Source: an uncultured bacterium (GTDB lineage Bacteria; Cyanobacteriota; Vampirovibrionia; Obscuribacterales; Obscuribacteraceae). From it: a DNA stretch of 64,000 nucleotides. The position numbers and the translations under genes are program-made. Below the pieces are notes generated by a model, which did not search any database, had not been told where the DNA came from, and saw only the letters and a list, made by a program, of their open reading frames with translations. Positions 1 to 64,000 of the stretch are shown here, in pieces. Location of the stretch: NCBI GenBank assembly GCA_903835185.1, contig CAILLX010000016.1, positions 62,001 to 126,000 on the forward strand. The letters run 5' to 3'. Within the stretch, counting starts at the first letter, position 1. Each line of letters begins with the position of its first letter.

Positions 1-1308
1 GAGCTGACAGAAGGAAGAAATCTGCTTCAGTTTCAAGATGTGGCAGCACAGATTGATCCGACAACGGTAAGTTTTTCTTCTCTTACTGCACCAAATGCAG
101 TGACGGTTCGTGAGCAGAATTATCAATACGATCTTATCAACCCTGAGACTATACTCAGCAAATCAATAGGCAAAAACGCCAAGTTCCGCCGTCTTACAGC
201 CTCCGGACAGATTGAGGAGCTTTCAGGAGTGCTGCTCAATGCACCGCAAGTATCTGTTGCTGACACTGCGGGCAATGTTTCCGAACGCACACAAGGTTTG
301 GTTCTCAAGACAGCTTCCGGTGTTGTGCTTAACCCGGCAGGTGATATCGAGCTTGCTGAGATCCCCGCTGGACTGGTATCCAAACCATCGCTAGTGTGGA
401 AGCTGGATGTGAGTAAGGGTGGGCGGCATAAGACCGAAATCTCTTATCAAACTGGCGGACTCAACTGGCGTTGTGACTATGTGACCGTCTTAAATGCTGA
501 CGATACTAAGATGGACCTGACCTCCTGGGTGACTCTGGACAATAAGAGCGGGGCAACCTATAAGGATGCTGCTCTTAAGCTTCTTGCCGGTGATGTTCAC
601 CGCATTGTTCCCAGACCACACCTAATGAGTGCTATGCGAATGGCTTGTGCGCCAGGAGGTGCAGAACCGCAGTTTACTGAAAAGGCGTTTGCCGAATATC
701 ACCTTTACACTCTGGCCGGCAAAACGAATGTAAATAACAATGAGACTAAACAGATGACCTTGTTTGCTGCCGACAACGTGCCGACAAGAAAGCTGTTTAT
801 CTTTGAACCCGAGGCGTCAAATTATGTCTGGGGCGACTGGTTACCGCCCAACCGGGACAGCAACAAAGTTGCTGTTAAGCTGGAACTCGAGAATAAACAA
901 GCCAATCATCTGGGGTTGCCGATGCCTAAAGGTAAGGTTCGTGTATACAAGCACGATGATGATGGTTCGCTACAGTTTATCGGTGAAGATATGATAGACC
1001 ATACTCCCCGGGACGAAAAGTTGCGCATATATATTGGCGATGCTTTTGACCTGGTTGGCGAGCATAAGCAGGTCAATATGCAACGGGTTTCTGATCGAGT
1101 GCAACGTTTCTCTTACGAGATAAGCTTGCGCAATCACAAAGACAATGATGTGACTATTACAGCCGTAGAACACTCCTGGGGACAGTGGAAAATTCTTAAC
1201 TCCAGCCAGACGTACACAAAGAAGGACTCAAAGACTTTTGAGTTTGCTGTGACTGTTCCAGCTCGCGGTGAGGGAAAGGTCACTTATGATATTGAAGTGC
1301 GGAACTGA
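1..1308 (+). CDS. DUF4139-like domain protein, 5' truncated by window edge
   Basis: Frame 1 is open from base 1 (ELTEGRNLLQFQDVAAQIDP...); conserved 'GLNWRCDYVTVLNADDTKMDLTSWVTLDNKSGATYKDAALKLLAGDV' and C-terminal 'VPARGEGKVTYDIEVRN' resemble the DUF4139 family. Confidence 0.8.
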   Translation, partial: ELTEGRNLLQFQDVAAQIDPTTVSFSSLTAPNAVTVREQNYQYDLINPETILSKSIGKNAKFRRLTASGQIEELSGVLLNAPQVSVADTAGNVSERTQGLVLKTASGVVLNPAGDIELAEIPAGLVSKPSLVWKLDVSKGGRHKTEISYQTGGLNWRCDYVTVLNADDTKMDLTSWVTLDNKSGATYKDAALKLLAGDVHRIVPRPHLMSAMRMACAPGGAEPQFTEKAFAEYHLYTLAGKTNVNNNETKQMTLFAADNVPTRKLFIFEPEASNYVWGDWLPPNRDSNKVAVKLELENKQANHLGLPMPKGKVRVYKHDDDGSLQFIGEDMIDHTPRDEKLRIYIGDAFDLVGEHKQVNMQRVSDRVQRFSYEISLRNHKDNDVTITAVEHSWGQWKILNSSQTYTKKDSKTFEFAVTVPARGEGKVTYDIEVRN

Positions 1309-1311
1309 TTG

Positions 1312-2916
1312 CTAAGGTTCCAGATCTTTCATCGTCTTGTCTTCGGCGCTTGCCGGAGCGCTGCTCCTGCCTGCTTCTGGTGGCTGCGGGGTGCCAGGAG
1401 TGGTTGTGGTGCCTGCTGGCGGAGCAGGTGATGGAGCCTTTTGTATCTGTGGCACTGCTGCTGGAGCTGGCTGTGGTGTGGCTGCCGCAGCAGAGTTCTT
1501 TCTTGTTTCCGGAACTTTCTTGGTTGACGGGGTAGCTGTTCCTATCGGATAACTCTTGTATAGAGTTCCTGATATATAGGTGCGAAATTCAGTCGAACCA
1601 TTCTCCTTGACTGCAACTGGTGCAGTGACGCTAAACTGCTTACTGCCGTTTGCTTGCAACGGCGGCTCAAACTCGTCAATAATCCGCTGCTCTTTCTCCC
1701 AGATGACATGACTGGTGGCTGTATCAACCAACTCCACTCTGGCGACTAAAGAAAGAATTGGCTGTGACCCTGGGTTATAGACTTCGCCACTTAAAGAGGT
1801 TCTGTGTGTTGCCTGCACAACGGCAACAGTGACATTTTTCAAAACAACAGGCGGGACAGTCAGCTTAGGATCGTAGTTGCGCGCCTCTTGCAGGTAACCT
1901 AGTCCAGTTTGAGCGTCTCCAGCTTCAAGCAGCTGTTTGCCACGTTTGACCATTAATGTTGCTAGCTTGCCGTCCAGAAGCGGATCTTTGACTTGCAGCT
2001 TGGCTGCTCTGCGCAGCTGGTCGATAGCTAGCTCCAGCTGTCCTTGCCGTTCATAAATGTCGGCAACCTTTTCATAGGCTCTGGCCGATGGTGCTATGAC
2101 ATTTAACTTAGTGAGATAATCAAGCGCCCGTGTGTCGTCGCCTTTAGCAATCGACTCGTTGATGAATCTCTGGTAGATGGTGGAGAGTCTGGAGTCTACT
2201 TCAGTGGTGCGTGATCCTTCAGCTGTCGAGCGGACCTCTTCCCAACATTTTAGCGCCTGGTTGAGGTCACCTTTTTGCAAGCACTCATCTCCCCATAGAG
2301 CGTCTAGATCGGCCAATTCAGCCTTTTTTCCGACGATGCCTGCCTGGGCTAACGGCTTGAGCAGTTCGGCTGCCCGATCCCACTGCTGATGCTGCCTGTA
2401 AAAATTGGACAGCTCGGAAGCCAGCGCGGGTTCGCTTGCTAGCGACTGTCCCATCTGTTGGGCCTGACTGATGCAGTTCCAGGATTTATCTATCTGATCT
2501 ATGCCTACATAAGCTCTAGCTAGTGCCAGATAGATCCTGGCATCGCGAGGACGCGATGCTGCTGCTTGCTCAAGAGTTTTTACAGCAAATGCATATTGCC
2601 CATTAGCCAGCTGATGTTGAGCAGTCTGGTAAAGTCTTTCATAGTCTGGTGATTTGATTAAAAAGAAGACAGTTGCACCGGCAGAAACCAGCAGTATCAA
2701 CAACGCTATGGCAATACCTGCTGCGGCAGGCATTGCTGACTGAGACTTTTGCTTACTTACAGCCGACTTCCGCACTCTGGCGTGCTGCTCAGTGGCTGGC
2801 TCCTCACGTTGCGGTCCGGGAGCTTTCTGGACGCTATCGTTGCCCAGTTTGGCTCCACAGGAGACACACTCTTCATAGAGAGGCGGATGATATACTCCGC
2901 AAACTGGGCAACGCAT
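1312..2916 (-). CDS. TPR protein with N-terminal zinc ribbon and one TM segment
   Basis: 534 aa; MRCPVCGVYHPPLYEECVSCGAKLG zinc ribbon, TM helix, TPR-like repeats, Pro/Ala-rich C-terminus. Confidence 0.8.
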   Translation of the reverse strand: MRCPVCGVYHPPLYEECVSCGAKLGNDSVQKAPGPQREEPATEQHARVRKSAVSKQKSQSAMPAAAGIAIALLILLVSAGATVFFLIKSPDYERLYQTAQHQLANGQYAFAVKTLEQAAASRPRDARIYLALARAYVGIDQIDKSWNCISQAQQMGQSLASEPALASELSNFYRQHQQWDRAAELLKPLAQAGIVGKKAELADLDALWGDECLQKGDLNQALKCWEEVRSTAEGSRTTEVDSRLSTIYQRFINESIAKGDDTRALDYLTKLNVIAPSARAYEKVADIYERQGQLELAIDQLRRAAKLQVKDPLLDGKLATLMVKRGKQLLEAGDAQTGLGYLQEARNYDPKLTVPPVVLKNVTVAVVQATHRTSLSGEVYNPGSQPILSLVARVELVDTATSHVIWEKEQRIIDEFEPPLQANGSKQFSVTAPVAVKENGSTEFRTYISGTLYKSYPIGTATPSTKKVPETRKNSAAAATPQPAPAAVPQIQKAPSPAPPAGTTTTPGTPQPPEAGRSSAPASAEDKTMKDLEP

Positions 2917-2970
2917 AGGCTTATCAGCGGCTTAAAGGCCTATCCATATAAATAGGATTGGCCATGGGTT

Positions 2971-3354
2971 CTACTTAATCTCGATTTTAGCGCCGGCAGC
3001 TTCGAGCTTTGTCTTCATCTGTTCGGCTTCTTCCTTCTTGACCTTTTCCTTCACCGGTTTGGGAGCGGAGTCGACTAGGTCTTTAGCTTCCTTCAAGCCT
3101 AGTCCGGTCAATTCGCGGACGACTTTGAGAACTTCAATCTTCTTTTCGCCAACTGAAATGAGCATGACGTCAAATTCAGTCTTCTCTTCAACTACTGCTG
3201 CTGCTGCCGGCATAGCTGCCATGGACATTGGAGCTGCTGCAGTGACGCCGAAAGTTTCTTCCATCTTCTTCTTCAGGTCTGCTGCTTCTAAAAGGGTCAA
3301 AGAACCAATCTGGTCGAGCAGTTCATCAACTGAAAGTTTAGTTGCCATTTTCAA
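2971..3354 (-). CDS. rplL: 50S ribosomal protein L7/L12
   Basis: 127 aa; [47 protein letters not shown] signature. Confidence 0.97.
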
Positions 3355-3391
3355 ATCTCCTTGGTGAGTGATTTACTGGTTGGTTCGTGCG

Positions 3392-3916
3392 TCAGGCGGC
3401 TTCATTCTTCTTCGCCACTTCCTCTGCGAGAAGGGCGATATCTCTAATGACAGCCTCAAAGATGCAGGCAATGTTCCTGGCTCCTGAATCGAGTCCGGAC
3501 ATGATAAGCGAGAGGAGCTGCTCGCGGGATGGCAGATCGGCAAGCCCTTTTACTTCTGCCTGATTCATGGCACGTCCTTCCAGAACGCCACCACGGATGA
3601 CACCTTTCTTTGCAGCTTTTATAAATTCAACAGTTGTTTTTGCTGGTGCTGCCGGATCGTTGTAACCGACAATGATGGCAGACGGCCCGATCGCCAGCTC
3701 TTTTATCGGTCCAAATTCAGTCCCATCAGTGGCTATTTTTACCAGAGTATTCTTGGCAATGCGGCACTTGGCATCAACCGTGTCCAGTTTGCGCCGGAAC
3801 TTGGTAATCTCTGCTACGGTCAGTCCGGTCACATCGGCAACGATTACGACCTTGCCGTCTGCAAAGAACTCTTTTAGTTCTGAGACAATCTCTTGCTTGC
3901 GAGCTTTAGTGGCCAT
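3392..3916 (-). CDS. rplJ: 50S ribosomal protein L10
   Basis: 174 aa; L10 sequence (KVVIVADVTGLTVAEITKFRRKL...), directly upstream of rplL. Confidence 0.96.
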   Translation of the reverse strand: MATKARKQEIVSELKEFFADGKVVIVADVTGLTVAEITKFRRKLDTVDAKCRIAKNTLVKIATDGTEFGPIKELAIGPSAIIVGYNDPAAPAKTTVEFIKAAKKGVIRGGVLEGRAMNQAEVKGLADLPSREQLLSLIMSGLDSGARNIACIFEAVIRDIALLAEEVAKKNEAA

Positions 3917-3956
3917 AGCCTGTCTCCTTGCTTGGTTCGGAGCAATATGCTCCTAA

Positions 3957-4075
3957 ATAAAAATCCCAGCAGACTTGCCGGGACCACAAAAAACGGCGTA
4001 CCGCCGATCGACTTAGTCGAACTTTGTGACCTCGAGCCGGCGGTGTTGAACCATTAAGCTGCCATATTGGCAAGC
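3957..4075 (-). promoter_or_regulatory. Candidate L10-type mRNA leader with intrinsic attenuator
   Basis: On the minus strand: TCGACTAAGTCGA hairpin, then CGGCG-GTA-CGCCG followed by T6 (plus 3988-4006); an upstream ACCGCCG (plus 4038-4044) can pair with the terminator 5' arm. Confidence 0.55.
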
Positions 4076-4223
4076 ACCAGGCTGTCTGCAGTCCGTCATA
4101 TTGACTGGCGCCATTGTCGCAAGGAGAAGCTCTCGCGTCAAGCTGCAGCGATAGTGAAACAGCTGGCTCTAACGTTTCTTAACAGTTGTTTGGCAATTGC
4201 TCAGTTTCGTTGATGCAGGTAAG

Positions 4224-4481
4224 CTAGAACTCATCTGTCAGCTCTGCCAGTTTCTTATCAAGACGATCTGCAGCTCGAGTAATTTGCTCTGGAGTTGCTC
4301 CTGGTTTTAGTCCTAGATATTTCTCCAGCTCGAGCCGGCTTATCTGTGACGATCCGTAAAACTCAATGCCGGCAAAACCAGGTTGGCGGTCAGGCGCACT
4401 AATGGCTGAGCCTGTTGTTACCAACGACGTCATGGCAAGAACTAATAGTAGCTTGACTGATAGACTATCGTGTAGCGACAA
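4224..4481 (-). CDS. Small secreted protein with one POTRA-like segment
   Basis: 85 aa; signal peptide then IEFYGSSQISRLELEKYLGLKPGATPEQITRAADRLDKKL. Confidence 0.55.
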   Translation of the reverse strand: MSLHDSLSVKLLLVLAMTSLVTTGSAISAPDRQPGFAGIEFYGSSQISRLELEKYLGLKPGATPEQITRAADRLDKKLAELTDEF

Positions 4482-4616
4482 GTGAATTCCCCCTGTTTAA
4501 TATTCCCATTCTAAATCAAACTGTGTACTTACTGTCGACCCGCCCATGAGCGCTGCTGCTGCTCTCAGGTTCAGTATGACTATAATAAAACTTCGCGTCA
4601 TATTTCGACTACATAA

Positions 4617-5966
4617 ATGAAACTGCCACCATATTACTGCTGTTTACTTATAAGTTTGCTCGCTGTTGCAAGCCAGATTCTCCTCTCCAGTTGCCAGGTG
4701 GTTGCAGGTAATCGATTGTCTCCTGCGGTCTGTCCGAAGAAACAGGCAGTCAATGCAGTCAATAAGGTGACAATATCCAGTCGTGAGTTCAGGCGCATTG
4801 TTGTGCTGAGTGAAGATGCAGTAAAGCACACCGGAATAAAAATGGGGTCTGCAGATACACGCATGTTGGAAGGATCTATCAAAACGACAGGCGAAGTGCT
4901 TGCCAATGCCAATCGTGTCTCTCATGTGACAACGCCTGTGACTGGACGAGTAGTCGATGTGAAAGTCAGTGTGGGGCAGCGTGTGCTGGCAGGGCAGACT
5001 TTGCTTACTATTCACAGCACAGACATTGAGCAAGCTGAAGCAGACCTGCTTCAAAATGAAGGGCAGGTCCGCGCTGATCTTAAGCGAGATCTTTTGCAGA
5101 TCGACTCAGATCTTGAAACTGCTGCAAAACAGCTGGAACTATCGGCAAGTACTTACCAGCGGATGAAAAGCCTTTTTGTGCAGCGGATTGCTGCTCAGGC
5201 GGAGTATCAAACTGCGCTCACTCAATGGGAAAAGGATAAAATTGCACTTGATACTTTGAAGAAAAGACGCTCAGATACAATCTCTTTATCGAGCGAGCGC
5301 CTGAAGATTGTCACAGAGCCTGCCATAGAGAAGCTGCGATTGTGGGGGTTGCCTGAATCGGAGATTGATGCAGTCAGACGAAGTCGGCGGGTCGATCCTA
5401 TCGATACAGTAGATGCTCCAACGGCCGGTATTGTCAGCGAACGATTAGTTAATCCGGGCGAGCTTGTTGACCCGACGAAGCACCTTTTTACAATTGGAGC
5501 GTATGAAACTGTCTGGGTTAAAGCAGATATATTCGAGAAAGATGTTGCTAAAGTGCACGAGGGGGAGCGCATTGAACTTGAGGTAGATAGCCTCCCTGGT
5601 GCAAGGTTCTCCGGCAAGCTCAACTATGTCTGCGACTCCATTAATGCTGATACGCGTGCTCTCTCTGTGCGTGCTGAGGTGCCTAATCCTGACTTCAAGC
5701 TTAAGCCGCGGATGTTTGTACGCCTGACAATCTTGACTGGTGTCATCAGGACTATTGCTGTTCCGCGCACAGCAATTCAGGACGCTGGCGATTGTAAAGT
5801 CGTGTATGTTCCAGTGGATGGTAACCGTTATGAAGAGAGACAGGTGGTGCTTGGGCGCAGCTGCGGCGATTGGGTGGAGGTTTTGCAAGGGTTGCGTGTC
5901 GGCGAACCGGTCGTGATAAAAGGGAGCTTCGAGCTAAGATCTGAAGCAATGCGTGAGAGCAGCTAG
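4617..5966 (+). CDS. RND efflux periplasmic adaptor (CusB/CzcB-like), probable lipoprotein
   Basis: 449 aa; lipobox LLSSC; GRVVDVKVSVGQRVLAGQTLLTIHSTDIEQAE lipoyl-like domain. Confidence 0.9.
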   Translation: MKLPPYYCCLLISLLAVASQILLSSCQVVAGNRLSPAVCPKKQAVNAVNKVTISSREFRRIVVLSEDAVKHTGIKMGSADTRMLEGSIKTTGEVLANANRVSHVTTPVTGRVVDVKVSVGQRVLAGQTLLTIHSTDIEQAEADLLQNEGQVRADLKRDLLQIDSDLETAAKQLELSASTYQRMKSLFVQRIAAQAEYQTALTQWEKDKIALDTLKKRRSDTISLSSERLKIVTEPAIEKLRLWGLPESEIDAVRRSRRVDPIDTVDAPTAGIVSERLVNPGELVDPTKHLFTIGAYETVWVKADIFEKDVAKVHEGERIELEVDSLPGARFSGKLNYVCDSINADTRALSVRAEVPNPDFKLKPRMFVRLTILTGVIRTIAVPRTAIQDAGDCKVVYVPVDGNRYEERQVVLGRSCGDWVEVLQGLRVGEPVVIKGSFELRSEAMRESS

Positions 5967-8900
5967 GCAGGTGGTTGTGCTGATTGATTTTGTCCTGAAA
6001 AAACGTGCACTGGTAGTCGCTCTGACTCTAGGGCTGCTTTTCCTTGGGGTGCAGGCTTATCTGAATCTGCCGCTTGAGGCATATCCGGATATTGCCAATA
6101 TGCAGGTGCGTGTCATAACGCAGGTTCCTGGAAAGGCTGCAGAAGAGGTGGAGCGCCAGGTGACCATTCCCTTGGAAAAAGAGCTCAACGGTATACCGCG
6201 CTCCGAGCCCCCGCGCTCAATCTCAATTTTTGGGCTCTCTGTAATAACAGTTGTTTTTGAAGATGGTGTAGATCCGTATGTGGCTCGCCAGCAGGTGCTG
6301 GAGCGGGTTACCAATGCCGATATCAGAAGTGATCTGCAGCCACGCCTCGATCCTAACGCTTCTCCAGTTGGCGAGATTTACCGCTACACGGTAGAAAGTA
6401 ATCGCTGGTCGCCGATGGCCTGCAAGGAGATTCAAGACTGGGTCTTAGACCGCAAGTTTAAGTCTGTGCCTGGAGTGGTCGATGTGACAGGTTTTGGCGG
6501 ACCGAGCAAGACTTTCCAGGTGTCGCTTGATCCTTATGAGCTTAAGTCTTTTGAGCTGACTCAGTCCCAAGTTGCTGATGCTATTGCCCGGTCAAACGGT
6601 TCGACCGGCGGCAGTTATATTGTTCGGAACGATCAAAACTATATGGTCAGAGGCATCGGTTTATTGCGCTCTGCAGACGATATCAGCAAGGTGGTTGTCG
6701 CCACTACTGCTGATGGCATTCCTATCCATGTTCAGGACGTTGCCACTGTGCAAATTGGACCGGCTGTGCGCAAAGGGCAGGTTGGTGTTAATGAGAATGA
6801 TGATGTTGTTCAAGGGATTGTGCTTATGCGCAGGGGTGACAACCCCAGCCGCGTTGTCGACAGTATCAGGTCCGCGTGGGATAGTATCTCATCTGTGCTG
6901 CCTGCTGGGATGCACCTTGTGCCGCTTTATGATCGCACTGCCCTTGTGCGCCGCACTATGGAGACCATAGGAGGCAATGTTGCCGTCGGCATCTCCCTGG
7001 TGGTGGTCTTGCTTATGCTTTTCCTTTTCCAGGTGCGCTCTGCGCTCATCTGTGCTGCAGTGATACCGATGGCTTTGTGTTGTGCCTTCCTTCTTCTTAA
7101 TCTCTTCAAAGTGCCGGCTAACCTGTTGTCGCTAGGAGCTATTGACTTCGGCATTATTGTCGATGGTGCAGTTGTGATGGTAGAAAACATCTGCCGGCAC
7201 CTTGGTCACTTGAAGCACGCTCAGGAATCGGATGCACGTATCACCCTTGCAGCCATTGCGCGAGCAGTGAAGGAGGTGGCCAGACCGATCCTTTTTGCCA
7301 CCTTGATTATTGTTGTCACCTTTTTGCCTATCCTGACTTTTGAGCGAGTGGAAGGCAAACTGTTTCGCCCGCTGGCAATCATGATGAACTTCAACCTGCT
7401 CGGTGCCGCTCTAGCTACTATGACAGCTATTCCGGTTCTGTGTGCAATTGTTTATCTGCACAGGTTGCCATCTGATAGACAAAGTCCTCTTATGACTTTT
7501 GCTACCCGTATCTACCAGCCAGTACTTGCCTGGTGCATGACCAATCGAGCCCGTGTAGTGGCTATCGCCTTATCAGCTGTGCTCGGGTCGATGTTCCTTC
7601 TGCCGTTTCTCGGCTCCGAGTTCATTCCTGAGTTGGAAGAGGGCAACATCTGGTTGCGTGTAACTGTTTTACCGACAAGCGTCTCTATAGATAAAGCGGT
7701 GACGATAGCAAGCCAGATCAGGCAGATTATCCGCAGTTATCCGGAGGCAACTAATGTGGTGTCACAGATAGGCTCGCCGGACGATGGCACTGACCCTAAT
7801 ACTTATAGCAATATTGAAGTCTTTGTAGATTTGAAGCCGCAGGAGAGCTGGAGAGCTCAGTTCCATGACAAACAGGCTCTGGTGTCAGCTATGAACCAGG
7901 AGCTCAAGGCAAAGATACCTGGACTTCTCTATAACTTCTCGCAATATATTAAGGACAACATGGATGAGGCTATCTCGGGTGTCAAAGGTGAGCTGGCTGT
8001 CAAGATTTATGGACCGGATCTCAAAGTATTGACTGTGCTGGGCAAGCAGGTGAAGCAGATTGTCGAGCAGGTGCCAGGCATGCAGGATGTTGCTTTCGAT
8101 CAACTCCTCGGTCAGCCGCAACTGATTGTGACTATAGACAGAGACCGGGCTGCTCGCTACGGCATTAACAGCAATGACATCCTGGATGTGGTTGAAACAT
8201 CTGTGGGCGGCAAACAGATTACTGAAGTGCTTGAGCAGGAGAGACGTTTTCCTCTTATTCTACGTTTTCAGCAGAGCTTTCGCAAAGAAGCTGGAGATTT
8301 AGGAGAGATTCGTGTGAAGACTCCTGCTGGACAGAATATACCGCTGGCGCAGCTGGCTACAATTGAAGAAGAGCATGGAGCTACAAATATATTGAGAGAT
8401 AGCAATTCACGCCGGATTGCAATTAAGGCTAATATTCGTGGACGTGACCTCGGTTCGGCAGTTCTTGAAGCACAACAAAAGGTAAGCAAGCTGGTTACCT
8501 TGCCGGAGGGCTACCACATCGCCTGGGGTGGGCAGTTTGATCGAGCCAGTCATGCTATGGCTCGTCTGGCTGTAGTAGTACCGCTTACTCTGGCGCTTGT
8601 ATTTCTCTTGCTCTATGGTGCTTTTGGCTCCGCCAGGATTGCAATTCTTGTTATGCTTACAGTACCTCTTGCGGCTCCTGGTGCCATTCTAGCTTTGTGG
8701 TTGACTCGTACTCATTTCAGCATCTCGGCCGGAGTTGGTTTGATAGCTCTGTTTGGTGTATCTGTCCAGAATGGGGTTATTCTGGTATCGCTTGTGAAGC
8801 AGTTGCAGCAGTCGGGCATGGCTTTAAAAGATGCCATTGTTGAGTCTGCTCTGGTGAGGATGAAACCTTTGCTGATGGCAAGCACTGTAGCGATGGTCGG

Positions 8901-9108
8901 TCTTCTGCCAGCAGCTTTATCAACAGGTATTGGTTCGCAAAGTCAGCGCCCGTTTGCCATAGCTATAGTGGGTGGACTGATACCGGGAATGATACTCACC
9001 TTAACAGTGTTACCGACCCTTTATGAATGGTTTGAGACTCACCTGGGTACACCGACAGGACCTGAAGATCTTGTTCCGTCCGGGCACATTCCTACCGAAG
9101 ACGAGTAG
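5953..9108 (+). CDS. HME-family RND heavy-metal efflux pump (CusA/CzcA-like)
   Basis: 1051 aa; AYPDIANMQVRVITQVPGKAAEEVERQVTIPLEKELNGIP and LGAIDFGIIVDGAVVMVENICRHL. Confidence 0.95.
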   Translation: MRAARQVVVLIDFVLKKRALVVALTLGLLFLGVQAYLNLPLEAYPDIANMQVRVITQVPGKAAEEVERQVTIPLEKELNGIPRSEPPRSISIFGLSVITVVFEDGVDPYVARQQVLERVTNADIRSDLQPRLDPNASPVGEIYRYTVESNRWSPMACKEIQDWVLDRKFKSVPGVVDVTGFGGPSKTFQVSLDPYELKSFELTQSQVADAIARSNGSTGGSYIVRNDQNYMVRGIGLLRSADDISKVVVATTADGIPIHVQDVATVQIGPAVRKGQVGVNENDDVVQGIVLMRRGDNPSRVVDSIRSAWDSISSVLPAGMHLVPLYDRTALVRRTMETIGGNVAVGISLVVVLLMLFLFQVRSALICAAVIPMALCCAFLLLNLFKVPANLLSLGAIDFGIIVDGAVVMVENICRHLGHLKHAQESDARITLAAIARAVKEVARPILFATLIIVVTFLPILTFERVEGKLFRPLAIMMNFNLLGAALATMTAIPVLCAIVYLHRLPSDRQSPLMTFATRIYQPVLAWCMTNRARVVAIALSAVLGSMFLLPFLGSEFIPELEEGNIWLRVTVLPTSVSIDKAVTIASQIRQIIRSYPEATNVVSQIGSPDDGTDPNTYSNIEVFVDLKPQESWRAQFHDKQALVSAMNQELKAKIPGLLYNFSQYIKDNMDEAISGVKGELAVKIYGPDLKVLTVLGKQVKQIVEQVPGMQDVAFDQLLGQPQLIVTIDRDRAARYGINSNDILDVVETSVGGKQITEVLEQERRFPLILRFQQSFRKEAGDLGEIRVKTPAGQNIPLAQLATIEEEHGATNILRDSNSRRIAIKANIRGRDLGSAVLEAQQKVSKLVTLPEGYHIAWGGQFDRASHAMARLAVVVPLTLALVFLLLYGAFGSARIAILVMLTVPLAAPGAILALWLTRTHFSISAGVGLIALFGVSVQNGVILVSLVKQLQQSGMALKDAIVESALVRMKPLLMASTVAMVGLLPAALSTGIGSQSQRPFAIAIVGGLIPGMILTLTVLPTLYEWFETHLGTPTGPEDLVPSGHIPTEDE

Positions 9109-9328
9109 ATTTAACAAGCAGGGCTATATAATAAGCGATGACTTTCAGAGGTTGTGCTGAGGCAAATCCTGACTTGCCACTGCAAGTCAAAAGAGCAGAG
9201 TATCGCAGCTTTGGGAAGCATTGCTCAGTGAGATTATTTGTTGATTTACTCGTTTTGCGAGTAGGATTGATAATTGCCAAGAGTCGTCGAACAGTCCAAT
9301 CATGTTGTTTTTATAAGTGGTTTTTTAC

Positions 9329-11509
9329 ATGCCAGATTATTTGCTTGAAATTGGAGTCGAGGAACTGCCGGCCAGCGAAGTTGTAGATGCGCAAGAACGC
9401 TTACAACGTTTAATGGCTCAGGCGCTGGAGCAGGCGAACCTGCCTTATGAGGAAATTGTCACACTAGGCACGCCGCGCCGGCTGGCTTGTATAGTCAAGC
9501 AGCTGGCTCAGCAGCAGGAAACTACAACTAAGAAGGTGAAAGGGCCACCTGTTAAATCTAGTTTTGATAGCGCCGGTCAACCGCTGCCGCCAGCTGCCGG
9601 CTTTGCTGCCAAACAAGGCTTGACAGTAGCTGATCTTGATCGTGAAGAGATTGGTGGAATTACTTACCTGGTGGCCAACCTGACTATTGCCGGAAGATCT
9701 GCCGATCAAGTATTAGCTGCCGTTGCCCCGAAAGTAATTGAGCAGATCTCAGGTGAGCGTCTCATGCGCTGGGGATCTTCCGAACTTAAATTTACTCGGC
9801 CGATTCGCTGGGTTGTATCTCTCCTTGACCAGCAGGTTGTGCCGTTTCATTTGTATGACATTACTGCTGGAAATCAATCATACGGGCATCGCATTCTGGC
9901 TCCCGCAGCAGTGAAAGTCAGCAGCCCTGGCAGTTACAAAGAAGATTTACGCCGGGTGTATGTCCTGGTTGATCCCTCTGAGCGCAGGCAGGTTATCGAA
10001 AGAGAAGTAGTGAAAGCTGCCTCTTCTGTTGGCGGAGTACCACGCCAGCTTAAAGGTGCTCTTCTTGCCGAGGTTGTCAATCTTACAGAATGGCCTTGTG
10101 CTGTTTTAGGAGAGTTTTCTAGCGAATATCTTGATCTGCCCGATACTCTTATTGAAACTGTGATGGTGCACCACCAGCGGTACTTCCCTGTTGAGCAAAA
10201 GACAGGCGACGGACGCAGTAAACTTTTGCCTTACTTCATATCTGTGGCCAACAATGACCGGATAGAAGCGACAAGGCATATAAAACTCGGTAACGAACGG
10301 GTTTTGCGAGCACGCCTTGCCGATGGTCGGTTTTTCTATTTCGACGATCAAAAGACTGCTCTGTCGGACCGTGGTGAGGCACTTGCTAATCTGACTTATC
10401 ATGAAGGCTTGGGCAGCTATATTGAGAAACAATCTCGCCTGGTGGCTGCTGCTCGGGCGTTACTTGCTGAGGTCACTCTGGATACGACAGCTAAGCTGTC
10501 AGTTTCGCTCGAGGCAGTTTTGCAGCTTTGCAAACTTGACCTGGTCACAACTTTGGTGAGAGAGCTGCCCGAGCTACAAGGTTTTGTCGGCTCCTGGTAT
10601 GCTGCTTGCGAAGGGCAACCTGCGGCGGTGGCTGCTGCAATAGCTTCGCACTACTCACCACGTTCTACTGACGATTCTATTCCAACCGATACTCTAGGAC
10701 GGATGGCAGCAGTGCTGGATAAGCTGGACAATCTGGTTTGTCTCTTTGCTACAGGGAAGAGACCAAGTGGCTCCAGTGATCCTTATATCCTGCGTCGCCA
10801 GGCTCAAGGTTTGATCGACATTCTTATGGATGGTCTTAATGAATACAGTATTAGCATAACGGCTTTGATTGAAGTTCTTCTGCGTGAACTTAAAGGCAAG
10901 CTTGCGGCAAATAAACGCTGGGCAGATGGAGCAACTGCTGGCAAAGGGATAGCTGATCTGCGCGATTTTCTAGAGCAGCGGATAAAGCTCAAACTTCTGG
11001 AGCGAGGCTATAAGAGAGAGTTGGTAGATGCTGTGCTTGCTGCCGGTGATCCGCTTGCAGATCTGCCTGATGTAATTGTCCGTGCTAACTGTCTTGAACA
11101 GCTGACGACAGAAGCTGGCGGAGTGGACCTTATTCGTGCCGGTGTGCGGATAGGCAATATATTGACCGCCGAGTCACAGCGGCAAGTTAATCCGGAGCTG
11201 TTTGAAGATGATGCTGAACGGAACCTCTGGGAAGCATTTAACCAGGAAGTGGTTAGTGTCTGGCAGGCAGGCGGAGAGTTTAGGGCTCCGCGAACACAAG
11301 GCGAGTATGCCACAGTTCTTGGTTTACTCCGCAGGGTAGCTCCTCTCGTTGACAGGTTGTTTGATTGTGTCATGGTTAATGATGCAGATCAGTCAAAACG
11401 CAACAACAGGCACGCAATCCTGAAGAATCTAGATTGCTATTTCCGCAGTGTAGCTGACTTCCCTAAATTGCAGCCGTTGCTTCTCCAGTTGGACAGTAAG
11501 TCGCTATGA
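9329..11509 (+). CDS. glyS: Glycyl-tRNA synthetase beta subunit
   Basis: MPDYLLEIGVEELPASE start, LMRWGSSELKFTRPIRWVVSLLD, MVHHQRYFPV motifs; the ORF track starts earlier at a GTG (9317). Confidence 0.96.
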   Translation: MPDYLLEIGVEELPASEVVDAQERLQRLMAQALEQANLPYEEIVTLGTPRRLACIVKQLAQQQETTTKKVKGPPVKSSFDSAGQPLPPAAGFAAKQGLTVADLDREEIGGITYLVANLTIAGRSADQVLAAVAPKVIEQISGERLMRWGSSELKFTRPIRWVVSLLDQQVVPFHLYDITAGNQSYGHRILAPAAVKVSSPGSYKEDLRRVYVLVDPSERRQVIEREVVKAASSVGGVPRQLKGALLAEVVNLTEWPCAVLGEFSSEYLDLPDTLIETVMVHHQRYFPVEQKTGDGRSKLLPYFISVANNDRIEATRHIKLGNERVLRARLADGRFFYFDDQKTALSDRGEALANLTYHEGLGSYIEKQSRLVAAARALLAEVTLDTTAKLSVSLEAVLQLCKLDLVTTLVRELPELQGFVGSWYAACEGQPAAVAAAIASHYSPRSTDDSIPTDTLGRMAAVLDKLDNLVCLFATGKRPSGSSDPYILRRQAQGLIDILMDGLNEYSISITALIEVLLRELKGKLAANKRWADGATAGKGIADLRDFLEQRIKLKLLERGYKRELVDAVLAAGDPLADLPDVIVRANCLEQLTTEAGGVDLIRAGVRIGNILTAESQRQVNPELFEDDAERNLWEAFNQEVVSVWQAGGEFRAPRTQGEYATVLGLLRRVAPLVDRLFDCVMVNDADQSKRNNRHAILKNLDCYFRSVADFPKLQPLLLQLDSKSL

Positions 11510-13134
11510 CCAAAGAACTGTTGTCGGCCTTAGCTGTAATGCTGCTGTGCTCAATGTCTGCTTATGCCCAGGACGCGAGCCACCAGGCGGTGCCACCACC
11601 TAGTCTAAAGGTACCAGCTATGGTGCCCGAGAAGTCGGTGAGCACCTTTGTGCCATCTACGACTGCACCTGGTCAGGGGCTGGCTGTAAACATTATCTAT
11701 CCAGCTAAGCCTCGCTACAGTGAAGGAGCTCCAGTAGTAGTGGTGGTTCCTGGTGGTATGGCAGCAGATGGCTTGGATTTCTCGCTCCATGCAGCTCAGT
11801 CTGGCTTTGCCGAGGTTAGATTTGCTCTGCCTGGCGGCGGCAAACGAGGCTTGTCATCCGGTGGTACTTATGATTATCGCGGAGCTAATTCAGCCGAGGC
11901 GCTGCGTGATATCTTTTTATTTGCTGCAGGGAAGAAGAATGATTATCAGGGGCGGACGATAAGCAAGCTCTTGCCTGTTGCTGTAGTTTGCACCAATTGC
12001 GGTGCAGTTGGCTGGTCTAATGGAGGCAATCTTCTCCTGGTCACTTTGGGCAGATTTGGGGAAGAGCTTAATTTCCTGAAATGGATCGCCTTTTATGAAA
12101 GCCCAGTGGGAGCGCTTTTCTACCCTCCAGCTCTCGGCTCTGCCCAGGATTTTCTTCTCAATCGGCATTACAGGGAAGGAAGCTGTGCTACAGGCGACTG
12201 TCTTATTGACTTCCGTAAATTAGCCTGGCAGGGTGAAGCTCAGAAGAGTCCAGGTGCTCACAAACGTCTTGGTGAGCCAGAGGTGAAAGGAGTTCTATAC
12301 TTTGACGAGAATAAGAACAAGCAGTGGGATGAGATATCTGAATTTGCGTTTCCTTACGCTGCTTATCCAGGATTTGATAAGCAGTTTTACCCCCCACAGG
12401 TGCTCAAGGCAGTTGTGCGGCTGAAACTGTTTGAGACGACCAGACCTGTTGCCGAGAAAAAGAAGAAGATGCCCGGAGCCAGGGATGAGGTTGCGACCAC
12501 TCAGGAGGGGCAAAAGAAGTTTTTTGGACTGGTGAAAGGAAAGCCGCTTGTCAAAAAAGAGGCACCAGTGAAATTAGAAACAGTAACTGTCTTTCCGCCC
12601 ACTTTGGCTACTTTGGCTGAAAGCGAGAAGTACTTCCGCGATAGAGATGGTTCTCTGTACATAACTGATGTATGCGAGAAGATGCCGCGCCTGTTGGTGA
12701 CAGTGTTCGGCAGTCGCACCGACCATTTGCAAGGTCAAGCCGATCACCCTCATATTGCTTTTCTTTACAACGCTTTTTTAGCTAACAGACTTTGGGTGAG
12801 ACTTAACCCTGATCCGCTGTATGCCAGGCAGGTAGCGCTAATGAACGTGGGAAATTTTATTGACAATAAGCCTAAAACTTCAATCGATGCCTCGGCAATG
12901 GATGCGCAGCTCGAGCCTGAAGGACTTGTTCCCGACTATGTTTTTATGGATGCAGTTGTTGCAGAACTGGCCGACAGAAGGAAGAAAAACAAGCTCGATA
13001 GTGTGCTTACTGAGCCGTTAGTAGGCTACTCGAATGGTGCTAAGGTTGTTGCTGCAGGAGACGCGCACGAGCAGGTTAGTCAAGAACAGTCCAACAAAGC
13101 AGCCGTTGACAAGCAGAGTGATACGAAACACTGA
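11506..13134 (+). CDS. Secreted alpha/beta-hydrolase-like protein
   Basis: 542 aa; signal peptide; nucleophile-elbow-like GWSNGGN; Ca-loop-like DENKNKQWDEIS; 4-bp ATGA overlap with glyS. Confidence 0.6.
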   Translation: MTKELLSALAVMLLCSMSAYAQDASHQAVPPPSLKVPAMVPEKSVSTFVPSTTAPGQGLAVNIIYPAKPRYSEGAPVVVVVPGGMAADGLDFSLHAAQSGFAEVRFALPGGGKRGLSSGGTYDYRGANSAEALRDIFLFAAGKKNDYQGRTISKLLPVAVVCTNCGAVGWSNGGNLLLVTLGRFGEELNFLKWIAFYESPVGALFYPPALGSAQDFLLNRHYREGSCATGDCLIDFRKLAWQGEAQKSPGAHKRLGEPEVKGVLYFDENKNKQWDEISEFAFPYAAYPGFDKQFYPPQVLKAVVRLKLFETTRPVAEKKKKMPGARDEVATTQEGQKKFFGLVKGKPLVKKEAPVKLETVTVFPPTLATLAESEKYFRDRDGSLYITDVCEKMPRLLVTVFGSRTDHLQGQADHPHIAFLYNAFLANRLWVRLNPDPLYARQVALMNVGNFIDNKPKTSIDASAMDAQLEPEGLVPDYVFMDAVVAELADRRKKNKLDSVLTEPLVGYSNGAKVVAAGDAHEQVSQEQSNKAAVDKQSDTKH

Positions 13135-13376
13135 TATATGCTGGAGGGAGTGACTTTCTCTAAACACCAGTTGCCTACTATTCGTCGTCATCGTTGACAG
13201 TGGGCGACATTAAGATTGATAATGAGAAGAGATTGAAACGCAGGCAGCAGGGAGTTTCGGTTTCGCTCATTGCGAGTACCGATATGATTGCAAGATCAAC
13301 TTCACGGGACTATTTTCAGTTAAGAACGGTGAGCCGGGAAGCACGTTGACTAACATGATTGCCAAGAGGTGTGCTG

Positions 13377-14096
13377 ATGGCTAAAATCCTTGTGGTGGAG
13401 GATGACTACAATATTGGCTTTGTTATCCTTCAAATCCTTGAGAGTGAGCATTATGTAGTTGATGTTATGCGCAAGGGTGTGGAGGCGCAAGCAGCTGCCA
13501 GACCAGGAGCCTATGACCTTGTCATTCTCGACTGGACACTGCCTGACATTCAGGGTGTTGACATCTGCCGTTCAGTCCGCAGCAGTGGTGCACAGTTTCC
13601 GATCCTCATGCTTTCAGCCAGAGGAACTGTAGCAGAGAAAGCTATGGGTCTTGATGCTGGAGCTGATGATTATCTGGTGAAGCCGTTTGATCCAGTTGAA
13701 CTCCTTGCCCGTGTTCGTGCTTTGTTGCGAAGACCAGCTGCTGTCGTCTCCGATGCAGTCCTTGAGGCCCGCGATGTGAAAGTCGATACTGTCACTCGTC
13801 GTGTTACGAGGAACGGTCAGGAGATTCAACTGCGTCCTAAAGAGTATGCTTTACTAGAACTGCTCATGCGGCATCCTAATCAGAGCTTTACTGCTGATGC
13901 TCTCCTTTTTCGCCTCTGGCAGTGTGATGCTGCTACTTCAGTTGACACTGTGCGTACGCATGTTAAACGACTGCGCGAGAAGCTAGGAGATACAGACGAC
14001 ACGCCGTTAATAGCCTCATTCCGTGGAGTTGGCTACAAGATTGTCAGTATGCCAGGCAGTGAAAGCCGCGAGAATCATGAAGAGGCAGTGCCGTAG
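13377..14096 (+). CDS. OmpR-family response regulator
   Basis: ILVVEDD, VILDWTLPDIQG, DDYLVKPFDPVELLARVRALLRR plus winged-helix output domain. Confidence 0.95.
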   Translation: MAKILVVEDDYNIGFVILQILESEHYVVDVMRKGVEAQAAARPGAYDLVILDWTLPDIQGVDICRSVRSSGAQFPILMLSARGTVAEKAMGLDAGADDYLVKPFDPVELLARVRALLRRPAAVVSDAVLEARDVKVDTVTRRVTRNGQEIQLRPKEYALLELLMRHPNQSFTADALLFRLWQCDAATSVDTVRTHVKRLREKLGDTDDTPLIASFRGVGYKIVSMPGSESRENHEEAVP

Positions 14097-14124
14097 CTGT
14101 GTTTTCGGCTGGTGCCTGGTGCCC

Positions 14125-15762
14125 TTAACTTGGCTGCAACGCCGTGGGCAGGTGACTGTATAGTGCCTCAATATCAGAGGCCATTTGTCTGCGAAATTCC
14201 TGATATTCGTGAGCATTAACAGTCTGATATGGTTCGGTTTCGCTTTCACTGTCTATGTTAATGTTGTCTGTGCTGATGCGGCTTAGAAATGTGTCACGCC
14301 TGCTTATTGCATTAGCTGCAAGCCTCTTCACTTCCGGGGCTGTACATTTTTGTCCTGCCGAGATGAGATGTTCAAGAGTAGCCAAATATCTCAGGTCAGT
14401 TATACCTTCCCTCAACCCCTCCCATTGCAGCGTAGGAATTACTCCGCAGCGCGCCGGATACGTTGTCATTTGATCACGCAAGTTGCCGGCACGTCCTGTT
14501 GTATCCCAGGCATCGAAGTCATCAAATGGTGAAAACGGGAAAGCTGGTGGATGTTGATAGCAGTATGGAGCTATGCCGTCAGCCTGGGAGTTCCAGAGAT
14601 ATACACCAGAGAGCACTCGGGCAAGGTTAGGCTTCTCCATATGGCATTGCCAGTGGTAGTAAGTAAGTGGTGATTGCAAAGAGGAAGATCTTTCTCTGCG
14701 AGCGAAAAGATCTTTGTTGTTCTGGAGTGAAAACGAGATTATTGTCGGTTTATACCCGATGTCTGCAACATCTTCCATGCGTTTGACCAACTGATGATTA
14801 ATTACTGAGGACATTGATGTCCAGTTGAGAATCTGGCAATAGGCTCCGTGCCCTTGATGTTCGGCAATGAGTCTTGCACTAATCTGATTGCAGCCCGCAG
14901 CGTCCATCTCATCGCTTAAGTAAAATACTGGTGTGAGGCTCTTGAAATGCAGCGCCTCGGCATTGAAAGGGATGGAGCGCAATACTATATGACGAGTAAA
15001 GCCGACGTCCTCGGCGATGTCGATAGCAAGCTGCGCGGTGGCACGATCCTTCTCAGCTATCGATATGCTGCGAAAACCATGATCGTAAATGTCTTGCAGG
15101 TGTAAACGAAATAATTCTGGGGAAACATAGAATTGCCCTTGCTGCTGATCCATCGATCCCCTGTACCAGAGCAGGAGATCTTGAGCAGGTTCCAGTAGAG
15201 TAAACGGCAGGACATCCAGTTCTATTGATAGCTTATGCTCTTGACCTTGTTGGGTTGTAATGTTCAAGCAACCTGAATACAAGCCAGGCGGTGTCTCGCT
15301 CGCTATTTTGACTGATAACCAGATCTGTTTTGACTCGCCTGCGACAAGTGAGGTCACCACGCTATCTGTGAGCCGAACATCAGGTGGGCAGTACCGCCAC
15401 AGTGGGCTTTCACTTCCAATCCCCTGGTTGGCATTCTCAATGTAGCCATCTTCAAGGGGCATTCTGTCATCTTTGAGCAGCAGCTCTGAGACAGTCATGC
15501 GGTTGGATTGAAAGATGCCTACTCCTGAGACATCCCACACGCCAACAACATACATTGCAATCTGGCGCGGGTCTATCTGCCAAGAATCGCGCGCGAGAGA
15601 CGATACAGACAGTTCGATTTGTGCCAGGTCTTCTCTGCACTTGATACTAAAAGAGAACGCCACTGTTTCGCCAGGTGTTCCAAAGCCGCGCAGCTGGCTG
15701 GTTCGGTTTTCTTCTGGTCGAGCACAGTATGGACGGTGCTCGAGAAGTTTAAACGTGCTCAT
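14125..15762 (-). CDS. DUF4091-like, glycoside-hydrolase-like protein
   Basis: 545 aa; C-terminal WEGLREGITDLRYLATLEHL resembles the DUF4091 signature. Confidence 0.7.
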   Translation of the reverse strand: MSTFKLLEHRPYCARPEENRTSQLRGFGTPGETVAFSFSIKCREDLAQIELSVSSLARDSWQIDPRQIAMYVVGVWDVSGVGIFQSNRMTVSELLLKDDRMPLEDGYIENANQGIGSESPLWRYCPPDVRLTDSVVTSLVAGESKQIWLSVKIASETPPGLYSGCLNITTQQGQEHKLSIELDVLPFTLLEPAQDLLLWYRGSMDQQQGQFYVSPELFRLHLQDIYDHGFRSISIAEKDRATAQLAIDIAEDVGFTRHIVLRSIPFNAEALHFKSLTPVFYLSDEMDAAGCNQISARLIAEHQGHGAYCQILNWTSMSSVINHQLVKRMEDVADIGYKPTIISFSLQNNKDLFARRERSSSLQSPLTYYHWQCHMEKPNLARVLSGVYLWNSQADGIAPYCYQHPPAFPFSPFDDFDAWDTTGRAGNLRDQMTTYPARCGVIPTLQWEGLREGITDLRYLATLEHLISAGQKCTAPEVKRLAANAISRRDTFLSRISTDNINIDSESETEPYQTVNAHEYQEFRRQMASDIEALYSHLPTALQPS

Positions 15763-15934
15763 GCAAGTGACAATAGCTTCCGTCAGGTAATTGCTGGTAA
15801 TAAGTGAGGGCGATTAGTGTTGGTTTATATGAGTAGCGTCAGGTTGCTACAGTCGAGAGGCGTCCGTATTATATATTATTCGTAATTGAGCTGAAGCGAC
15901 ACCTGATGAACTCAAGGTGTAAAGGACTTCCGCA

Positions 15935-16825
15935 TTGCCGGGTTGGCGGCTCGCTACCGCTGGACTGAGGCTGGAGCTCAGGGCAGGGGGAAACGTGTCA
16001 GTAGGAGCAGAAGTGCAGCGAACGATTAGACCTGATGAACTGTCCGCTAGTCAACCGTTATACCGGCTGGGGAGGATATCTTTTGTTGTGAAAAGTGCAG
16101 ATGCTGGCTTTCAAAATGAGCTGGCGCGTCTGTTGCCTGCCTGCCGAGTTGCTCCAGAAGTCATATATGAAATCGAATCTGATGGTAATTTCCGCCAGCT
16201 TGTTGGAGAGATTTTAGGACTGCAGTCCGAGTATCTATGGCTGAGTGCGGCGTGCGTGGTTTCTCCTGCCGGACACAAGGTGCTTATTTCAGGCAATTCC
16301 AGTGCTGGAAAGAGCACTACTGTCTTAGCACTGGCGTTGCGTTATGGCTGGAAGGTGCTGGCTGAGGATCTTACCTGTATAGATCTGCACACCGGCAGGA
16401 TAATCTCATTTGCCACGCCGTTTTCGCTTAAGAAAGGCACGGTTGAACTGTTGCAGGAGACTATCTCAATGGTGCCAGAGCCGGTAGCTCTTGGCGAATG
16501 GGTTCCTCAGAGCGATTTGCATGCTCACGGCGAGTATGGGTCCAACTTGGATCTAAGTTTGTATTTTGGTACTGCTCGCCACGGTGAGCCTATGCAGGTG
16601 TCAGTTTGTTCTCCGGGGGAATATGTGCGCTTGCTATTGCCCTGCTCCAACTTGATTCATTGTGCTCATGGTCCTGATAAGTTAGCTGAATATGTGAGCT
16701 CCGGTACCTGCTATAGAGTTAGCGGTGGCAGCCTTTCTGAGCGCTTAAATCTGATTTTAGAGCTTACACACAGGAGTAGATCAATGGACACAAGCGAGAT
16801 TGGAGGCGCAGCCGATGTTGGATAA
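15935..16825 (+). CDS. HPr-kinase-like P-loop protein
   Basis: Walker A ISGNSSAGKSTT; AEDLTCIDLHTGRIISFATPFSLKKGT as in HprK-related proteins of RiPP loci; alternative GTG start at 15995. Confidence 0.8.
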   Translation: MPGWRLATAGLRLELRAGGNVSVGAEVQRTIRPDELSASQPLYRLGRISFVVKSADAGFQNELARLLPACRVAPEVIYEIESDGNFRQLVGEILGLQSEYLWLSAACVVSPAGHKVLISGNSSAGKSTTVLALALRYGWKVLAEDLTCIDLHTGRIISFATPFSLKKGTVELLQETISMVPEPVALGEWVPQSDLHAHGEYGSNLDLSLYFGTARHGEPMQVSVCSPGEYVRLLLPCSNLIHCAHGPDKLAEYVSSGTCYRVSGGSLSERLNLILELTHRSRSMDTSEIGGAADVG

Positions 16826-17123
16826 AAGATTGATTAGGCGTCAAGATGTACATGCCAAGATCCTGCCAGATGGATATGTTCTGCTCCAGGACAAAGAGAC
16901 GAACTGGGTTTATACGTTGACCCCGCTGGCAGGGATGGTGTGGGAGTTCTGTGATGGCAACAATCTGCTTGAAGATGTTGTCGGTCACATACGTGAAATT
17001 AAAGAAGTTGGTGGAGAACCTGGACTTGAGGAGAATCTCACTGAGCTGGTGGCAGATATGGAACAAGCTGGATTGCTTGTCGGTTGCGAGCGTACGATGG
17101 CTATCACGCAGGAAAAGGAGTAG
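16800..17123 (+). CDS. PqqD-like (RiPP recognition element) protein
   Basis: 107 aa; DGYVLLQDKETNWVYTLTPLAGMVWEFCDGNNLLEDVV...LVADMEQAGLLVG; overlaps the HprK-like gene by 26 bp. Confidence 0.85.
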   Translation: MEAQPMLDKRLIRRQDVHAKILPDGYVLLQDKETNWVYTLTPLAGMVWEFCDGNNLLEDVVGHIREIKEVGGEPGLEENLTELVADMEQAGLLVGCERTMAITQEKE

Positions 17124-17128
17124 CTTCC

Positions 17129-17170
17129 AAAGTCACCAATTGGTTACTTTTACAAAGTGACTAATTGGTT
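17129..17170. promoter_or_regulatory. Near-perfect palindrome plus repeated half-site after the PqqD gene
   Basis: AAAGTCACCAATTGGTTACTTT (17129-17150, one mismatched pair) then AAAGTGACTAATTGGTT (17154-17170), 25-bp spacing. Confidence 0.45.
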
Positions 17171-17207
17171 GAACGCCTTGTGCTTGACGTTCTCCTGAAG
17201 TCACCAT

Positions 17208-17347
17208 CTAGTAGTGAGATTCCAAAATAGTGCGACAGTGCTGGTCCATGCCCCGTAGGGGCGCGGTGCACGCGGGCGGATGCAATCCGCCCCTGCGGTA
17301 ATTGTTGCAGAACTTTGTGTTGCAGAACTTTGGAATCTCACTACTAG
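17208..17347. mobile_element. MITE-like element, 140 bp with 19-bp perfect terminal inverted repeats
   Basis: CTAGTAGTGAGATTCCAAA (17208-17226) / TTTGGAATCTCACTACTAG (17329-17347); internal GTAGGGGCGCGGTGCACGCGGGCGGATGCAATCCGCCCC. Confidence 0.8.
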
Positions 17348-17417
17348 TCAAGCGTTGCCCGTAGCATATGGAGTTGATAGACTGGTTCGTGCGTTTCGTG
17401 CCACTGGAGTGTATATA

Positions 17418-17609
17418 GTGCCACAAAGTTCACATCGCCATGATAATTCACAACCCAGCTGTGATCCGGCTATGAGTCGTGGCGAGTTTCTGCAGCTGTT
17501 GGTAAACAAGGCGCTATTGGCAGGGACTCTGGTGGCAGTACCTATGCTTGTCGATGCCTTCCCAGCTCCTGCTCAACAACAACTTTTGAGTGGAAAAACC
17601 CCTGGATAG
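17418..17609 (+). CDS. Candidate precursor peptide 1 (63 aa)
   Basis: GTG start aligned with paralogues; VPQSSHRHDNSQPSCDPAMSRGEFLQLLVNKALLAGTLVAVPMLVDAFPAPA-QQQLLSGKTPG. Confidence 0.8.
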   Translation: MPQSSHRHDNSQPSCDPAMSRGEFLQLLVNKALLAGTLVAVPMLVDAFPAPAQQQLLSGKTPG

Positions 17610-17739
17610 GTACCGCCTTTAATCGACAAGTAGCCAAGTAGTCTGCGAGGGTGGTTGGAGATAGAGGCTAGTCAAGCGTTGGCAATGGACTCTGTACTGT
17701 TAAGCTTGCCTGTGTATTTGATTAAACTGGAGCAAAGCT

Positions 17740-17931
17740 GTGTCTCAAAGTTCGCGTCAAGATGATAATTTGCAGCCCAGTTGTGATCCGGCTATGAGCC
17801 GTGGCGAGTTTCTCGGGTTGCTAGTCAATAAGGCGCTATTGGCAGGGACTCTGGTAGCTGTACCTATGCTTGTAGATGCCTTCCCAGCTCCGGCTGCTCC
17901 TCTGCTCAGCGGGCAGATACAGCCGCCATAA
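17740..17931 (+). CDS. Candidate precursor peptide 2 (63 aa)
   Basis: GTG start after ctggagcaaagct; leader near-identical to peptides 1 and 3; tail APLLSGQIQPP. Confidence 0.83.
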   Translation: MSQSSRQDDNLQPSCDPAMSRGEFLGLLVNKALLAGTLVAVPMLVDAFPAPAAPLLSGQIQPP

Positions 17932-17981
17932 ACAACCCGACTTGAACTATTCTGTGTGTTTGATTAAACTGGAGCAAAGCC

Positions 17982-18173
17982 GTGTCTCAAAGTTCGCACC
18001 AAGATGATAATTTGCAACCCAGTTGTGATCAGGCTATGAGCCGTGGCGAGTTTCTCGGGTTGCTAGTCAATAAGGCAATATTGGCAGGGACTCTGGTAGC
18101 TATACCTATGCTTGTCGATGCCTTCCCCGCTCCGGCTCAAGTACCGCCTTTAAGCGGGCACACGCCAGATTAA
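17982..18173 (+). CDS. Candidate precursor peptide 3 (63 aa)
   Basis: GTG start with the same upstream gattaaactggagcaaagc block; tail QVPPLSGHTPD. Confidence 0.83.
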   Translation: MSQSSHQDDNLQPSCDQAMSRGEFLGLLVNKAILAGTLVAIPMLVDAFPAPAQVPPLSGHTPD

Positions 18174-18293
18174 GGTGGATTGGCTCCGGGTGTAGCCTGT
18201 GCAGGTGTCACAAGAGGCTTGCAGTATGTACGGAGCGACGCTGCATCCATTGCAAACTGCTGCTGTCCAGTTCCAGAGCAGAGCTTGTTGTGA

Positions 18294-18653
18294 TTAGACT
18301 TGCCGGACCACCCGTGTTAAATTTTGAGACTCTCGCGCAGAGGACAGTACTTGCGATAGCTCAGCAAGCGGCATTTGCCCTAGTTCGGCAATGTCGTATC
18401 CAGCAAAGCGCACAGCCAACGCAGAGCTCTTCAGCCGTTTGCGGTTGCACTGCGGACACACAGATGTCTCCATGAATTGAACAGCACGTTTGCGCAATGT
18501 GGCACTATTAGTAGTGGCGAATGTGTGCCTGACATATCTGGCAGCGCTCATATAAGTTCCCTGGTAAGGACGCTGGATCCGGTGCGCCTCACGTATGGCA
18601 TGAACTGTCACGACAGGAGTTGCTTCAGTAAAAAGAATCCAGTCGTGTTCGGC
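18294..18653 (-). pseudogene. UvrA2-like fragment (truncated excinuclease ATPase)
   Basis: Minus-strand reading EHDWILFTEATPVVTVHAIREAHRIQRPYQGTYMSAARYVRHTFATTNSATLRKRAVQFMETSVCPQCNRKRLKSSALAVRFAGYDIAELGQMPLAEL; no ABC ATPase parts beside it. Confidence 0.7.
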
Positions 18654-18894
18654 GGCTGACCAAGAAAGACAAAGATTAATGTGGTGTGGAACCTTTCATT
18701 AAAACATACATAGCTTGTGTTCTCTCCGGTAAGCTTTCTGCAGTGGTCTGCAGGAAGCAGTAACAAGCTGCTTGTGTCTGCAAGTTATCCCCACCCCTGA
18801 CCAGCTGGCAGCGGCGGCAGGAGACAGTAGGTCTATAAAGAGTCCAACAACTGCTGCAGTCTAGGCTATAATCCCCTGAAGGAGGATTGACTGG

Positions 18895-20367
18895 ATGATT
18901 CGCGTTCTGTATATCGAAGACAATGAAGCAGACTATCTCTTTGTAAGAGAAATTCTTGATAACAGAAAGTTTGAGTTGGATTGGGCTGAAAGTTTGTGTG
19001 AAGCTTTCAAGCACCTGAGCAAAACACAGTTTGACGCCATTCTCTTAGATCTTGGCTTACCAGACGCTACAGGTCTCAGCACTTTCCAACAGATCTTCCA
19101 GCAAGCAAGTTCAATACCAATAGTCGTGCTCTGTGGTTTGGACAATGATTCAGTTGGACTGGCAGCTGTCCAGCAAGGGGCTCAGGACTATCTGGTCAAG
19201 GATAAGGTCAGCCTGGAGCTCCTCGAACATGCTTTGTCTTATGCGATAGAACGCAAGCAGGCGCAAAAGGAGCTTAGTGAAAGAGAAGAACGGATTAGGA
19301 CAATCCTCAATTCAGCAGCTGATGCCATCGTTTGTGCTAATGAGGACGGCGTTATTATCTCTGTTAATCCAGCCTTCTCCAGGTGCTTTGGTTATGCAGC
19401 TGATGATGTTCTGGGAACCAATGTCAGCATATTAATGCCACTTCCTCAGAGCCAGGAGCATGACAGATACCTGGAAGATTATCGCAAGGCTGGCAACAGG
19501 CGAGTGGATGGCCGGGTGCGAGAAGTTACTGCAGTGCGGAGCGATGGGACGGTCTTCCCTATCGAGCTGACAGTTAGCGAGGCTGTTGTGTCTTCCCAGC
19601 GCATTTTCACTGCCATTATTCGCGATATTACAGAACGCAGGTTAACCGAAGAGCAGGTCGGTCAGTTTTACGCCACAGTCTCGCATGAATTGAGAACTCC
19701 TTTAACGTCAATCAAAGGAGCGCTGGGGCTTATCGATTGTGGCAAAGCTGGCGAGATTCCAGAGCGTGCTCTTGCACTAGTTCGCATTGCTCGTAACGAA
19801 TCAGACAGGCTTATCCGCTTAGTCAATGACCTTCTTGATGTGAAAAAACTTAAAGCAGGGAAGCTTGATCTTTATATCAGAAACACCAGTCCACAATTTA
19901 TCGTCCGGCAGGTATTAAGATCGCTTGCACCGCTGGCGGCAGACCACGCTGTTACATTGGTCAGTAAAGAATGTGACTCAAGGGAGGTTTTGGCCGATTC
20001 TGATCGAACTGTCCAGGTACTCACTAATCTTTTGTCCAACGCCTTGAGGTTTTCCCCACCAGGCAGCCAGGTGGAAATTAGCCTTGAGCCTGCAGTAGAT
20101 AGTTTCGTGCGTTTTGTCGTTTCTGACCATGGACCAGGTATACCCTCAGAAAAGCTTGCTGCCCTTTTTGAGCCTTTCAGCCAGTTGCACTCTTCCTTGA
20201 CTAACAATGCGTGTACAGGAACATCAGGGTTGGGTCTTTCTATATGCAAGGCTATTGTCGAACAGCATGGTGGCAGAATTGGTGTCGAGAGCATAGAAGG
20301 AGTCGGTTCAACCTTCTGGTTTGAACTTCCTTGTGCCGGATCTCCTCAGCCGTTGCCTGGCGGCTAA
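18895..20367 (+). CDS. Hybrid REC-PAS-histidine kinase
   Basis: IRVLYIEDNEADYLFVREIL, PAS, ATVSHELRTPLTSIKGAL, HATPase GTSGLGLSICKAIVEQHGG. Confidence 0.93.
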   Translation: MIRVLYIEDNEADYLFVREILDNRKFELDWAESLCEAFKHLSKTQFDAILLDLGLPDATGLSTFQQIFQQASSIPIVVLCGLDNDSVGLAAVQQGAQDYLVKDKVSLELLEHALSYAIERKQAQKELSEREERIRTILNSAADAIVCANEDGVIISVNPAFSRCFGYAADDVLGTNVSILMPLPQSQEHDRYLEDYRKAGNRRVDGRVREVTAVRSDGTVFPIELTVSEAVVSSQRIFTAIIRDITERRLTEEQVGQFYATVSHELRTPLTSIKGALGLIDCGKAGEIPERALALVRIARNESDRLIRLVNDLLDVKKLKAGKLDLYIRNTSPQFIVRQVLRSLAPLAADHAVTLVSKECDSREVLADSDRTVQVLTNLLSNALRFSPPGSQVEISLEPAVDSFVRFVVSDHGPGIPSEKLAALFEPFSQLHSSLTNNACTGTSGLGLSICKAIVEQHGGRIGVESIEGVGSTFWFELPCAGSPQPLPGG

Positions 20368-20396
20368 GTTGTGTGCAGAAGAGAATGGTGAGCATT

Positions 20397-22286
20397 ATGC
20401 CTGTAGCCAATAGTATTCATTCTGGGTCGCCAGGAACAGATCAAGCCAAGATTGATCTCCTTCTCAGGCGCATTGCGTGGATTGCTCTGGTGCTTGTTGC
20501 AGCCTCTGCTGCCACTACTGTGTGCGGTCAGCTTATGGGTTGGCAGATTCTGACCAATCCAATTGCTGGTGGCGAGCCGCTCGATCTGGCTTCGCGGGTT
20601 GCAATATTGTGTTTGAGCGTCGCTCTATTGTTCGTAATTGGTGTTGTTCGACCAAACAGGAGTGTCGGGAGGCTGGCTCAAACTTTTGCTCTCATAGCAA
20701 TTTGTGTAGGGCTTTTGGATACACAAAATTCTGTAGTTCTAGCCAGAGTATGTCTTGTTCTGTGCGGTAGCTCCATTCTTCTCCTGCAGGCAGACAAGGC
20801 TTGGATTAGGGACCTGGCTCAGTACGTTGCCGTGTTGATCTGTGTTTCGGCGTCGATTGCCATGCTCGCCTTTGCTTACAGCCTTTCATTTGTCTTTGAG
20901 TCTGGCTATTTTGCCGGGATTCCATTACGAGCAGCCTTCATGTTTTTCGGTCTTGCAGTTGCTATTTTTCTAGCTCGTCCCGACAGCGGTCCAGCTTCTA
21001 TCTTAACAAGGCAAGGTGCAGGAGGATCAGTGGCGCGTTGGTTGCTGCTGCCGCTCTGGCTGCAGATTCCATTTTTAGGCTTTTTGAGCGGAGTTAACCT
21101 GCACAGACAGATAGACCTTCCTGTTCTACTTTTCGTTTTCAATTTTGCTGTTCCTCTTGGCGTATGGACTGTTGCTATCAGTCTAAATCGCCATGACGAA
21201 GAAGTACGCTGCGCTTACGAGCAGTTGCAAGCCAGTGAGCAGAAATTCCGTCTTCTTGTTGAAGGTGTTAAGGACTCGGCTGTTGTCATGCTTGACCCGG
21301 ATGGGAATGTTGCAAGCTGGAATGCAGGGGCACAGCGCATTTCGGGCTATAGCGCAAGAGAGATTGTTGGACGGAATTACAGGCGTTTGGTTGCCAGTTC
21401 AGATTTTAACTGCATTGAGGAGGCGAGACACAAAGCTGAGCAGGTCGGCAGCTCAGCACTTGATGCAAGAAGTGTGCGCAAGGATGGGCTCGAGTATTGG
21501 TCCAACATATCCTTCTCTGTGCTGAAAGATGAAGCTGGCAGTCTGGCAGGCTGGGCAGTTGTTGTGCGTGACACGACCGACAGGGAGTTGAAAAAGGAGC
21601 TGGAGAGACGGAATGCCGACCTCGAGCTTGTTTTGTATGTTGTTTCTCATGATCTCAAGGAGCCGCTGCGAGCAATTTCTAATTTCTCGCGATTGCTTAC
21701 TGAGCGGTACTGCGATTGTCTGGATGCTAAAGGGAGTGATTTTTTGCGACGGGTTCTGGTTGGGTCCAATCGTATGAATCAGCTGCTGGATGACATACTG
21801 CTTCTTGCGCGGGCTCGGCGCCTAGATGTACCTACTGATGAGATTCAGGGCGATTCTGTTGTAAGTACGGCGCTCCGGCGGTTAGAGCTGGCAATTAAGG
21901 AGAAGGGTGCCAGGATTCATATTGATCGACCGCTTCCCAGGTTGCGAGCAGACAATACCTGGGCAGTCCAGGCTGTGTACAATCTAGTTGCCAATGCGCT
22001 CAAATTTACCTGCGATGATCAAGCTCCTGAGATTGAGATTGGTCCATACTTAACCTCGCAGCAGGTTGGTTTTGTAGTACGTGACAGGGGACCAGGTGTC
22101 AAGTCAGAATATACCGAACGGATATTTCAACTCTTTCAACGAGCAGTCGGGCGAGATGTGGAAGGAACAGGTGCCGGATTGGCTATTGTGCGGCAAATTG
22201 CTGAACGACATGGAGGGTCTGCCTGGGTACAGTCGAGAGAAGGTGGCGGCTCTGAATTTTATATATCTTTTGGAGCCCCACCATGA
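20397..22286 (+). CDS. Membrane PAS-histidine kinase
   Basis: Multiple TM helices; PAS; VVSHDLKEPLRAISNFSRLL; GTGAGLAIVRQIAERHGG. Confidence 0.92.
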   Translation: MPVANSIHSGSPGTDQAKIDLLLRRIAWIALVLVAASAATTVCGQLMGWQILTNPIAGGEPLDLASRVAILCLSVALLFVIGVVRPNRSVGRLAQTFALIAICVGLLDTQNSVVLARVCLVLCGSSILLLQADKAWIRDLAQYVAVLICVSASIAMLAFAYSLSFVFESGYFAGIPLRAAFMFFGLAVAIFLARPDSGPASILTRQGAGGSVARWLLLPLWLQIPFLGFLSGVNLHRQIDLPVLLFVFNFAVPLGVWTVAISLNRHDEEVRCAYEQLQASEQKFRLLVEGVKDSAVVMLDPDGNVASWNAGAQRISGYSAREIVGRNYRRLVASSDFNCIEEARHKAEQVGSSALDARSVRKDGLEYWSNISFSVLKDEAGSLAGWAVVVRDTTDRELKKELERRNADLELVLYVVSHDLKEPLRAISNFSRLLTERYCDCLDAKGSDFLRRVLVGSNRMNQLLDDILLLARARRLDVPTDEIQGDSVVSTALRRLELAIKEKGARIHIDRPLPRLRADNTWAVQAVYNLVANALKFTCDDQAPEIEIGPYLTSQQVGFVVRDRGPGVKSEYTERIFQLFQRAVGRDVEGTGAGLAIVRQIAERHGGSAWVQSREGGGSEFYISFGAPP

Positions 22287-22342
22287 ATAAATATTTGTGG
22301 TGAGAGGAGCTGTGACCCGGTGTATAGATGGTGACGATTTAA

Positions 22343-24487
22343 ATGAAGGAAGCAAAGAAATCGGATAGCACAGTAGCTATGAAGAGGGGAACATTCAGTT
22401 ACTCCGCCAGCTGTGTAATTCTTATCATCTGTTTTATGCTGGGGATAGGATGGCAGGCTTGTGCAAGCTTTGATAAATGCAATGCAATAAGAAGCTTGGT
22501 TGAGCACTCTGAGAATGTGCTTATTCAAATTCAGCAGCTTTTGTTTGCCCTGGTTGATGCAGAGACAGGACAAAGAGGGTATTTACTGACAGGCAAAGAT
22601 GAATATTTGGCGCCGTATAAGAGTGGTTGTAGAGCAGTCGACATGTCATTGGCGCATCTGCGCGAGCTGACAAAGGATCAGGTTCGCCAGCAGCAACTTA
22701 TTGCTGCTTGTGCACCACTCATTACAGCCAAACTGCAGGAGCTGCAGCAGACAATTAATCTCAGACAGGCGAACGGATTGGCTCCAGCGCTAAAATTTGT
22801 TCAAACAGGTACAGGCAGGCAGTTGATGGTGCAGTTGCGTGCGCTTGCTGGCGAAATGGACTCCGAAGAACACAGGCTTTTGAGGCTGCGGGAGAAGGAA
22901 ACAGCTAGTGTGTCCGAACGAGCCAAACTTCTGACAGTGCTTATGTGTCTGACAGCTGGACTGGTCGCTCTGGTGCTTTTCCTGTGGCTTCAACGACACG
23001 TAAGGGAGCTTACAATGAAATCGACGGTTGAGCTCTCCGAGCAGGAGCTGGCATGCAAGGTTGCTGACCTTTCAGCTGTCACAGCAGAGCTTCAAAGATC
23101 AAATAGTGAGCTGAAACGCAGAGCTGAACTCATTAAGATAGCTCCTGGTGGAATTTTTTGCTTGGATGAAAATCGCCTCATAACTTTCTGGAGTCCTGGA
23201 GCTATGCGCATGTATGGATACAAGGAGGAAGAAGTGTTGGGTAGAAGTGTGATCGAGCTTCTACAGTCTAAATATCCAGAGCCGCTTGAGAGCATTAATA
23301 ACAAGATAATGACGCTTGGATTCTGGGAAGGAGAGATTACTCATACAAGGCGTGATGGTGTCCGGCTTGCTGTGCAGAGTCGCATGGCTGCGCTGCAGAT
23401 ACAGCAAGACGAGCCCAAAACAATCATTGAGGTCAACACTGATATTACTGTGCAGAAACAGGCAACCCAGTATGTGCGCAGTCTCATTGAGGTTGCTCTT
23501 GATCCTCTCGTCACAATCAGCAAGGAAGGCAGAATCACAGACGTCAATGAAGCAACTGTGCACATTACAGGCTTAGCTCGCGAAAAGCTTATCGGCACGC
23601 ATTTCTCTGACTACTTCACCGACCCGGACAAGGCTCGTCAAGGATTCGAGAAGTCTTTCACAGCTGGCTCTGTTAGAGACTATCCGCTTACTATATGTCA
23701 CGCAGACGGCAGATTGACAGATGTTCTGTACAATGCTGCTGTATACAGGGATGTGAGCGGCAATGTTCTTGGTACCTTTGCAGCAGCCCGCGATATTTCA
23801 TCTCAAAAGGAAGCAGCTCAACTGGAGTTGCTCTTGCATATTACATCTCATGACTTAAAGGAGCCGCTGCGTGCCATTGTCAGCTTTGCTCAACTGCTTG
23901 GTGATCGTTATGCCGAGCGACTTGGACTGGATGGACAAGACTATCTCCGTCGCATTGTTGATGGCAGCAAGCGGATGAACAAGCTTTTAGACGACATCCT
24001 TCTTCTGTCAAGGGTCAGATGTATGGACGCGCCAAGCGACAATGTAACATGTGAATCAGTTGTCGATGCCGCTCTTAAAGAACTGGAATTAAAAATCAAA
24101 GAGACAGGAGCAAAAATTCAAATTGTCAAACCGCTGCCAATCGTGTGGTTAGATCGGACCTGGGCTGGTCAGGCTGTTATTAACCTGCTTGCAAATTCTT
24201 TGAAGTTTACAATGCCAGGAGTGGCTCCTGAGATTGAAATAGCACCATACATAACGACTAAACAGGCTGGTATCATAGTCCGTGACAGGGGACCAGGTGT
24301 AAAGCCTGAATATGCTGAGCGCATATTTCAGCTTTTCCAAAGAGCAGTAGGACGTGAGGTGCCAGGAACTGGCGCAGGGTTGGCTATTGCACAGGAAGTG
24401 GCACACAGGCACCGTGGACGTTGTTGGGTACAACCACGTAGTGGAGGCGGGTCAGAGTTCATTATTACTTTTGGTCCACCACATTAG
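22343..24487 (+). CDS. CHASE3-like, double-PAS histidine kinase
   Basis: LVDAETGQRGYLLTGKDEYLAPY; two PAS domains; ITSHDLKEPLRAIVSFAQLL; GTGAGLAIAQEVAHRH. Confidence 0.92.
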   Translation: MKEAKKSDSTVAMKRGTFSYSASCVILIICFMLGIGWQACASFDKCNAIRSLVEHSENVLIQIQQLLFALVDAETGQRGYLLTGKDEYLAPYKSGCRAVDMSLAHLRELTKDQVRQQQLIAACAPLITAKLQELQQTINLRQANGLAPALKFVQTGTGRQLMVQLRALAGEMDSEEHRLLRLREKETASVSERAKLLTVLMCLTAGLVALVLFLWLQRHVRELTMKSTVELSEQELACKVADLSAVTAELQRSNSELKRRAELIKIAPGGIFCLDENRLITFWSPGAMRMYGYKEEEVLGRSVIELLQSKYPEPLESINNKIMTLGFWEGEITHTRRDGVRLAVQSRMAALQIQQDEPKTIIEVNTDITVQKQATQYVRSLIEVALDPLVTISKEGRITDVNEATVHITGLAREKLIGTHFSDYFTDPDKARQGFEKSFTAGSVRDYPLTICHADGRLTDVLYNAAVYRDVSGNVLGTFAAARDISSQKEAAQLELLLHITSHDLKEPLRAIVSFAQLLGDRYAERLGLDGQDYLRRIVDGSKRMNKLLDDILLLSRVRCMDAPSDNVTCESVVDAALKELELKIKETGAKIQIVKPLPIVWLDRTWAGQAVINLLANSLKFTMPGVAPEIEIAPYITTKQAGIIVRDRGPGVKPEYAERIFQLFQRAVGREVPGTGAGLAIAQEVAHRHRGRCWVQPRSGGGSEFIITFGPPH

Positions 24488-24496
24488 AGGAGCAGA

Positions 24497-24952
24497 TTGA
24501 CAATGGCTTTGCAGGCAGTAAGCATTCTTCTGGTAGATGACAACGACGATGATATAGTCTTGATTAAAGATGCTCTTGCCGAGTCAAGATTGATCAATGT
24601 ACTGGATGTTGCTCACGATGGTGAAGAGGCGATCGATTTTCTGCGCCGTCAGGGCAAATATAAGGATGCTCTAGAGCCAGGGCTGGTACTTCTTGATATT
24701 AATATGCCGAAGAAGAACGGTTTTGAAGTTCTGATGGAGGTGAAGGCTGATCCTGAGCTCAAGCATATTCCCATTATCATGTTGACAGTGAGCCACAGGG
24801 ACGAGGAAGTTATCAAAGCATACAGAGAAGGGGTCTGTTCTTTTGTGCGCAAACCGATTGATTTTTGTGAATTCCAACGTGTAGTTGGTCAACTCTCTTT
24901 GTACTGGGCGTTGGTTGCAACAATACCTCACGGTGTCAGGAAAGAGTCGTAA
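24497..24952 (+). CDS. Rcp1-like single-domain response regulator
   Basis: ILLVDDNDDDIVLIKDAL ... LVLLDINMPKKNGFEVL ... IIMLTVS. Confidence 0.95.
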   Translation: MTMALQAVSILLVDDNDDDIVLIKDALAESRLINVLDVAHDGEEAIDFLRRQGKYKDALEPGLVLLDINMPKKNGFEVLMEVKADPELKHIPIIMLTVSHRDEEVIKAYREGVCSFVRKPIDFCEFQRVVGQLSLYWALVATIPHGVRKES

Positions 24953-25241
24953 TATGGATGGATCCTGCTCTTGGGCATTTCTGCTGATTAATGGCCCAGC
25001 CAACTGGCTTTGTTGTCCGGCGTGCTATCTTTTGGATTCTGGCATGTCAGATGTCGAGCTGACCTGGCGTTGACTGGCAATGTTGCCAGGTTCAGCTTGC
25101 AGTGAGGTTGTCCATAATAATCAATCTGCCATTGTGCAGTTAACTGTCGGCGTGTTCTTAAGCAATACCTTATGGCCGCCAGTGTGGAGCACAGAGAGGA
25201 TATAATATGTTTGCAGTTGAAATTGTGCAGAGGCGCGCTAA

Positions 25242-25478
25242 ATGCTTAACAGCCCAGTAGACATAGCAATTATAGGTGGAGTTTTACTCCTTCTTTTTGG
25301 TCCTAAGAAGCTGCCTGAGATAGGACGGGCACTTGGACAAGGGATTGGTAATTTTAAAAAGTCGCTCACTGAAGCGCAAGATGAAGTGAAAAATGCTCTC
25401 AAACCAGATGAGAGCGCCAATACTGTTAAACCTGCCGGTGAGGCAGCTTCTGGCGAGAAAGTCAGTAAGGATGCTTAA
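25242..25478 (+). CDS. tatA: Twin-arginine translocase TatA-family protein
   Basis: [37 protein letters not shown]. Confidence 0.93.
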
Positions 25479-25517
25479 AGCGGCTCACGCCAGTGGTCCT
25501 GAGAACTAAGTTGATCA

Positions 25518-27536
25518 ATGGCCAAATTTGAGGTTGTCTCTAAATTTTCTCCGGCTGGGGATCAGCCTAAGGCGATAGCAGAGCTGTCAGAAGGTGTTGC
25601 CAGGGAGCTGCCACGCCAGACGCTGCTGGGCGTTACAGGCTCTGGCAAGACTATGACAATGGCGCACGTTGTCGCTGAGCGGCAGATGCCGGCACTTATT
25701 CTTGCTCACAATAAGACATTAGCTGCTCAATTGTGCAATGAAATGCGGGAGTACTTTCCTGTAAATGCTGTCGAGTATTTCATCAGTTATTACGATTACT
25801 ATCAGCCTGAGTCTTATATACCATCGACAGACACTTACATTGAGAAGGAAGCAAATGTCAATGATGAGATAGACAGGCTCAGACACTCAACTACAAGGTC
25901 ACTTTGGGAGAGAGATGACGTCATTGTGGTAGCGTCGATTAGCTGTATCTACGGTCTGGGGGTTCCTGAGAGGTATTTTTCTGCTGCTCTAGATCTTTCA
26001 GTTGGACAACAGCTGGACAGGCAGGTGCTCACGCGGCAGCTGGTCAATATTTATTATGATCGCAACGATCTGGTTGTGGAGCGTTCTCGTTTCCGGGCAC
26101 GCGGAGATGTAGTAGAGATTTATCCACCTTATGAAGAGCGTATTATCCGTGTTGAACTGTTTGGTGATGAACTTGAGCGGCTCTCTATAGTCAATCCTGT
26201 CACAGGAGAGATAGAAGAGAACCCGCAGACAGTAAGGATCTATCCAGCTAAACATTATGTGGCTGATGATGAAACTTTAGAGCGAGCTGTCGAACAGATT
26301 GAAGTTGAGCTTACAGAAAGGGTCGGCGAGCTTACACAGCAAAACAAACTGGTGGAGGCGCAGCGGCTTAATCAACGCACCCGTTACGATATTGAGATGT
26401 TGAAAGAGGTTGGTTATTGCAACGGTATTGAGAATTATTCACGCATCCTTGATGGTAGAGTACCAGGAGAGCCGCCGCAAACTCTGGTCGATTATTTTGT
26501 CAGAAAGTATGGGCGCTCCGGGTTCCTTACATTTATAGATGAGTCGCATGTAACTGTTCCGCAGTTGAACGGCATGTATCATGGCGACCGCTCGCGCAAA
26601 GATGTACTTATTGATTATGGTTTTCGCCTGCCGTGTGCTCGCGATAACCGTCCTTTAACTGCTGATGAGTTTTGGGGCAAAGTAGGCAAAGTAGTTTTTG
26701 TCTCAGCTACTCCTGGTGATTATGAGCTCAAGATAAGCGATCAGGTTGTAGAGCAGGTGATTCGACCTACTGGTCTTGTTGATCCTGTAGTTGAAGTGAG
26801 ACCGATTAAAGGTCAAATTGATGACTTGATCAAGGAGATAAAAGGCAGGGCTGCAAGATCAGAGAGAGTGCTAGTTACCACTTTGACTAAAAGGATGGCT
26901 GAAGACTTAAGCGAGTATCTGCAAGAGATAGGTGTGCGAGTGCGCTGGCTGCACAGCGATGTTAAATCGCTGGATCGGGTGGAGCTGCTTCGTGACCTCA
27001 GGCTGGGTGTTTTTGATGTTCTGGTCGGTGTCAATCTTTTAAGAGAAGGGCTGGATCTTCCTGAGGTCTCTCTTGTCTGCATTATGGAAGCAGACAAAGA
27101 AGGCTTCTTACGTGCCGAGCGTTCTTTAATTCAAACTATTGGGCGTGCTGCGCGTAATGTAGGCGGGCAGGTGATTCTTTATGCTGACAAAATGACAGAC
27201 TCTATGTCCAGAGCGATGGGCGAAACAAACAGACGCCGCAAGATACAGAGTGCATATAACATTGAACACGACATTACGCCTACAACTATAGTTAAGGAGA
27301 TGACAAACAGTCTTCTTGAAACTCTCAGAGGCAGACCCGAAGGAGGCGTGATTGCGAGTAAGCCTGAGCCTGTGTTTGAACTCATCGGGAAGGATCTACC
27401 TGCCGCTATAAAGAAGCTGGAAAATGAGATGCGCCAGGCGGCAAAAATGCTGGACTTTGAGCGGGCGGCAGAACTGAGAGACGAGTTAAAAGTTCTACAA
27501 GAATATGCCTCTAAGAGACGTCAGAAGAAGACCTAA
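25518..27536 (+). CDS. uvrB: Excinuclease ABC subunit B
   Basis: 672 aa; [49 protein letters not shown]-terminal UVR motif. Confidence 0.98.
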
Positions 27537-27568
27537 CCAGGCGGGAGGGTGATTCTCCTTGTAATCTT

Positions 27569-27597
27569 GCATCTGTTAACCTACCTTAACAGGATGC
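27569..27597. terminator. Hairpin downstream of uvrB
   Basis: GCATCTGTTAA / TTAACAGGATGC stem with one bulge; no clear T-tract. Confidence 0.35.
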
Positions 27598-27766
27598 GCC
27601 AGAGCGTCCAAGCGCCCCTATACTAGCTTTGATGGACCTTTCCAAGCAGGGATGGTGCGATTTTTGGGTAAAGGTTGTTTGAGGGTAACGGGAAATATTA
27701 TGGAATTGTTTAAATCCCTCTTGAATACCTATTGCGCACCTATGATACTGCCGCGGTCATAACTTT

Positions 27767-27835
27767 GGTTCCAACTTCGCCAGACCAGATTGGTCACCCT
27801 GAGGATAGTAAGGGCAAGAGACAGGCGAAGTTACC
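27767..27835 (+). promoter_or_regulatory. Structured 5' leader upstream of rpoD
   Basis: GGT-tcc-AACTTCGCC pairs with GGCGAAGTT-ACC, enclosing GACCA-gat-TGGTC and CCCT...AGGG hairpins. Confidence 0.45.
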
Positions 27836-27915
27836 GGACTTAAATGTTGAAAGACACGGGCGCTGCCAGTCAGGCGGCACGGCGACACTATAACTATCCA
27901 GAAAACGAGGGACAC

Positions 27916-28941
27916 ATGGCCAAATCCAAATCAGCCGACAGTGAACGCTCTTCTATGACCAATCTAATGGTCGAAGATGAAAATATTGCCAAACGTAGTG
28001 AGCTCGAAGATCTGGAGCTCCTTGATGAATCAGATCAATTCACAATTATTGACGATGAAGAAGATAATCTTGACGATGACGACGAGCCAGTTGAAATACC
28101 GTCCAGTCGCGAGATAGCGACCGAAGACTCTGTGCGTCTGTATCTGCGCGAGATAGGCCGTATTCAACTGCTGAAGCCGGATGAAGAGATTGAGCTTGCT
28201 CGTAAGATTTTGCAAGGCGACATGATGGCAAAGCGCAAACTGGTACAGGCTAACCTGAGACTGGTAGTTTCAATTGCCAAAAAGTATATTGGACGCGGGC
28301 TCTCTTTCCTCGATCTTATTCAAGAAGGCAACCTCGGACTGATAAGGGCCTCTGAAAAGTTTGATCATGAGCGTGGCTACAAGTTCTCAACTTATGCTAC
28401 CTGGTGGATTCGCCAGGCGATAACCAGAGCTCTGGCTGATAAGTCACGAACTATCCGTGTTCCTGTCCATATGGTGGAAACAATCAATAAGCTCAAGAAA
28501 GTGACCAGGCAGCTGGCGCAGGAGCTTAATCGCAAGCCAACTGAACAAGAGTTGGCCCGGGCTATGGAAGTATCGCTGGCCAAACTGCACGAGATTATCA
28601 AGGCTGCTAAGGAGCCGATCTCGCTTGAGACACCAATAGGCAAGGAAGAAGACTCCCGTCTTGGTGACTTTATTGAAGATAGCGAAACTGATCGTCCAGA
28701 GACTACAGTGACTCACGAGCTTCTCCGCCAGGACCTGGCTCGCATGCTCAACGAACTGACACCACGCGAGCGTGATGTTCTCAGATTGCGCTTTGGGCTA
28801 GATGATGGACGTCAACGTACTCTGGAAGAAGTAGGGCAGCTGTTTACAGTTACCCGCGAGCGCGTACGCCAGATTGAGTTTAAGGCTCTGCGCAAGCTCA
28901 GACAGCCGGGACGCTCTTCCCGCCTGCGTGAATATCTCTAG
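27916..28941 (+). CDS. rpoD: RNA polymerase primary-type sigma factor
   Basis: [70 protein letters not shown]; region 4 present; ORF open from 27844. Confidence 0.95.
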
Positions 28942-28946
28942 AAAGC

Positions 28947-28982
28947 AAACAGCGGGGCGGACTTTTGTCCGCCCCGCTGTTT
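28947..28982. terminator. Strong hairpin after rpoD
   Basis: AAACAGCGGGGCGGAC-TTTT-GTCCGCCCCGCTGTTT, 16-bp perfect stem. Confidence 0.8.
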
Positions 28983-29082
28983 GGGCAGACATGACACTTT
29001 AATGTCACAAGAAGCCTATGACAGCTACGCCGGCAGTGCCTTAACTGGTGCGGCAGTCAAAACAAGGTAGGGATAAGAGATA

Positions 29083-29976
29083 ATGACATTTTCTGACGAT
29101 CAGAGTTCACCGATAGCACCATTTTCAGGCGATGAAACCGGCTCAGCTCTTGCCGCGCCAGATCTAGTCCTGCAGTCACCGACAACAACTGAGCGTGTTG
29201 TTGAGACACAATCAGGCTTTCTTGTTGTAGTACGCCAGTGCGAAGAGCGCCAGGCTCTGTCAGTCAAGCGCCGTCTAGGTACTCCACCTACAAGCTCTGT
29301 CTTGCTCACTTGTGACGAATCTATTAAACTCTCACGCATCTTGGGCGACAGTGCACCAAGACGCTTGTTGACCAGCCAGACAGGACAGTGGTTGCCTGCA
29401 GGCACAGCTCGTGCCTGGTACTCTTCAGCCCAGCAGGGACAGTCGAAAGCAAATCTGCTTCTGGGCTTTGGTGTGCGTGGATTACTCATGCCACTTTTGC
29501 TCTCTGCTTTGCTTGTTTTGGCTATAATCTTTATGACACAGGCAGTGCAACTGTCCAGCCGTCCCAAGGTTGTTGTCCAGGCAGTTGATCTGCTCGATGG
29601 TGCGCATGTAGTGCCTTTTGTGCGCAATTTCGTTACCAATATGCTCGACTTTAATCCTGCCAGTTACAAAGTCTCACAAATTAGAGCTATGGCTGTGATG
29701 TCACCCGAGCTGGTTGAGTCTTACTGGCGTGATACAAACTTTCCATCAAGCAGCAGACAGTTGAAGTCACTGCCGCAAGATAGCACAGTTGTCATTCAGA
29801 AAATTGTCTCTAAGCGTCTTGATCTAAGGACAGCTTCAGCTGCTGTTTATGCCCAGCTGGTCAAAGGGAAATCTAAACTGGGATCGCCGGTGCGTTTGCA
29901 GCTGCGCATTGAACAGGACAGTCAGGGCGAGAGACATATTACTCAACAGACAGACCTGACTGTTGCTCCTCGGTAG
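29083..29976 (+). CDS. Hypothetical single-TM protein
   Basis: 297 aa ORF with central TM LLMPLLLSALLVLAIIFM. Confidence 0.65.
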   Translation: MTFSDDQSSPIAPFSGDETGSALAAPDLVLQSPTTTERVVETQSGFLVVVRQCEERQALSVKRRLGTPPTSSVLLTCDESIKLSRILGDSAPRRLLTSQTGQWLPAGTARAWYSSAQQGQSKANLLLGFGVRGLLMPLLLSALLVLAIIFMTQAVQLSSRPKVVVQAVDLLDGAHVVPFVRNFVTNMLDFNPASYKVSQIRAMAVMSPELVESYWRDTNFPSSSRQLKSLPQDSTVVIQKIVSKRLDLRTASAAVYAQLVKGKSKLGSPVRLQLRIEQDSQGERHITQQTDLTVAPR

Positions 29977-29988
29977 TACAGTCTTGCG

Positions 29989-30096
29989 CCCAATACTGTT
30001 CGGATAATCAACTACATATCCGGTTACCCCTGGTTGAGAGATGTGGTGTAGGGGCGCGTTGCACGCGCCCGCTGGGCGGATGCAATCCGCCCCTAC
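29989..30096. repeat. Dispersed palindromic repeat, copy 2
   Basis: CCCAATACTGTTCGGATAA (29989-30007) and GTAGGGGCGCGTTGCACGCGCCCGCTGGGCGGATGCAATCCGCCCCTAC (30048-30096). Confidence 0.75.
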
Positions 30097-30563
30097 CGCC
30101 TGCGATCATCTCTTGAGTCAACGCGAGCTGTCCGGGACTTCTTGCACAGGAGCATTGAGACTGCCAATCCCACTGCAGCGCCGGCTGCATCCACTGCAAC
30201 ATCGGATAGAGTAGCGCTTCGCCCAGGTATAAATGACTGGTGCCATTCGTCAGATAAGGCGTATAACAATGTAATAAGAAAGGCAGCGATTGTAGGGCTA
30301 CACTTTGTTGATGTGAAAGTCTTCAGCCAGGACCTCCGGCTCAAGATTGCAAGCATGGCGTATTCAACCATATGCCCGCATTTCCTCACCGGTACATTAA
30401 GTATTCCGAAAATCTTTTCAGTGGCTTGCCCTGAGTATGGCTGTGCCGAAAAGAGGAAAATAACTGCTGCCCAACCTAACAGAAGCAGCCAGGGAGAGAG
30501 CTTTTCACCCAGTAATATGCAATTGGACCAAAATTGTTTGCAGTTGCCTGTTTGAACTGTCAC
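30093..30563 (-). CDS. VanZ-like membrane protein
   Basis: AAVIFLFSAQPYSGQ...CGHMVEYAMLA...SDEWHQSFIPGRSATLSDVAVDAAGAAVG. Confidence 0.88.
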   Translation of the reverse strand: MTVQTGNCKQFWSNCILLGEKLSPWLLLLGWAAVIFLFSAQPYSGQATEKIFGILNVPVRKCGHMVEYAMLAILSRRSWLKTFTSTKCSPTIAAFLITLLYALSDEWHQSFIPGRSATLSDVAVDAAGAAVGLAVSMLLCKKSRTARVDSRDDRRR

Positions 30564-30577
30564 GACATCTATCTGCT

Positions 30578-31237
30578 TTATCTACTTGCCTTTTGCCTGG
30601 AGACCATAGGGTTGTCTTTTAAGAAGAACCGCCAGCGGCGCTCAGTTGCTTGAGAGATCCCGATACGGCGGCCGACTCCGATCTGTGTGCTTCTTATCTG
30701 GGGACCCGGGCTTAGCCAAAGCTGAGAGTCTGGTTGAAGCAAGTTCATGCCGTTGTGTTCGCCAGTGATGCCCCAGCGGCGGCAGAGCTTGCCGGGACCG
30801 TCACATCCAGCAAAATCAACGGCACGGACCAAGACTGCTCCTGGAGTTCCTTCAGGCTCTGTGACTACATTTAAGCAGAAATACATGCCGTAGATGAAGT
30901 AAACGTAAGCATGTCCAGGTGGACCAAACATTACTTCAGTACGTTTTGTTCTGCCCCGGAAAGCATGGCAGGCCGGATCATCTTTTGTATAGGCTTCAAC
31001 TTCAACTATTTGAGCCGATTGAACTTTGTTGTCGCTGTGCTGCATGCACAAGACTGCGCCTATAAGATCACGCGCGACCTTGACAGTGGGGCGCGCAAAA
31101 AACTCAGGCAAGTAACTTTTAGATAGATCGACCACAATAAATGATCCTAGCACTGCCTGCCAGATACTCCAATGAAGCGCTTCTTTCCTTCTGCTAATGC
31201 CGAATCTGACCGAAATGTGGACAATTAACACAAGCAA
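30578..31237 (-). CDS. 3-methyladenine DNA glycosylase (AAG/MPG family)
   Basis: ARDLIGAVL ... VEVEAYTKDDPACHAFRGRTKRTEVMFGPPGHAYVYFIYGMYFCLNVVTE; real start probably internal. Confidence 0.95.
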   Translation of the reverse strand: MLVLIVHISVRFGISRRKEALHWSIWQAVLGSFIVVDLSKSYLPEFFARPTVKVARDLIGAVLCMQHSDNKVQSAQIVEVEAYTKDDPACHAFRGRTKRTEVMFGPPGHAYVYFIYGMYFCLNVVTEPEGTPGAVLVRAVDFAGCDGPGKLCRRWGITGEHNGMNLLQPDSQLWLSPGPQIRSTQIGVGRRIGISQATERRWRFFLKDNPMVSRQKASR

Positions 31238-31306
31238 AGGAGTGCTGAGCGTTTTGGCTAGAGGCAGTAGGATAGTGAGGCAACGACGGCGAGGGAGCGA
31301 TTACAT

Positions 31307-33199
31307 ATGTGCGGTATTACCGGGTACCTGAACCTGAATGGACATTCGATCGACCCTGAGGAGAAGATACTCACTCAGATGTGCAAGACGATTGTGCACA
31401 GAGGACCTGATGATGAAGGCGGGTTGATTATGGGACCTGCTGCCATAGGCATGACCAGGCTTTCTATTATTGATCTCAAGACAGGGCACCAGCCTATAGG
31501 CACAGAAGATGGCTCAGCCTGGATCGTTTTCAACGGGGAGATCTATAACTTTCAAGAGTTGCAAGACAGGCTCATCTCTCGTGGACACCTTCTTAAAACA
31601 CGCACAGACACCGAGACTATCGTTCATCTTTATGAAGAGTACGGAGTGGAGTGTCTGCAATTTCTTGAGGGCATGTTTGCTTTTGCCATCTGGGACAATG
31701 AACGGCAGCGCTTATTTGTGGCCCGTGACCGTCTAGGAGAAAAGCCTCTGCACTGGGGTGTGTTTGATGGTCAGTTTATCTTCGGCTCAGAGATCAAAAC
31801 TATTCTTGCTCATCCCAAGGTAACCCGGCAGCTTGATCCTGTTGCTCTCCAGAAATATCTTGCTCTGGAATATGTGCCGTCTCCGCATTCCATTTTTGCC
31901 GGTATTCATAAGCTTGCACCAGCACATTTTATGCTTGTCGAGCGTGGTCAGGTAAAAGCAAGAAGGTATTGGGAAGCAAGCAACCAGACTGTCCATGTCT
32001 CAGAGAAAGAGGCTTGTGAGCGGCTCATTGAGCTACTCGGTACTTCAACTCGGCTCAGACTGATTTCTGATGTACCGTTGGGTATCTTCCTCTCAGGTGG
32101 TATTGATTCTTCTGCAATTGCGGCCCTGGCAGCCAGGGGAGCGATGAGTCCGATTAAGACGTTTTCTATCGGGTTCGCTGACAAGTCTTTTGATGAAAGC
32201 GACTATGCTAAAGCTGTGGCTGCCCATATCGGCTGCGAGCACCAGATGGCAGTTTTTGACTCCACTACTGCTGTGGAGACTATGGAAGAGCTTTGGCAGG
32301 TTCTCGACGAGCCGCTTGCCGATGCATCAATTATTCCTACTTATTTCCTCTCTAAGATGGCTCGGCAGGAGGTGACTGTTGCTCTGTCCGGTGAAGGTGG
32401 TGATGAGCTTTTTGGTGGATATCCTACTTATCAAGCGCATCGACTGGCTGCTCTTTGGAAGCTTATCCCTTACCCTTTGCGGCACAGTGTGCTTGAGCCT
32501 GTGCTCAAAAACCTTCCTGTATCACACAATAATCTGAGCTTTGATTATAAGGTCAAGCGCTTTATCGCCTCTGTTGACGAGCCACCATTCCGGAGGCATC
32601 TACGCTGGATGGGCTCAATTCCGGTGCCTGAGCACACAAAGCTCATTTCTCCCGATGTTATTGCTTTTGCTGGAGAGGATGAACTGTATCCTGACCTGCC
32701 GCTCAGCTCGCCTATATCTAAGGAGAGCCGTAATGTCATCGCAAAGATAATGCAGCTTGATCTGGTGACTTATCTGGCAGATGATCTTCTTGTCAAGTCG
32801 GATCGTGCATCGATGGCGGCGTCTCTTGAGGTCAGGTTGCCTTTCCTGGCTTATCCGCTTGTTGAGTTTGCTGCAACGCTTCCGTCGTCATTTAAGGTGA
32901 AACAGTTTACTACCAAGTATCTTCTCAAGAAGGCTATGGCTCCGTATCTGCCCAGTCAAACAATCAATAGACCAAAGAAAGGTTTTGGTATTCCAGTTGC
33001 AAAGTGGCTGGGCTGTGAGTTTGCTCCAATCGTGGCGGAGCTATTGAGTGAAGCATTTGTCAAGCGGCAGCAGATATTTGTCTGGCCTTACATTGAAGGA
33101 TTGCTCCGGGAGCATCGTGAAGGGCGTGTTGATCGTCGCAAAGAGCTGTGGACACTTCTCATGTTCCAGTGGTGGTGGCGCAAATTCTTCGCCGCCTGA
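31307..33199 (+). CDS. asnB: Asparagine synthase (glutamine-hydrolysing)
   Basis: MCGITGYLN N-terminal Cys; FLSGGIDSSAIAAL PP-loop; GEGGDELFGGYPTY. Confidence 0.96.
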   Translation: MCGITGYLNLNGHSIDPEEKILTQMCKTIVHRGPDDEGGLIMGPAAIGMTRLSIIDLKTGHQPIGTEDGSAWIVFNGEIYNFQELQDRLISRGHLLKTRTDTETIVHLYEEYGVECLQFLEGMFAFAIWDNERQRLFVARDRLGEKPLHWGVFDGQFIFGSEIKTILAHPKVTRQLDPVALQKYLALEYVPSPHSIFAGIHKLAPAHFMLVERGQVKARRYWEASNQTVHVSEKEACERLIELLGTSTRLRLISDVPLGIFLSGGIDSSAIAALAARGAMSPIKTFSIGFADKSFDESDYAKAVAAHIGCEHQMAVFDSTTAVETMEELWQVLDEPLADASIIPTYFLSKMARQEVTVALSGEGGDELFGGYPTYQAHRLAALWKLIPYPLRHSVLEPVLKNLPVSHNNLSFDYKVKRFIASVDEPPFRRHLRWMGSIPVPEHTKLISPDVIAFAGEDELYPDLPLSSPISKESRNVIAKIMQLDLVTYLADDLLVKSDRASMAASLEVRLPFLAYPLVEFAATLPSSFKVKQFTTKYLLKKAMAPYLPSQTINRPKKGFGIPVAKWLGCEFAPIVAELLSEAFVKRQQIFVWPYIEGLLREHREGRVDRRKELWTLLMFQWWWRKFFAA

Positions 33200-33365
33200 C
33201 TAGAGATTTTAAGAATATTGCCAGAGGTGAAACGCTCCTTAACCTGTTCTAGACTCTGGCAACCAGGCTGAAAACTGCGCAGCAGGCGGTTTGATGCTGT
33301 TGGCTTGTTGCTGGGAGCTGTTTGATCTTTGATCGTGGCGCCGACGATGCCGACGGAGCGCTTAA

Positions 33366-36191
33366 ATGGTGCTAAACTCGAAGCGGGGAGGGCATAAGAT
33401 AGAAGTGACAGGCGACAATAATCTTTCCTCAAACAAAGAGCTCCCTGGGCAAGAAGAGTTCTTTGATGCTGTACGCAGGCACATCTGTCATGTGCTGGGA
33501 TTTGACTATGCTTCGATCGACCTTGTAGTTGGATCTGACCTTGTCAATCTGGTCTCTTTTACTGGCGGGACTGAAGATGGCGACCGTCAGCAGCAGATTG
33601 CAACACTTATCGACGAGCACCAGCAACCACTGGCGGTGGCACAGAGTTTGACAGCTCAAACTGTTAAGCAAAGTCAGAAGCCGTGGACAGGACGTGTGTT
33701 TACACCGGACAATACAGAAGTTAGCTATCCTTACGCCATTATCCCTATTATGGAGGCGACTGCAGACAGCTCCGGTACTGTCAAAGGGCTTGTACGCGTA
33801 GTCTCATTAGATGAAACACGGCGGATTGAGGAGAAAGATGTAGCCACTTTGCAGCTGTTCTGCCAGCATTTAGCCGGGCATATAGGTGAGCTGACCGGGA
33901 GCAGGCATTTTCGCTCAGAGGAGCTTTCGGCAGCTGGAGCCAGGTCTGAGTGGATTCTTGTTGTGCATTTGAGCAGGCATATCCGCCGCAGGTTAACCCG
34001 TGTTCTCTCGGAGCGATACCATGTTGTTGAAGCAGATTCGGCTGCCAAGGTACTTGAAATCCTCGCCACTTCTCATATTGACTTGATTGTTCTCGACAGC
34101 GAGATTCGCGGGGGCTCAGGACAAGCATTTTGTAGAGCTTTAAAAGAGTCTATTGAGTGGAAGTATGTTCCAGTTATCCTGGTGACTTCAGAAGCCAATA
34201 TACAGGGCAAGATAGATGGGCTTAACGCCGGTGCTGAGGATTGCCTTTTTGAATCGTGTCATGATGCTGAGCTGCAAGCTCGCGTGCGTGCTTCTTTGCG
34301 TTTGCGCAAGACTGAGCGTGACCTGGCAGTGCAGTGGCGGTTGCTGGAAGACTATGCTCAGCGGCTGGAAGAAGAGTTTGAGAAAGCACGACAGAGCAAT
34401 CTGAGCTTTTCCAAATACAATCAGATGCTTGAACAACGCAATTTAGAGCTGCAGCAAGCCAAAGTTAGAGAGCAGATCTTAAGTGGACAGGCTGAACTCC
34501 TTCATCGTATCAGCGACATTATCAGGAAGTCGTTTAACATCAGCGAAAATATAGGTACCATGCTGGAAGAGCTGGCTGAGCGCTTTTCGCTTGACAATTG
34601 TTTTGTTATACTTCCAAGCGAAACAGAACCGCAAGATACTGTGCGCAGCGAATATTCGACGGCAGATGAATATAGTCTGATGGATCGAGATGCAGATATT
34701 GCTATTCTCGAACTCTTTAAAGGCAACTTCGGCAGAGATCAGTCTCTGGTGGTCAGCGATGTGAGTCGTGATCGACTTGTCGAGCCTTTTCGAAAGACAG
34801 TTTTGTCCAACTTGCCGGTGCAGTCGCTTTTTTATGTTCCTGTTACATATGAAGAAAAACTGCTCGGCTTAATTGGCGGGCACAAGTGTGAGTCTGAAGC
34901 GCTTTGGACAATGGAGAACAAGAACTTCTTCAAGTCGGTAGCTGATCAGGTTGCTATTGGCGTTACCAATGCACGTCTTTATGCCCGGGTGCAACGGCAG
35001 GCTACAACTGACGGACTGACCGGATTGAACAACCATCGGACTGGGCAGGAGAAGCTAGCTGATCAGTTGAGGCTTGCTGAGCGCTATCAACGTAATTTAG
35101 CTATCGTGATGATTGATGTTGATCATTTCAAATCAATCAATGACTCGTTTGGACACCCTGCAGGCGATGCTGTCTTAAAGACTATTGCCAGGCTGATTAG
35201 AGGCAACTGCCGTGATGTCGACATACCGGTGCGGTATGGTGGCGAAGAGTTCCTCTTAGTTCTGCCTGAAGTCAATCAGGAAGGTGCTGTCATTGTTTCC
35301 GAGCGTATCAGGCGTCATGTCGCACGAGAAGTAATTGTGCATGATGAAATGGAGATTTCAGTCACCGCTTCTTTTGGTGTAGCAGCGTATCCTGAGGATG
35401 CCAAAGGACATCAGTCTTTGCTTGAACTGGCAGACAAAGCGCTTTATCTGTCTAAGCGGCTTGGCCGTAACCAGGTGCACACAGCTAATGATCTGTTATT
35501 TGCAGACATCGAGTCCGGTCCGGCAGCGGAAATCGGTGTGCATGAGGTTGCACCAAAGCGTGCCGAGGCAGCCGTACCGGCTGAGTCTGGCTCCCCGGAT
35601 CTGGTGCCTGAAGTGGTCGAGATGGTCAAAGGCCTTGCCAGTGCGCTTTATTCCAAGTCTGAATATAACAAACAGCACCATCTGGAAACTGCTCGTTTTG
35701 CCGAGCTGCTGGCCAGGGTCATGGGTTTGAGTCACCAGCAGGTTGAGCAGATCCGGGTGGCTAGCCTGCTTCATGATGTTGGCATTCTTTCCATCCCTGA
35801 AAGCATAATCAACAAACCTGGACTGGTAACTGAAGCAGAGATGGACATTATTGCCCAGCACCCTGAGCTGGGAGCACAGCTGTTGCGACCCATTCGTGCA
35901 TTGAAAGAGATCTGTGAGGTGGTGGAAAATCATCACGAGTGCTGGGATGGCACCGGCTATCCACGCGGGAAAAAAGGTGAGGAAATTCCTCTTCCGGCGC
36001 GTATTGTAGCTATAGTGGATGCATATCATGCCATGATCTCAAACCGTCCTTACCGTCCGGCTATGACACGAGATCAAGCCAAACAGGCCTTAAAAAACGG
36101 TGCCGGCAGTCAGTGGGATCCACTTCTGGTCGACATATTCATGGCTGTTCTGGATAATCTGGAGAAAGAGTCAAACAGCTCCCGCTGCTAA
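33366..36191 (+). CDS. Degenerate REC-GAF-GGDEF-HD-GYP c-di-GMP protein
   Basis: RYGGEEFLLVLPE, LLHDVGILSIPESIINKPG, HHECWDGTGYPRG motifs. Confidence 0.93.
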   Translation: MVLNSKRGGHKIEVTGDNNLSSNKELPGQEEFFDAVRRHICHVLGFDYASIDLVVGSDLVNLVSFTGGTEDGDRQQQIATLIDEHQQPLAVAQSLTAQTVKQSQKPWTGRVFTPDNTEVSYPYAIIPIMEATADSSGTVKGLVRVVSLDETRRIEEKDVATLQLFCQHLAGHIGELTGSRHFRSEELSAAGARSEWILVVHLSRHIRRRLTRVLSERYHVVEADSAAKVLEILATSHIDLIVLDSEIRGGSGQAFCRALKESIEWKYVPVILVTSEANIQGKIDGLNAGAEDCLFESCHDAELQARVRASLRLRKTERDLAVQWRLLEDYAQRLEEEFEKARQSNLSFSKYNQMLEQRNLELQQAKVREQILSGQAELLHRISDIIRKSFNISENIGTMLEELAERFSLDNCFVILPSETEPQDTVRSEYSTADEYSLMDRDADIAILELFKGNFGRDQSLVVSDVSRDRLVEPFRKTVLSNLPVQSLFYVPVTYEEKLLGLIGGHKCESEALWTMENKNFFKSVADQVAIGVTNARLYARVQRQATTDGLTGLNNHRTGQEKLADQLRLAERYQRNLAIVMIDVDHFKSINDSFGHPAGDAVLKTIARLIRGNCRDVDIPVRYGGEEFLLVLPEVNQEGAVIVSERIRRHVAREVIVHDEMEISVTASFGVAAYPEDAKGHQSLLELADKALYLSKRLGRNQVHTANDLLFADIESGPAAEIGVHEVAPKRAEAAVPAESGSPDLVPEVVEMVKGLASALYSKSEYNKQHHLETARFAELLARVMGLSHQQVEQIRVASLLHDVGILSIPESIINKPGLVTEAEMDIIAQHPELGAQLLRPIRALKEICEVVENHHECWDGTGYPRGKKGEEIPLPARIVAIVDAYHAMISNRPYRPAMTRDQAKQALKNGAGSQWDPLLVDIFMAVLDNLEKESNSSRC

Positions 36192-36218
36192 GACTCTTGA
36201 GTCCAGCCTACCTGGTGG

Positions 36219-36695
36219 CTACTGGGCAGGGTTTTTCTTGTTATCCTTAGTGTCAGGAAATGGATTGTTGGACTGCAGTTCTAAGAGCTGCTTCTCTCCA
36301 ATCTCTTTGAGGATCTTCCCGCGCTTGTAACTCTTGTCGTCTTTTTTGGACTCGCCTTTTTTCATCATGGCATCACCCCTGGTGACAAGATCTTTGGCAT
36401 GCTGCAGATTGGACTTAAATTTCTTTTGCATGCGCTTTTCATCGTCGCTATAATCGCCACCACTGCCACCAGTGGTGGGTGGGTTGGCTGCGCTGGGGAC
36501 GTTGCCTGGCACGCTGCTGCCGAAGAAGTTGTTTTGTCCTTGTGCTGAAACACTCTGTCCGGCCAATCCCAGAAGCAAAGCTGCTGTGAGCAGTGCAGCT
36601 CCCGGTATATGCCAGAGTGAGGCTGTGTCTTGCCTGGAGTAGTCAGCTGTCCGGACTTCCTGTAACTTCAGGGCTGAAGCAAATTTTGATAGCAT
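36219..36695 (-). CDS. Hypothetical secreted protein
   Basis: 158 aa; hydrophobic segment AALLTAALLLGLAGQSVSAQG, Lys-rich C-terminus. Confidence 0.6.
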   Translation of the reverse strand: MLSKFASALKLQEVRTADYSRQDTASLWHIPGAALLTAALLLGLAGQSVSAQGQNNFFGSSVPGNVPSAANPPTTGGSGGDYSDDEKRMQKKFKSNLQHAKDLVTRGDAMMKKGESKKDDKSYKRGKILKEIGEKQLLELQSNNPFPDTKDNKKNPAQ

Positions 36696-36725
36696 CGGGT
36701 ACTCTCCTTGCGCTGCCAGTCAGAA

Positions 36726-38222
36726 TCAATGCTTGGCAGACGCAGTTAAAACTGGTGCGGTTACTGTGTGAAATTGAGTGGCTTTCTCGAAAGCATAAGC
36801 AGCTGCAAGCAGTTTGCTGTCTGCTAAGGCAGGACCCAGAAGTTGCAGCCCTATCGGCAGTCTTTGCTGACTGAAGCCGCAGGGAATAGAAATTCCTGGA
36901 ATTCCTGCCAGATTGGCCGGAATAGTAGCTATATCTGATAAGTACATCTGCAAAGGGTCGGCAGTCTTGGCACCAAGTTCAAAAGCTACTGTTGGTGATG
37001 TCGGGCAGATAAGCAGATCGAACTGGCTGAACGCCCGATCAAAATCTTGCTTGATTAAACGCCTGACCTGTTGAGCTTTCTTGTAATAAGCATCGTAATA
37101 GCCGCTGGAAAGGGCATATGTGCCCAGCATTATACGCCGCTTCACTTCAGCACCAAAACCATCTGAGCGGCTGCTGAAATACATGGATAAAATGTCGTCA
37201 GCTTCCTGGTTGCGCAAGCCGAACTTGACTCCGTCATAACGGGACAGGTTAGCTGAAGCCTCTGCTGTAGCAATCAAGTAATAGACCGAAAGAGCATGCT
37301 TTGAATTAGGCAGGGATACTTCATCCACCACTGCTCCCAGGCTCTGGAGCGTCTCTCCTGCTTGTTTTAATGAGCAGCGTACATCGTCATCAATGCCCTG
37401 TCCTGACAGCTCGCTTATGATGCCTATACGCATAGATTTCACTCCGGAAGCAAGAGTCTCGCTTTGAGTAGGCAGGCAGAAAGGTAAAGAGGTGGAATCG
37501 CGCTTGTCGTGTCCGCTAATTACTTGCAGGCAGGTAGCTACATCTTCCACTTCACGTCCTAAAGGACCGATCTGATCCAGACTGGAAGCAAAGGCGATGA
37601 GCCCGAAGCGGGATACGACTCCGTAGGTGGGCTTCATCCCAACCACACCACAAAATGAAGCTGGTTGTCTAATTGAGCCACCAGTGTCTGATCCTAAGGA
37701 CAGTGTAGAGAAGCCTGCTGCTACAGCTACAGTCGAGCCGCCTGAAGAGCCGCCTGGAACTTTTTTCACATTCCAGGGGTTGTGTGTAGGGGCAAAAGCT
37801 GAGTTCTCGGTGGAAGATCCCATGGCGAACTCGTCCATATTGGTCTTACCGATTATGATTGCTCCTGAGGCACCCAGGCGCTCAATTACAGTTGCGCTAT
37901 AAGGAGGTACAAAGTTTTGCAAGATCTTGCTTGAGCAGGTGGCTGGATAGCCAGGAACACAGATGTTGTCTTTAATAGCTACAGGCACACCGGCAAGGGC
38001 TGGCAAAGGTTCTCTCTTCTTGACGAGAGCATCAATCTTCTCTGCTTGCTCGTATGCCAGATGAGTCGTCAGGCAGTTGAAAGCGCCAAGTTCTGGATCA
38101 AAGCGCTCTATGTGTTGGATGTGGTCCTGCAAAATCTCTCTGGCGCTTACTGAACCGCTGGTGAGTAGAGCTCTTAGCTCGCGCACTGACTTGCCGATCA
38201 GAGTTGAACTATCGGTCGCCAT
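36726..38222 (-). CDS. gatA: Asp/Glu-tRNA amidotransferase subunit A
   Basis: GVPVAIKDNICVPG; PGGSSGGSTVAVAAGFSTLSLGSDTGGSIRQPASFCGVVGMKPTYG; ATG at 38222 has a good RBS. Confidence 0.97.
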   Translation of the reverse strand: MATDSSTLIGKSVRELRALLTSGSVSAREILQDHIQHIERFDPELGAFNCLTTHLAYEQAEKIDALVKKREPLPALAGVPVAIKDNICVPGYPATCSSKILQNFVPPYSATVIERLGASGAIIIGKTNMDEFAMGSSTENSAFAPTHNPWNVKKVPGGSSGGSTVAVAAGFSTLSLGSDTGGSIRQPASFCGVVGMKPTYGVVSRFGLIAFASSLDQIGPLGREVEDVATCLQVISGHDKRDSTSLPFCLPTQSETLASGVKSMRIGIISELSGQGIDDDVRCSLKQAGETLQSLGAVVDEVSLPNSKHALSVYYLIATAEASANLSRYDGVKFGLRNQEADDILSMYFSSRSDGFGAEVKRRIMLGTYALSSGYYDAYYKKAQQVRRLIKQDFDRAFSQFDLLICPTSPTVAFELGAKTADPLQMYLSDIATIPANLAGIPGISIPCGFSQQRLPIGLQLLGPALADSKLLAAAYAFEKATQFHTVTAPVLTASAKH

Positions 38223-38320
38223 ATGATCTTCTCCTCTGCCCACCGGCAGATAGACTCACATATAACGACAGGTCAGTTAGCTTTGTTATATGCCTGAAAG
38301 TAAGCCGGTAGCCAACTTTA

Positions 38321-39577
38321 TCATTCGCCATATTTCTTAAAGAGAAGACAGGCGTTATGACCACCAAAGCCAAAACTGTTGGACATGGCAACCTGTACGT
38401 CAATATTAGTGCGTGCAGTGTTGGGGACATAATCCAGATCGCAGGCTGGATCAGGGTTGTCCAAATTTATTGTTGGTGGCAGTGCAGAGTCTTGGATAGC
38501 TAAGATCGATACTGCAGCCTCAAGCGAGCCGGCAGCTCCAAGAAGGTGTCCTGTCATTGATTTGGTTGAGCTGACAGCCAGTTTATGACTGGTGGCATGC
38601 TCGCCAAAAACCCTTTTAATAGCTACTGTCTCGGCAACGTCGCCTAGCGGTGTTGATGTACCGTGTGCGTTGACATAAGTCACATCAGTGGGCTTTAGCT
38701 TAGCGTCTTTCAAAGCTGCTTGCATGGCGCGGCAAGCTCCGTCACCGTCGGTACATGGTTGGACTATGTCAAAAGCATCGCCTGTCATTGCATATCCAAC
38801 TAGTTCAGCATAAATATGCGCACCGCGAGCTTGAGCATGTGTGAGTGATTCAAGAATGAGAATAGCTGCTCCTTCTCCCATCACAAAACCATCTCTGTCT
38901 TTATCAAATGGGCGGCTGGCCTTCTCTGGCGCATCATTACGAGTAGACAAGGTACGTGCAGCAGCAAAACTAGCCATACAGACAGCTGTGATTGGAGCTT
39001 CACTGCCGCCTGCCAGCATTACGTCAGCTTCGCCACGTTGAATGATGCGATAAGCATCACCCACGGAGTGAGCCGAGGTGGCGCAAGCAGTCACTGTGCA
39101 AGTGCTTGGTCCTTTAGCTCCATGAATAATGGATAGCCATCCGGCAGCCATATTCACAATAAGCATCGGTACAGTAAAAGGGGAGATACGGTCGGGTCCC
39201 TTTTCCAGAAGGATCTTGTGCTGATTTTCAATAGTTTGAAAACCGCCAGCTGCAGATCCAACTACCACACCAACCCGGGTAGCATCTTCCTTGGTCATGT
39301 CGAGCTTTGCATCGGCAACTGCCAATCTGCTGCCTGCGACAGCAAACTGAATAAAACGATCCATGCGCCGAGCCTGCTTGGGTTCTAGATATTGGAGTGG
39401 ATCAAAATCTTTGATCTCAGCACCAATCCTGCAAGCAGACATATACTGCTCAGCAACTAAGGTCACCAGGCTAACCCCAGACTTGCCAGCGAGAATATTA
39501 GCCCAGAATTTATCTTTGCCAATCCCAACAGATGAGACAGGCCCAATTCCGGTTACAACTACACGTTCTAATGTCAT
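38321..39577 (-). CDS. fabF: 3-oxoacyl-ACP synthase II
   Basis: VVVTGIGPVSSVG; STCTVTACATSAHSVGDAYRIIQRGEADVMLAGGSEA; NSFGFGGHNACLLF. Confidence 0.97.
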   Translation of the reverse strand: MTLERVVVTGIGPVSSVGIGKDKFWANILAGKSGVSLVTLVAEQYMSACRIGAEIKDFDPLQYLEPKQARRMDRFIQFAVAGSRLAVADAKLDMTKEDATRVGVVVGSAAGGFQTIENQHKILLEKGPDRISPFTVPMLIVNMAAGWLSIIHGAKGPSTCTVTACATSAHSVGDAYRIIQRGEADVMLAGGSEAPITAVCMASFAAARTLSTRNDAPEKASRPFDKDRDGFVMGEGAAILILESLTHAQARGAHIYAELVGYAMTGDAFDIVQPCTDGDGACRAMQAALKDAKLKPTDVTYVNAHGTSTPLGDVAETVAIKRVFGEHATSHKLAVSSTKSMTGHLLGAAGSLEAAVSILAIQDSALPPTINLDNPDPACDLDYVPNTARTNIDVQVAMSNSFGFGGHNACLLFKKYGE

Positions 39578-39668
39578 GACTGATGAAGTTTCCCCAACTC
39601 AAACCTACAGGAGCTAACCCGTGCGCGCCCTGAGTCGCAGATAAGGCTCTGCTGCAGGAACGGTGCCC

Positions 39669-39908
39669 TTAGATATGTTGGGAGATATACTTGACTGCTT
39701 CGCCAACAGTTGTAATCTTTTCTGCATCCTCATCCGGAATTTCCATTCCGAACTCTTCCTCAAGGGCCATGACCAATTCGACCGTATCGAGCGAATCGGC
39801 ACCCAGATCTTTGGTGAAGCTTGCTTCCATCGTAACTTCGTCGATGTTGACGTTAAGTTGAGCGACGGTAACCTTCTTTACTCGCTCGAAGGCTTCCTTT
39901 TCTTCCAT
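39669..39908 (-). CDS. acpP: Acyl carrier protein
   Basis: [45 protein letters not shown]. Confidence 0.98.
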
Positions 39909-40231
39909 GACTCGTTATCTCCCCATTATCCGCAAAAGGCAACTGAACGGCTCTTAGTAAACTTTGCCAGAGGACTTAGAATAACATGTCCTACTAAAGG
40001 TCGTTCCCATTCTGGACGTTTCTTTTCACAAATATCCTTGCATAACAAAAGTGAAGCCGCCGGGTAGCCTGCTGCGAGAGAATAGGCCAGAAATTCAAGT
40101 TTCTAAATAAAGAGTAGTAAAGAGCAGCAGTAGTTGAGAAGAGCAATGCTGCAGAAATATATGTGAGCCGTCAGCGGACGAGCGTGTAGTCGCGCGGAGG
40201 AGCCAGCGGAGCTGGCGACGGAGCGCTTATA

Positions 40232-40999
40232 TTAAGTATAGAGCCCCCCATTCACCTCCAGAACCTGTCCTGTCACATAAGCTGCCTGTCCTGCAAAGAA
40301 GACAACTGCTGCTGCTATGTCATCAGGGAGTCCCATGCGTCCCATCGGAATTCTTTCGACAAACTTATTTATAATCTCCTCACCAAGCGCTCTGGTCATC
40401 TGGGTGTCTATGAAGCCTGGAGCTACTGCATTACAGGTGATGCCGCGTGAGGCGTATTCTAAAGCGATCGTTTTAGTTAAGCCGATTAGCCCGGCTTTGG
40501 CTGAGGCGTAGTTGGCTTGCCCAAAATTGCCGTGTATACCGGTTGTGCTGGCTATGTTGACGATTCTGCCGTAACGCTGTTTTGACATCAGCTTGAGTAT
40601 CGGCTTAGTTACCTTAAATGCTGAGGTGAGATTAGTATCTATGACAGCTTGCCACTGATCTTCACTCATACGCATAAAGAGTGAATCACGTGTAATTCCT
40701 GCATTGTTGACCAGGATGTCGATGCGTTCCCAGGATTTGCTGACAGTGGCAAGCAGAGTTTCGATGCTTTCAGTGTTTGTGACGTTGCAGGGCACTCCCA
40801 GAACCCGTCCTCCGCTGCCGTTGAGCTCAGAGGCTGTCTGTCTGGTAAGCTCCTCATTAATGTCTGAAATTACTACTTTTGCGCCTGCGTGCAGGAGTGC
40901 CTCAGCAATTGAACGTCCAATACCACGACCTGAGCCTGTTACAACTGCCACCTTGTCAACTAAACTATCCACTTTATCAGCTCCTCCTTCAACGAGCAC
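40232..40999 (-). CDS. fabG: 3-oxoacyl-ACP reductase
   Basis: KVAVVTGSGRGIGRSIAEAL; NNAGITRDSLFMRM; YASAKAGLIGLTK; start probably internal. Confidence 0.95.
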   Translation of the reverse strand: MLVEGGADKVDSLVDKVAVVTGSGRGIGRSIAEALLHAGAKVVISDINEELTRQTASELNGSGGRVLGVPCNVTNTESIETLLATVSKSWERIDILVNNAGITRDSLFMRMSEDQWQAVIDTNLTSAFKVTKPILKLMSKQRYGRIVNIASTTGIHGNFGQANYASAKAGLIGLTKTIALEYASRGITCNAVAPGFIDTQMTRALGEEIINKFVERIPMGRMGLPDDIAAAVVFFAGQAAYVTGQVLEVNGGLYT

Positions 41000-41032
41000 A
41001 ATGGCTAACCTGCCCAGAGCGGGGTAGCAAGC

Positions 41033-42001
41033 TCACCACAACTTGATTAACCCTTCAGCCACTCTCTCCAGTCTTGGGCGCTCCTGCAGCTTATCTATCC
41101 AGCGACTGGGGATGCTGCTGGCGCCATGATAAGCACCAGAGAGAGCTCCGACTATTGCTGCGGCTGTATCAGTGTCGCCGCCAGCGCATGCAGCAGCACA
41201 AACAGCCTCTTCAAAACTGTGCCTGAAAATGAGAAAAATACCCACAGCCGTTGGTACAGCCTCGTTAACAGCTGGCTGGACGTTGACAAGGGAGTATGGC
41301 AGTTCGTGCGCGTTATGGGCATAATCCAGGTCGGGGGCGACATCATCCCACCATTCGGCAAAGCGTGGATCTATTGTGCCTGCCACCTCAAACTCTCGGC
41401 GGACATAGCCGCGCACCTGGTCGGCGGTATCTAAACGATCTCCGGCTATAAAACGGGTAATTGAGTGGGCGATAACTGCAGCAGCAGCCCAGACACGGCT
41501 GTCTGCCTGGCTAAGCTTTGCTTGCTGAACTGCGATATCCACTACAGTCGCTGTTTCCGGTAGACAACCAATCGGGTAGGCTCTGGCTGCTCCGTGATCG
41601 TGAACTGCTTCGACCGAGTCTGGTTCGGCTGCAACCTCTCCGTTGCTCATCCTCCTCAGTGCTGCCAGGCATGGTGCTCCGGGCCCGCTTGCTAAAAACT
41701 GGTTGCATTCAAGCAAGCCTGCATAGCGTAGGCGCAGGTCAGCAGCGTTAAGACTGCCAGTATTGTCCATAAGTGATTCGGCAAGCTCAAGGGCCAGAAA
41801 GGTATCTGCCAGGATGGCGCCGGGCTGGTGATCTGGCAAGCAGCTACGGAGTAATCCGGCGCTCAAATCGCGCAGCCCTGTTGATCCGAGACTGGCAAGG
41901 ATATCTTTGCGATTGAGTCCTACACAGCTTCCACCTAAGGAGTTAGCACAGGCGCTGCCGAAAATGGTGCCGCGAATCCGATCGCTTGTCTTCTCGTTCA
42001 T
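41033..42001 (-). CDS. ADP-ribosylglycohydrolase (DraG-like) family protein
   Basis: IRGTIFGSACANSLGG ... CAGGDTDTAAAIVGALSGAYHGASSIPSRW. Confidence 0.87.
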   Translation of the reverse strand: MNEKTSDRIRGTIFGSACANSLGGSCVGLNRKDILASLGSTGLRDLSAGLLRSCLPDHQPGAILADTFLALELAESLMDNTGSLNAADLRLRYAGLLECNQFLASGPGAPCLAALRRMSNGEVAAEPDSVEAVHDHGAARAYPIGCLPETATVVDIAVQQAKLSQADSRVWAAAAVIAHSITRFIAGDRLDTADQVRGYVRREFEVAGTIDPRFAEWWDDVAPDLDYAHNAHELPYSLVNVQPAVNEAVPTAVGIFLIFRHSFEEAVCAAACAGGDTDTAAAIVGALSGAYHGASSIPSRWIDKLQERPRLERVAEGLIKLW

Positions 42002-42257
42002 TCTCTCTTTGCCTAATTATTGATGCCCGAGCTGAATATAAGATCTGGGAAACTAAGACCTCAGCAAACGAGCTAATTATGTCAGAGCGGTGAGCTAAGT
42101 GGGTAAATCTGCTGGCTGATTGTAATCCAAGGCAGAGCTTCTGGCAGTGGCGCTTTGCAAACGGCGCCAGTTGCTTACCGGCAGAAGATCTGCAGTAATG
42201 AGAGCGCTAAAATGATATCTAACTTAAAGTCACACCACCGACTCGGGGGTAAGTCTG

Positions 42258-43715
42258 ATGAACTGGATGAGAACGCTGGTGTCTGCTGTTGTAGTAGCGG
42301 GGTGCCTTTTTGCCAGCTTCTCTGTTGCAGCTTCTGCGCAGGATCAGATAGAAGCAGGCAGGTCCAAATCGCTAATGCTCTACCAGCAGGCTATTCAGGC
42401 TTATAAAAATGGTGATTTAATCACTGCGATAAACCTTTGCAACGCTGCAGTCGCTGCTGACAACCAAAACAAATATGCCTATCTTTTGATGGCCCAGGCT
42501 CAGGGTGACAATGGTGATAACTACAATGCCCAGAGCAACTTTCGTGCCGCGCTGACGCTTGATTACAACTTCCTCGACTGTCGCAATTCTTACGGCCAAT
42601 ACTATTTGAAGCGCGGTGAGCTTCAGGATGCTCAGCATGAATTTGAAGAGTGTGTGAGGATCAACCCCAGATATCCGTTTGCTCATCATCATTTAGGTGA
42701 AGTGCTACAGCGCAGGGGTGATCTCGGGCGTGCTATTGAAGAGTTTGATACTGCATGCCAGCTCAAGCCAGACTATTGGCAAGCTCAGCGGGATCTTGGT
42801 CTGGCGGTTTTTGAACGTGCACGCGGCGGCGACCTTTCTGATGCTCAGCAGAAGCTTGAGACCGCGTCCAGGCTTGTACCAAATAATCCGCTAGTTCACT
42901 ATTATCTTGGTGAAATCTACTGTGCTGCCGGAAAGCTTGATGATGCTGAGTCGGAGTTTCGCCGGGCTATTATGTATGATCCAAGATTTGCAGCAGCACA
43001 TTGGGAACTAGGCAAGCTGCGCTACTTGCGTGGCGATCTTGACCGTTGTCTAGCCGAGATGAAAGAATCTGCCAAGATTAACCCGCTTTATGCTGAGAAG
43101 GCAGGCTATCCGCAAGCTGACCTCATAAAGAATAAGTCCACAACAGCCACCTGCTACGAGTTTAAGGGGATGCTGGTTGATGCTATTGATGTCTGGAGGG
43201 ATTACCTGCCGTTTGTACCAAGCAACAAAGAGACCCAGAAGCATATCCAGCAGCTGGAAAGAGAAGCGCGCAAGCGTTCTGCCGGTAAGCTCAAAGCACT
43301 CACGTATGATCCTGCTCAGGTACAAGCGTTGGTGGTGAAAGGGATTGCTCAGTATGATAATGGCGATATTGATGGAGCCAAGTCGACTTTCCAGCACGCT
43401 CTGGAACTTAATCCGCAAAGTTTTGAAGCTAACCAGAACTTTGGCTATTGCATGGAAGCTGAAGGTGATCTCAACCAGGCGATGGCTAAGTATCAGGCGG
43501 CAGCGATGATTCTGCCCAAATTCGACGGCGCCCTCTACAATATGGCTTATCTGCTTGAAAAAATGAATCTGCCTGCGGAAGCTGGCTTAATGTATCAGAA
43601 ATTTCACGAGTTGTCCGGGCGCTATCCTTACGATCCCAAACACATAGTGTCCTTGCAGCAAGAAGATGCTCGTGAACGAGCACGCCAGGAGCTCATTCGT
43701 AAGCGGGGTTATTAG
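42258..43715 (+). CDS. Secreted TPR protein
   Basis: 485 aa; signal peptide and repeated TPR motifs. Confidence 0.88.
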   Translation: MNWMRTLVSAVVVAGCLFASFSVAASAQDQIEAGRSKSLMLYQQAIQAYKNGDLITAINLCNAAVAADNQNKYAYLLMAQAQGDNGDNYNAQSNFRAALTLDYNFLDCRNSYGQYYLKRGELQDAQHEFEECVRINPRYPFAHHHLGEVLQRRGDLGRAIEEFDTACQLKPDYWQAQRDLGLAVFERARGGDLSDAQQKLETASRLVPNNPLVHYYLGEIYCAAGKLDDAESEFRRAIMYDPRFAAAHWELGKLRYLRGDLDRCLAEMKESAKINPLYAEKAGYPQADLIKNKSTTATCYEFKGMLVDAIDVWRDYLPFVPSNKETQKHIQQLEREARKRSAGKLKALTYDPAQVQALVVKGIAQYDNGDIDGAKSTFQHALELNPQSFEANQNFGYCMEAEGDLNQAMAKYQAAAMILPKFDGALYNMAYLLEKMNLPAEAGLMYQKFHELSGRYPYDPKHIVSLQQEDARERARQELIRKRGY

Positions 43716-43769
43716 GTTCTCAACTTGTTTGGACATTCAAGCTAAACTGGTATCCTGTAGTCAAAGAAA

Positions 43770-44663
43770 ATGAGCAGTACAGTGTCAAAGAAAATATCAA
43801 CACTTACATTCCAGAAGTATAAGCAGGAAGGACGAAAGATTGTCTGTCTGACAGCTTATGACTATTCCACAGCCAAAATATTAGACAAGACTGGAGTTGA
43901 CATTATCTTAGTTGGCGACAGCCTGGCCATGGTTGCTCTCGGGCACCCGACAACACATGCTGTGACAATGGATGAGATGATTCATCACACCAGAGCTGTG
44001 ACACGTGGTGTTAGTAGAGCATTTGTGGTAGCAGATCTTCCTTTTATGAGCTATCAGGTTGATCTTAAGGAGGCGATCAGCAATGCTGGTCGTTTTATCA
44101 AGGAAGCTGCTGCTGAGGCTGTTAAGCTAGAAGGTGCCACTGAGCTTAACCTTGAGACAGTGCGTCGGCTGGTTGATATGGGGATTCCTGTCATGGGGCA
44201 TCTTGGCTTTACGCCGCAATCCATTCATGCACTGGGCGGTACTCGCGTGCAAGGGCGTACAGCAGAGCAAGCTGCTAAGCTGATTCAGGATGCAGAAGCG
44301 TTAGAGCAGGCTGGTGCTTTTAGCATTGTGCTTGAGATGGTACCTAGCATGGTGGCACAACTGATAAGTGAGCAGTTGACCATTCCGACAGTCGGTATTG
44401 GAGCCGGCAAATTTTGCGATGGACAGATTCTTGTCACAGATGATCTGCTCGGCAAATATACCGATTTCTTGCCACGTTTTGTCCGCCGTTACGCTAATCT
44501 CTCCGAAGTTTGCAGTCAGGCGGTTGAAGCTTATGCGACAGATGTTAGACAGTCATGTTTTCCTTGTGAAGACGAGTCGTTTACATTCCCGCCTGATGAA
44601 GAAGCGGCGCTCAGGTCGCTTATGGACATCACTTTTATCAGTAAGGGTGAATTGAGCTGTTGA
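43770..44663 (+). CDS. panB: Ketopantoate hydroxymethyltransferase
   Basis: KIVCLTAYDYSTAKILDKTGVDIILVGDSLAMVALGH; MGHLGFTPQSIHALGG. Confidence 0.96.
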   Translation: MSSTVSKKISTLTFQKYKQEGRKIVCLTAYDYSTAKILDKTGVDIILVGDSLAMVALGHPTTHAVTMDEMIHHTRAVTRGVSRAFVVADLPFMSYQVDLKEAISNAGRFIKEAAAEAVKLEGATELNLETVRRLVDMGIPVMGHLGFTPQSIHALGGTRVQGRTAEQAAKLIQDAEALEQAGAFSIVLEMVPSMVAQLISEQLTIPTVGIGAGKFCDGQILVTDDLLGKYTDFLPRFVRRYANLSEVCSQAVEAYATDVRQSCFPCEDESFTFPPDEEAALRSLMDITFISKGELSC

Positions 44664-44667
44664 GCTG

Positions 44668-44910
44668 TCAGTGGCAAGATCCGCAGCAATGAGAGCTGCA
44701 CGAACCACATCCTGACTTGCGTTTGCTACTGCTGGGTTGGCTGTGTCCGCTTTCTGCGCTGGTCCCTGCGGACATGATATTGGCGCTCCAGATTCTAATC
44801 GCCTTGCTGCTTCCGCAGTGAGAACAATCAGGGTCAAAACTTTCTATCATTGATCTTTCAATGGTGAAGAGCTTCTGGCAATCCTGGCAACGATAGTCGT
44901 ATTGTGGCAT
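44668..44910 (-). CDS. FmdB-family zinc ribbon protein with Cys-rich tail
   Basis: MPQYDYRCQDCQKLFTIERSM...CSHCGS; tail SGCGSCSSHCCGSCH. Confidence 0.85.
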   Translation of the reverse strand: MPQYDYRCQDCQKLFTIERSMIESFDPDCSHCGSSKAIRIWSANIMSAGTSAESGHSQPSSSKRKSGCGSCSSHCCGSCH

Positions 44911-44991
44911 TTGTTTCCTGCGCTTATAGCTAGACAGAAGTAAGTATAGTACCTGCCCTCTGGTGTAACGGCTAGACTGCTTATTGATTCC

Positions 44992-46236
44992 TTAATGCTG
45001 GTTGCCTGTGGTGCTTGGAGCCAGCTTTATGCTGCCAGCCGGTGTGGTGCTCCGCTCTGGAGCTGCCGGGGTAGCTGATCGTACTTTATCATCTTTATCG
45101 ATCTTGACGTTTAGTTTGCCTTGCAGCCATGCTGTTACGTCGTTTACAGTGACAAGTGCCATCAGAGTAAGTAATGCAACGACTCCCCACTTCATTATTT
45201 CAGCATTGGGTTTCGCTGGTAGCGGCTTGCCCCGCAACGCTTCCAGTACAAAACAGATTACATGCCAGCCGTCAAGGACAGGAAACGGCATGATGTTGAT
45301 AATGGCAATATCCATGCTGATCATGATGGTAAACAAGAAAAGCTGAGTCCAATCCTGTTGGGCAATATCAGCACCAATTTTAATGACAGCAAAGATGCCG
45401 TGTAGGTCTTGAATGCCAAGTGAAGGCGCTCCTTTTTCACCAGCTCCGCCGCTAAAGATGCCGGAGAAAAGCTGCCCTAAAGCTTCGAGCATGTTAGAAG
45501 TAAGTGTGCACAAGCGTACTGTGGCAAGACCTACAACATGAGTAAAGCTGCCTTCGACCTTCTCCCACTTGGCTCGCCCTTTAGAGATTAGAGCCATTCC
45601 CACTTTGCCTTGCTTATTAGTTGTGACAGTAATTGTCACTGGGCTGCCTGCACGCATAAGCTGGAGATTAATCGCCTGAGCCTTGTGGCTGGTGAGGATG
45701 TGTACTGCATCATCAGGGCTCAACACTTTCTGTCCGGCTATGGCATAAATCTGATCTCCAGCCCGTACGCCTGCAGATGCAGCTATAGGATTGCTTTTAA
45801 TCAATGCGTGGACAACTGTTGGCTGTACCGGCTGTCCTAGAGTAAAGAACATGATGACCATGATGACGAATGCTGACAGGGCGTTGAAAGAGACTCCTGC
45901 CGAGGCTACACAGATACGTTGCCAGATTGGAAATTTCCGCAACGGTTTCAGTGGTACACCGAGATCTTCTTCAAGTGCTGATTCGTCGCCGAGTTCGGGA
46001 ATAGCTACATAGCCGCCGAGCAGCAAAGCATGAAAGCGAAATTCAGTACCCCAGCGTCTACCGAGTACCCAGTATGGTCCAGCAAAAGGCAGACCGAAGC
46101 CGAATACTGGGGTCTGGAAGCCGAATAACCTGGCAACCAGATAATGTCCGCATTCATGAACTATGATGATCATGCTGAGTATCCCCAACATGACAAGTAT
46201 TGCTAGACCATAACCAACTATCTGCACAAATCCCAC
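44992..46236 (-). CDS. M50-family site-2 protease, RseP-like
   Basis: IIVHECGHYLVARLFG; PDZ; IINIMPFPVLDGWHVICF. Confidence 0.92.
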   Translation of the reverse strand: MGFVQIVGYGLAILVMLGILSMIIIVHECGHYLVARLFGFQTPVFGFGLPFAGPYWVLGRRWGTEFRFHALLLGGYVAIPELGDESALEEDLGVPLKPLRKFPIWQRICVASAGVSFNALSAFVIMVIMFFTLGQPVQPTVVHALIKSNPIAASAGVRAGDQIYAIAGQKVLSPDDAVHILTSHKAQAINLQLMRAGSPVTITVTTNKQGKVGMALISKGRAKWEKVEGSFTHVVGLATVRLCTLTSNMLEALGQLFSGIFSGGAGEKGAPSLGIQDLHGIFAVIKIGADIAQQDWTQLFLFTIMISMDIAIINIMPFPVLDGWHVICFVLEALRGKPLPAKPNAEIMKWGVVALLTLMALVTVNDVTAWLQGKLNVKIDKDDKVRSATPAAPERSTTPAGSIKLAPSTTGNQH

Positions 46237-46358
46237 TGCTTGAACTTCCTCTCATTCTTTTAAGCGACTTACCAAACTAAACAGATGCAACTTTCCCTGC
46301 CGGACATGGATGATGCAGGAAGGAGCGCAGCTTAATCCTGTTTGGACCAGAGCGCTAA

Positions 46359-47858
46359 TCACAAATAATCCAAAGATACATCCTTATAATAATACGTAAG
46401 GATCTGCGCTGCATTATACCCGTTTTCCGCCAGTGTCTTAGCTCCCCATTGCGATAAGCCAAGACCGTGTCCGGCCCCACGTCCGGCGATTAAGTAAGAC
46501 TCATGATTACAGCCGAGATTAAAATTGGTACTGGGAAGGTTGAGGAGGCGGCGTACCTCTTCTCCGCTCAAAAGTTTTGTCTGCGTGCTGCCGACTACAA
46601 TGACGTTGCGGGTCCTGGCAGAATGTCCGCGTGAGATAACAAACATTGCCAGCAGGTTGCCTAAATTGTAGCCGGACTTCTGGAAACTCTCTTCAAGAGC
46701 TTGGACTGAAATTATTTGAGACCATGTGAACAATGGTGATTTGTCGTCGTAGTCTGGAACTGATTTTAAGTATGGTAGTGATCGTCCGGGCTGCTGCTGC
46801 GGCGACTCAGTGAAACCACCACTGGTGCTATGGAAAAAAGCTGCAATTATTTGTCCGTTATGTTTTAAGACCAGTCCATCAGTCTCAGCTACAGCCTGGT
46901 TGCTGGCGCGGCTTTCTGTCGCTACACCGGGGTAGACCTGATCTTCTGTTGTGGACTTGAGGTCATAGCCGTCAGAGGCATGCTTGCCCAGGTTGGCCAT
47001 TGCATAGCTGCGCGCAGCTACAGCTTGTGCTTTGAGAGCTTCGAGCGGCCAGGTGCTCGGCATCTCTGCTGGTACAACAGATAGCAAGTATTCTTCAATG
47101 TCAAGTATGTTAATGGCATTTATTCCACTACCGTTTGCTTGGTGACAGATAAGTATGCTGCCACGGTAAAGCTTGCCGTTTAAACCAAAGACAGTATCGG
47201 CTCCCAGCGGTTTCACTGTGTAACTCGCCTGGTGCCAAGAAGCGCGGTTGCGTTCGCTTTTAAACTGTCGGTCAGTTGTTCCAAGGTGCCAGACAACTCC
47301 TAGTTGATCGTCAGCTTGGAAGGTGAATCGGCTGTGTAATGGCGCTTGCGTCAAACAGGTATTGTCACTAGTGCTGATTAGTTGAGCACCGTCTGGGAGT
47401 TCGACAGTTATGCTGTGGGACCCAAGTACTAGAGCTATTCTTACTGCAGTGGGTTTATTCTCGTACACATTTTGTTGTGTTGCTGTTGCCGGAGAGCTGC
47501 CCGGGGGATCTTGCTGTTGACAGCAGACAGGCAGAAGAGTTGCTGACGCAAAAGTGCAGCAGAGCATAATGATGAGCAATGTGTGGGATGCTGACCGCCA
47601 CAGGTTGCTTCTTGTCTGCTGCGGCAGTGGGCTTAATTGTGGTTTCAATGGCAGGATAGCTGATTCGAGTAAAGAAGCTGCAGCCCAGCAGCTTGACTTG
47701 GGCGGTGCCGGCTTAGTGCTGGCTGTTTGGGACACAGTAACAGCTGCCAGAGCTGCTGCCAATTTAGCGAGGTCCGGCTTTCTGTAAGGCTGTGTCGATT
47801 CGCCTGTCACCATCTCTTCATTATAGGCTGCCGGCAATGTAGAACAACCAGTTTTCAA
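46359..47858 (-). CDS. SpoIID/LytB-domain protein
   Basis: EYLLSVVPAEMPSTWPLEALKAQAVAARSYAMANLGKH; GRGAGHGLGLSQWGAKTLAENGYNAAQILTYYYKDV. Confidence 0.92.
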   Translation of the reverse strand: MKTGCSTLPAAYNEEMVTGESTQPYRKPDLAKLAAALAAVTVSQTASTKPAPPKSSCWAAASLLESAILPLKPQLSPLPQQTRSNLWRSASHTLLIIMLCCTFASATLLPVCCQQQDPPGSSPATATQQNVYENKPTAVRIALVLGSHSITVELPDGAQLISTSDNTCLTQAPLHSRFTFQADDQLGVVWHLGTTDRQFKSERNRASWHQASYTVKPLGADTVFGLNGKLYRGSILICHQANGSGINAINILDIEEYLLSVVPAEMPSTWPLEALKAQAVAARSYAMANLGKHASDGYDLKSTTEDQVYPGVATESRASNQAVAETDGLVLKHNGQIIAAFFHSTSGGFTESPQQQPGRSLPYLKSVPDYDDKSPLFTWSQIISVQALEESFQKSGYNLGNLLAMFVISRGHSARTRNVIVVGSTQTKLLSGEEVRRLLNLPSTNFNLGCNHESYLIAGRGAGHGLGLSQWGAKTLAENGYNAAQILTYYYKDVSLDYL

Positions 47859-47879
47859 CTGCTAAGCTAACGTCTCTCC

Positions 47880-48761
47880 TTAGCCTCTAAGAGCTTCGGC
47901 ACCGCCAACAATTTCAAGCAGCTCTTGAGTGATGCTGGACTGGCGAGCTTTATTGTAAGAAAGTGTGAGCGCACTTATAAGGTCGCGGGCGTTGTTGGAG
48001 GCGTTAGTCATGGCGTTCATCCGTGCTGCCAGTTCGGATGCGGCAGAATCAAGGAGAACCTGGAACATGACATTTTCAATATACTTTGGAATTAGTTCGC
48101 GGCTGAGCACATTTTGTATGCTCGGCTCAAAGAGCATCTCTGGTTCTAACTGCTTGTGCTCCAGAGCTGCAGGCAGTCCTGCTGGTAGAAACTTTGTAGT
48201 AATAATGCTCGAGTGCAGTATAGAAATAAATTGAGTGCCTATGATCTCAACTGAGTCTAGTTTGCCGCTGACAAAAAGATCTACTATCTGATTTGCAATC
48301 AGCTTAGCTTCTTCAACTGTAGGGATGGCAGGTAGCAATGTATATGTCTTAATCTTTTCAACATGTGAATGTTTGAAAAAGGCAACTGCTTTTAGACCGA
48401 CCAGGATAAGATACGGTTTCACTCCGGCAGATTGGAGCTCAAGAAGGCGCTCTTGCACAGCTCGAAAGACATTGACGTTATACGATCCGCACAGACCGCG
48501 GTCAGACCCCAGGACAACTATGCCGGTGGCTTTGACTGGGCGCACCTGGAGCAGCGGCAAATCCTGCAGATCAATTGGGGCAGTATCGCGTATTACATTG
48601 CCGAGAAGTTTTACTATGTGTGAAGTAAACGGGCGGGCTGCTTGAACTCGCGCTTGAGCACGGCGTACCTTTGCTGCAGCAACCAGCCTCATGGCGCGAG
48701 TAATTTTTTGTGTTGCTTGAACACTCTTTATTCTGCTGCGTATTGCCTTGAGGTTTGCCAT
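47880..48761 (-). CDS. atpG: ATP synthase gamma subunit
   Basis: MANLKAIRSRIKSVQATQKITRAMRLVAAAKVRRAQ; SDRGLCGSYN. Confidence 0.97.
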   Translation of the reverse strand: MANLKAIRSRIKSVQATQKITRAMRLVAAAKVRRAQARVQAARPFTSHIVKLLGNVIRDTAPIDLQDLPLLQVRPVKATGIVVLGSDRGLCGSYNVNVFRAVQERLLELQSAGVKPYLILVGLKAVAFFKHSHVEKIKTYTLLPAIPTVEEAKLIANQIVDLFVSGKLDSVEIIGTQFISILHSSIITTKFLPAGLPAALEHKQLEPEMLFEPSIQNVLSRELIPKYIENVMFQVLLDSAASELAARMNAMTNASNNARDLISALTLSYNKARQSSITQELLEIVGGAEALRG

Positions 48762-48828
48762 TGCTAGTTCATCATTTCATGAAGGATAGTTTTGTGGGAG
48801 CTGTCTGTCATCTTGTGCCTGGGATTCT

Positions 48829-50352
48829 CTATGCTTTGAAAAAGTTGTCTCTAAATTTAACTATATGATCCTGCAGAGCCTGCTCCTCTTCTTTTGTCGG
48901 TTTGGTACCGCAGTTGAGTTTTGCTTCAATATCTCTTGCCTGGCTGGAAAGATATTTAAACCATTCACGTTTAAACCTTAGGATATCTTTGTTTTCAATC
49001 GTATCCATTAGCCCTGTGTTGGCAGCATAGATAATTGATACCTGGGCAGCCAGAGAGAGCGGTTGATACTGTGGCTGCTTGAGCACTTCTGTTAGCTTCT
49101 GACCACGGCGGATCTGATCTTGAGTTGCTTTGTCGAGATCTGAGGAAAATTGGGCAAATGCTTCCAGCTCACGGAATTGAGCAAGATCGAGGCGGAGCTT
49201 TCCTGCCACTGTTTTCATCGCCTTTGTTTGTGCGGCTCCACCCACCCGGGATACTGATATACCGGCATTGATTGCCGGTCTGACTCCGGCGTAAAACAGA
49301 TCTGTTTCGAGAAAAATCTGACCGTCTGTAATTGAGATTACGTTGGTTGGAATATATGCCGATACATCGCCTGCTTGGGTTTCAATTATAGGCAGTGCTG
49401 TGAGTGATCCTGCTCCAAGCTTGTCTGAAAGCTTGGCTGCGCGCTCTAACAGCCGGCTGTGCAGATAAAAGACATCTCCTGGATAAGCTTCACGTCCTGG
49501 CGGGCGGCGCAAAAGTAAACTCATAGCTCGATAGGCTTGAGCATGCTTGGAGAGGTCGTCATAAACGCAAAGAGCATGTTGTCCCTTGAACATGAAATAC
49601 TCGCCTATGGCAGCACCGGCATAAGGGGCAAGAAACTGCATAGCAGCAGAAGCGGTGGCTGGAGCATCTACTATAACTGTGTACTCCATAGCGCCGTGCT
49701 CTTCGAGTATTTTCATGATCCGCCCTATATTGGCTTCTTTCTGTCCGATAGCCACATAGATGCAGACAGGGCGATTGGGTTGGTCTTTCTGGTTGAGAAT
49801 GGTATCGATGGCTATAGCTGTCTTGCCTGTTTGGCGGTCGCCTATGATAAGTTCACGTTGCCCGCGTCCAATTGGGATCATTCCGTCTATAGAAGTGATC
49901 CCTGTCATGAGCGGCTCGCATACAGATTGCCGGCTGACAATCCCGGGTGCTTTAAATTCAATCGGGCGTGTTTGTGTTGTGTTCAGTGGTCCTTTGCCGT
50001 CGCGTGGTTGTCCAATTGGATCGACTACACGTCCAAGCAGCGCTTCACCCACCGGTGTCGAGGCTATCCTTCCTGTCGTCTTAACAGACATACCTTCGGC
50101 AATCTCTCGCCCTTCGCCTAAAATGACGACACCTACATTGTCTTCTTCAAGATTGAGCACCAGTCCCATTGTGCCGGCTCCGTCGTCAAATTCGAGGAGC
50201 TCTCCGGCCATGGCCTTTTCCATACCGTAAACACGAGCTATGCCGTCTCCCACAAGCAGAACGCTGCCTACGTCAGAGAGCTGCAGCTCTGCCTTATACT
50301 GCTCAAGCTGTGCTTTAAGTACTGATGTAATTTCGTCTGGTCTTATCGCCAT
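48829..50352 (-). CDS. atpA: ATP synthase alpha subunit
   Basis: [54 protein letters not shown]. Confidence 0.98.
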
Positions 50353-50404
50353 TTTCTTGTCCACCTTAGCTGAGTCGGCTCCGGCAGTCGGAGCCGGGAA
50401 AAAA

Positions 50405-50956
50405 CTATACAGAGCAGAGCGCTCGTTCGAGAACTTGCAGTTTTCCTTTCAGGCTGCCGTCCAATACCTGATCGCCTATACGCAATACCATACCGCCCAA
50501 AAGAGACTCGTCAACGGCGACAGCTAGCTCCAGCTTTTTGCCTAAACGGGCAATAAGTTTGCTCTTAATAACCTGCACAGCCTCTGGAGGAAGCGTATAG
50601 GCAGAAGTCAGAGTTGCTGTCACAATCTGTTTTTTTGTTTGCCACAGCTGTTTGTACTCTCTCTCGAGATGGCTTAGCAATTGAAGGCGTCGCTTATCGG
50701 CAAGAAGGTTGAGCAGGCGCAAAGTAAGCTCATTTATATGTCCGGCAAATAAATTGGACAAGAGATCTTTCTTCACACTGCTCGCAATAGCCGGATGATT
50801 GAGTATAGTGCTGAACTCAGGTACGCTTTCTACGACCTGGCTAATTAGTTGAAGGTCTGCCAATATAAAATCAGATACATCATCAGGAGCTTCTAAGGCC
50901 AATTCAAGGAGTGCTGCGGCGTATTTAGAAGCACTGCGTGCCAACTCAGTTTTCAT
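50405..50956 (-). CDS. atpH: ATP synthase delta subunit
   Basis: [21 protein letters not shown]... [21 protein letters not shown]; start overlaps the end of atpF. Confidence 0.92.
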
Positions 50957-51455
50957 CGCTTCTGCCTGGGACCTCCAACTGGACAACAAATTGATCAAGA
51001 AGCCGACTTCTGGCACTGTCTGTAATGGCAGCCGGAAGTAATCTTTGAGTGAGCTGCACTGCTGCTGTCGCGGTTGCTGCTCTTAACTTAGATATTACTA
51101 GCTGGCGTTCGGCAGCTATCTCGAGATCAATCTTGGTGCCTGCCGCTGCTATCTCCTCTTGCGTTTCTGCATCCAGGCGCCCCTTCATCTCTCTTGACAC
51201 GCGCAATGCTTCGGATAAGATGTTGTCCATCTCAACTTCAGAGTTGGCTATCTTGCTCTTTTGTGCTTCGAGAAAAGCTTCACCTTCGGCACGGGCGCGG
51301 CTGGCATCTCCAAGAGCTGTGTTTATCTTATCCTGCCGGTCACAGAGTATGTTTGGCATATACTTTGCTACCAACCAGCACAGAAAACCGATGAGAACAA
51401 ACCAGTTGATCAGGTTGTTTTCAAAGAAGGAGAAAATTAGGTTGGAGTGTCCCAT
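50946..51455 (-). CDS. atpF: ATP synthase b subunit
   Basis: Membrane N-terminus and coiled coil, between b' and delta genes. Confidence 0.88.
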   Translation of the reverse strand: MGHSNLIFSFFENNLINWFVLIGFLCWLVAKYMPNILCDRQDKINTALGDASRARAEGEAFLEAQKSKIANSEVEMDNILSEALRVSREMKGRLDAETQEEIAAAGTKIDLEIAAERQLVISKLRAATATAAVQLTQRLLPAAITDSARSRLLDQFVVQLEVPGRSDEN

Positions 51456-51474
51456 AGTGTCAGATTAATATACT

Positions 51475-51951
51475 TTAGAGAGCATTTTTTAGAGTATGGC
51501 GTACTGTGTCGGCATCAAGATGAACAGCTACCGGCTCGCCAAGCAGTTTAGCTGTAATGTCGCGGACCAATGTTGTCTCCTCTTTGACAAGCTCTTCAAT
51601 CAAGCTGTCAGTTTCAGAGCTCATCTTTGCTTGGGCGAACTGCAGCTTCTCCTGTCCGACTACTTTGAGGCGGTTAAGCTCGACCGTGCGATAGCTGTTT
51701 GCTGATTCTAACGCTTCGTTGACTAAAGCTTGTGCTTCACCTTTAGTCTTTTGCAGCTGCAAGTGATAGGCTTCCAACACCTGCTCAGCATGCTCTCTGG
51801 CAGACCTTCCATCGTCAATGTCATTTCTGATCTTTGTGGCACGTTGCTTGAGAACACGCTCGACTGGCTTCAACATTATTTCGTTGAGCAGAGCTATGAA
51901 CACCAGGAAGCTGGCTATGAAAATGAAATAGGTCGCATTTAGTTCAAACAT
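51475..51951 (-). CDS. ATP synthase b' subunit
   Basis: FELNATYFIFIASFLVFIALLNEIMLKPVERVLKQRATKI. Confidence 0.88.
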   Translation of the reverse strand: MFELNATYFIFIASFLVFIALLNEIMLKPVERVLKQRATKIRNDIDDGRSAREHAEQVLEAYHLQLQKTKGEAQALVNEALESANSYRTVELNRLKVVGQEKLQFAQAKMSSETDSLIEELVKEETTLVRDITAKLLGEPVAVHLDADTVRHTLKNAL

Positions 51952-52062
51952 TTTGATGCTGTTACTTTTCAGCTAGGAAGAAGCTTGCCAGTTAGCTGCC
52001 TGGCGTTGCTGTTCGTCCCGGCGTCAGGCAAGATCTCCGCAAAGTGAGTTCAGACACTGTCT

Positions 52063-52356
52063 TTAGACTTTAGTACCGTTCAGATAAAGCAAAATTGCTA
52101 TAACGAACGCCAGAAGTCCGAGCGCTTCCATCAGAGCAGCAATAATGATGGCGTTTGCGAGTAGCTTATTCGCCATCTCTGGTTGTCGTGCCATTCCTTC
52201 CAGAGCACGAGCACCAGCTATTCCTATGCCGATACCAGGACCAAAGACACCGACAGCAGCAATTCCTGCCCCTATGAGCGAGGCGGCCTTGACAATGGTG
52301 CCGGAGTCAGTTCCGGCGGCAACAGCGCTTGCTTGAGCTATGAGTTGGGGGTCCAC
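52063..52356 (-). CDS. atpE: ATP synthase c subunit
   Basis: IGAGIAAVGVFGPGIGIGIAGARALEGMARQPEMANKL...IAALMEALGLLAFVIAILLYL. Confidence 0.97.
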   Translation of the reverse strand: MDPQLIAQASAVAAGTDSGTIVKAASLIGAGIAAVGVFGPGIGIGIAGARALEGMARQPEMANKLLANAIIIAALMEALGLLAFVIAILLYLNGTKV

Positions 52357-52450
52357 TTAGTTACTCCTGTAAAAAGGTTTGTTTCGCCGGTGGCGACTGT
52401 TTTTAAGACATTAAAGTCGGCACCGATTATAGCAGTATGACATTGCTTTC

Positions 52451-53203
52451 TCAGTGATGTTCAGCTACAGTAAGACCAATATAGATTGAGGTCAGCAGTG
52501 CAAATACAAGAGCCTGAATGACTCCGATGAAAAGTTCGAAGCCCATGACAGCTGCAGGTAAAAGAGCAGGCATTATAAGAAGGAACGCTCCGCGCATTAG
52601 CTCATCGGCTGTAATGACTGCAAGAAGACGCAGAGCAAGTGTTGATGGACGAATTATTACATCCATCCATTCAATAGGGCTCATAGGGCTGGCAAACAAG
52701 ACCCGCAGAAACTTGCGACCATGAGCCCAGAATCCTGAATAGAGATAAGTAATAAGTGCAATCGTTGCCAGCCCGGCTGTAACGTTAAAGTCTGTTGTTG
52801 GTGAAGCCAGCTCGAATGTTTCACCAGTTGGAAGCTTTGGCCACCAGGAAAGGTGCTCGAAAGCTTTCCATGGTCCTACACCTATAAAGTTGCCAATTAA
52901 GACAAAAATAAATATTGCAGCGATAAGAGGGAAGAACTTGCGCCACTGCTGACCAATCTGTCCGCGAGCCAGGTCAGCCAAAAAGGAGTAGAGCATCTCG
53001 ACAACTGCTTGGCTGTTGCCACCAGGACCGTCTACCACCATAGCTCTTGTTGCCAGAGCAGCTCCGCCTAGTGCTAGCCCCATACAGCTCCAGGTCATAA
53101 GGAGAGTATCGACATGTACATTGCCAAGCGGTCCGAGGACATTGATGCTGTTGAGCGCAGGGTCATGGACAAACTGCGAAAAATAAAGGTTCTTGCCTAA
53201 CAT
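52451..53203 (-). CDS. atpB: ATP synthase a subunit
   Basis: Polytopic; IRPSTLALRLLAVITADELM; GFELFIGVIQALVFALLTSIYIGL. Confidence 0.95.
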   Translation of the reverse strand: MLGKNLYFSQFVHDPALNSINVLGPLGNVHVDTLLMTWSCMGLALGGAALATRAMVVDGPGGNSQAVVEMLYSFLADLARGQIGQQWRKFFPLIAAIFIFVLIGNFIGVGPWKAFEHLSWWPKLPTGETFELASPTTDFNVTAGLATIALITYLYSGFWAHGRKFLRVLFASPMSPIEWMDVIIRPSTLALRLLAVITADELMRGAFLLIMPALLPAAVMGFELFIGVIQALVFALLTSIYIGLTVAEHH

Positions 53204-53311
53204 AGCTTCGTCTAAATTTGAAGATGAATCCTGCTTGTGACCAGTGCTGATCGCTTGCCAGCTGTCTGTGTCGGGGACTAGGGCATAATACCAGAGATTG
53301 ACTGCGGCAGG

Positions 53312-53626
53312 CTAAGCGTCTTTGTTATCAGCTTTATAAACTTCCTGCTGGCAGCTACAATCCTTACTGTTGAGCTCTTGTCCGGCGTGTTGCGACTGAC
53401 ACGACCTGTCTGCAGCGAGCGCTTTGTTTATCAAACGTGCCAGTCCCAGAACCATTCCTAATATAGGCAGTACTAAAGTAAACCATGGGTGCGTATGTAA
53501 CCTTTTGTCCAGCCAGATACCTGCCCAGGCGCCAGCAGCTATGACTAGAGCGATGCCTAAGACAGACTCGCCGGCTAATGACCAAACTTTAACTGTTTCG
53601 GAGCTTCCTGGTTTCAAAGTTGTCAC
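53312..53626 (-). CDS. AtpI-like/AtpZ-like protein
   Basis: Two TM segments, G(I/L)xxxxxWAGIWLDKRLHTHPWFTLVLPILGMVLGLARL, first gene of atp operon. Confidence 0.75.
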   Translation of the reverse strand: MTTLKPGSSETVKVWSLAGESVLGIALVIAAGAWAGIWLDKRLHTHPWFTLVLPILGMVLGLARLINKALAADRSCQSQHAGQELNSKDCSCQQEVYKADNKDA

Positions 53627-53696
53627 TGCCTGTTAAACTAACGCCTCTTTAATTATCCCCTGGAAACATGGACTGTGCTGCCGAATATTCTGGATT

Positions 53697-53832
53697 GCAC
53701 TTGACGCACTGCTTCTATATTGCTAGTAGGGGCGGATTGTATCCGCCCGCTGGCGTTTGCAACGTGCCCCTACGAGGAATTGTCCAAGCGCTATGGCACT
53801 ATTTTGGAATCTCGCTACTAGTCAAGAGAGTC
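53697..53832. mobile_element. MITE-like palindromic repeat, copy 3 (inverted)
   Basis: Core GTAGGGGCGGATTGTATCCGCCCGCTGGCGTTTGCAACGTGCCCCTAC (53726-53773), then GGCACTATTTTGGAATCTCGCTACTAGTCAAG matching the left arm of copy 1 in reverse complement. Confidence 0.72.
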
Positions 53833-53947
53833 GTGGATATTCTCATTGTGTGAGCGCCAGGTGTAAGTAATGAGAGTTCATTTGATACACTTAGTTAATC
53901 AAGGCTAACTAGTATCGCCTTGCAAGGTAAGAAGGAGTCAACCTGTC

Positions 53948-54718
53948 ATGTTCAGCCGATTTGTCTCTTTGATGCAAGCCTTTTTTAACGCCTTAATGGG
54001 CAAATTCGAAGATCCCGAGATGATGCTTGAGCAGATGCAGCAGGAGCTCCAGCAGAATTTGACCCAGGTGCGTCAGGCAGTGGCCCAGGCGATAGCCACT
54101 GAAAAACAGCTTGAGCAGCAGCTGCAGAAGAACAAAGATCAAGCTGAAACCTGGGCTAATCGTGCCAAGTTGGCTGTTCAGCAGAACAATGACGATCTTG
54201 CCAGGCAAGCGTTGCAGCGCAAAGCGCAGTATGTGCAGGCTGCTGCCGACCTTGAGGGGCAGCTGGCTCAGCAGAAGCACGCCACAACTGGATTGCGCCA
54301 GCGACTGACAGAGTTGGAATCTGAGGTGCAAAAAGCGTATACAAAGAAGCAGGTTCTTATTGCCAGGGATAAAGCAGCTCAAGCTACCAGTAAAGCAAAT
54401 GAAATTCTGGCAAAAACAACCGCTTCAGGAGCGATGTCAGTGATCGAGCGCATGGAACAAAAAGTTAACGAGCGCGAGGCTAAAGCAGCTGCTTTACAAG
54501 AGATTGGTACAGATCAGCTGGACAAGGCTTTCAAGAGTTTTGAAGGGCAATCTGATATTGAGGCGGAACTGGCAGCTTTGAAAGGTACAAGCCAGCCGAA
54601 GCTGATAGTAGATGAGCTTAAAGAGCCGATTCTTATTGAAAAAAGAGCTGACAAAGCCGATAAGCACCCTGAAGCAGTTGATGCTGAAGAGGTCAGGCAG
54701 GTTGAGAACAAAGAGTGA
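53948..54718 (+). CDS. pspA: PspA/IM30-family protein
   Basis: 256 aa coiled coil; FSRFVSLMQAFFNALMGKFEDPEMMLEQMQQELQQNLTQVRQAVAQAIATEKQLEQQL. Confidence 0.92.
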   Translation: MFSRFVSLMQAFFNALMGKFEDPEMMLEQMQQELQQNLTQVRQAVAQAIATEKQLEQQLQKNKDQAETWANRAKLAVQQNNDDLARQALQRKAQYVQAAADLEGQLAQQKHATTGLRQRLTELESEVQKAYTKKQVLIARDKAAQATSKANEILAKTTASGAMSVIERMEQKVNEREAKAAALQEIGTDQLDKAFKSFEGQSDIEAELAALKGTSQPKLIVDELKEPILIEKRADKADKHPEAVDAEEVRQVENKE

Positions 54719-55835
54719 CAGCATCTTCAAAATATTGACGGAATCTGCCTTCTAAAATTGCTTGACGGGCTAAGGCAGCTTGTCTGACTAGATAAAAGAT
54801 GTTGTGGATGGAGAGCAGGCTGGCAGCAGTCATCTCTTTCAGCCGTATTAGATGATGCAGATAAGCACGGCTATGGTGCTGGCAGGTATAGCAAGAGCAG
54901 CCTGGCTCGAGCGGCTCAGGATCGGTAGTAAAACGTGCTCCCTTAAGCGCAATTCTTCCTGCACTTGTGAATGCAGCACCGTGTCTGGCCAGCCTTGTAG
55001 GCAAGACGCAATCAAACATATCAATACCGCATCTAATGGCGTAGGCGATATCCCACGGAGTGCCGACTCCCATAAGATAGCGCGGTTTAGTTTTGGGTAG
55101 TAAAGGTGCTGTATAAGCAACCATATGTTCTATAGCCTGCCGATTCTCTCCTACAGCTACACCGCCTATGGCAAAGCCCGGCAGATCAAAGCTGGTGACT
55201 ATCTGAGCTGACTGGGTGCGCAGTTCTTCATAAGTGCTGCCCTGGACAATGCCGAAAAGTGCTTGATCTGCTGAACGGGCATGGCGAGCAACACAGCGCT
55301 CCAGCCAGCGGTGAGTACGATCTGCAGCTTGTCTGGCTTCTTCATAAGTGGCCGGATTTTTGACACACTCGTCAAACGCCATGATGATATCCGCGCCAAG
55401 CGAGTTCTGAACCTCCATCGATTTCTCTGGACCGATGAAGTGCTCCTGTCCGCTCAAATGGTCCTTAAAATAGACTCCATCTTCTGTAATTCTGCGCAGC
55501 TCATCCAGACTGAATATTTGAAACCCACCTGAATCAGTGAGTATCGGTAGGTGGCAAGCTGCAAACTGATGCAGCCCCCCATGTGACTCAACCAATTTGT
55601 GCCCAGGACGCAAATAAAGATGATAAGAGTTGGACAGAACAATCTGTGCGCCGCAAAGATCCACTTGCTCCCAGGTAAGCGCTTTGATTGTAGCGTTTGT
55701 TCCGACCGGCATAAATACAGGAGTTTCAATGACTCCGTGTGCAGTTATGAGGCGTCCTGCGCGGGCACCTGACCATGGACAAACAGATTCAATTTCAAAA
55801 TTGATGACTCTAATCCTCCGGAAGGAACTGACCAC
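54693..55835 (-). CDS. tgt: tRNA-guanine transglycosylase
   Basis: VFMPVGTNATIKAL; LTDSGGFQIFSL; ALKGARFTTDPEPLEPGCSCYTCQHHSRAYLHHL. Confidence 0.97.
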   Translation of the reverse strand: MVSSFRRIRVINFEIESVCPWSGARAGRLITAHGVIETPVFMPVGTNATIKALTWEQVDLCGAQIVLSNSYHLYLRPGHKLVESHGGLHQFAACHLPILTDSGGFQIFSLDELRRITEDGVYFKDHLSGQEHFIGPEKSMEVQNSLGADIIMAFDECVKNPATYEEARQAADRTHRWLERCVARHARSADQALFGIVQGSTYEELRTQSAQIVTSFDLPGFAIGGVAVGENRQAIEHMVAYTAPLLPKTKPRYLMGVGTPWDIAYAIRCGIDMFDCVLPTRLARHGAAFTSAGRIALKGARFTTDPEPLEPGCSCYTCQHHSRAYLHHLIRLKEMTAASLLSIHNIFYLVRQAALARQAILEGRFRQYFEDAVTLCSQPA

Positions 55836-55896
55836 TAAATTAAGCTCAGCTACTTCTGTCAGTCAACTGTGCGCAGTGCCGGATCTTTACCTTAAT

Positions 55897-55934
55897 CCCA
55901 ATACTGTTTAGATAAGCTGTTGACGCGCCCCTAC
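55897..55934. repeat. Partial dispersed repeat, copy 4
   Basis: CCCAATACTGTTTAGATAA then GACGCGCCCCTACG, matching both ends of the 29989-30096 repeat. Confidence 0.5.
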
Positions 55935-56134
55935 GCTGTACTGTATTGACCGTAAGCCTCATAGATTGTAAATCATGAGTTTACGTTATTTTGATGTCCA
56001 GTCGTCGAGAAAGTTTGCAGCTTCCCGATTGATTTTACGGGTGCTAACCGAATAGGTACGCTTTCAATAATTAGGGTTGCAATGAGGCTAGCCATTGTCA
56101 CCATTAAGGGCTGGCGCAGAGTGTCAATCATAAG

Positions 56135-57616
56135 GTGAAGAGATGGCATGATATATACTTCGTTTGTTTTACTGTTGTAGGAGCGCTCTTTGTGTTGAAG
56201 GTAACCACAGCTTTGATTCTGCTGGTGCTGATAACGGCAGCTTTGTCTGGAAGTGTTGAAGCTGGCAGCGAGCCTGTATCTGTTCGGGCAGCCAAGTGTC
56301 TACCTGTTTTCTTGCGACAGCAGAAAGATCCCCGTCTCTGTCTGCATGACGAGCTCCTTGATAAGCGTGATGTTCTCCATATCTACTTGACGCTGGCTGA
56401 CGAGCCGTTTGCCTATACATTTTCGTTGGGATACTTCACTTTTTCAGAAGGTAGCAAAGAACCTGGTCTTATCGATGAACATGAACAGTTGTTGCCGGTT
56501 CCAGGAGCTAAAGCAACTCACTTTGATAAGTCTGATCTGCATGAAGTCAAAGGATTTGACCTTGTTTCAGCTGGTAAAGTGCAGCAGGCGTTAAAGGAGT
56601 TTGCATCTGCTGTAAAACAGCCGCAAAGCAATCCGCGGTTGTACAGCAATTTAGGAGCCTGTCTGGCTCAACTTGGACAGTTTGCTGATGCCGGCAAACA
56701 GCTTGACCTGGCAATTAAGATGAAACCTGATTATGCAGTGGCACTTGCCAATAAATCCTGGCTTTGTCTGGCAACTGGAAGAGCAGTGGAAGCTGCGACG
56801 GTAGCTCAGGCAGCATTGCGTATTGATCCGGATCTGCGAGCTGCACGATTTGCTGCTATAAAAGCACAGCTAGATCTCGGTCAGCCGGCAGGGGCGCATG
56901 AAGTAAGTGAAAACACTGTGCTGCGTTGGCCTGGCGATCCTTATGCAATTAAATATTCAGGAGATGTACTGGCAGCAGCAGGCAACTTTAAGTTAGCTAA
57001 GGCTCGCTATCAAAAAGCCCTGTTGCTAATGCCCAATAACCCACAACTACTGCTTGAGATTGCCCAGGCAGCTGCTGTTCAAGGGGATTTGGATGATGCC
57101 TTAAAAAGGGCTCGCCAGGCTACAACGGTTGCACCCGATAATCCTGCCGGGCATCTGGCTCTTGGGCGTTATCTTGAGATGAATAGAGAGAATCGTGCTG
57201 CTCAGATTCAGTATGAACGAGCGCTGGATTTAAATCCGTCGCTGACTCTCAATGTGTCTATCTATGGACCTCTGCTGCGTGTGCTAGTGGCTGGCAACAA
57301 ACTGGACGATGCTGACAAGCTCTCGCGCAAGTGGGTTGCAGGAAGCCCAGATTGTGGGGACTGTCATTACAATCGTGCCTGGATTGCCGCCCAATTGCCT
57401 GGTCCTAAACATACTGTCGAAGCGATTGATGAGTATAAGAAAGCAATAGCGATAAAAGCTGATTTGACTTCGGCTCACTACAATGTCGCGCTCTTGCTGG
57501 TGAAGCAAGAGAAGGAGAGCGAGGCTGCCCGAGAGCTCAAGCTGTTTATTCAACTTGCTCCCAAAGATCCAGATATTGGTAATGCGCGCAAGTTGTTGGA
57601 AAAACTGGGCAAGTAA
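56135..57616 (+). CDS. TPR protein
   Basis: 493 aa; multiple TPRs (LYSNLGACLAQLGQFADAGKQLDLAIKMKPDYA...). Confidence 0.85.
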   Translation: MKRWHDIYFVCFTVVGALFVLKVTTALILLVLITAALSGSVEAGSEPVSVRAAKCLPVFLRQQKDPRLCLHDELLDKRDVLHIYLTLADEPFAYTFSLGYFTFSEGSKEPGLIDEHEQLLPVPGAKATHFDKSDLHEVKGFDLVSAGKVQQALKEFASAVKQPQSNPRLYSNLGACLAQLGQFADAGKQLDLAIKMKPDYAVALANKSWLCLATGRAVEAATVAQAALRIDPDLRAARFAAIKAQLDLGQPAGAHEVSENTVLRWPGDPYAIKYSGDVLAAAGNFKLAKARYQKALLLMPNNPQLLLEIAQAAAVQGDLDDALKRARQATTVAPDNPAGHLALGRYLEMNRENRAAQIQYERALDLNPSLTLNVSIYGPLLRVLVAGNKLDDADKLSRKWVAGSPDCGDCHYNRAWIAAQLPGPKHTVEAIDEYKKAIAIKADLTSAHYNVALLLVKQEKESEAARELKLFIQLAPKDPDIGNARKLLEKLGK

Positions 57617-58041
57617 AACAGCTGTCTGACAGTCCTTGAATTGTGAGTCGGCCGCCACATCCACATCCACATCCATGGCAGCCAAATGCAACCTTTCTAA
57701 TCTTACCTGAAACGGCTGGTCAGTAAGTTTGGGCTGCCAACTAGCAAAAACAGAAATCACCATAAAAACTTCTTGTGTAGACTGTATTGCTAACAAGAGT
57801 CTGCTATAGCCCGGTCCAATATCTGGGCTATATACATCGGTGCAATTACTTCCAACATTGACAGACTTGTGTCATTATCTGTTCTTGACACTCTAGATGC
57901 AGATGTAGTCTAATTCGGCTGTGGTGCGAATTGCTGAGATGTATACGTGGATTTTGTGTCAAGTTTTAATGGGGCGTTAGGTAAGATCTGCTCGATATGT
58001 AGCATAAGAATGTTTTGCTACAGGTGCAGTAAGGTTCAGCC

Positions 58042-61000
58042 TTGCGGTATTTGGGAGCCTCAATGCGGATAAAAGAAATTGAACTTGACAATTTCAAATC
58101 TTTCGGGCGGCGTACAGTCATTCCGCTCCTGGAGGGGTTTACCACTATATCCGGACCTAACGGTTCTGGTAAATCAAATATTATAGATAGCCTCTTATTT
58201 GCTCTCGGGCTCTCTTCTACGAGGTCTATGCGTGCCGAGCGGCTTCCTGATCTTCTCAACAACTTAAGTGGCAAGAACGAAGCCAAAGTGACTGTCCGCT
58301 TCCTTAGCAATGACGGTAAAGAGATTGAAGTGACGCGCCGGTTGCGGGTCAAGGACAACGGCTATACAAGCACATATATTTTAAATGGTAGGAATTCTAC
58401 GCTCACTGAGATTCATGACGAACTGCAGAAGTACAATGTCAGCCCAACCGGCTTTAACGTCATCATGCAAGGAGACGTAACCGGAATCGTCACAATGAGT
58501 CCGACTGAGCGCCGCAAAATTATTGATGAACTGGCCGGTGTTGCCGAGTTTGATCGCCGCATTGATCAGGCTAACGAGGAGTTAGCAGCAGTGGGCGAGA
58601 AAATTGAACATCAGAAGATTGTCTTGATTGAAATTACTGCGCGTATGGAGCAGCTCCAGACCGACCGGGATCAGGCTCTTAAGTATCTTGATTTAAAAGA
58701 GCAGAAGGAAAAGGTTGAGCGAGATCTTATCTTTGTCCGTATAAGCGAAGTGGAAGCCAAAGCGCAGGCGGAACTTGCAGAGATTGAAAAGCTCAACAGC
58801 AAAGAGAACAACCTTCTTGAAGTGCTCGATGCTGTGGAGATTGAACTTCTTACTCTGCGCTCTGAGATGGGGCGGATTGATGAAGAGATCCGGGAAAAAG
58901 GCGGCAACGAACAACTTCTGCTCAGGCAGGAGGCAGAGGTTAAACGTGGTGAACTAACGCGTGAAGATAACAAGTTGTCTAATCTCTCAGGAGTCATCGC
59001 CGAGAAGACCAAATTGCAAAAGAACCTGCAGGCGCAGGTCAAGACGATCGACAAGCATATAAACGATCTAAGCAAGAAGAAAAAACAGAGTCAGGAAGAT
59101 CTCAAAACAATTAAGCTGGCCCTCATGGAGAAGCAGGGCGCATTAAGCGCTGTCACTGCTGAGATTGAGGTGCTGCGGCAGGAGAAAGATCGCTCGTCTG
59201 ATAAAGTGACAGTTTTGCATGGCGGACTGCAGGATCTGCGCGATCAAAAACACAAGCTGGAAGTTAAGAAGACAGAGCTGGATACCCGTAGACAGGGGCT
59301 TGATCGTGAACTGGAGACGATAAGAGAATCTGCTACCAGTTTAATTGGCAAGTCGGCACAGTTAAAAGCGCTTCTCCAGACAATGGAGCGTAAATACAGT
59401 GACTCTCAAGCCGTTGTTGTCGGCATTGAACGTTCCATCCGGCAGTTGGAAGGAGAGATTGATTCTACGCGCGAAGATATTGAACAGAAACGCCAGGAGT
59501 TGGAGTCTACCAAGCGTAAGGTAGTACAGCTGGAGACACATCGTGAGGTGGCTGGTGAAAGCGGGTACGGGCGTGCTGTCGAAGCTGTGCTTGCCTCTGG
59601 TATCGGCAGAGTACACGGTACTATAGGGCAGCTTGCCCAGGTGGATGATCGATATCAGCTTGCTCTTGAGATTGCCATTGGTGGCAGGCTGGCGCATCTT
59701 GTTGTCGATGATGATAGTGTTGCTCAAGAGTGCATCGATTTCTTGAAAAGGACACAGGGCGGACGGGCCACTTTTGTCCCGCTCAACAAAGTTGTAGCTC
59801 AGGCTCCTGGACTTCTTCCTAATAAGGCAGGTGTTGTCGATTTTGCCTACAACTTGATTGACTTCAATCCTAAATATGCAAAAGCTTTCCAGTATGCCTG
59901 CGGACAGACAATAGTTGTCGATAGTATGGATTCTGCTCGCAAGCTCATTAATCAGGCTCGCATGGTGACTCTCCAGGGTGAGCTTTTCGAAAAATCAGGC
60001 TCAATTACAGGTGGTACTGAGGGGCGATCCAAACTGCACTTCTCCAACAAGGGAGAGAGCGACCTGGGCGCACTCAAAGCTAAGGTCAAAGGAGTGACTG
60101 AAGATATCCGCTGGTTGCAGGATTCGCTTACTGAGCTGAGCAAAGCGCTGACCGATGAGCGTAAGAAACATACTGAGGCAGCTTCAGTGCAAGCGTCCAA
60201 GCAGGCAGAGCTTGATGCCAAGCGCAGAGAGTGCCAGGCTATCGACCACGACATTGATGATCAAAAACCACGCTTGAAGTCTAATGCCGACGAAATTGAA
60301 AGGATTGATCAAGAAGTTGTTCAGATAGGCGAAGAGCTCAAGACTCTGGGACAGCGGATTGATAACCTTCAAGATGAGCTTGGTGATATTACTGGAAGTG
60401 GCAACCGCAGTGAGATTGAGCGACTGATTGGCGAATCGGAAGAGCTGCGCGCTGATGTCGAGGCTGTAGAAAATAGCGCCAAGGACGTCCAGCGAGAGCT
60501 GGATAAGATTGAAACTGAAGAGCGTCTCGAGCAAAATACCAGAGATGGACTTGCTCTCCAGAGCGACGAGTTGAGCTGCGAGCTGGAAAAGCTCAATAGA
60601 CAGTGCCCAGAGCATGAACGGACAATCAACGAGCTGAAAACAGCCATTTCGGCAGTTGAGAGCCAGATAACCAAGCTTTCCAGCCAGCTTAAAGAGCTGC
60701 AGGAAAGCAAGGACCAGATGCATGAGCAGATTACAGTTGCTGAAGTGAAGAAGACAAAAGTTGGTGAGGATGTTATACACCTCAGTAAGGAGCGTAATGA
60801 ACGCAAGCTCAAACACTATGACCTGGAGAGGGATTTAAGCCAGCTCAAAGTTGATGTTGAAGAGATTTTGGCTGCCAACCCCGACTATGAGAAGCCTTCT
60901 CGCGGTACTGTTGAGCAGCTGAAGAGCCAGTCAGAACGTCTGGAAAAACGGATGCGCGCACTTGAGCCTGTTAATATGAAGGCTCTAGATGAGTACAACC

Positions 61001-61581
61001 AGACTGAAAATAGGCGTGCCGAGCTGGATGAGACACTCAATGTGCTCTCTGGTGAAAAAGAGTTGATTCTCCAGCGGATTCTCGGTTATGACGAGCTGAA
61101 GAAACGTACCTTCATGGAGACTTTTGAAGCGACAAACAAGAATTTCCAGGAGATCTTCGGCGATCTGTCGCATGGACACGGTCGACTGGAGCTGGATAAT
61201 CCCGAGAATCCTTTTGCTGGCGGGCTGATTATTAGGGCTCAGCCTCGTGACAAGAAGATGCAACGGATTGAAGCTCTTTCTGGTGGCGAGAAATCACTCA
61301 CTGCGTTGTCTTTTGTTTTTGCTTTTCAACGCTATGCCCCGGCTCCCTTTTATGCTTTTGATGAAGTTGATATGATGCTTGATGGAGCTAATGCAGAGCG
61401 ACTTGCTCGCATGGTCCGTTCGCAGAGTGAAAGTGCTCAGTTTGTTGTTGTCAGTTTGCGCAGACCGATGATTGAAAATGCTGATCATGCCATCGGCGTT
61501 TCGCTGCGTCCGGACGGCTATTCACGTGTAGTGGGTATCCGGGAAATCCATTTGAGCGACGAGCAGGCTGCTGGAGCATAG
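58042..61581 (+). CDS. smc: Chromosome segregation protein SMC
   Basis: GPNGSGKSNIIDSLLFALG; hinge; LSGGEKSLTALSFVFAFQRYAPAPFYAFDEVDMMLD. Confidence 0.97.
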   Translation: MRYLGASMRIKEIELDNFKSFGRRTVIPLLEGFTTISGPNGSGKSNIIDSLLFALGLSSTRSMRAERLPDLLNNLSGKNEAKVTVRFLSNDGKEIEVTRRLRVKDNGYTSTYILNGRNSTLTEIHDELQKYNVSPTGFNVIMQGDVTGIVTMSPTERRKIIDELAGVAEFDRRIDQANEELAAVGEKIEHQKIVLIEITARMEQLQTDRDQALKYLDLKEQKEKVERDLIFVRISEVEAKAQAELAEIEKLNSKENNLLEVLDAVEIELLTLRSEMGRIDEEIREKGGNEQLLLRQEAEVKRGELTREDNKLSNLSGVIAEKTKLQKNLQAQVKTIDKHINDLSKKKKQSQEDLKTIKLALMEKQGALSAVTAEIEVLRQEKDRSSDKVTVLHGGLQDLRDQKHKLEVKKTELDTRRQGLDRELETIRESATSLIGKSAQLKALLQTMERKYSDSQAVVVGIERSIRQLEGEIDSTREDIEQKRQELESTKRKVVQLETHREVAGESGYGRAVEAVLASGIGRVHGTIGQLAQVDDRYQLALEIAIGGRLAHLVVDDDSVAQECIDFLKRTQGGRATFVPLNKVVAQAPGLLPNKAGVVDFAYNLIDFNPKYAKAFQYACGQTIVVDSMDSARKLINQARMVTLQGELFEKSGSITGGTEGRSKLHFSNKGESDLGALKAKVKGVTEDIRWLQDSLTELSKALTDERKKHTEAASVQASKQAELDAKRRECQAIDHDIDDQKPRLKSNADEIERIDQEVVQIGEELKTLGQRIDNLQDELGDITGSGNRSEIERLIGESEELRADVEAVENSAKDVQRELDKIETEERLEQNTRDGLALQSDELSCELEKLNRQCPEHERTINELKTAISAVESQITKLSSQLKELQESKDQMHEQITVAEVKKTKVGEDVIHLSKERNERKLKHYDLERDLSQLKVDVEEILAANPDYEKPSRGTVEQLKSQSERLEKRMRALEPVNMKALDEYNQTENRRAELDETLNVLSGEKELILQRILGYDELKKRTFMETFEATNKNFQEIFGDLSHGHGRLELDNPENPFAGGLIIRAQPRDKKMQRIEALSGGEKSLTALSFVFAFQRYAPAPFYAFDEVDMMLDGANAERLARMVRSQSESAQFVVVSLRRPMIENADHAIGVSLRPDGYSRVVGIREIHLSDEQAAGA

Positions 61582-61595
61582 GGGGCTAGTGCCAA

Positions 61596-62438
61596 GTGCC
61601 GGATGAGAGCCGAGAAGAGATAAGGACACCAGATCCTGCCCTGCCGGCTGAAGGAACAGCTGTCAAAGAAGGCGGAATTGAGATTCTTGTGGCGATGGCG
61701 GAGAAAGGGGAGATTGATCCTAAGGATATCGACATTATCGATGTTACCGACCGGTTTTTGCAGGCTATTGCAGCTGCCCCCAAGGAGAATTTACGCCAGA
61801 GCGGCAAGATACTGTTTCATGCTTCTGTTTTGCTACGTATGAAGGCAGAAGCCATGCTGTCCATTAGTAGTGAAGATGATAATTTTGCCATCGATGATTT
61901 TATGGAGTTTGACGAAAACGGCAGCCCGATTATCTATGATTCTCGCTTGCAGCCAGTAGCACGTCAGATTACTATTCAGGATCTCGAACGTGCTCTTGTA
62001 CGTCGGGTTCACTCCAAACAGTTTCGCCAGCGTCGCGTTACTCTGGAACAGTTGATTGAAGCTTTGCGTGAAGCCGAGCGTATTGACGATGCTCGCCAGT
62101 CTAAAAGACGTGCGCCTAAAATAGATCTTGAAGGACAGCATGAGATAAACGATGTTGGTGATATCCTGGATCTGGCGCATGACGAGGATATAGAAGTAAT
62201 CATCCAGAGAATTGAAGAGATCCTCTCTGGGTTTCTGACTGCAACTGATCTTGTTCCTCTTATAGAATTGATCCGGCTGCTTGGAGCCGGTGGCGATTGG
62301 GTCGACGCCTTCCTGGCTGTGCTCTTCCTCTCCAATGCCGGTAAAATACTGCTGGAGCAGGAGGAGTTTTACGGTCCGCTGTACATAACTCGCTCTGGTG
62401 CGGTGCCGACTGCGCCTTTAGAACCGGTTACAGCTTAG
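61596..62438 (+). CDS. scpA: Segregation and condensation protein A
   Basis: IEILVAMAEKGEIDPKDIDIIDVTDRFLQ; downstream of smc. Confidence 0.9.
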   Translation: MPDESREEIRTPDPALPAEGTAVKEGGIEILVAMAEKGEIDPKDIDIIDVTDRFLQAIAAAPKENLRQSGKILFHASVLLRMKAEAMLSISSEDDNFAIDDFMEFDENGSPIIYDSRLQPVARQITIQDLERALVRRVHSKQFRQRRVTLEQLIEALREAERIDDARQSKRRAPKIDLEGQHEINDVGDILDLAHDEDIEVIIQRIEEILSGFLTATDLVPLIELIRLLGAGGDWVDAFLAVLFLSNAGKILLEQEEFYGPLYITRSGAVPTAPLEPVTA

Positions 62439-62461
62439 CGTAGGTTACTGGTGAAGCAAAC

Positions 62462-63217
62462 GTGTTTATGAATTTAAAAGGCAAGATTGAGGCTGTGCTC
62501 TTTCTCACTGATAAGCCGATTCATGCTGCTGCAGTGGCACGTATAGTGAATACCGATGTGCAATTGGTCAGGAAGTGCCTGCTCGAGCTGATTCACGATT
62601 ATGAAGAACGTGCTGGCGGCTTGGAGATTGCTCAGGACAACGGCTATATGATCCAGGTGAAAGACGAGTTTGCTGCCATAGTTGAAGAGTTCCTGCCGAT
62701 GGATATGTCTGTGGCGCTCTTAAGAACTCTCTCTGCCATAGCAATTAAGCAGCCGGTGGTGCAATCGGAGATTGTAAGAGTGCGTGGTGCTGGCGCTTAC
62801 GATCATATTAAAGAGCTGCTCAGCCGTGAGCTTGTCTTTAAGAAGGAGGAAGGTCGTTCGCCCACCCTGACAACCACCAGGAAGTTTCAGGAATATTTCC
62901 GACTGACAGGCGATGCTCGTGGGCTCCGACAAGATATAAAGAAGCAGGAAGCCAAACTAGCTGCATTGGCAGCCAGCACCGGCAGTGCGCAACTGGGGCT
63001 GCCTCTTCCTCACGTGCCTCACTTTGATGGAGAACCTGGCGTCGGTGTTTCAACCTCCAAGTTTGATGCTGCCATTGAGAAACTGCTTGATACTGCTATA
63101 GATGTTGTGTCTGGTGAAGCTGAGATGCCAGAAGGTGATCCGGAGGTTGCTACTGCCCAGGCAGCTGCTCGGCAGGGCAGCCAAGCTGCCGAGCAGCTGC
63201 CTGGGCAGGACTGGTGA
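62462..63217 (+). CDS. scpB: Segregation and condensation protein B
   Basis: GKIEAVLFLTDKPIHAAAVARIV; LRTLSAIAIKQPVVQSEIVRVRGAGAYDHIKELLSRELV. Confidence 0.92.
   Translation: MFMNLKGKIEAVLFLTDKPIHAAAVARIVNTDVQLVRKCLLELIHDYEERAGGLEIAQDNGYMIQVKDEFAAIVEEFLPMDMSVALLRTLSAIAIKQPVVQSEIVRVRGAGAYDHIKELLSRELVFKKEEGRSPTLTTTRKFQEYFRLTGDARGLRQDIKKQEAKLAALAASTGSAQLGLPLPHVPHFDGEPGVGVSTSKFDAAIEKLLDTAIDVVSGEAEMPEGDPEVATAQAAARQGSQAAEQLPGQDW
63154..63207. repeat. 22-bp perfect inverted repeat in scpB 3' end
   Basis: TGCCCAGGCAGCTGCTCGGCAG - GGCAGCCAAG - CTGCCGAGCAGCTGCCTGGGCA. Confidence 0.95.
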
Positions 63218-63218
63218 C

Positions 63219-63920
63219 ATGGTGGTAAATGGAGTCTGGTCCATTTTAGTTGCTGCAGGTGTCGGGGCACGCCTTGCTGCTCAACTGGAAGGCAGACCGA
63301 AACAGTTTGTCCAACTTGGAGGGCGGGCTCTTTATCAGTGGTCATTACTTACACTGTGCCACCACAAAGAGATAGAACATACTGTAGTCATGACATTGCC
63401 AGAGATGGTTGAGCGTGTGCAGCAGGAGGTTGAAGATTTAGGTCTGTCAGATACCGTGGCTGTATGCGCCGGTGGAGCTAGCCGACAGGCAACAGTTAGA
63501 CTGGGGCTGGAACAGATTAAACAGACCGGTCTGCCTGCTGAAATAGTGATTGTTCATGATGCTGCACGCCCTTTTATCACCGGTGACCTGATTGACGCAA
63601 CGATACAGGCGGTGAGGAGATATGGAGCTTGTACAACTGCGACCCTGGCATCAGATACGGTGAAGATAGTAGAAGGTGAATTTGTTTCTCGGACGCTTGA
63701 CAGGGATACGTTGGTGTTGGTGCAGACTCCGCAGGGGGCTAGATTTGACTATCTGGTAGCTGCTCATGAGCTTGGGAAAGGTCTGAACGCTCAGGCTACC
63801 GACGATGCAGCGCTTCTCGAAGCAGCCGGTTATCCGGTGGCTGTAGTGCGCGGATCTAAACTCAATTTGAAGATTACTGAGCCGGAGGATCTTTTCCTGG
63901 CGGAAGCAATGCTCAAATGA
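63219..63920 (+). CDS. ispD: 2-C-methyl-D-erythritol 4-phosphate cytidylyltransferase
   Basis: ILVAAGVGARLAAQLEGRPKQFVQLGGRALYQWSL; VHDAARPFIT; QTPQGARFDYL; the ORF track extends it upstream through scpB. Confidence 0.93.
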   Translation: MVVNGVWSILVAAGVGARLAAQLEGRPKQFVQLGGRALYQWSLLTLCHHKEIEHTVVMTLPEMVERVQQEVEDLGLSDTVAVCAGGASRQATVRLGLEQIKQTGLPAEIVIVHDAARPFITGDLIDATIQAVRRYGACTTATLASDTVKIVEGEFVSRTLDRDTLVLVQTPQGARFDYLVAAHELGKGLNAQATDDAALLEAAGYPVAVVRGSKLNLKITEPEDLFLAEAMLK

Positions 63921-64000
63921 ACTGCCAGTACAGCGTCAAAGCCGAATAAATGCTGTCGGCTCTTATCTCGTTTCCCTGTGTCGAATCTGATCATTCAGCT

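What the first reader, a model, noticed from the sequence alone, without database searches (positions are those of the whole stretch)
15935..18173. Candidate undescribed RiPP/secreted-peptide system: HprK-like kinase + PqqD-like RRE + three tandem 63-aa precursors
Seen: an HprK-like P-loop gene overlaps a PqqD-like gene, followed on the same strand by three 63-codon ORFs with near-identical N-terminal ~52 residues and divergent tails. Established: PqqD-like domains are RiPP precursor recognition elements, and HprK-like kinases occur in RiPP loci such as the lasso peptide paeninodin, where one phosphorylates a precursor Ser. No lasso B/C enzymes, radical SAM or YcaO gene is seen beside it, so the pairing does not match a classical class I can name. 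Inference: the pair recognises and modifies these peptides, possibly with a maturase encoded elsewhere.
Basis: partly seen in the sequence, partly recalled or inferred. Interest (0 to 1): 0.9.

Follow-up and report, generated by a model that had tools for sequence, protein, structure and literature searches.

The report
Linear phosphopeptide-like peptide gene cluster
In an uncultured relative of cyanobacteria, three small peptide genes sit beside a peptide-recognition protein and a kinase-like enzyme; the same set recurs across related genomes, so it is very probably a real peptide-modifying system, close to one described in 2026 from other bacteria but with a different export-type leader and an altered kinase.

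Summary
In detail: an HprK-like gene overlaps a PqqD-like gene, followed by three 63-codon ORFs under purifying selection (leader pN/pS 0.15-0.25). Over 382 genomes of the class, peptide, PqqD and HprK profiles hit the same 15 genomes, all in one family (named relatives: mostly Candidatus Obscuribacterales). PqqD models as a lasso-type recognition element, HprK as the PEPCK/HprK fold. The usual third partner, an NTP_transf_5 nucleotidyltransferase, lies about 52 kb away. The triad without lasso enzymes resembles the Linear Polyphosphorylated Peptides (LPP) of Bacillota (Nat Commun 2026). It differs: the leader resembles a Rieske/Tat signal-anchor, the kinase's catalytic His is Ser104 (Asp/Glu in most relatives), and no LPP peptidase or exporter lies beside it. 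Ten of the 15 genomes, not this one, add an ATP-grasp maturase, a microviridin-like second precursor and an unknown ~430-aa protein. Most likely: PqqD recruits the leader, the kinase modifies the tail's single Ser, NTP_transf_5 elaborates it, the leader exports it. Linkage is well supported; chemistry is inferred.

The parts
15995..16825 (+). HprK-like P-loop protein (ORF open from TTG 15935; likely start GTG 15995)
   Evidence: TIGR04352 E 5e-9, well below its cut-off; AF2 pLDDT 88, PEPCK/HprK fold incl. HprK/P 1kkl; K126 and E144-D145 kept, catalytic-His position is S104 (numbering from the TTG start)
16815..17123 (+). PqqD-like RiPP recognition element, start overlaps the end of HprK
   Evidence: PF05402 E 6e-8; AF2 pLDDT 87, top folds lasso RRE TbiB1 5v1v and TruD; best PDB profile hit 9x8z_B = LppB
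17418..17609 (+). precursor peptide 1 (63 aa, GTG start), tail QQQLLSGKTPG
17740..17931 (+). precursor peptide 2 (63 aa, GTG start), tail APLLSGQIQPP; S57 is the only hydroxyl residue of the tail
17982..18173 (+). precursor peptide 3 (63 aa, GTG start), tail QVPPLSGHTPD
14125..15762 (-). divergent GH123-like protein (545 aa); ortholog also flanks the cluster in G019 (L035 3745-5424); membership in the system uncertain

Best explanation
A linear RiPP-like system. (1) The 52-residue leader of each 63-aa peptide is bound by the PqqD-like RRE (inferred; the fold is predicted). (2) The RRE presents the tail to the HprK-like protein, which puts one or more phosphates, or a related phosphoryl-type group, on the conserved tail Ser (LSG; S57/58) (inferred from LppK and PadeK). 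(3) The NTP_transf_5 protein encoded about 52 kb away elaborates that group with a sugar or nucleotidyl unit (inferred from PsmN; the ortholog with its DID motif is shown). (4) The Rieske/Tat-like hydrophobic leader carries the peptide to the membrane, where it is cleaved near AxA (FPAPA) or stays as an anchor (inferred). The product is a short modified cell-surface or secreted peptide. Other lineages add an ATP-grasp maturase with its own precursor; this lineage probably lost them.
For: Peptide, PqqD and HprK profiles hit the same 15 of 382 genomes, patchily within one family, and the genes are adjacent. In the closest relative G019 the order is NTP_transf_5-HprK-PqqD with the peptide nearby; the window genome's only NTP_transf_5 is similar from its first residues on. 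LPP clusters have the same RRE + HprK + NTP-transferase core, 1-3 precursors with conserved N- and variable C-termini, polysaccharide-locus context and Ser phosphorylation by LppK. PsmK/PsmN phosphorylate then glycosylate a Ser (PMC9266682). RRE fold, HprK/PEPCK fold, purifying selection, one Ser conserved in all three tails. HprK tree nests window+G019 within kinases of ATP-grasp-type clusters.
Against: The kinase lacks the catalytic His of the HKDD motif (S104; Asp or Glu in 19 of 27 family members, His in 13 of 13 outgroup proteins) and has ED for DD. The leader lacks the [Y/W]xxP motif of LPP/lasso leaders; only FxxP-like forms are present (22 of 29). Some relatives have tails with Thr but no Ser. 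No LppS-type peptidase or MsbA-type exporter was seen in the annotated neighbourhoods. NTP_transf_5 is unlinked here. No binding or activity was tested.
Confidence: 0.5

Rival explanations
1. Same system, different chemistry: the HprK-like protein is not a Ser kinase. With its catalytic His lost it does another phosphoryl/nucleotidyl transfer or serves as an ATP-binding partner, and the real modification is made by NTP_transf_5 or another enzyme.
For: His position is D/E/S/L/Q in 25 of 27 family members against His in 13 of 13 outgroup HprK-like proteins; acidic pair ED instead of DD; arrays of four diverged HprK copies in L037 and L040.
Against: P-loop Lys is invariant and the second Asp nearly so, and the fold is kept, so nucleotide-dependent phosphotransfer remains plausible; Asp/Glu might substitute for His.
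Confidence: 0.25
2. The small ORFs are mainly Tat/Sec-targeted membrane micro-proteins; the leader is a Rieske-type signal-anchor, and PqqD/HprK control or decorate an envelope peptide rather than make a classical leader-core RiPP.
For: The peptide profile hits cyanobacterial PetC N-termini outside the family at E 2e-4 to 9e-4; 8 of 22 members match Cytb6fFeSPetC and 2 match TAT_signal_seq weakly; glycosyltransferases and sugar transferases sit in many related loci.
Against: The second Arg of the twin-Arg is not kept (K18, G4, A3 and others); RRE proteins have an established role in leader binding; hypervariable tails and tandem copies look like precursors.
Confidence: 0.15
3. Vestigial locus: the window copy is the decaying remnant of the full ATP-grasp/two-peptide system and makes no product.
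For: ATP-grasp, its precursor and the ~430-aa protein are absent from the genome; the window kinase nests among kinases of full clusters; a TIR element sits between PqqD and the peptides.
Against: All ORFs are intact, the three peptide copies are under purifying selection, and G019 keeps the same reduced set without the ATP-grasp genes.
Confidence: 0.07

Closest known systems
Linear Polyphosphorylated Peptides (LPP), Bacillota; Popov et al. 2026, PMC13381572
   Same: Discrete RRE, HprK-like kinase, NTP transferase, no macrolactam cyclase seen, 1-3 precursors with conserved N-terminus and variable C-terminus, polysaccharide-gene surroundings (in relatives). LppB (9x8z) is the best PDB profile match of this PqqD family.
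   Different: Leader is Rieske/Tat-like, not YxxPxVLxHQxIxFETxxS; kinase catalytic His replaced; no SpI-like LppS or MsbA-like LppD seen; different phylum (LPP stated as restricted to Bacillota); relatives carry ATP-grasp and a second precursor.
Paeninodin/pseudomycoidin-type lasso peptides (PadeK/PsmK + PsmN)
   Same: RRE + HprK-like kinase + nucleotidyltransferase acting on a Ser-containing precursor.
   Different: No lasso leader peptidase B2 homolog over cut-off in the family genomes; no lasso leader motif; kinase lacks HKDD.
Graspetides/microviridins (MvdC/D, TIGR04187)
   Same: Relatives (not the window genome) carry an ATP-grasp maturase (E 1e-65 to 1e-71, below curated cut-offs) beside a small ORF with PFFLRAWWLR, like the microviridin leader motif PFFARFL.
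   Different: Absent from the window genome; in relatives linked to RRE/HprK/NTP and a second peptide.
HPr-rel-A (TIGR04352) and SynChlorMet ScmC/ScmD cassettes
   Same: Best NCBIfam matches for kinase (TIGR04352, 5e-9) and PqqD (ScmD, 3e-4).
   Different: Scores far below the equivalog cut-offs (35.6 of 200; 20.9 of 100 bits).

Membership tests
LPP (linear polyphosphorylated peptides) | discrete RRE gene | tested here: met
   PF05402 over cut-off and predicted RRE fold
LPP (linear polyphosphorylated peptides) | HprK-like kinase gene in the cluster | tested here: met
   HprK/PEPCK fold and weak TIGR04352 match
Lasso/LPP-type kinase with the HKDD catalytic motif | catalytic His of HKDD | tested here: not met
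   His position is S104; 13 of 13 outgroup proteins have His
LPP (linear polyphosphorylated peptides) | NTP transferase in the cluster | tested here: inconclusive
   In the cluster in relatives; in this genome an ortholog about 52 kb away on the same contig
LPP (linear polyphosphorylated peptides) | leader motif YxxPxVLxHQxIxFETxxS | tested here: not met
   Leader is SCxxx[ST]R[KG]xF...; only FxxP seen
LPP (linear polyphosphorylated peptides) | SpI-like peptidase LppS and MsbA-like exporter LppD in the cluster | tested here: not met
   Neighbours annotated: RND pump, response regulator, GH123-like, histidine kinases; none among the related-locus neighbours that were annotated, though not every neighbour was
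LPP (linear polyphosphorylated peptides) | phosphorylated Ser in the core | not testable with these tools
   Needs mass spectrometry; a single Ser is conserved in the three tails
Lasso peptide | leader peptidase B2 (PF13471) in the genome | tested here: not met
   No hit in the window genome; weak below-cut-off hits in two relatives lie in 2000-3300-aa open frames
Lasso peptide | Asn-synthase-like macrolactam cyclase | not tested
   Not searched as a family; none among the annotated neighbours
Graspetide | ATP-grasp maturase with cognate precursor | tested here: not met
   Neither in the window genome; both in 10 of the 15 genomes
Twin-arginine (Tat) substrate | S/T-R-R-x-F-L-K motif | tested here: not met
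   First Arg and Phe kept, second Arg replaced in 29 of 30; one relative (L104) has DRREF

The most novel reading that the evidence does not exclude
A distinct RiPP class of Candidatus Obscuribacterales in which a Rieske/Tat-type membrane leader doubles as the RRE recognition sequence, a His-less HprK-like enzyme makes a new phosphoryl-type tail modification, and in fuller clusters a second, microviridin-like peptide matured by ATP-grasp forms a two-peptide product.
Probability: 0.3. Interest if true: 0.82.

Novelty: new variant of a known kind. Interest (0 to 1): 0.62.

Why it matters
It extends RRE + HprK + nucleotidyltransferase systems for linear peptides, so far described in Bacillota, to a non-photosynthetic cyanobacterial lineage. 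It supplies a kinase subfamily without the catalytic His, a leader that looks like a membrane-targeting anchor, and sister clusters that couple the set to an ATP-grasp maturase with a second precursor. The question of what HprK-like proteins do to peptides, and why they sit near polysaccharide genes, becomes testable in a minimal four-gene set.

Tried and rejected
Lasso peptide: no B2 over cut-off in the family genomes. Maturase hidden in the window: neighbours are an RND pump, glycyl-tRNA synthetase, two-component genes, UvrB and a sigma factor; no CX3CX2C motif in window ORFs of 200 aa or more. ATP-grasp elsewhere in the genome: none. Curated family membership: HprK and PqqD fall far below equivalog cut-offs; the window peptides match nothing. 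Rfam, promoter and terminator scans of the locus: nothing beyond chance. PDB profile search with the kinase gave only P-loop noise, so fold comparison was used. The ~430-aa c4 protein has no Pfam, NCBIfam or PDB relative of note; my by-eye guess of an alkaline-phosphatase-type fold is untested.

Full report
WHAT IS THERE. On the + strand an HprK-like gene (open from TTG 15935, more likely started at GTG 15995) overlaps a PqqD-like gene (16815-17123). A 140-bp element with terminal inverted repeats (17208-17347) follows, then three 63-codon ORFs at 17418-17609, 17740-17931 and 17982-18173. The three ORFs share a 52-residue leader. DNA differences fall mostly at third positions and pN/pS is 0.15-0.25, so these are genes. 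The tails are QQQLLSGKTPG, APLLSGQIQPP and QVPPLSGHTPD, with a common LSG. They are the only copies in the genome, and this is its only PqqD match.

LINKAGE. A kinase search over 194 genomes of the class found homologs only in the same family. In the 20 wide neighbourhoods fetched, nearly every locus with a kinase also has a PqqD and a small peptide of the same family. The peptide signature is SCxxx[LMI][ST]R[KG][EDQ]F, a hydrophobic stretch, DKF..PP..A, then a variable tail. Profiles of peptide, kinase and PqqD were run over the same 382 genomes. They hit 15, 18 and 16 genomes; all 15 peptide genomes have all three, and many genomes of the same family have none. Named relatives are mostly Candidatus Obscuribacterales/Melainabacteria.

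THIRD PARTNER. The nearest relative, G019, has NTP_transf_5 (PF14907), HprK and PqqD in a row (L035 5523-7950). The window genome's own copy sits at contig position 24302-25630, about 52 kb from HprK. PqqD + HprK + NTP_transf_5 also recur in Acidobacteriota, Actinomycetota, Okeania and others; the two actinobacterial genomes tested have clear lasso leader-peptidase hits (E 2e-19 and 8e-15), while the family genomes have none over cut-off.

FULLER CLUSTERS. Ten of the 15 genomes encode a small ORF with PFFLRAWWLR...SDPxCD, reminiscent of the microviridin leader, beside an ATP-grasp peptide maturase (TIGR04187, E 1e-65 to 1e-71, below cut-off) and a ~430-aa protein without database relatives. 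In G083 and G129 the ATP-grasp gene runs off a contig end. The window genome has none of the three (assembly 85% complete). In the kinase tree window + G019 nest inside kinases mostly from such full clusters (support 1.0 for a 13-tip clade), so a reduced set by loss is likely.

FOLDS AND RESIDUES. PqqD: AlphaFold pLDDT 87, nearest folds lasso RREs (TbiB1 5v1v; B1 6jx3) and TruD; best PDB sequence-profile match is LppB, chain 9x8z_B. HprK: pLDDT 88, PEPCK superfamily with HprK/P 1kkl among the matches. Walker Lys126 is invariant. The His of the HKDD motif, required in lasso kinases (PMC9266682), aligns with Ser104 here and is D/E/S/L/Q in 25 of 27 family members, against His in 13 of 13 outgroup proteins; the acidic pair is ED instead of DD. 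Two family members (L048, L053) keep the His. That the outgroup His is the HKDD His is my reading of the alignment.

LEADER. The peptide profile also hits the N-terminus of cyanobacterial Rieske protein PetC (E 2e-4 to 9e-4), known as a Tat-type signal-anchor (own knowledge), and NCBIfam PetC models match 8 of 22 members weakly. The second Arg is nearly always replaced. The leader may therefore be a membrane-targeting sequence that also serves as RRE ligand. An FxxP-like motif, similar to the [Y/W]xxP ligand of lasso/LPP RREs, precedes the tail in 22 of 29; whether it is the ligand is untested.

COMPARISON. LPPs (PMC13381572) share the RRE, kinase, NTP transferase and precursor layout, and LppK phosphorylates core Ser3. 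This system works like an LPP in outline, but fails several membership features: leader motif, LppS/LppD, and the kinase His. It is best called a new variant of that kind, not an LPP.

MECHANISM AND CONFIDENCE. Shown: genes, selection, co-occurrence, predicted folds. Inferred: RRE-leader binding, tail Ser modification, NTP_transf_5 elaboration, export through the leader. I put about 0.85 on a functional HprK-PqqD-peptide system and about 0.5 on the full phosphorylation-type mechanism.

Noticed in passing
window 17208-17347: 140-bp element with 30-nt terminal inverted repeats (CTAGTAGTGAGATTCCAAA...), MITE-like, between PqqD and the first peptide; one more TIR-like site at 53803-53820.
   Followed up: partly
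L035:10906-13501 (G019): Precursor with (PAPTPEPP)-type proline repeats next to a second PqqD and a 2OG-Fe(II) oxygenase + Cupin_8/JmjC protein, with glycosyltransferase-like genes around: candidate hydroxyproline-type peptide modification.
   Followed up: partly
L037, L038, L039, L040, L041, L043, L046, L047, L052: ATP-grasp peptide maturase beside a small ORF with PFFLRAWWLR...SDPxCD: a graspetide-like precursor family; the one graspetide survey checked (PMC8939145) does not mention Melainabacteria.
   Followed up: partly
L037:6650-12698 and L040:7129-13110: Arrays of four diverged HprK-like genes in one cluster.
   Followed up: no
L038:8305-9624 and orthologs (alignment A4): ~430-aa conserved protein (invariant FD..H and SYSH-type motifs) with no Pfam/NCBIfam/PDB relative of note, usually next to the peptide in full clusters.
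   Followed up: partly
L104:2144-2332 (G146): A peptide of this family with a twin-Arg DRREF motif.
   Followed up: no
L149, L154 (Okeania): HprK-like, one or two PqqD and NTP_transf_5 together in marine filamentous cyanobacteria; no PF13471 hit in the L149 genome.
   Followed up: no

What the first reader, a model, noticed from the sequence alone, without database searches (positions are those of the whole stretch)
17418..18173. Equal-length 11-residue hypervariable tails behind a conserved signal-like leader, with an invariant Ser
After the conserved ...VDAFPAPA, each ORF has exactly 11 residues: QQQLLSGKTPG, APLLSGQIQPP, QVPPLSGHTPD. Only L-S-G is shared, and Ser is the only invariant hydroxyl residue. 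The preceding segment has a hydrophobic core ending in an A-x-A-like site (PAPA), so signal peptidase could release three distinct 11-mers. The HprK-like kinase makes the invariant Ser a natural phosphorylation candidate (inference).
Basis: partly seen in the sequence, partly recalled or inferred. Interest (0 to 1): 0.8.

Follow-up and report, generated by a model that had tools for sequence, protein, structure and literature searches.

The report
Three precursor genes for phosphorylated peptides
Beside a peptide-binding protein and a kinase-like enzyme, a non-photosynthetic relative of cyanobacteria carries three small genes with one constant, export-signal-like front and changing short tails; they look like precursors of short peptides that are phosphorylated on one conserved serine and exported, a so far undescribed branch of a peptide class reported in Bacillota in 2026.

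Summary
Three GTG-start ORFs of 63 aa (17418-17609, 17740-17931, 17982-18173) share a 52-aa leader (dN/dS 0.11-0.24) and end in 11-residue tails in which Ser is the only shared hydroxyl residue. They follow an HprK-like kinase gene and a PqqD-like (RRE) gene. The same leader family occurs 30 times in 15 of 53 Obscuribacterales genomes, exactly the 15 that carry this kinase. Tails run from 4 to 65 residues, yet Ser/Thr sits at one column, three residues after an AxA-like site, in 15 of 22 diverged members (permutation p=5e-5). The window's Ser falls in that column in copies 1 and 3 and one residue off in copy 2. The PqqD family's best PDB match is LppB, the RRE of the 2026 'linear polyphosphorylated peptides' (LPP), whose kinase phosphorylates core Ser3.

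Best reading: precursors of an LPP-like phosphopeptide RiPP whose leader is unlike any LPP or lasso leader. It has no [YW]xxP and resembles a Tat/Rieske signal anchor that has mostly lost its second Arg. It is not an LPP member: the leader motif was tested and not met, and no dedicated peptidase or exporter was found. Caveats: 11-residue length is local, the window kinase has Gln where most have His, and cleavage and phosphorylation are inferred.

The parts
15935..16825 (+). HprK-like kinase (TTG start; the first ~24 residues are doubtful). P-loop GNSSAGKST, LAEDLTCID motif; Gln in place of the His found in most homologues
   Evidence: TIGR04352 HprK-related kinase A, 35.6 bits, below its cut-off; AlphaFold2 pLDDT 86, best fold matches PEPCK and HPr kinase 1kkl/3tqf; His column
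16815..17123 (+). PqqD-like stand-alone RRE protein; overlaps the end of the kinase gene (likely translational coupling), GGAGG before ATG
   Evidence: PF05402 33.1 bits, cut-off 23.4; profile A4 best PDB hit 9x8z_B = LppB, E 7.6e-4
17418..17573 (+). precursor copy 1, leader (52 aa): Tat-like SRGEFL, hydrophobic stretch, VDAFPAPA
17574..17609 (+). precursor copy 1, tail QQQLLSGKTPG and stop
17610..17633 (+). remnant directly behind copy 1's stop, reads VPPLIDK*; 16 nt match copy 3's tail with one mismatch: looks like an older tail displaced by a 33-nt insertion
   Evidence: repeat family D2; 13-nt exact match never reached in 3000 shuffles
17740..17895 (+). precursor copy 2, leader
17896..17931 (+). 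precursor copy 2, tail APLLSGQIQPP and stop
17982..18137 (+). precursor copy 3, leader
18138..18173 (+). precursor copy 3, tail QVPPLSGHTPD and stop

Best explanation
The three ORFs are precursor genes of a phosphopeptide RiPP. The PqqD-like protein (RRE) binds the constant leader and presents the tail to the HprK-like kinase, which phosphorylates, perhaps repeatedly, the conserved Ser of L-S-G. In most relatives, and perhaps here through the NTP_transf_5 gene 52 kb away on the same contig, the phosphate is then decorated with a sugar or nucleotide, as in the lasso peptide pseudomycoidin. The leader also serves as an export signal or membrane anchor, since no ABC exporter gene was found next to the family, and a signal peptidase may cut it near the A-x-A site. 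Shown: genes, selection, family-wide conservation, gene association, fold families. Inferred: binding, phosphorylation, decoration, export, cleavage.
For: Purifying selection on leader and on LSG.TP. 30 precursors in the same 15 of 53 genomes as the kinase; most members lie within about 5 kb of a kinase gene and within 2 kb of a PqqD gene in the stretches fetched, and the window's own PqqD gene ends 295 nt before copy 1. Ser/Thr at the column three after AxA in 15 of 22 representatives, p=5e-5; Ala at -1 in 18 of 22. 29 of 30 tails hold Ser or Thr, and tails are rich in S, T, G, P, N. Kinase model has the HprK/PEPCK fold. PqqD profile's best PDB match is LppB of the LPP system. NTP_transf_5 sits next to the kinase in the sister genome G022, and its 61% identical orthologue is on the window's contig. 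LPP and paeninodin/pseudomycoidin set the biochemical precedent.
Against: The window and G022 kinases have Gln where 19 of 24 have His, presumably the His of the H-K-D-D catalytic set (motif from PMC9266682). One member (L087) has the tail RFGN with no Ser or Thr although a kinase gene lies beside it. Seven of 22 representatives lack Ser/Thr in the column. No leader-RRE binding was tested; the [YW]xxP motif bound by known RREs is absent. Only one NTP_transf_5 gene exists in the genome and it is not adjacent.
Confidence: 0.66

Rival explanations
1. The peptides are uncleaved, membrane-anchored micro-proteins: the leader is a Tat- or Sec-inserted signal anchor like that of the Rieske protein, and the short tail outside carries a modified Ser. 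The kinase and NTP transferase build a phosphate-linked glycan on it, so the product is a membrane-held glycan carrier or primer rather than a free peptide.
For: Outside the order the leader profile finds PetC (Rieske) signal anchors...GALYPVVNYFIPP..., and a Tat lipoprotein signal; single members weakly match PetC anchor and TAT models. Rieske Tat signals are uncleaved (PMC7317946). Loci often hold sugar transferases and sugar nucleotidyltransferases and an NPP-like phosphodiesterase fold.
Against: Matches to PetC are weak (E about 5e-4 per genome, 0.011 against Pfam). Twin Arg is present in 1 of 30, and substitution of Arg is poorly tolerated in Tat signals. An A at AxA -1 is kept in 24 of 30, which hints at cleavage.
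Confidence: 0.2
2. The peptides are exported or membrane-anchored but the kinase does not act on them; it phosphorylates another substrate and the gene pairing reflects a larger envelope-polysaccharide locus.
For: The window kinase may be impaired (Gln for His); relatives carry the genes in loci with sugar transferases.
Against: Exact genome-by-genome match of kinase and peptide (15 of 15), the Ser/Thr column, and a minimal cassette of only kinase, PqqD and peptides in the window.
Confidence: 0.1
3. Lasso or graspetide precursors, that is, macrocyclic RiPPs.
For: PqqD and HprK also occur in lasso clusters; in several relatives an ATP-grasp peptide maturase (TIGR04187) lies next to a precursor.
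Against: No lasso cyclase or B2 protease was found beside the precursors in the genes scanned; the window tails hold no acidic acceptor at ring position 7-9 after a Gly; the ATP-grasp gene is absent from G000 and G022 and pairs with another small ORF family (c7).
Confidence: 0.04

Closest known systems
Linear polyphosphorylated peptides (LPP; lpp cluster of Paenibacillus alginolyticus, Popov et al. 2026, PMC13381572)
   Same: HprK-like kinase, stand-alone RRE, NTP transferase (in relatives), one to three precursors with constant N-terminus and variable C-terminus, conserved Ser at core position 3 after the presumed cut, no macrocyclase, often beside polysaccharide genes; the RRE family's best PDB match is LppB
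   Different: Leader lacks the YxxPxVLxHQxIxFETxxS motif and instead looks like a Tat/Rieske signal anchor ([ST]RxxF...AAPKIxDKFLVPPAxA); no SipW-like peptidase or ABC exporter found nearby; found in Obscuribacterales, not Bacillota
Paeninodin and pseudomycoidin lasso peptides (PadeK/PsmK kinase, PsmN nucleotidyltransferase)
   Same: HprK-like kinase, PqqD-like RRE and, in relatives, NTP_transf_5 acting on a Ser in the tail
   Different: No lasso cyclase or B2 protease found; Ser is internal, not C-terminal; leader differs
Rieske iron-sulphur protein PetC signal anchor (Tat substrate)
   Same: Layout RxxF - hydrophobic stretch - P..V..[YF][IL][VI]PP; found by the leader profile
   Different: Tail is 4-65 residues, no Fe-S domain; second Arg missing in 29 of 30
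HPr-rel-A and SynChlorMet cassettes (TIGR04352, TIGR04248)
   Same: HprK-related kinase with PqqD-related protein
   Different: Scores far below the cut-offs (35.6 of 200; 20.8 of 100)

Membership tests
LPP (linear polyphosphorylated peptides) | HprK-like kinase gene in the cluster | tested here: met
   window 15935-16825; HprK/PEPCK fold
LPP (linear polyphosphorylated peptides) | stand-alone RRE (PqqD-like) | tested here: met
   PF05402 above cut-off; LppB is the best PDB match
LPP (linear polyphosphorylated peptides) | leader with [YW]xxP RRE-binding motif | tested here: not met
   no conserved [YW]xxP; 27 of 30 members have none at all and the three matches lie at unrelated places
LPP (linear polyphosphorylated peptides) | archaeal-type (SipW-like) signal peptidase in the cluster | tested here: not met
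   TIGR02228: no hit in G000, none above cut-off in the order and none at these loci
LPP (linear polyphosphorylated peptides) | NTP transferase in the cluster | tested here: inconclusive
   adjacent in G022 and several relatives; in G000 52 kb away on the same contig
LPP (linear polyphosphorylated peptides) | MsbA-like ABC exporter in the cluster | tested here: not met
   motif scan within 8 kb of precursors found only two short ATPase genes (232 and 381 aa); a crude test
LPP (linear polyphosphorylated peptides) | phosphorylation of core Ser3 by the kinase | not testable with these tools
   Ser/Thr column conserved; activity needs an assay
Lasso peptides (paeninodin type) | macrolactam cyclase and B2 protease adjacent | tested here: not met
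   no Asn-synthase-like or transglutaminase-like gene beside the kinase in the window or among neighbours scanned; the Asn synthase at 31307-33199 is 13 kb away
Tat signal peptides | twin arginine in SRRxFLK | tested here: not met
   second Arg in 1 of 30; first Arg and Phe invariant

The most novel reading that the evidence does not exclude
A Tat/Rieske-type signal anchor has been turned into a RiPP leader that both recruits the RRE and kinase and exports or anchors the product, so that a phosphorylated (and perhaps phosphoglycosylated) serine peptide is displayed at the membrane or released without any dedicated exporter or leader peptidase; tails are replaced in blocks while the Ser is kept.
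Probability: 0.3. Interest if true: 0.78.

Novelty: new variant of a known kind. Interest (0 to 1): 0.58.

Why it matters
It would extend phosphate-bearing linear RiPPs, so far described for LPP in Bacillota only, to the non-photosynthetic sister lineage of cyanobacteria, with a leader of a different kind. Signal-anchor-like leaders would be missed by miners that look for [YW]xxP leaders, and the system would link peptide export and peptide modification in one leader.

Tried and rejected
Chance or non-coding repeat: rejected, dN/dS 0.11-0.24. A plain Tat substrate: weakened, twin Arg in 1 of 30. Lasso or graspetide product: no cyclase beside it in the genes scanned; ATP-grasp absent from this genome and from G022. 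Strict 11-residue rule: rejected. Sequence search of the kinase profile against PDB gave mostly P-loop noise; the fold search was needed. No tRNA in the window and no Rfam match in the region. Paper searches for a RiPP with a Tat-like leader or for Obscuribacter RiPPs found none. The primary paeninodin paper is not held.

Full report
WHAT IS THERE. The window is G000:C16:62001-126000 of a 4.35-Mb assembly. Kinase relatives found in named genomes are Candidatus Obscuribacterales, Melainabacteria and cyanobacterial MAGs, so the host is a non-photosynthetic Cyanobacteriota of the order Obscuribacterales (inference from these relatives). The cassette reads: HprK-like kinase (15935-16825), PqqD-like protein (16815-17123, overlapping the kinase end), then three peptide genes (17418-17609, 17740-17931, 17982-18173), all on +. 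No further copies of the peptide were found in the genome.

SELECTION AND THE ABRUPT BORDER. Leader pairs differ mostly at third codon positions, dN/dS 0.11, 0.12 and 0.24. The 186-nt repeat (30 nt upstream plus 52 codons) stops at the last PAPA codon in all three copies. In the tail, copies 1 and 3 keep L,S,G,T,P although each of those codons differs synonymously, so the tail core is selected too. Directly behind the copy-1 stop lies GTACCGCCTTTAATCG, matching copy 3's tail GTACCGCCTTTAAGCG; 0 of 3000 shuffles reach the 13-nt exact match. The simplest reading is a 33-nt block inserted in front of an older tail, that is, tails change in blocks (inference from one case).

FAMILY. Iterated profile search found 30 members, and a profile search of all 53 held genomes of the order returned the same 30 in 15 genomes plus two marginal hits. 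The kinase is found in the same 15 genomes. Another 385 genomes of the phylum gave no clear member; the marginal hits whose frame was read are PetC/Rieske N-termini and one Tat lipoprotein signal. Consensus: xxxSCDxxxSRKEFxxxxVxxAAxAGxLxAAPxxxDKFLxPPAxAxxS. Arg and Phe are invariant; the residue after Arg is K, G, A, E, S, T, Q or, once, R. Tails after AxA are 4-65 residues, rich in S, T, G, P and N and poor in K, R, E and hydrophobics. Ala at the AxA -1 position: 24 of 30, 18 of 22 representatives. Ser/Thr three residues on: 22 of 30, 15 of 22 representatives; shuffling residues within tails reaches 15 in 5e-5 of trials. The window's Ser is in that column in copies 1 and 3 and one residue off in copy 2. 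G038 has an independent tandem triplet with S/T/G tails (L078).

PARTNERS. In relatives the recurring neighbours are kinase, PqqD, NTP_transf_5 (PF14907), an ATP-grasp peptide maturase (TIGR04187) with its own small ORF family, an enzyme with the NPP/phosphonoacetate-hydrolase fold, sugar transferase and sugar nucleotidyltransferase. In G022 the order is c25 - NTP_transf_5 - kinase - PqqD; the window has c25 - kinase - PqqD, and the NTP_transf_5 orthologue (61% identity) sits 52 kb away. The NPP-like and ATP-grasp genes were not found in the window's genome; the assembly is 85% complete.

KINASE AND RRE. The kinase scores 35.6 bits with HprK-related kinase A (cut-off 200); its model (pLDDT 86) matches PEPCK and HPr kinases by fold. 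P-loop and the [DE]D motif are present. The window kinase and G022's carry Gln at the column where 19 of 24 have His; published work on lasso kinases calls a His-Lys-Asp-Asp set essential (PMC9266682). I equate this His with that one by position only. The PqqD family's best PDB match over its full length is 9x8z_B (E 7.6e-4), which is LppB of the LPP system.

MECHANISM. LPP provides the precedent: kinase LppK puts several phosphates on core Ser3, RRE LppB presents the leader, SipW-like LppS cuts it, and the product is linear (PMC13381572). The window system has the same kinase and RRE and a Ser at the like position, but its leader is of another kind. Since no ABC exporter or S26 peptidase lies by the family (motif scan; TIGR02228), the leader itself probably carries the export function (TatC is present in the genome). 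Whether the tail is freed or stays anchored is open.

MEMBERSHIP AND NOVELTY. It works like LPP (inference) but is not filed as LPP, because the leader motif was tested and not met, and the peptidase and exporter were not found. Neither Pfam nor NCBIfam gave a confident model for the leader family. I rate it a new variant of a known kind.

Noticed in passing
window 17208-17347: Element of about 140 nt with 30-nt inverted ends (87% complementary) between the PqqD gene and copy 1; 39 matching pieces in the genome: a MITE-like or REP-like repeat.
   Followed up: partly
L063, L064, L065, L066, L070, L072, L074 (e.g. L064:11152-11367 +): Small ORF family (LPFFLRAWWLRD...PLWSLYSDPLCDV..D) beside an ATP-grasp peptide maturase (TIGR04187): likely a graspetide-type precursor next to the phosphopeptide genes; no NCBIfam match.
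   Followed up: partly
L071:5449-6744 (-) and 14 relatives: Family without a Pfam hit, folds like phosphonoacetate hydrolase/NPP phosphodiesterases, found next to the precursors.
   Followed up: partly
L063 (6173-13158) and L071 (8620-15654): Several kinase paralogues near each other; some have lost the His or carry stops, suggesting decay or new roles.
   Followed up: no
L062:9910-10287 (-): G022 precursor tail is a long PAPTPAPP/PEPPAPTP repeat after AELSQ.
   Followed up: no
window 14125-15762 (-): 545-aa protein without a confident family, 54% identical to a gene at the same place in G022; weak GH123 N-terminal match.
   Followed up: no
window 31307-33199 (+): Asparagine synthase (PF00733 with glutaminase domain) 13 kb downstream; probably ordinary, not a lasso cyclase.
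   Followed up: no
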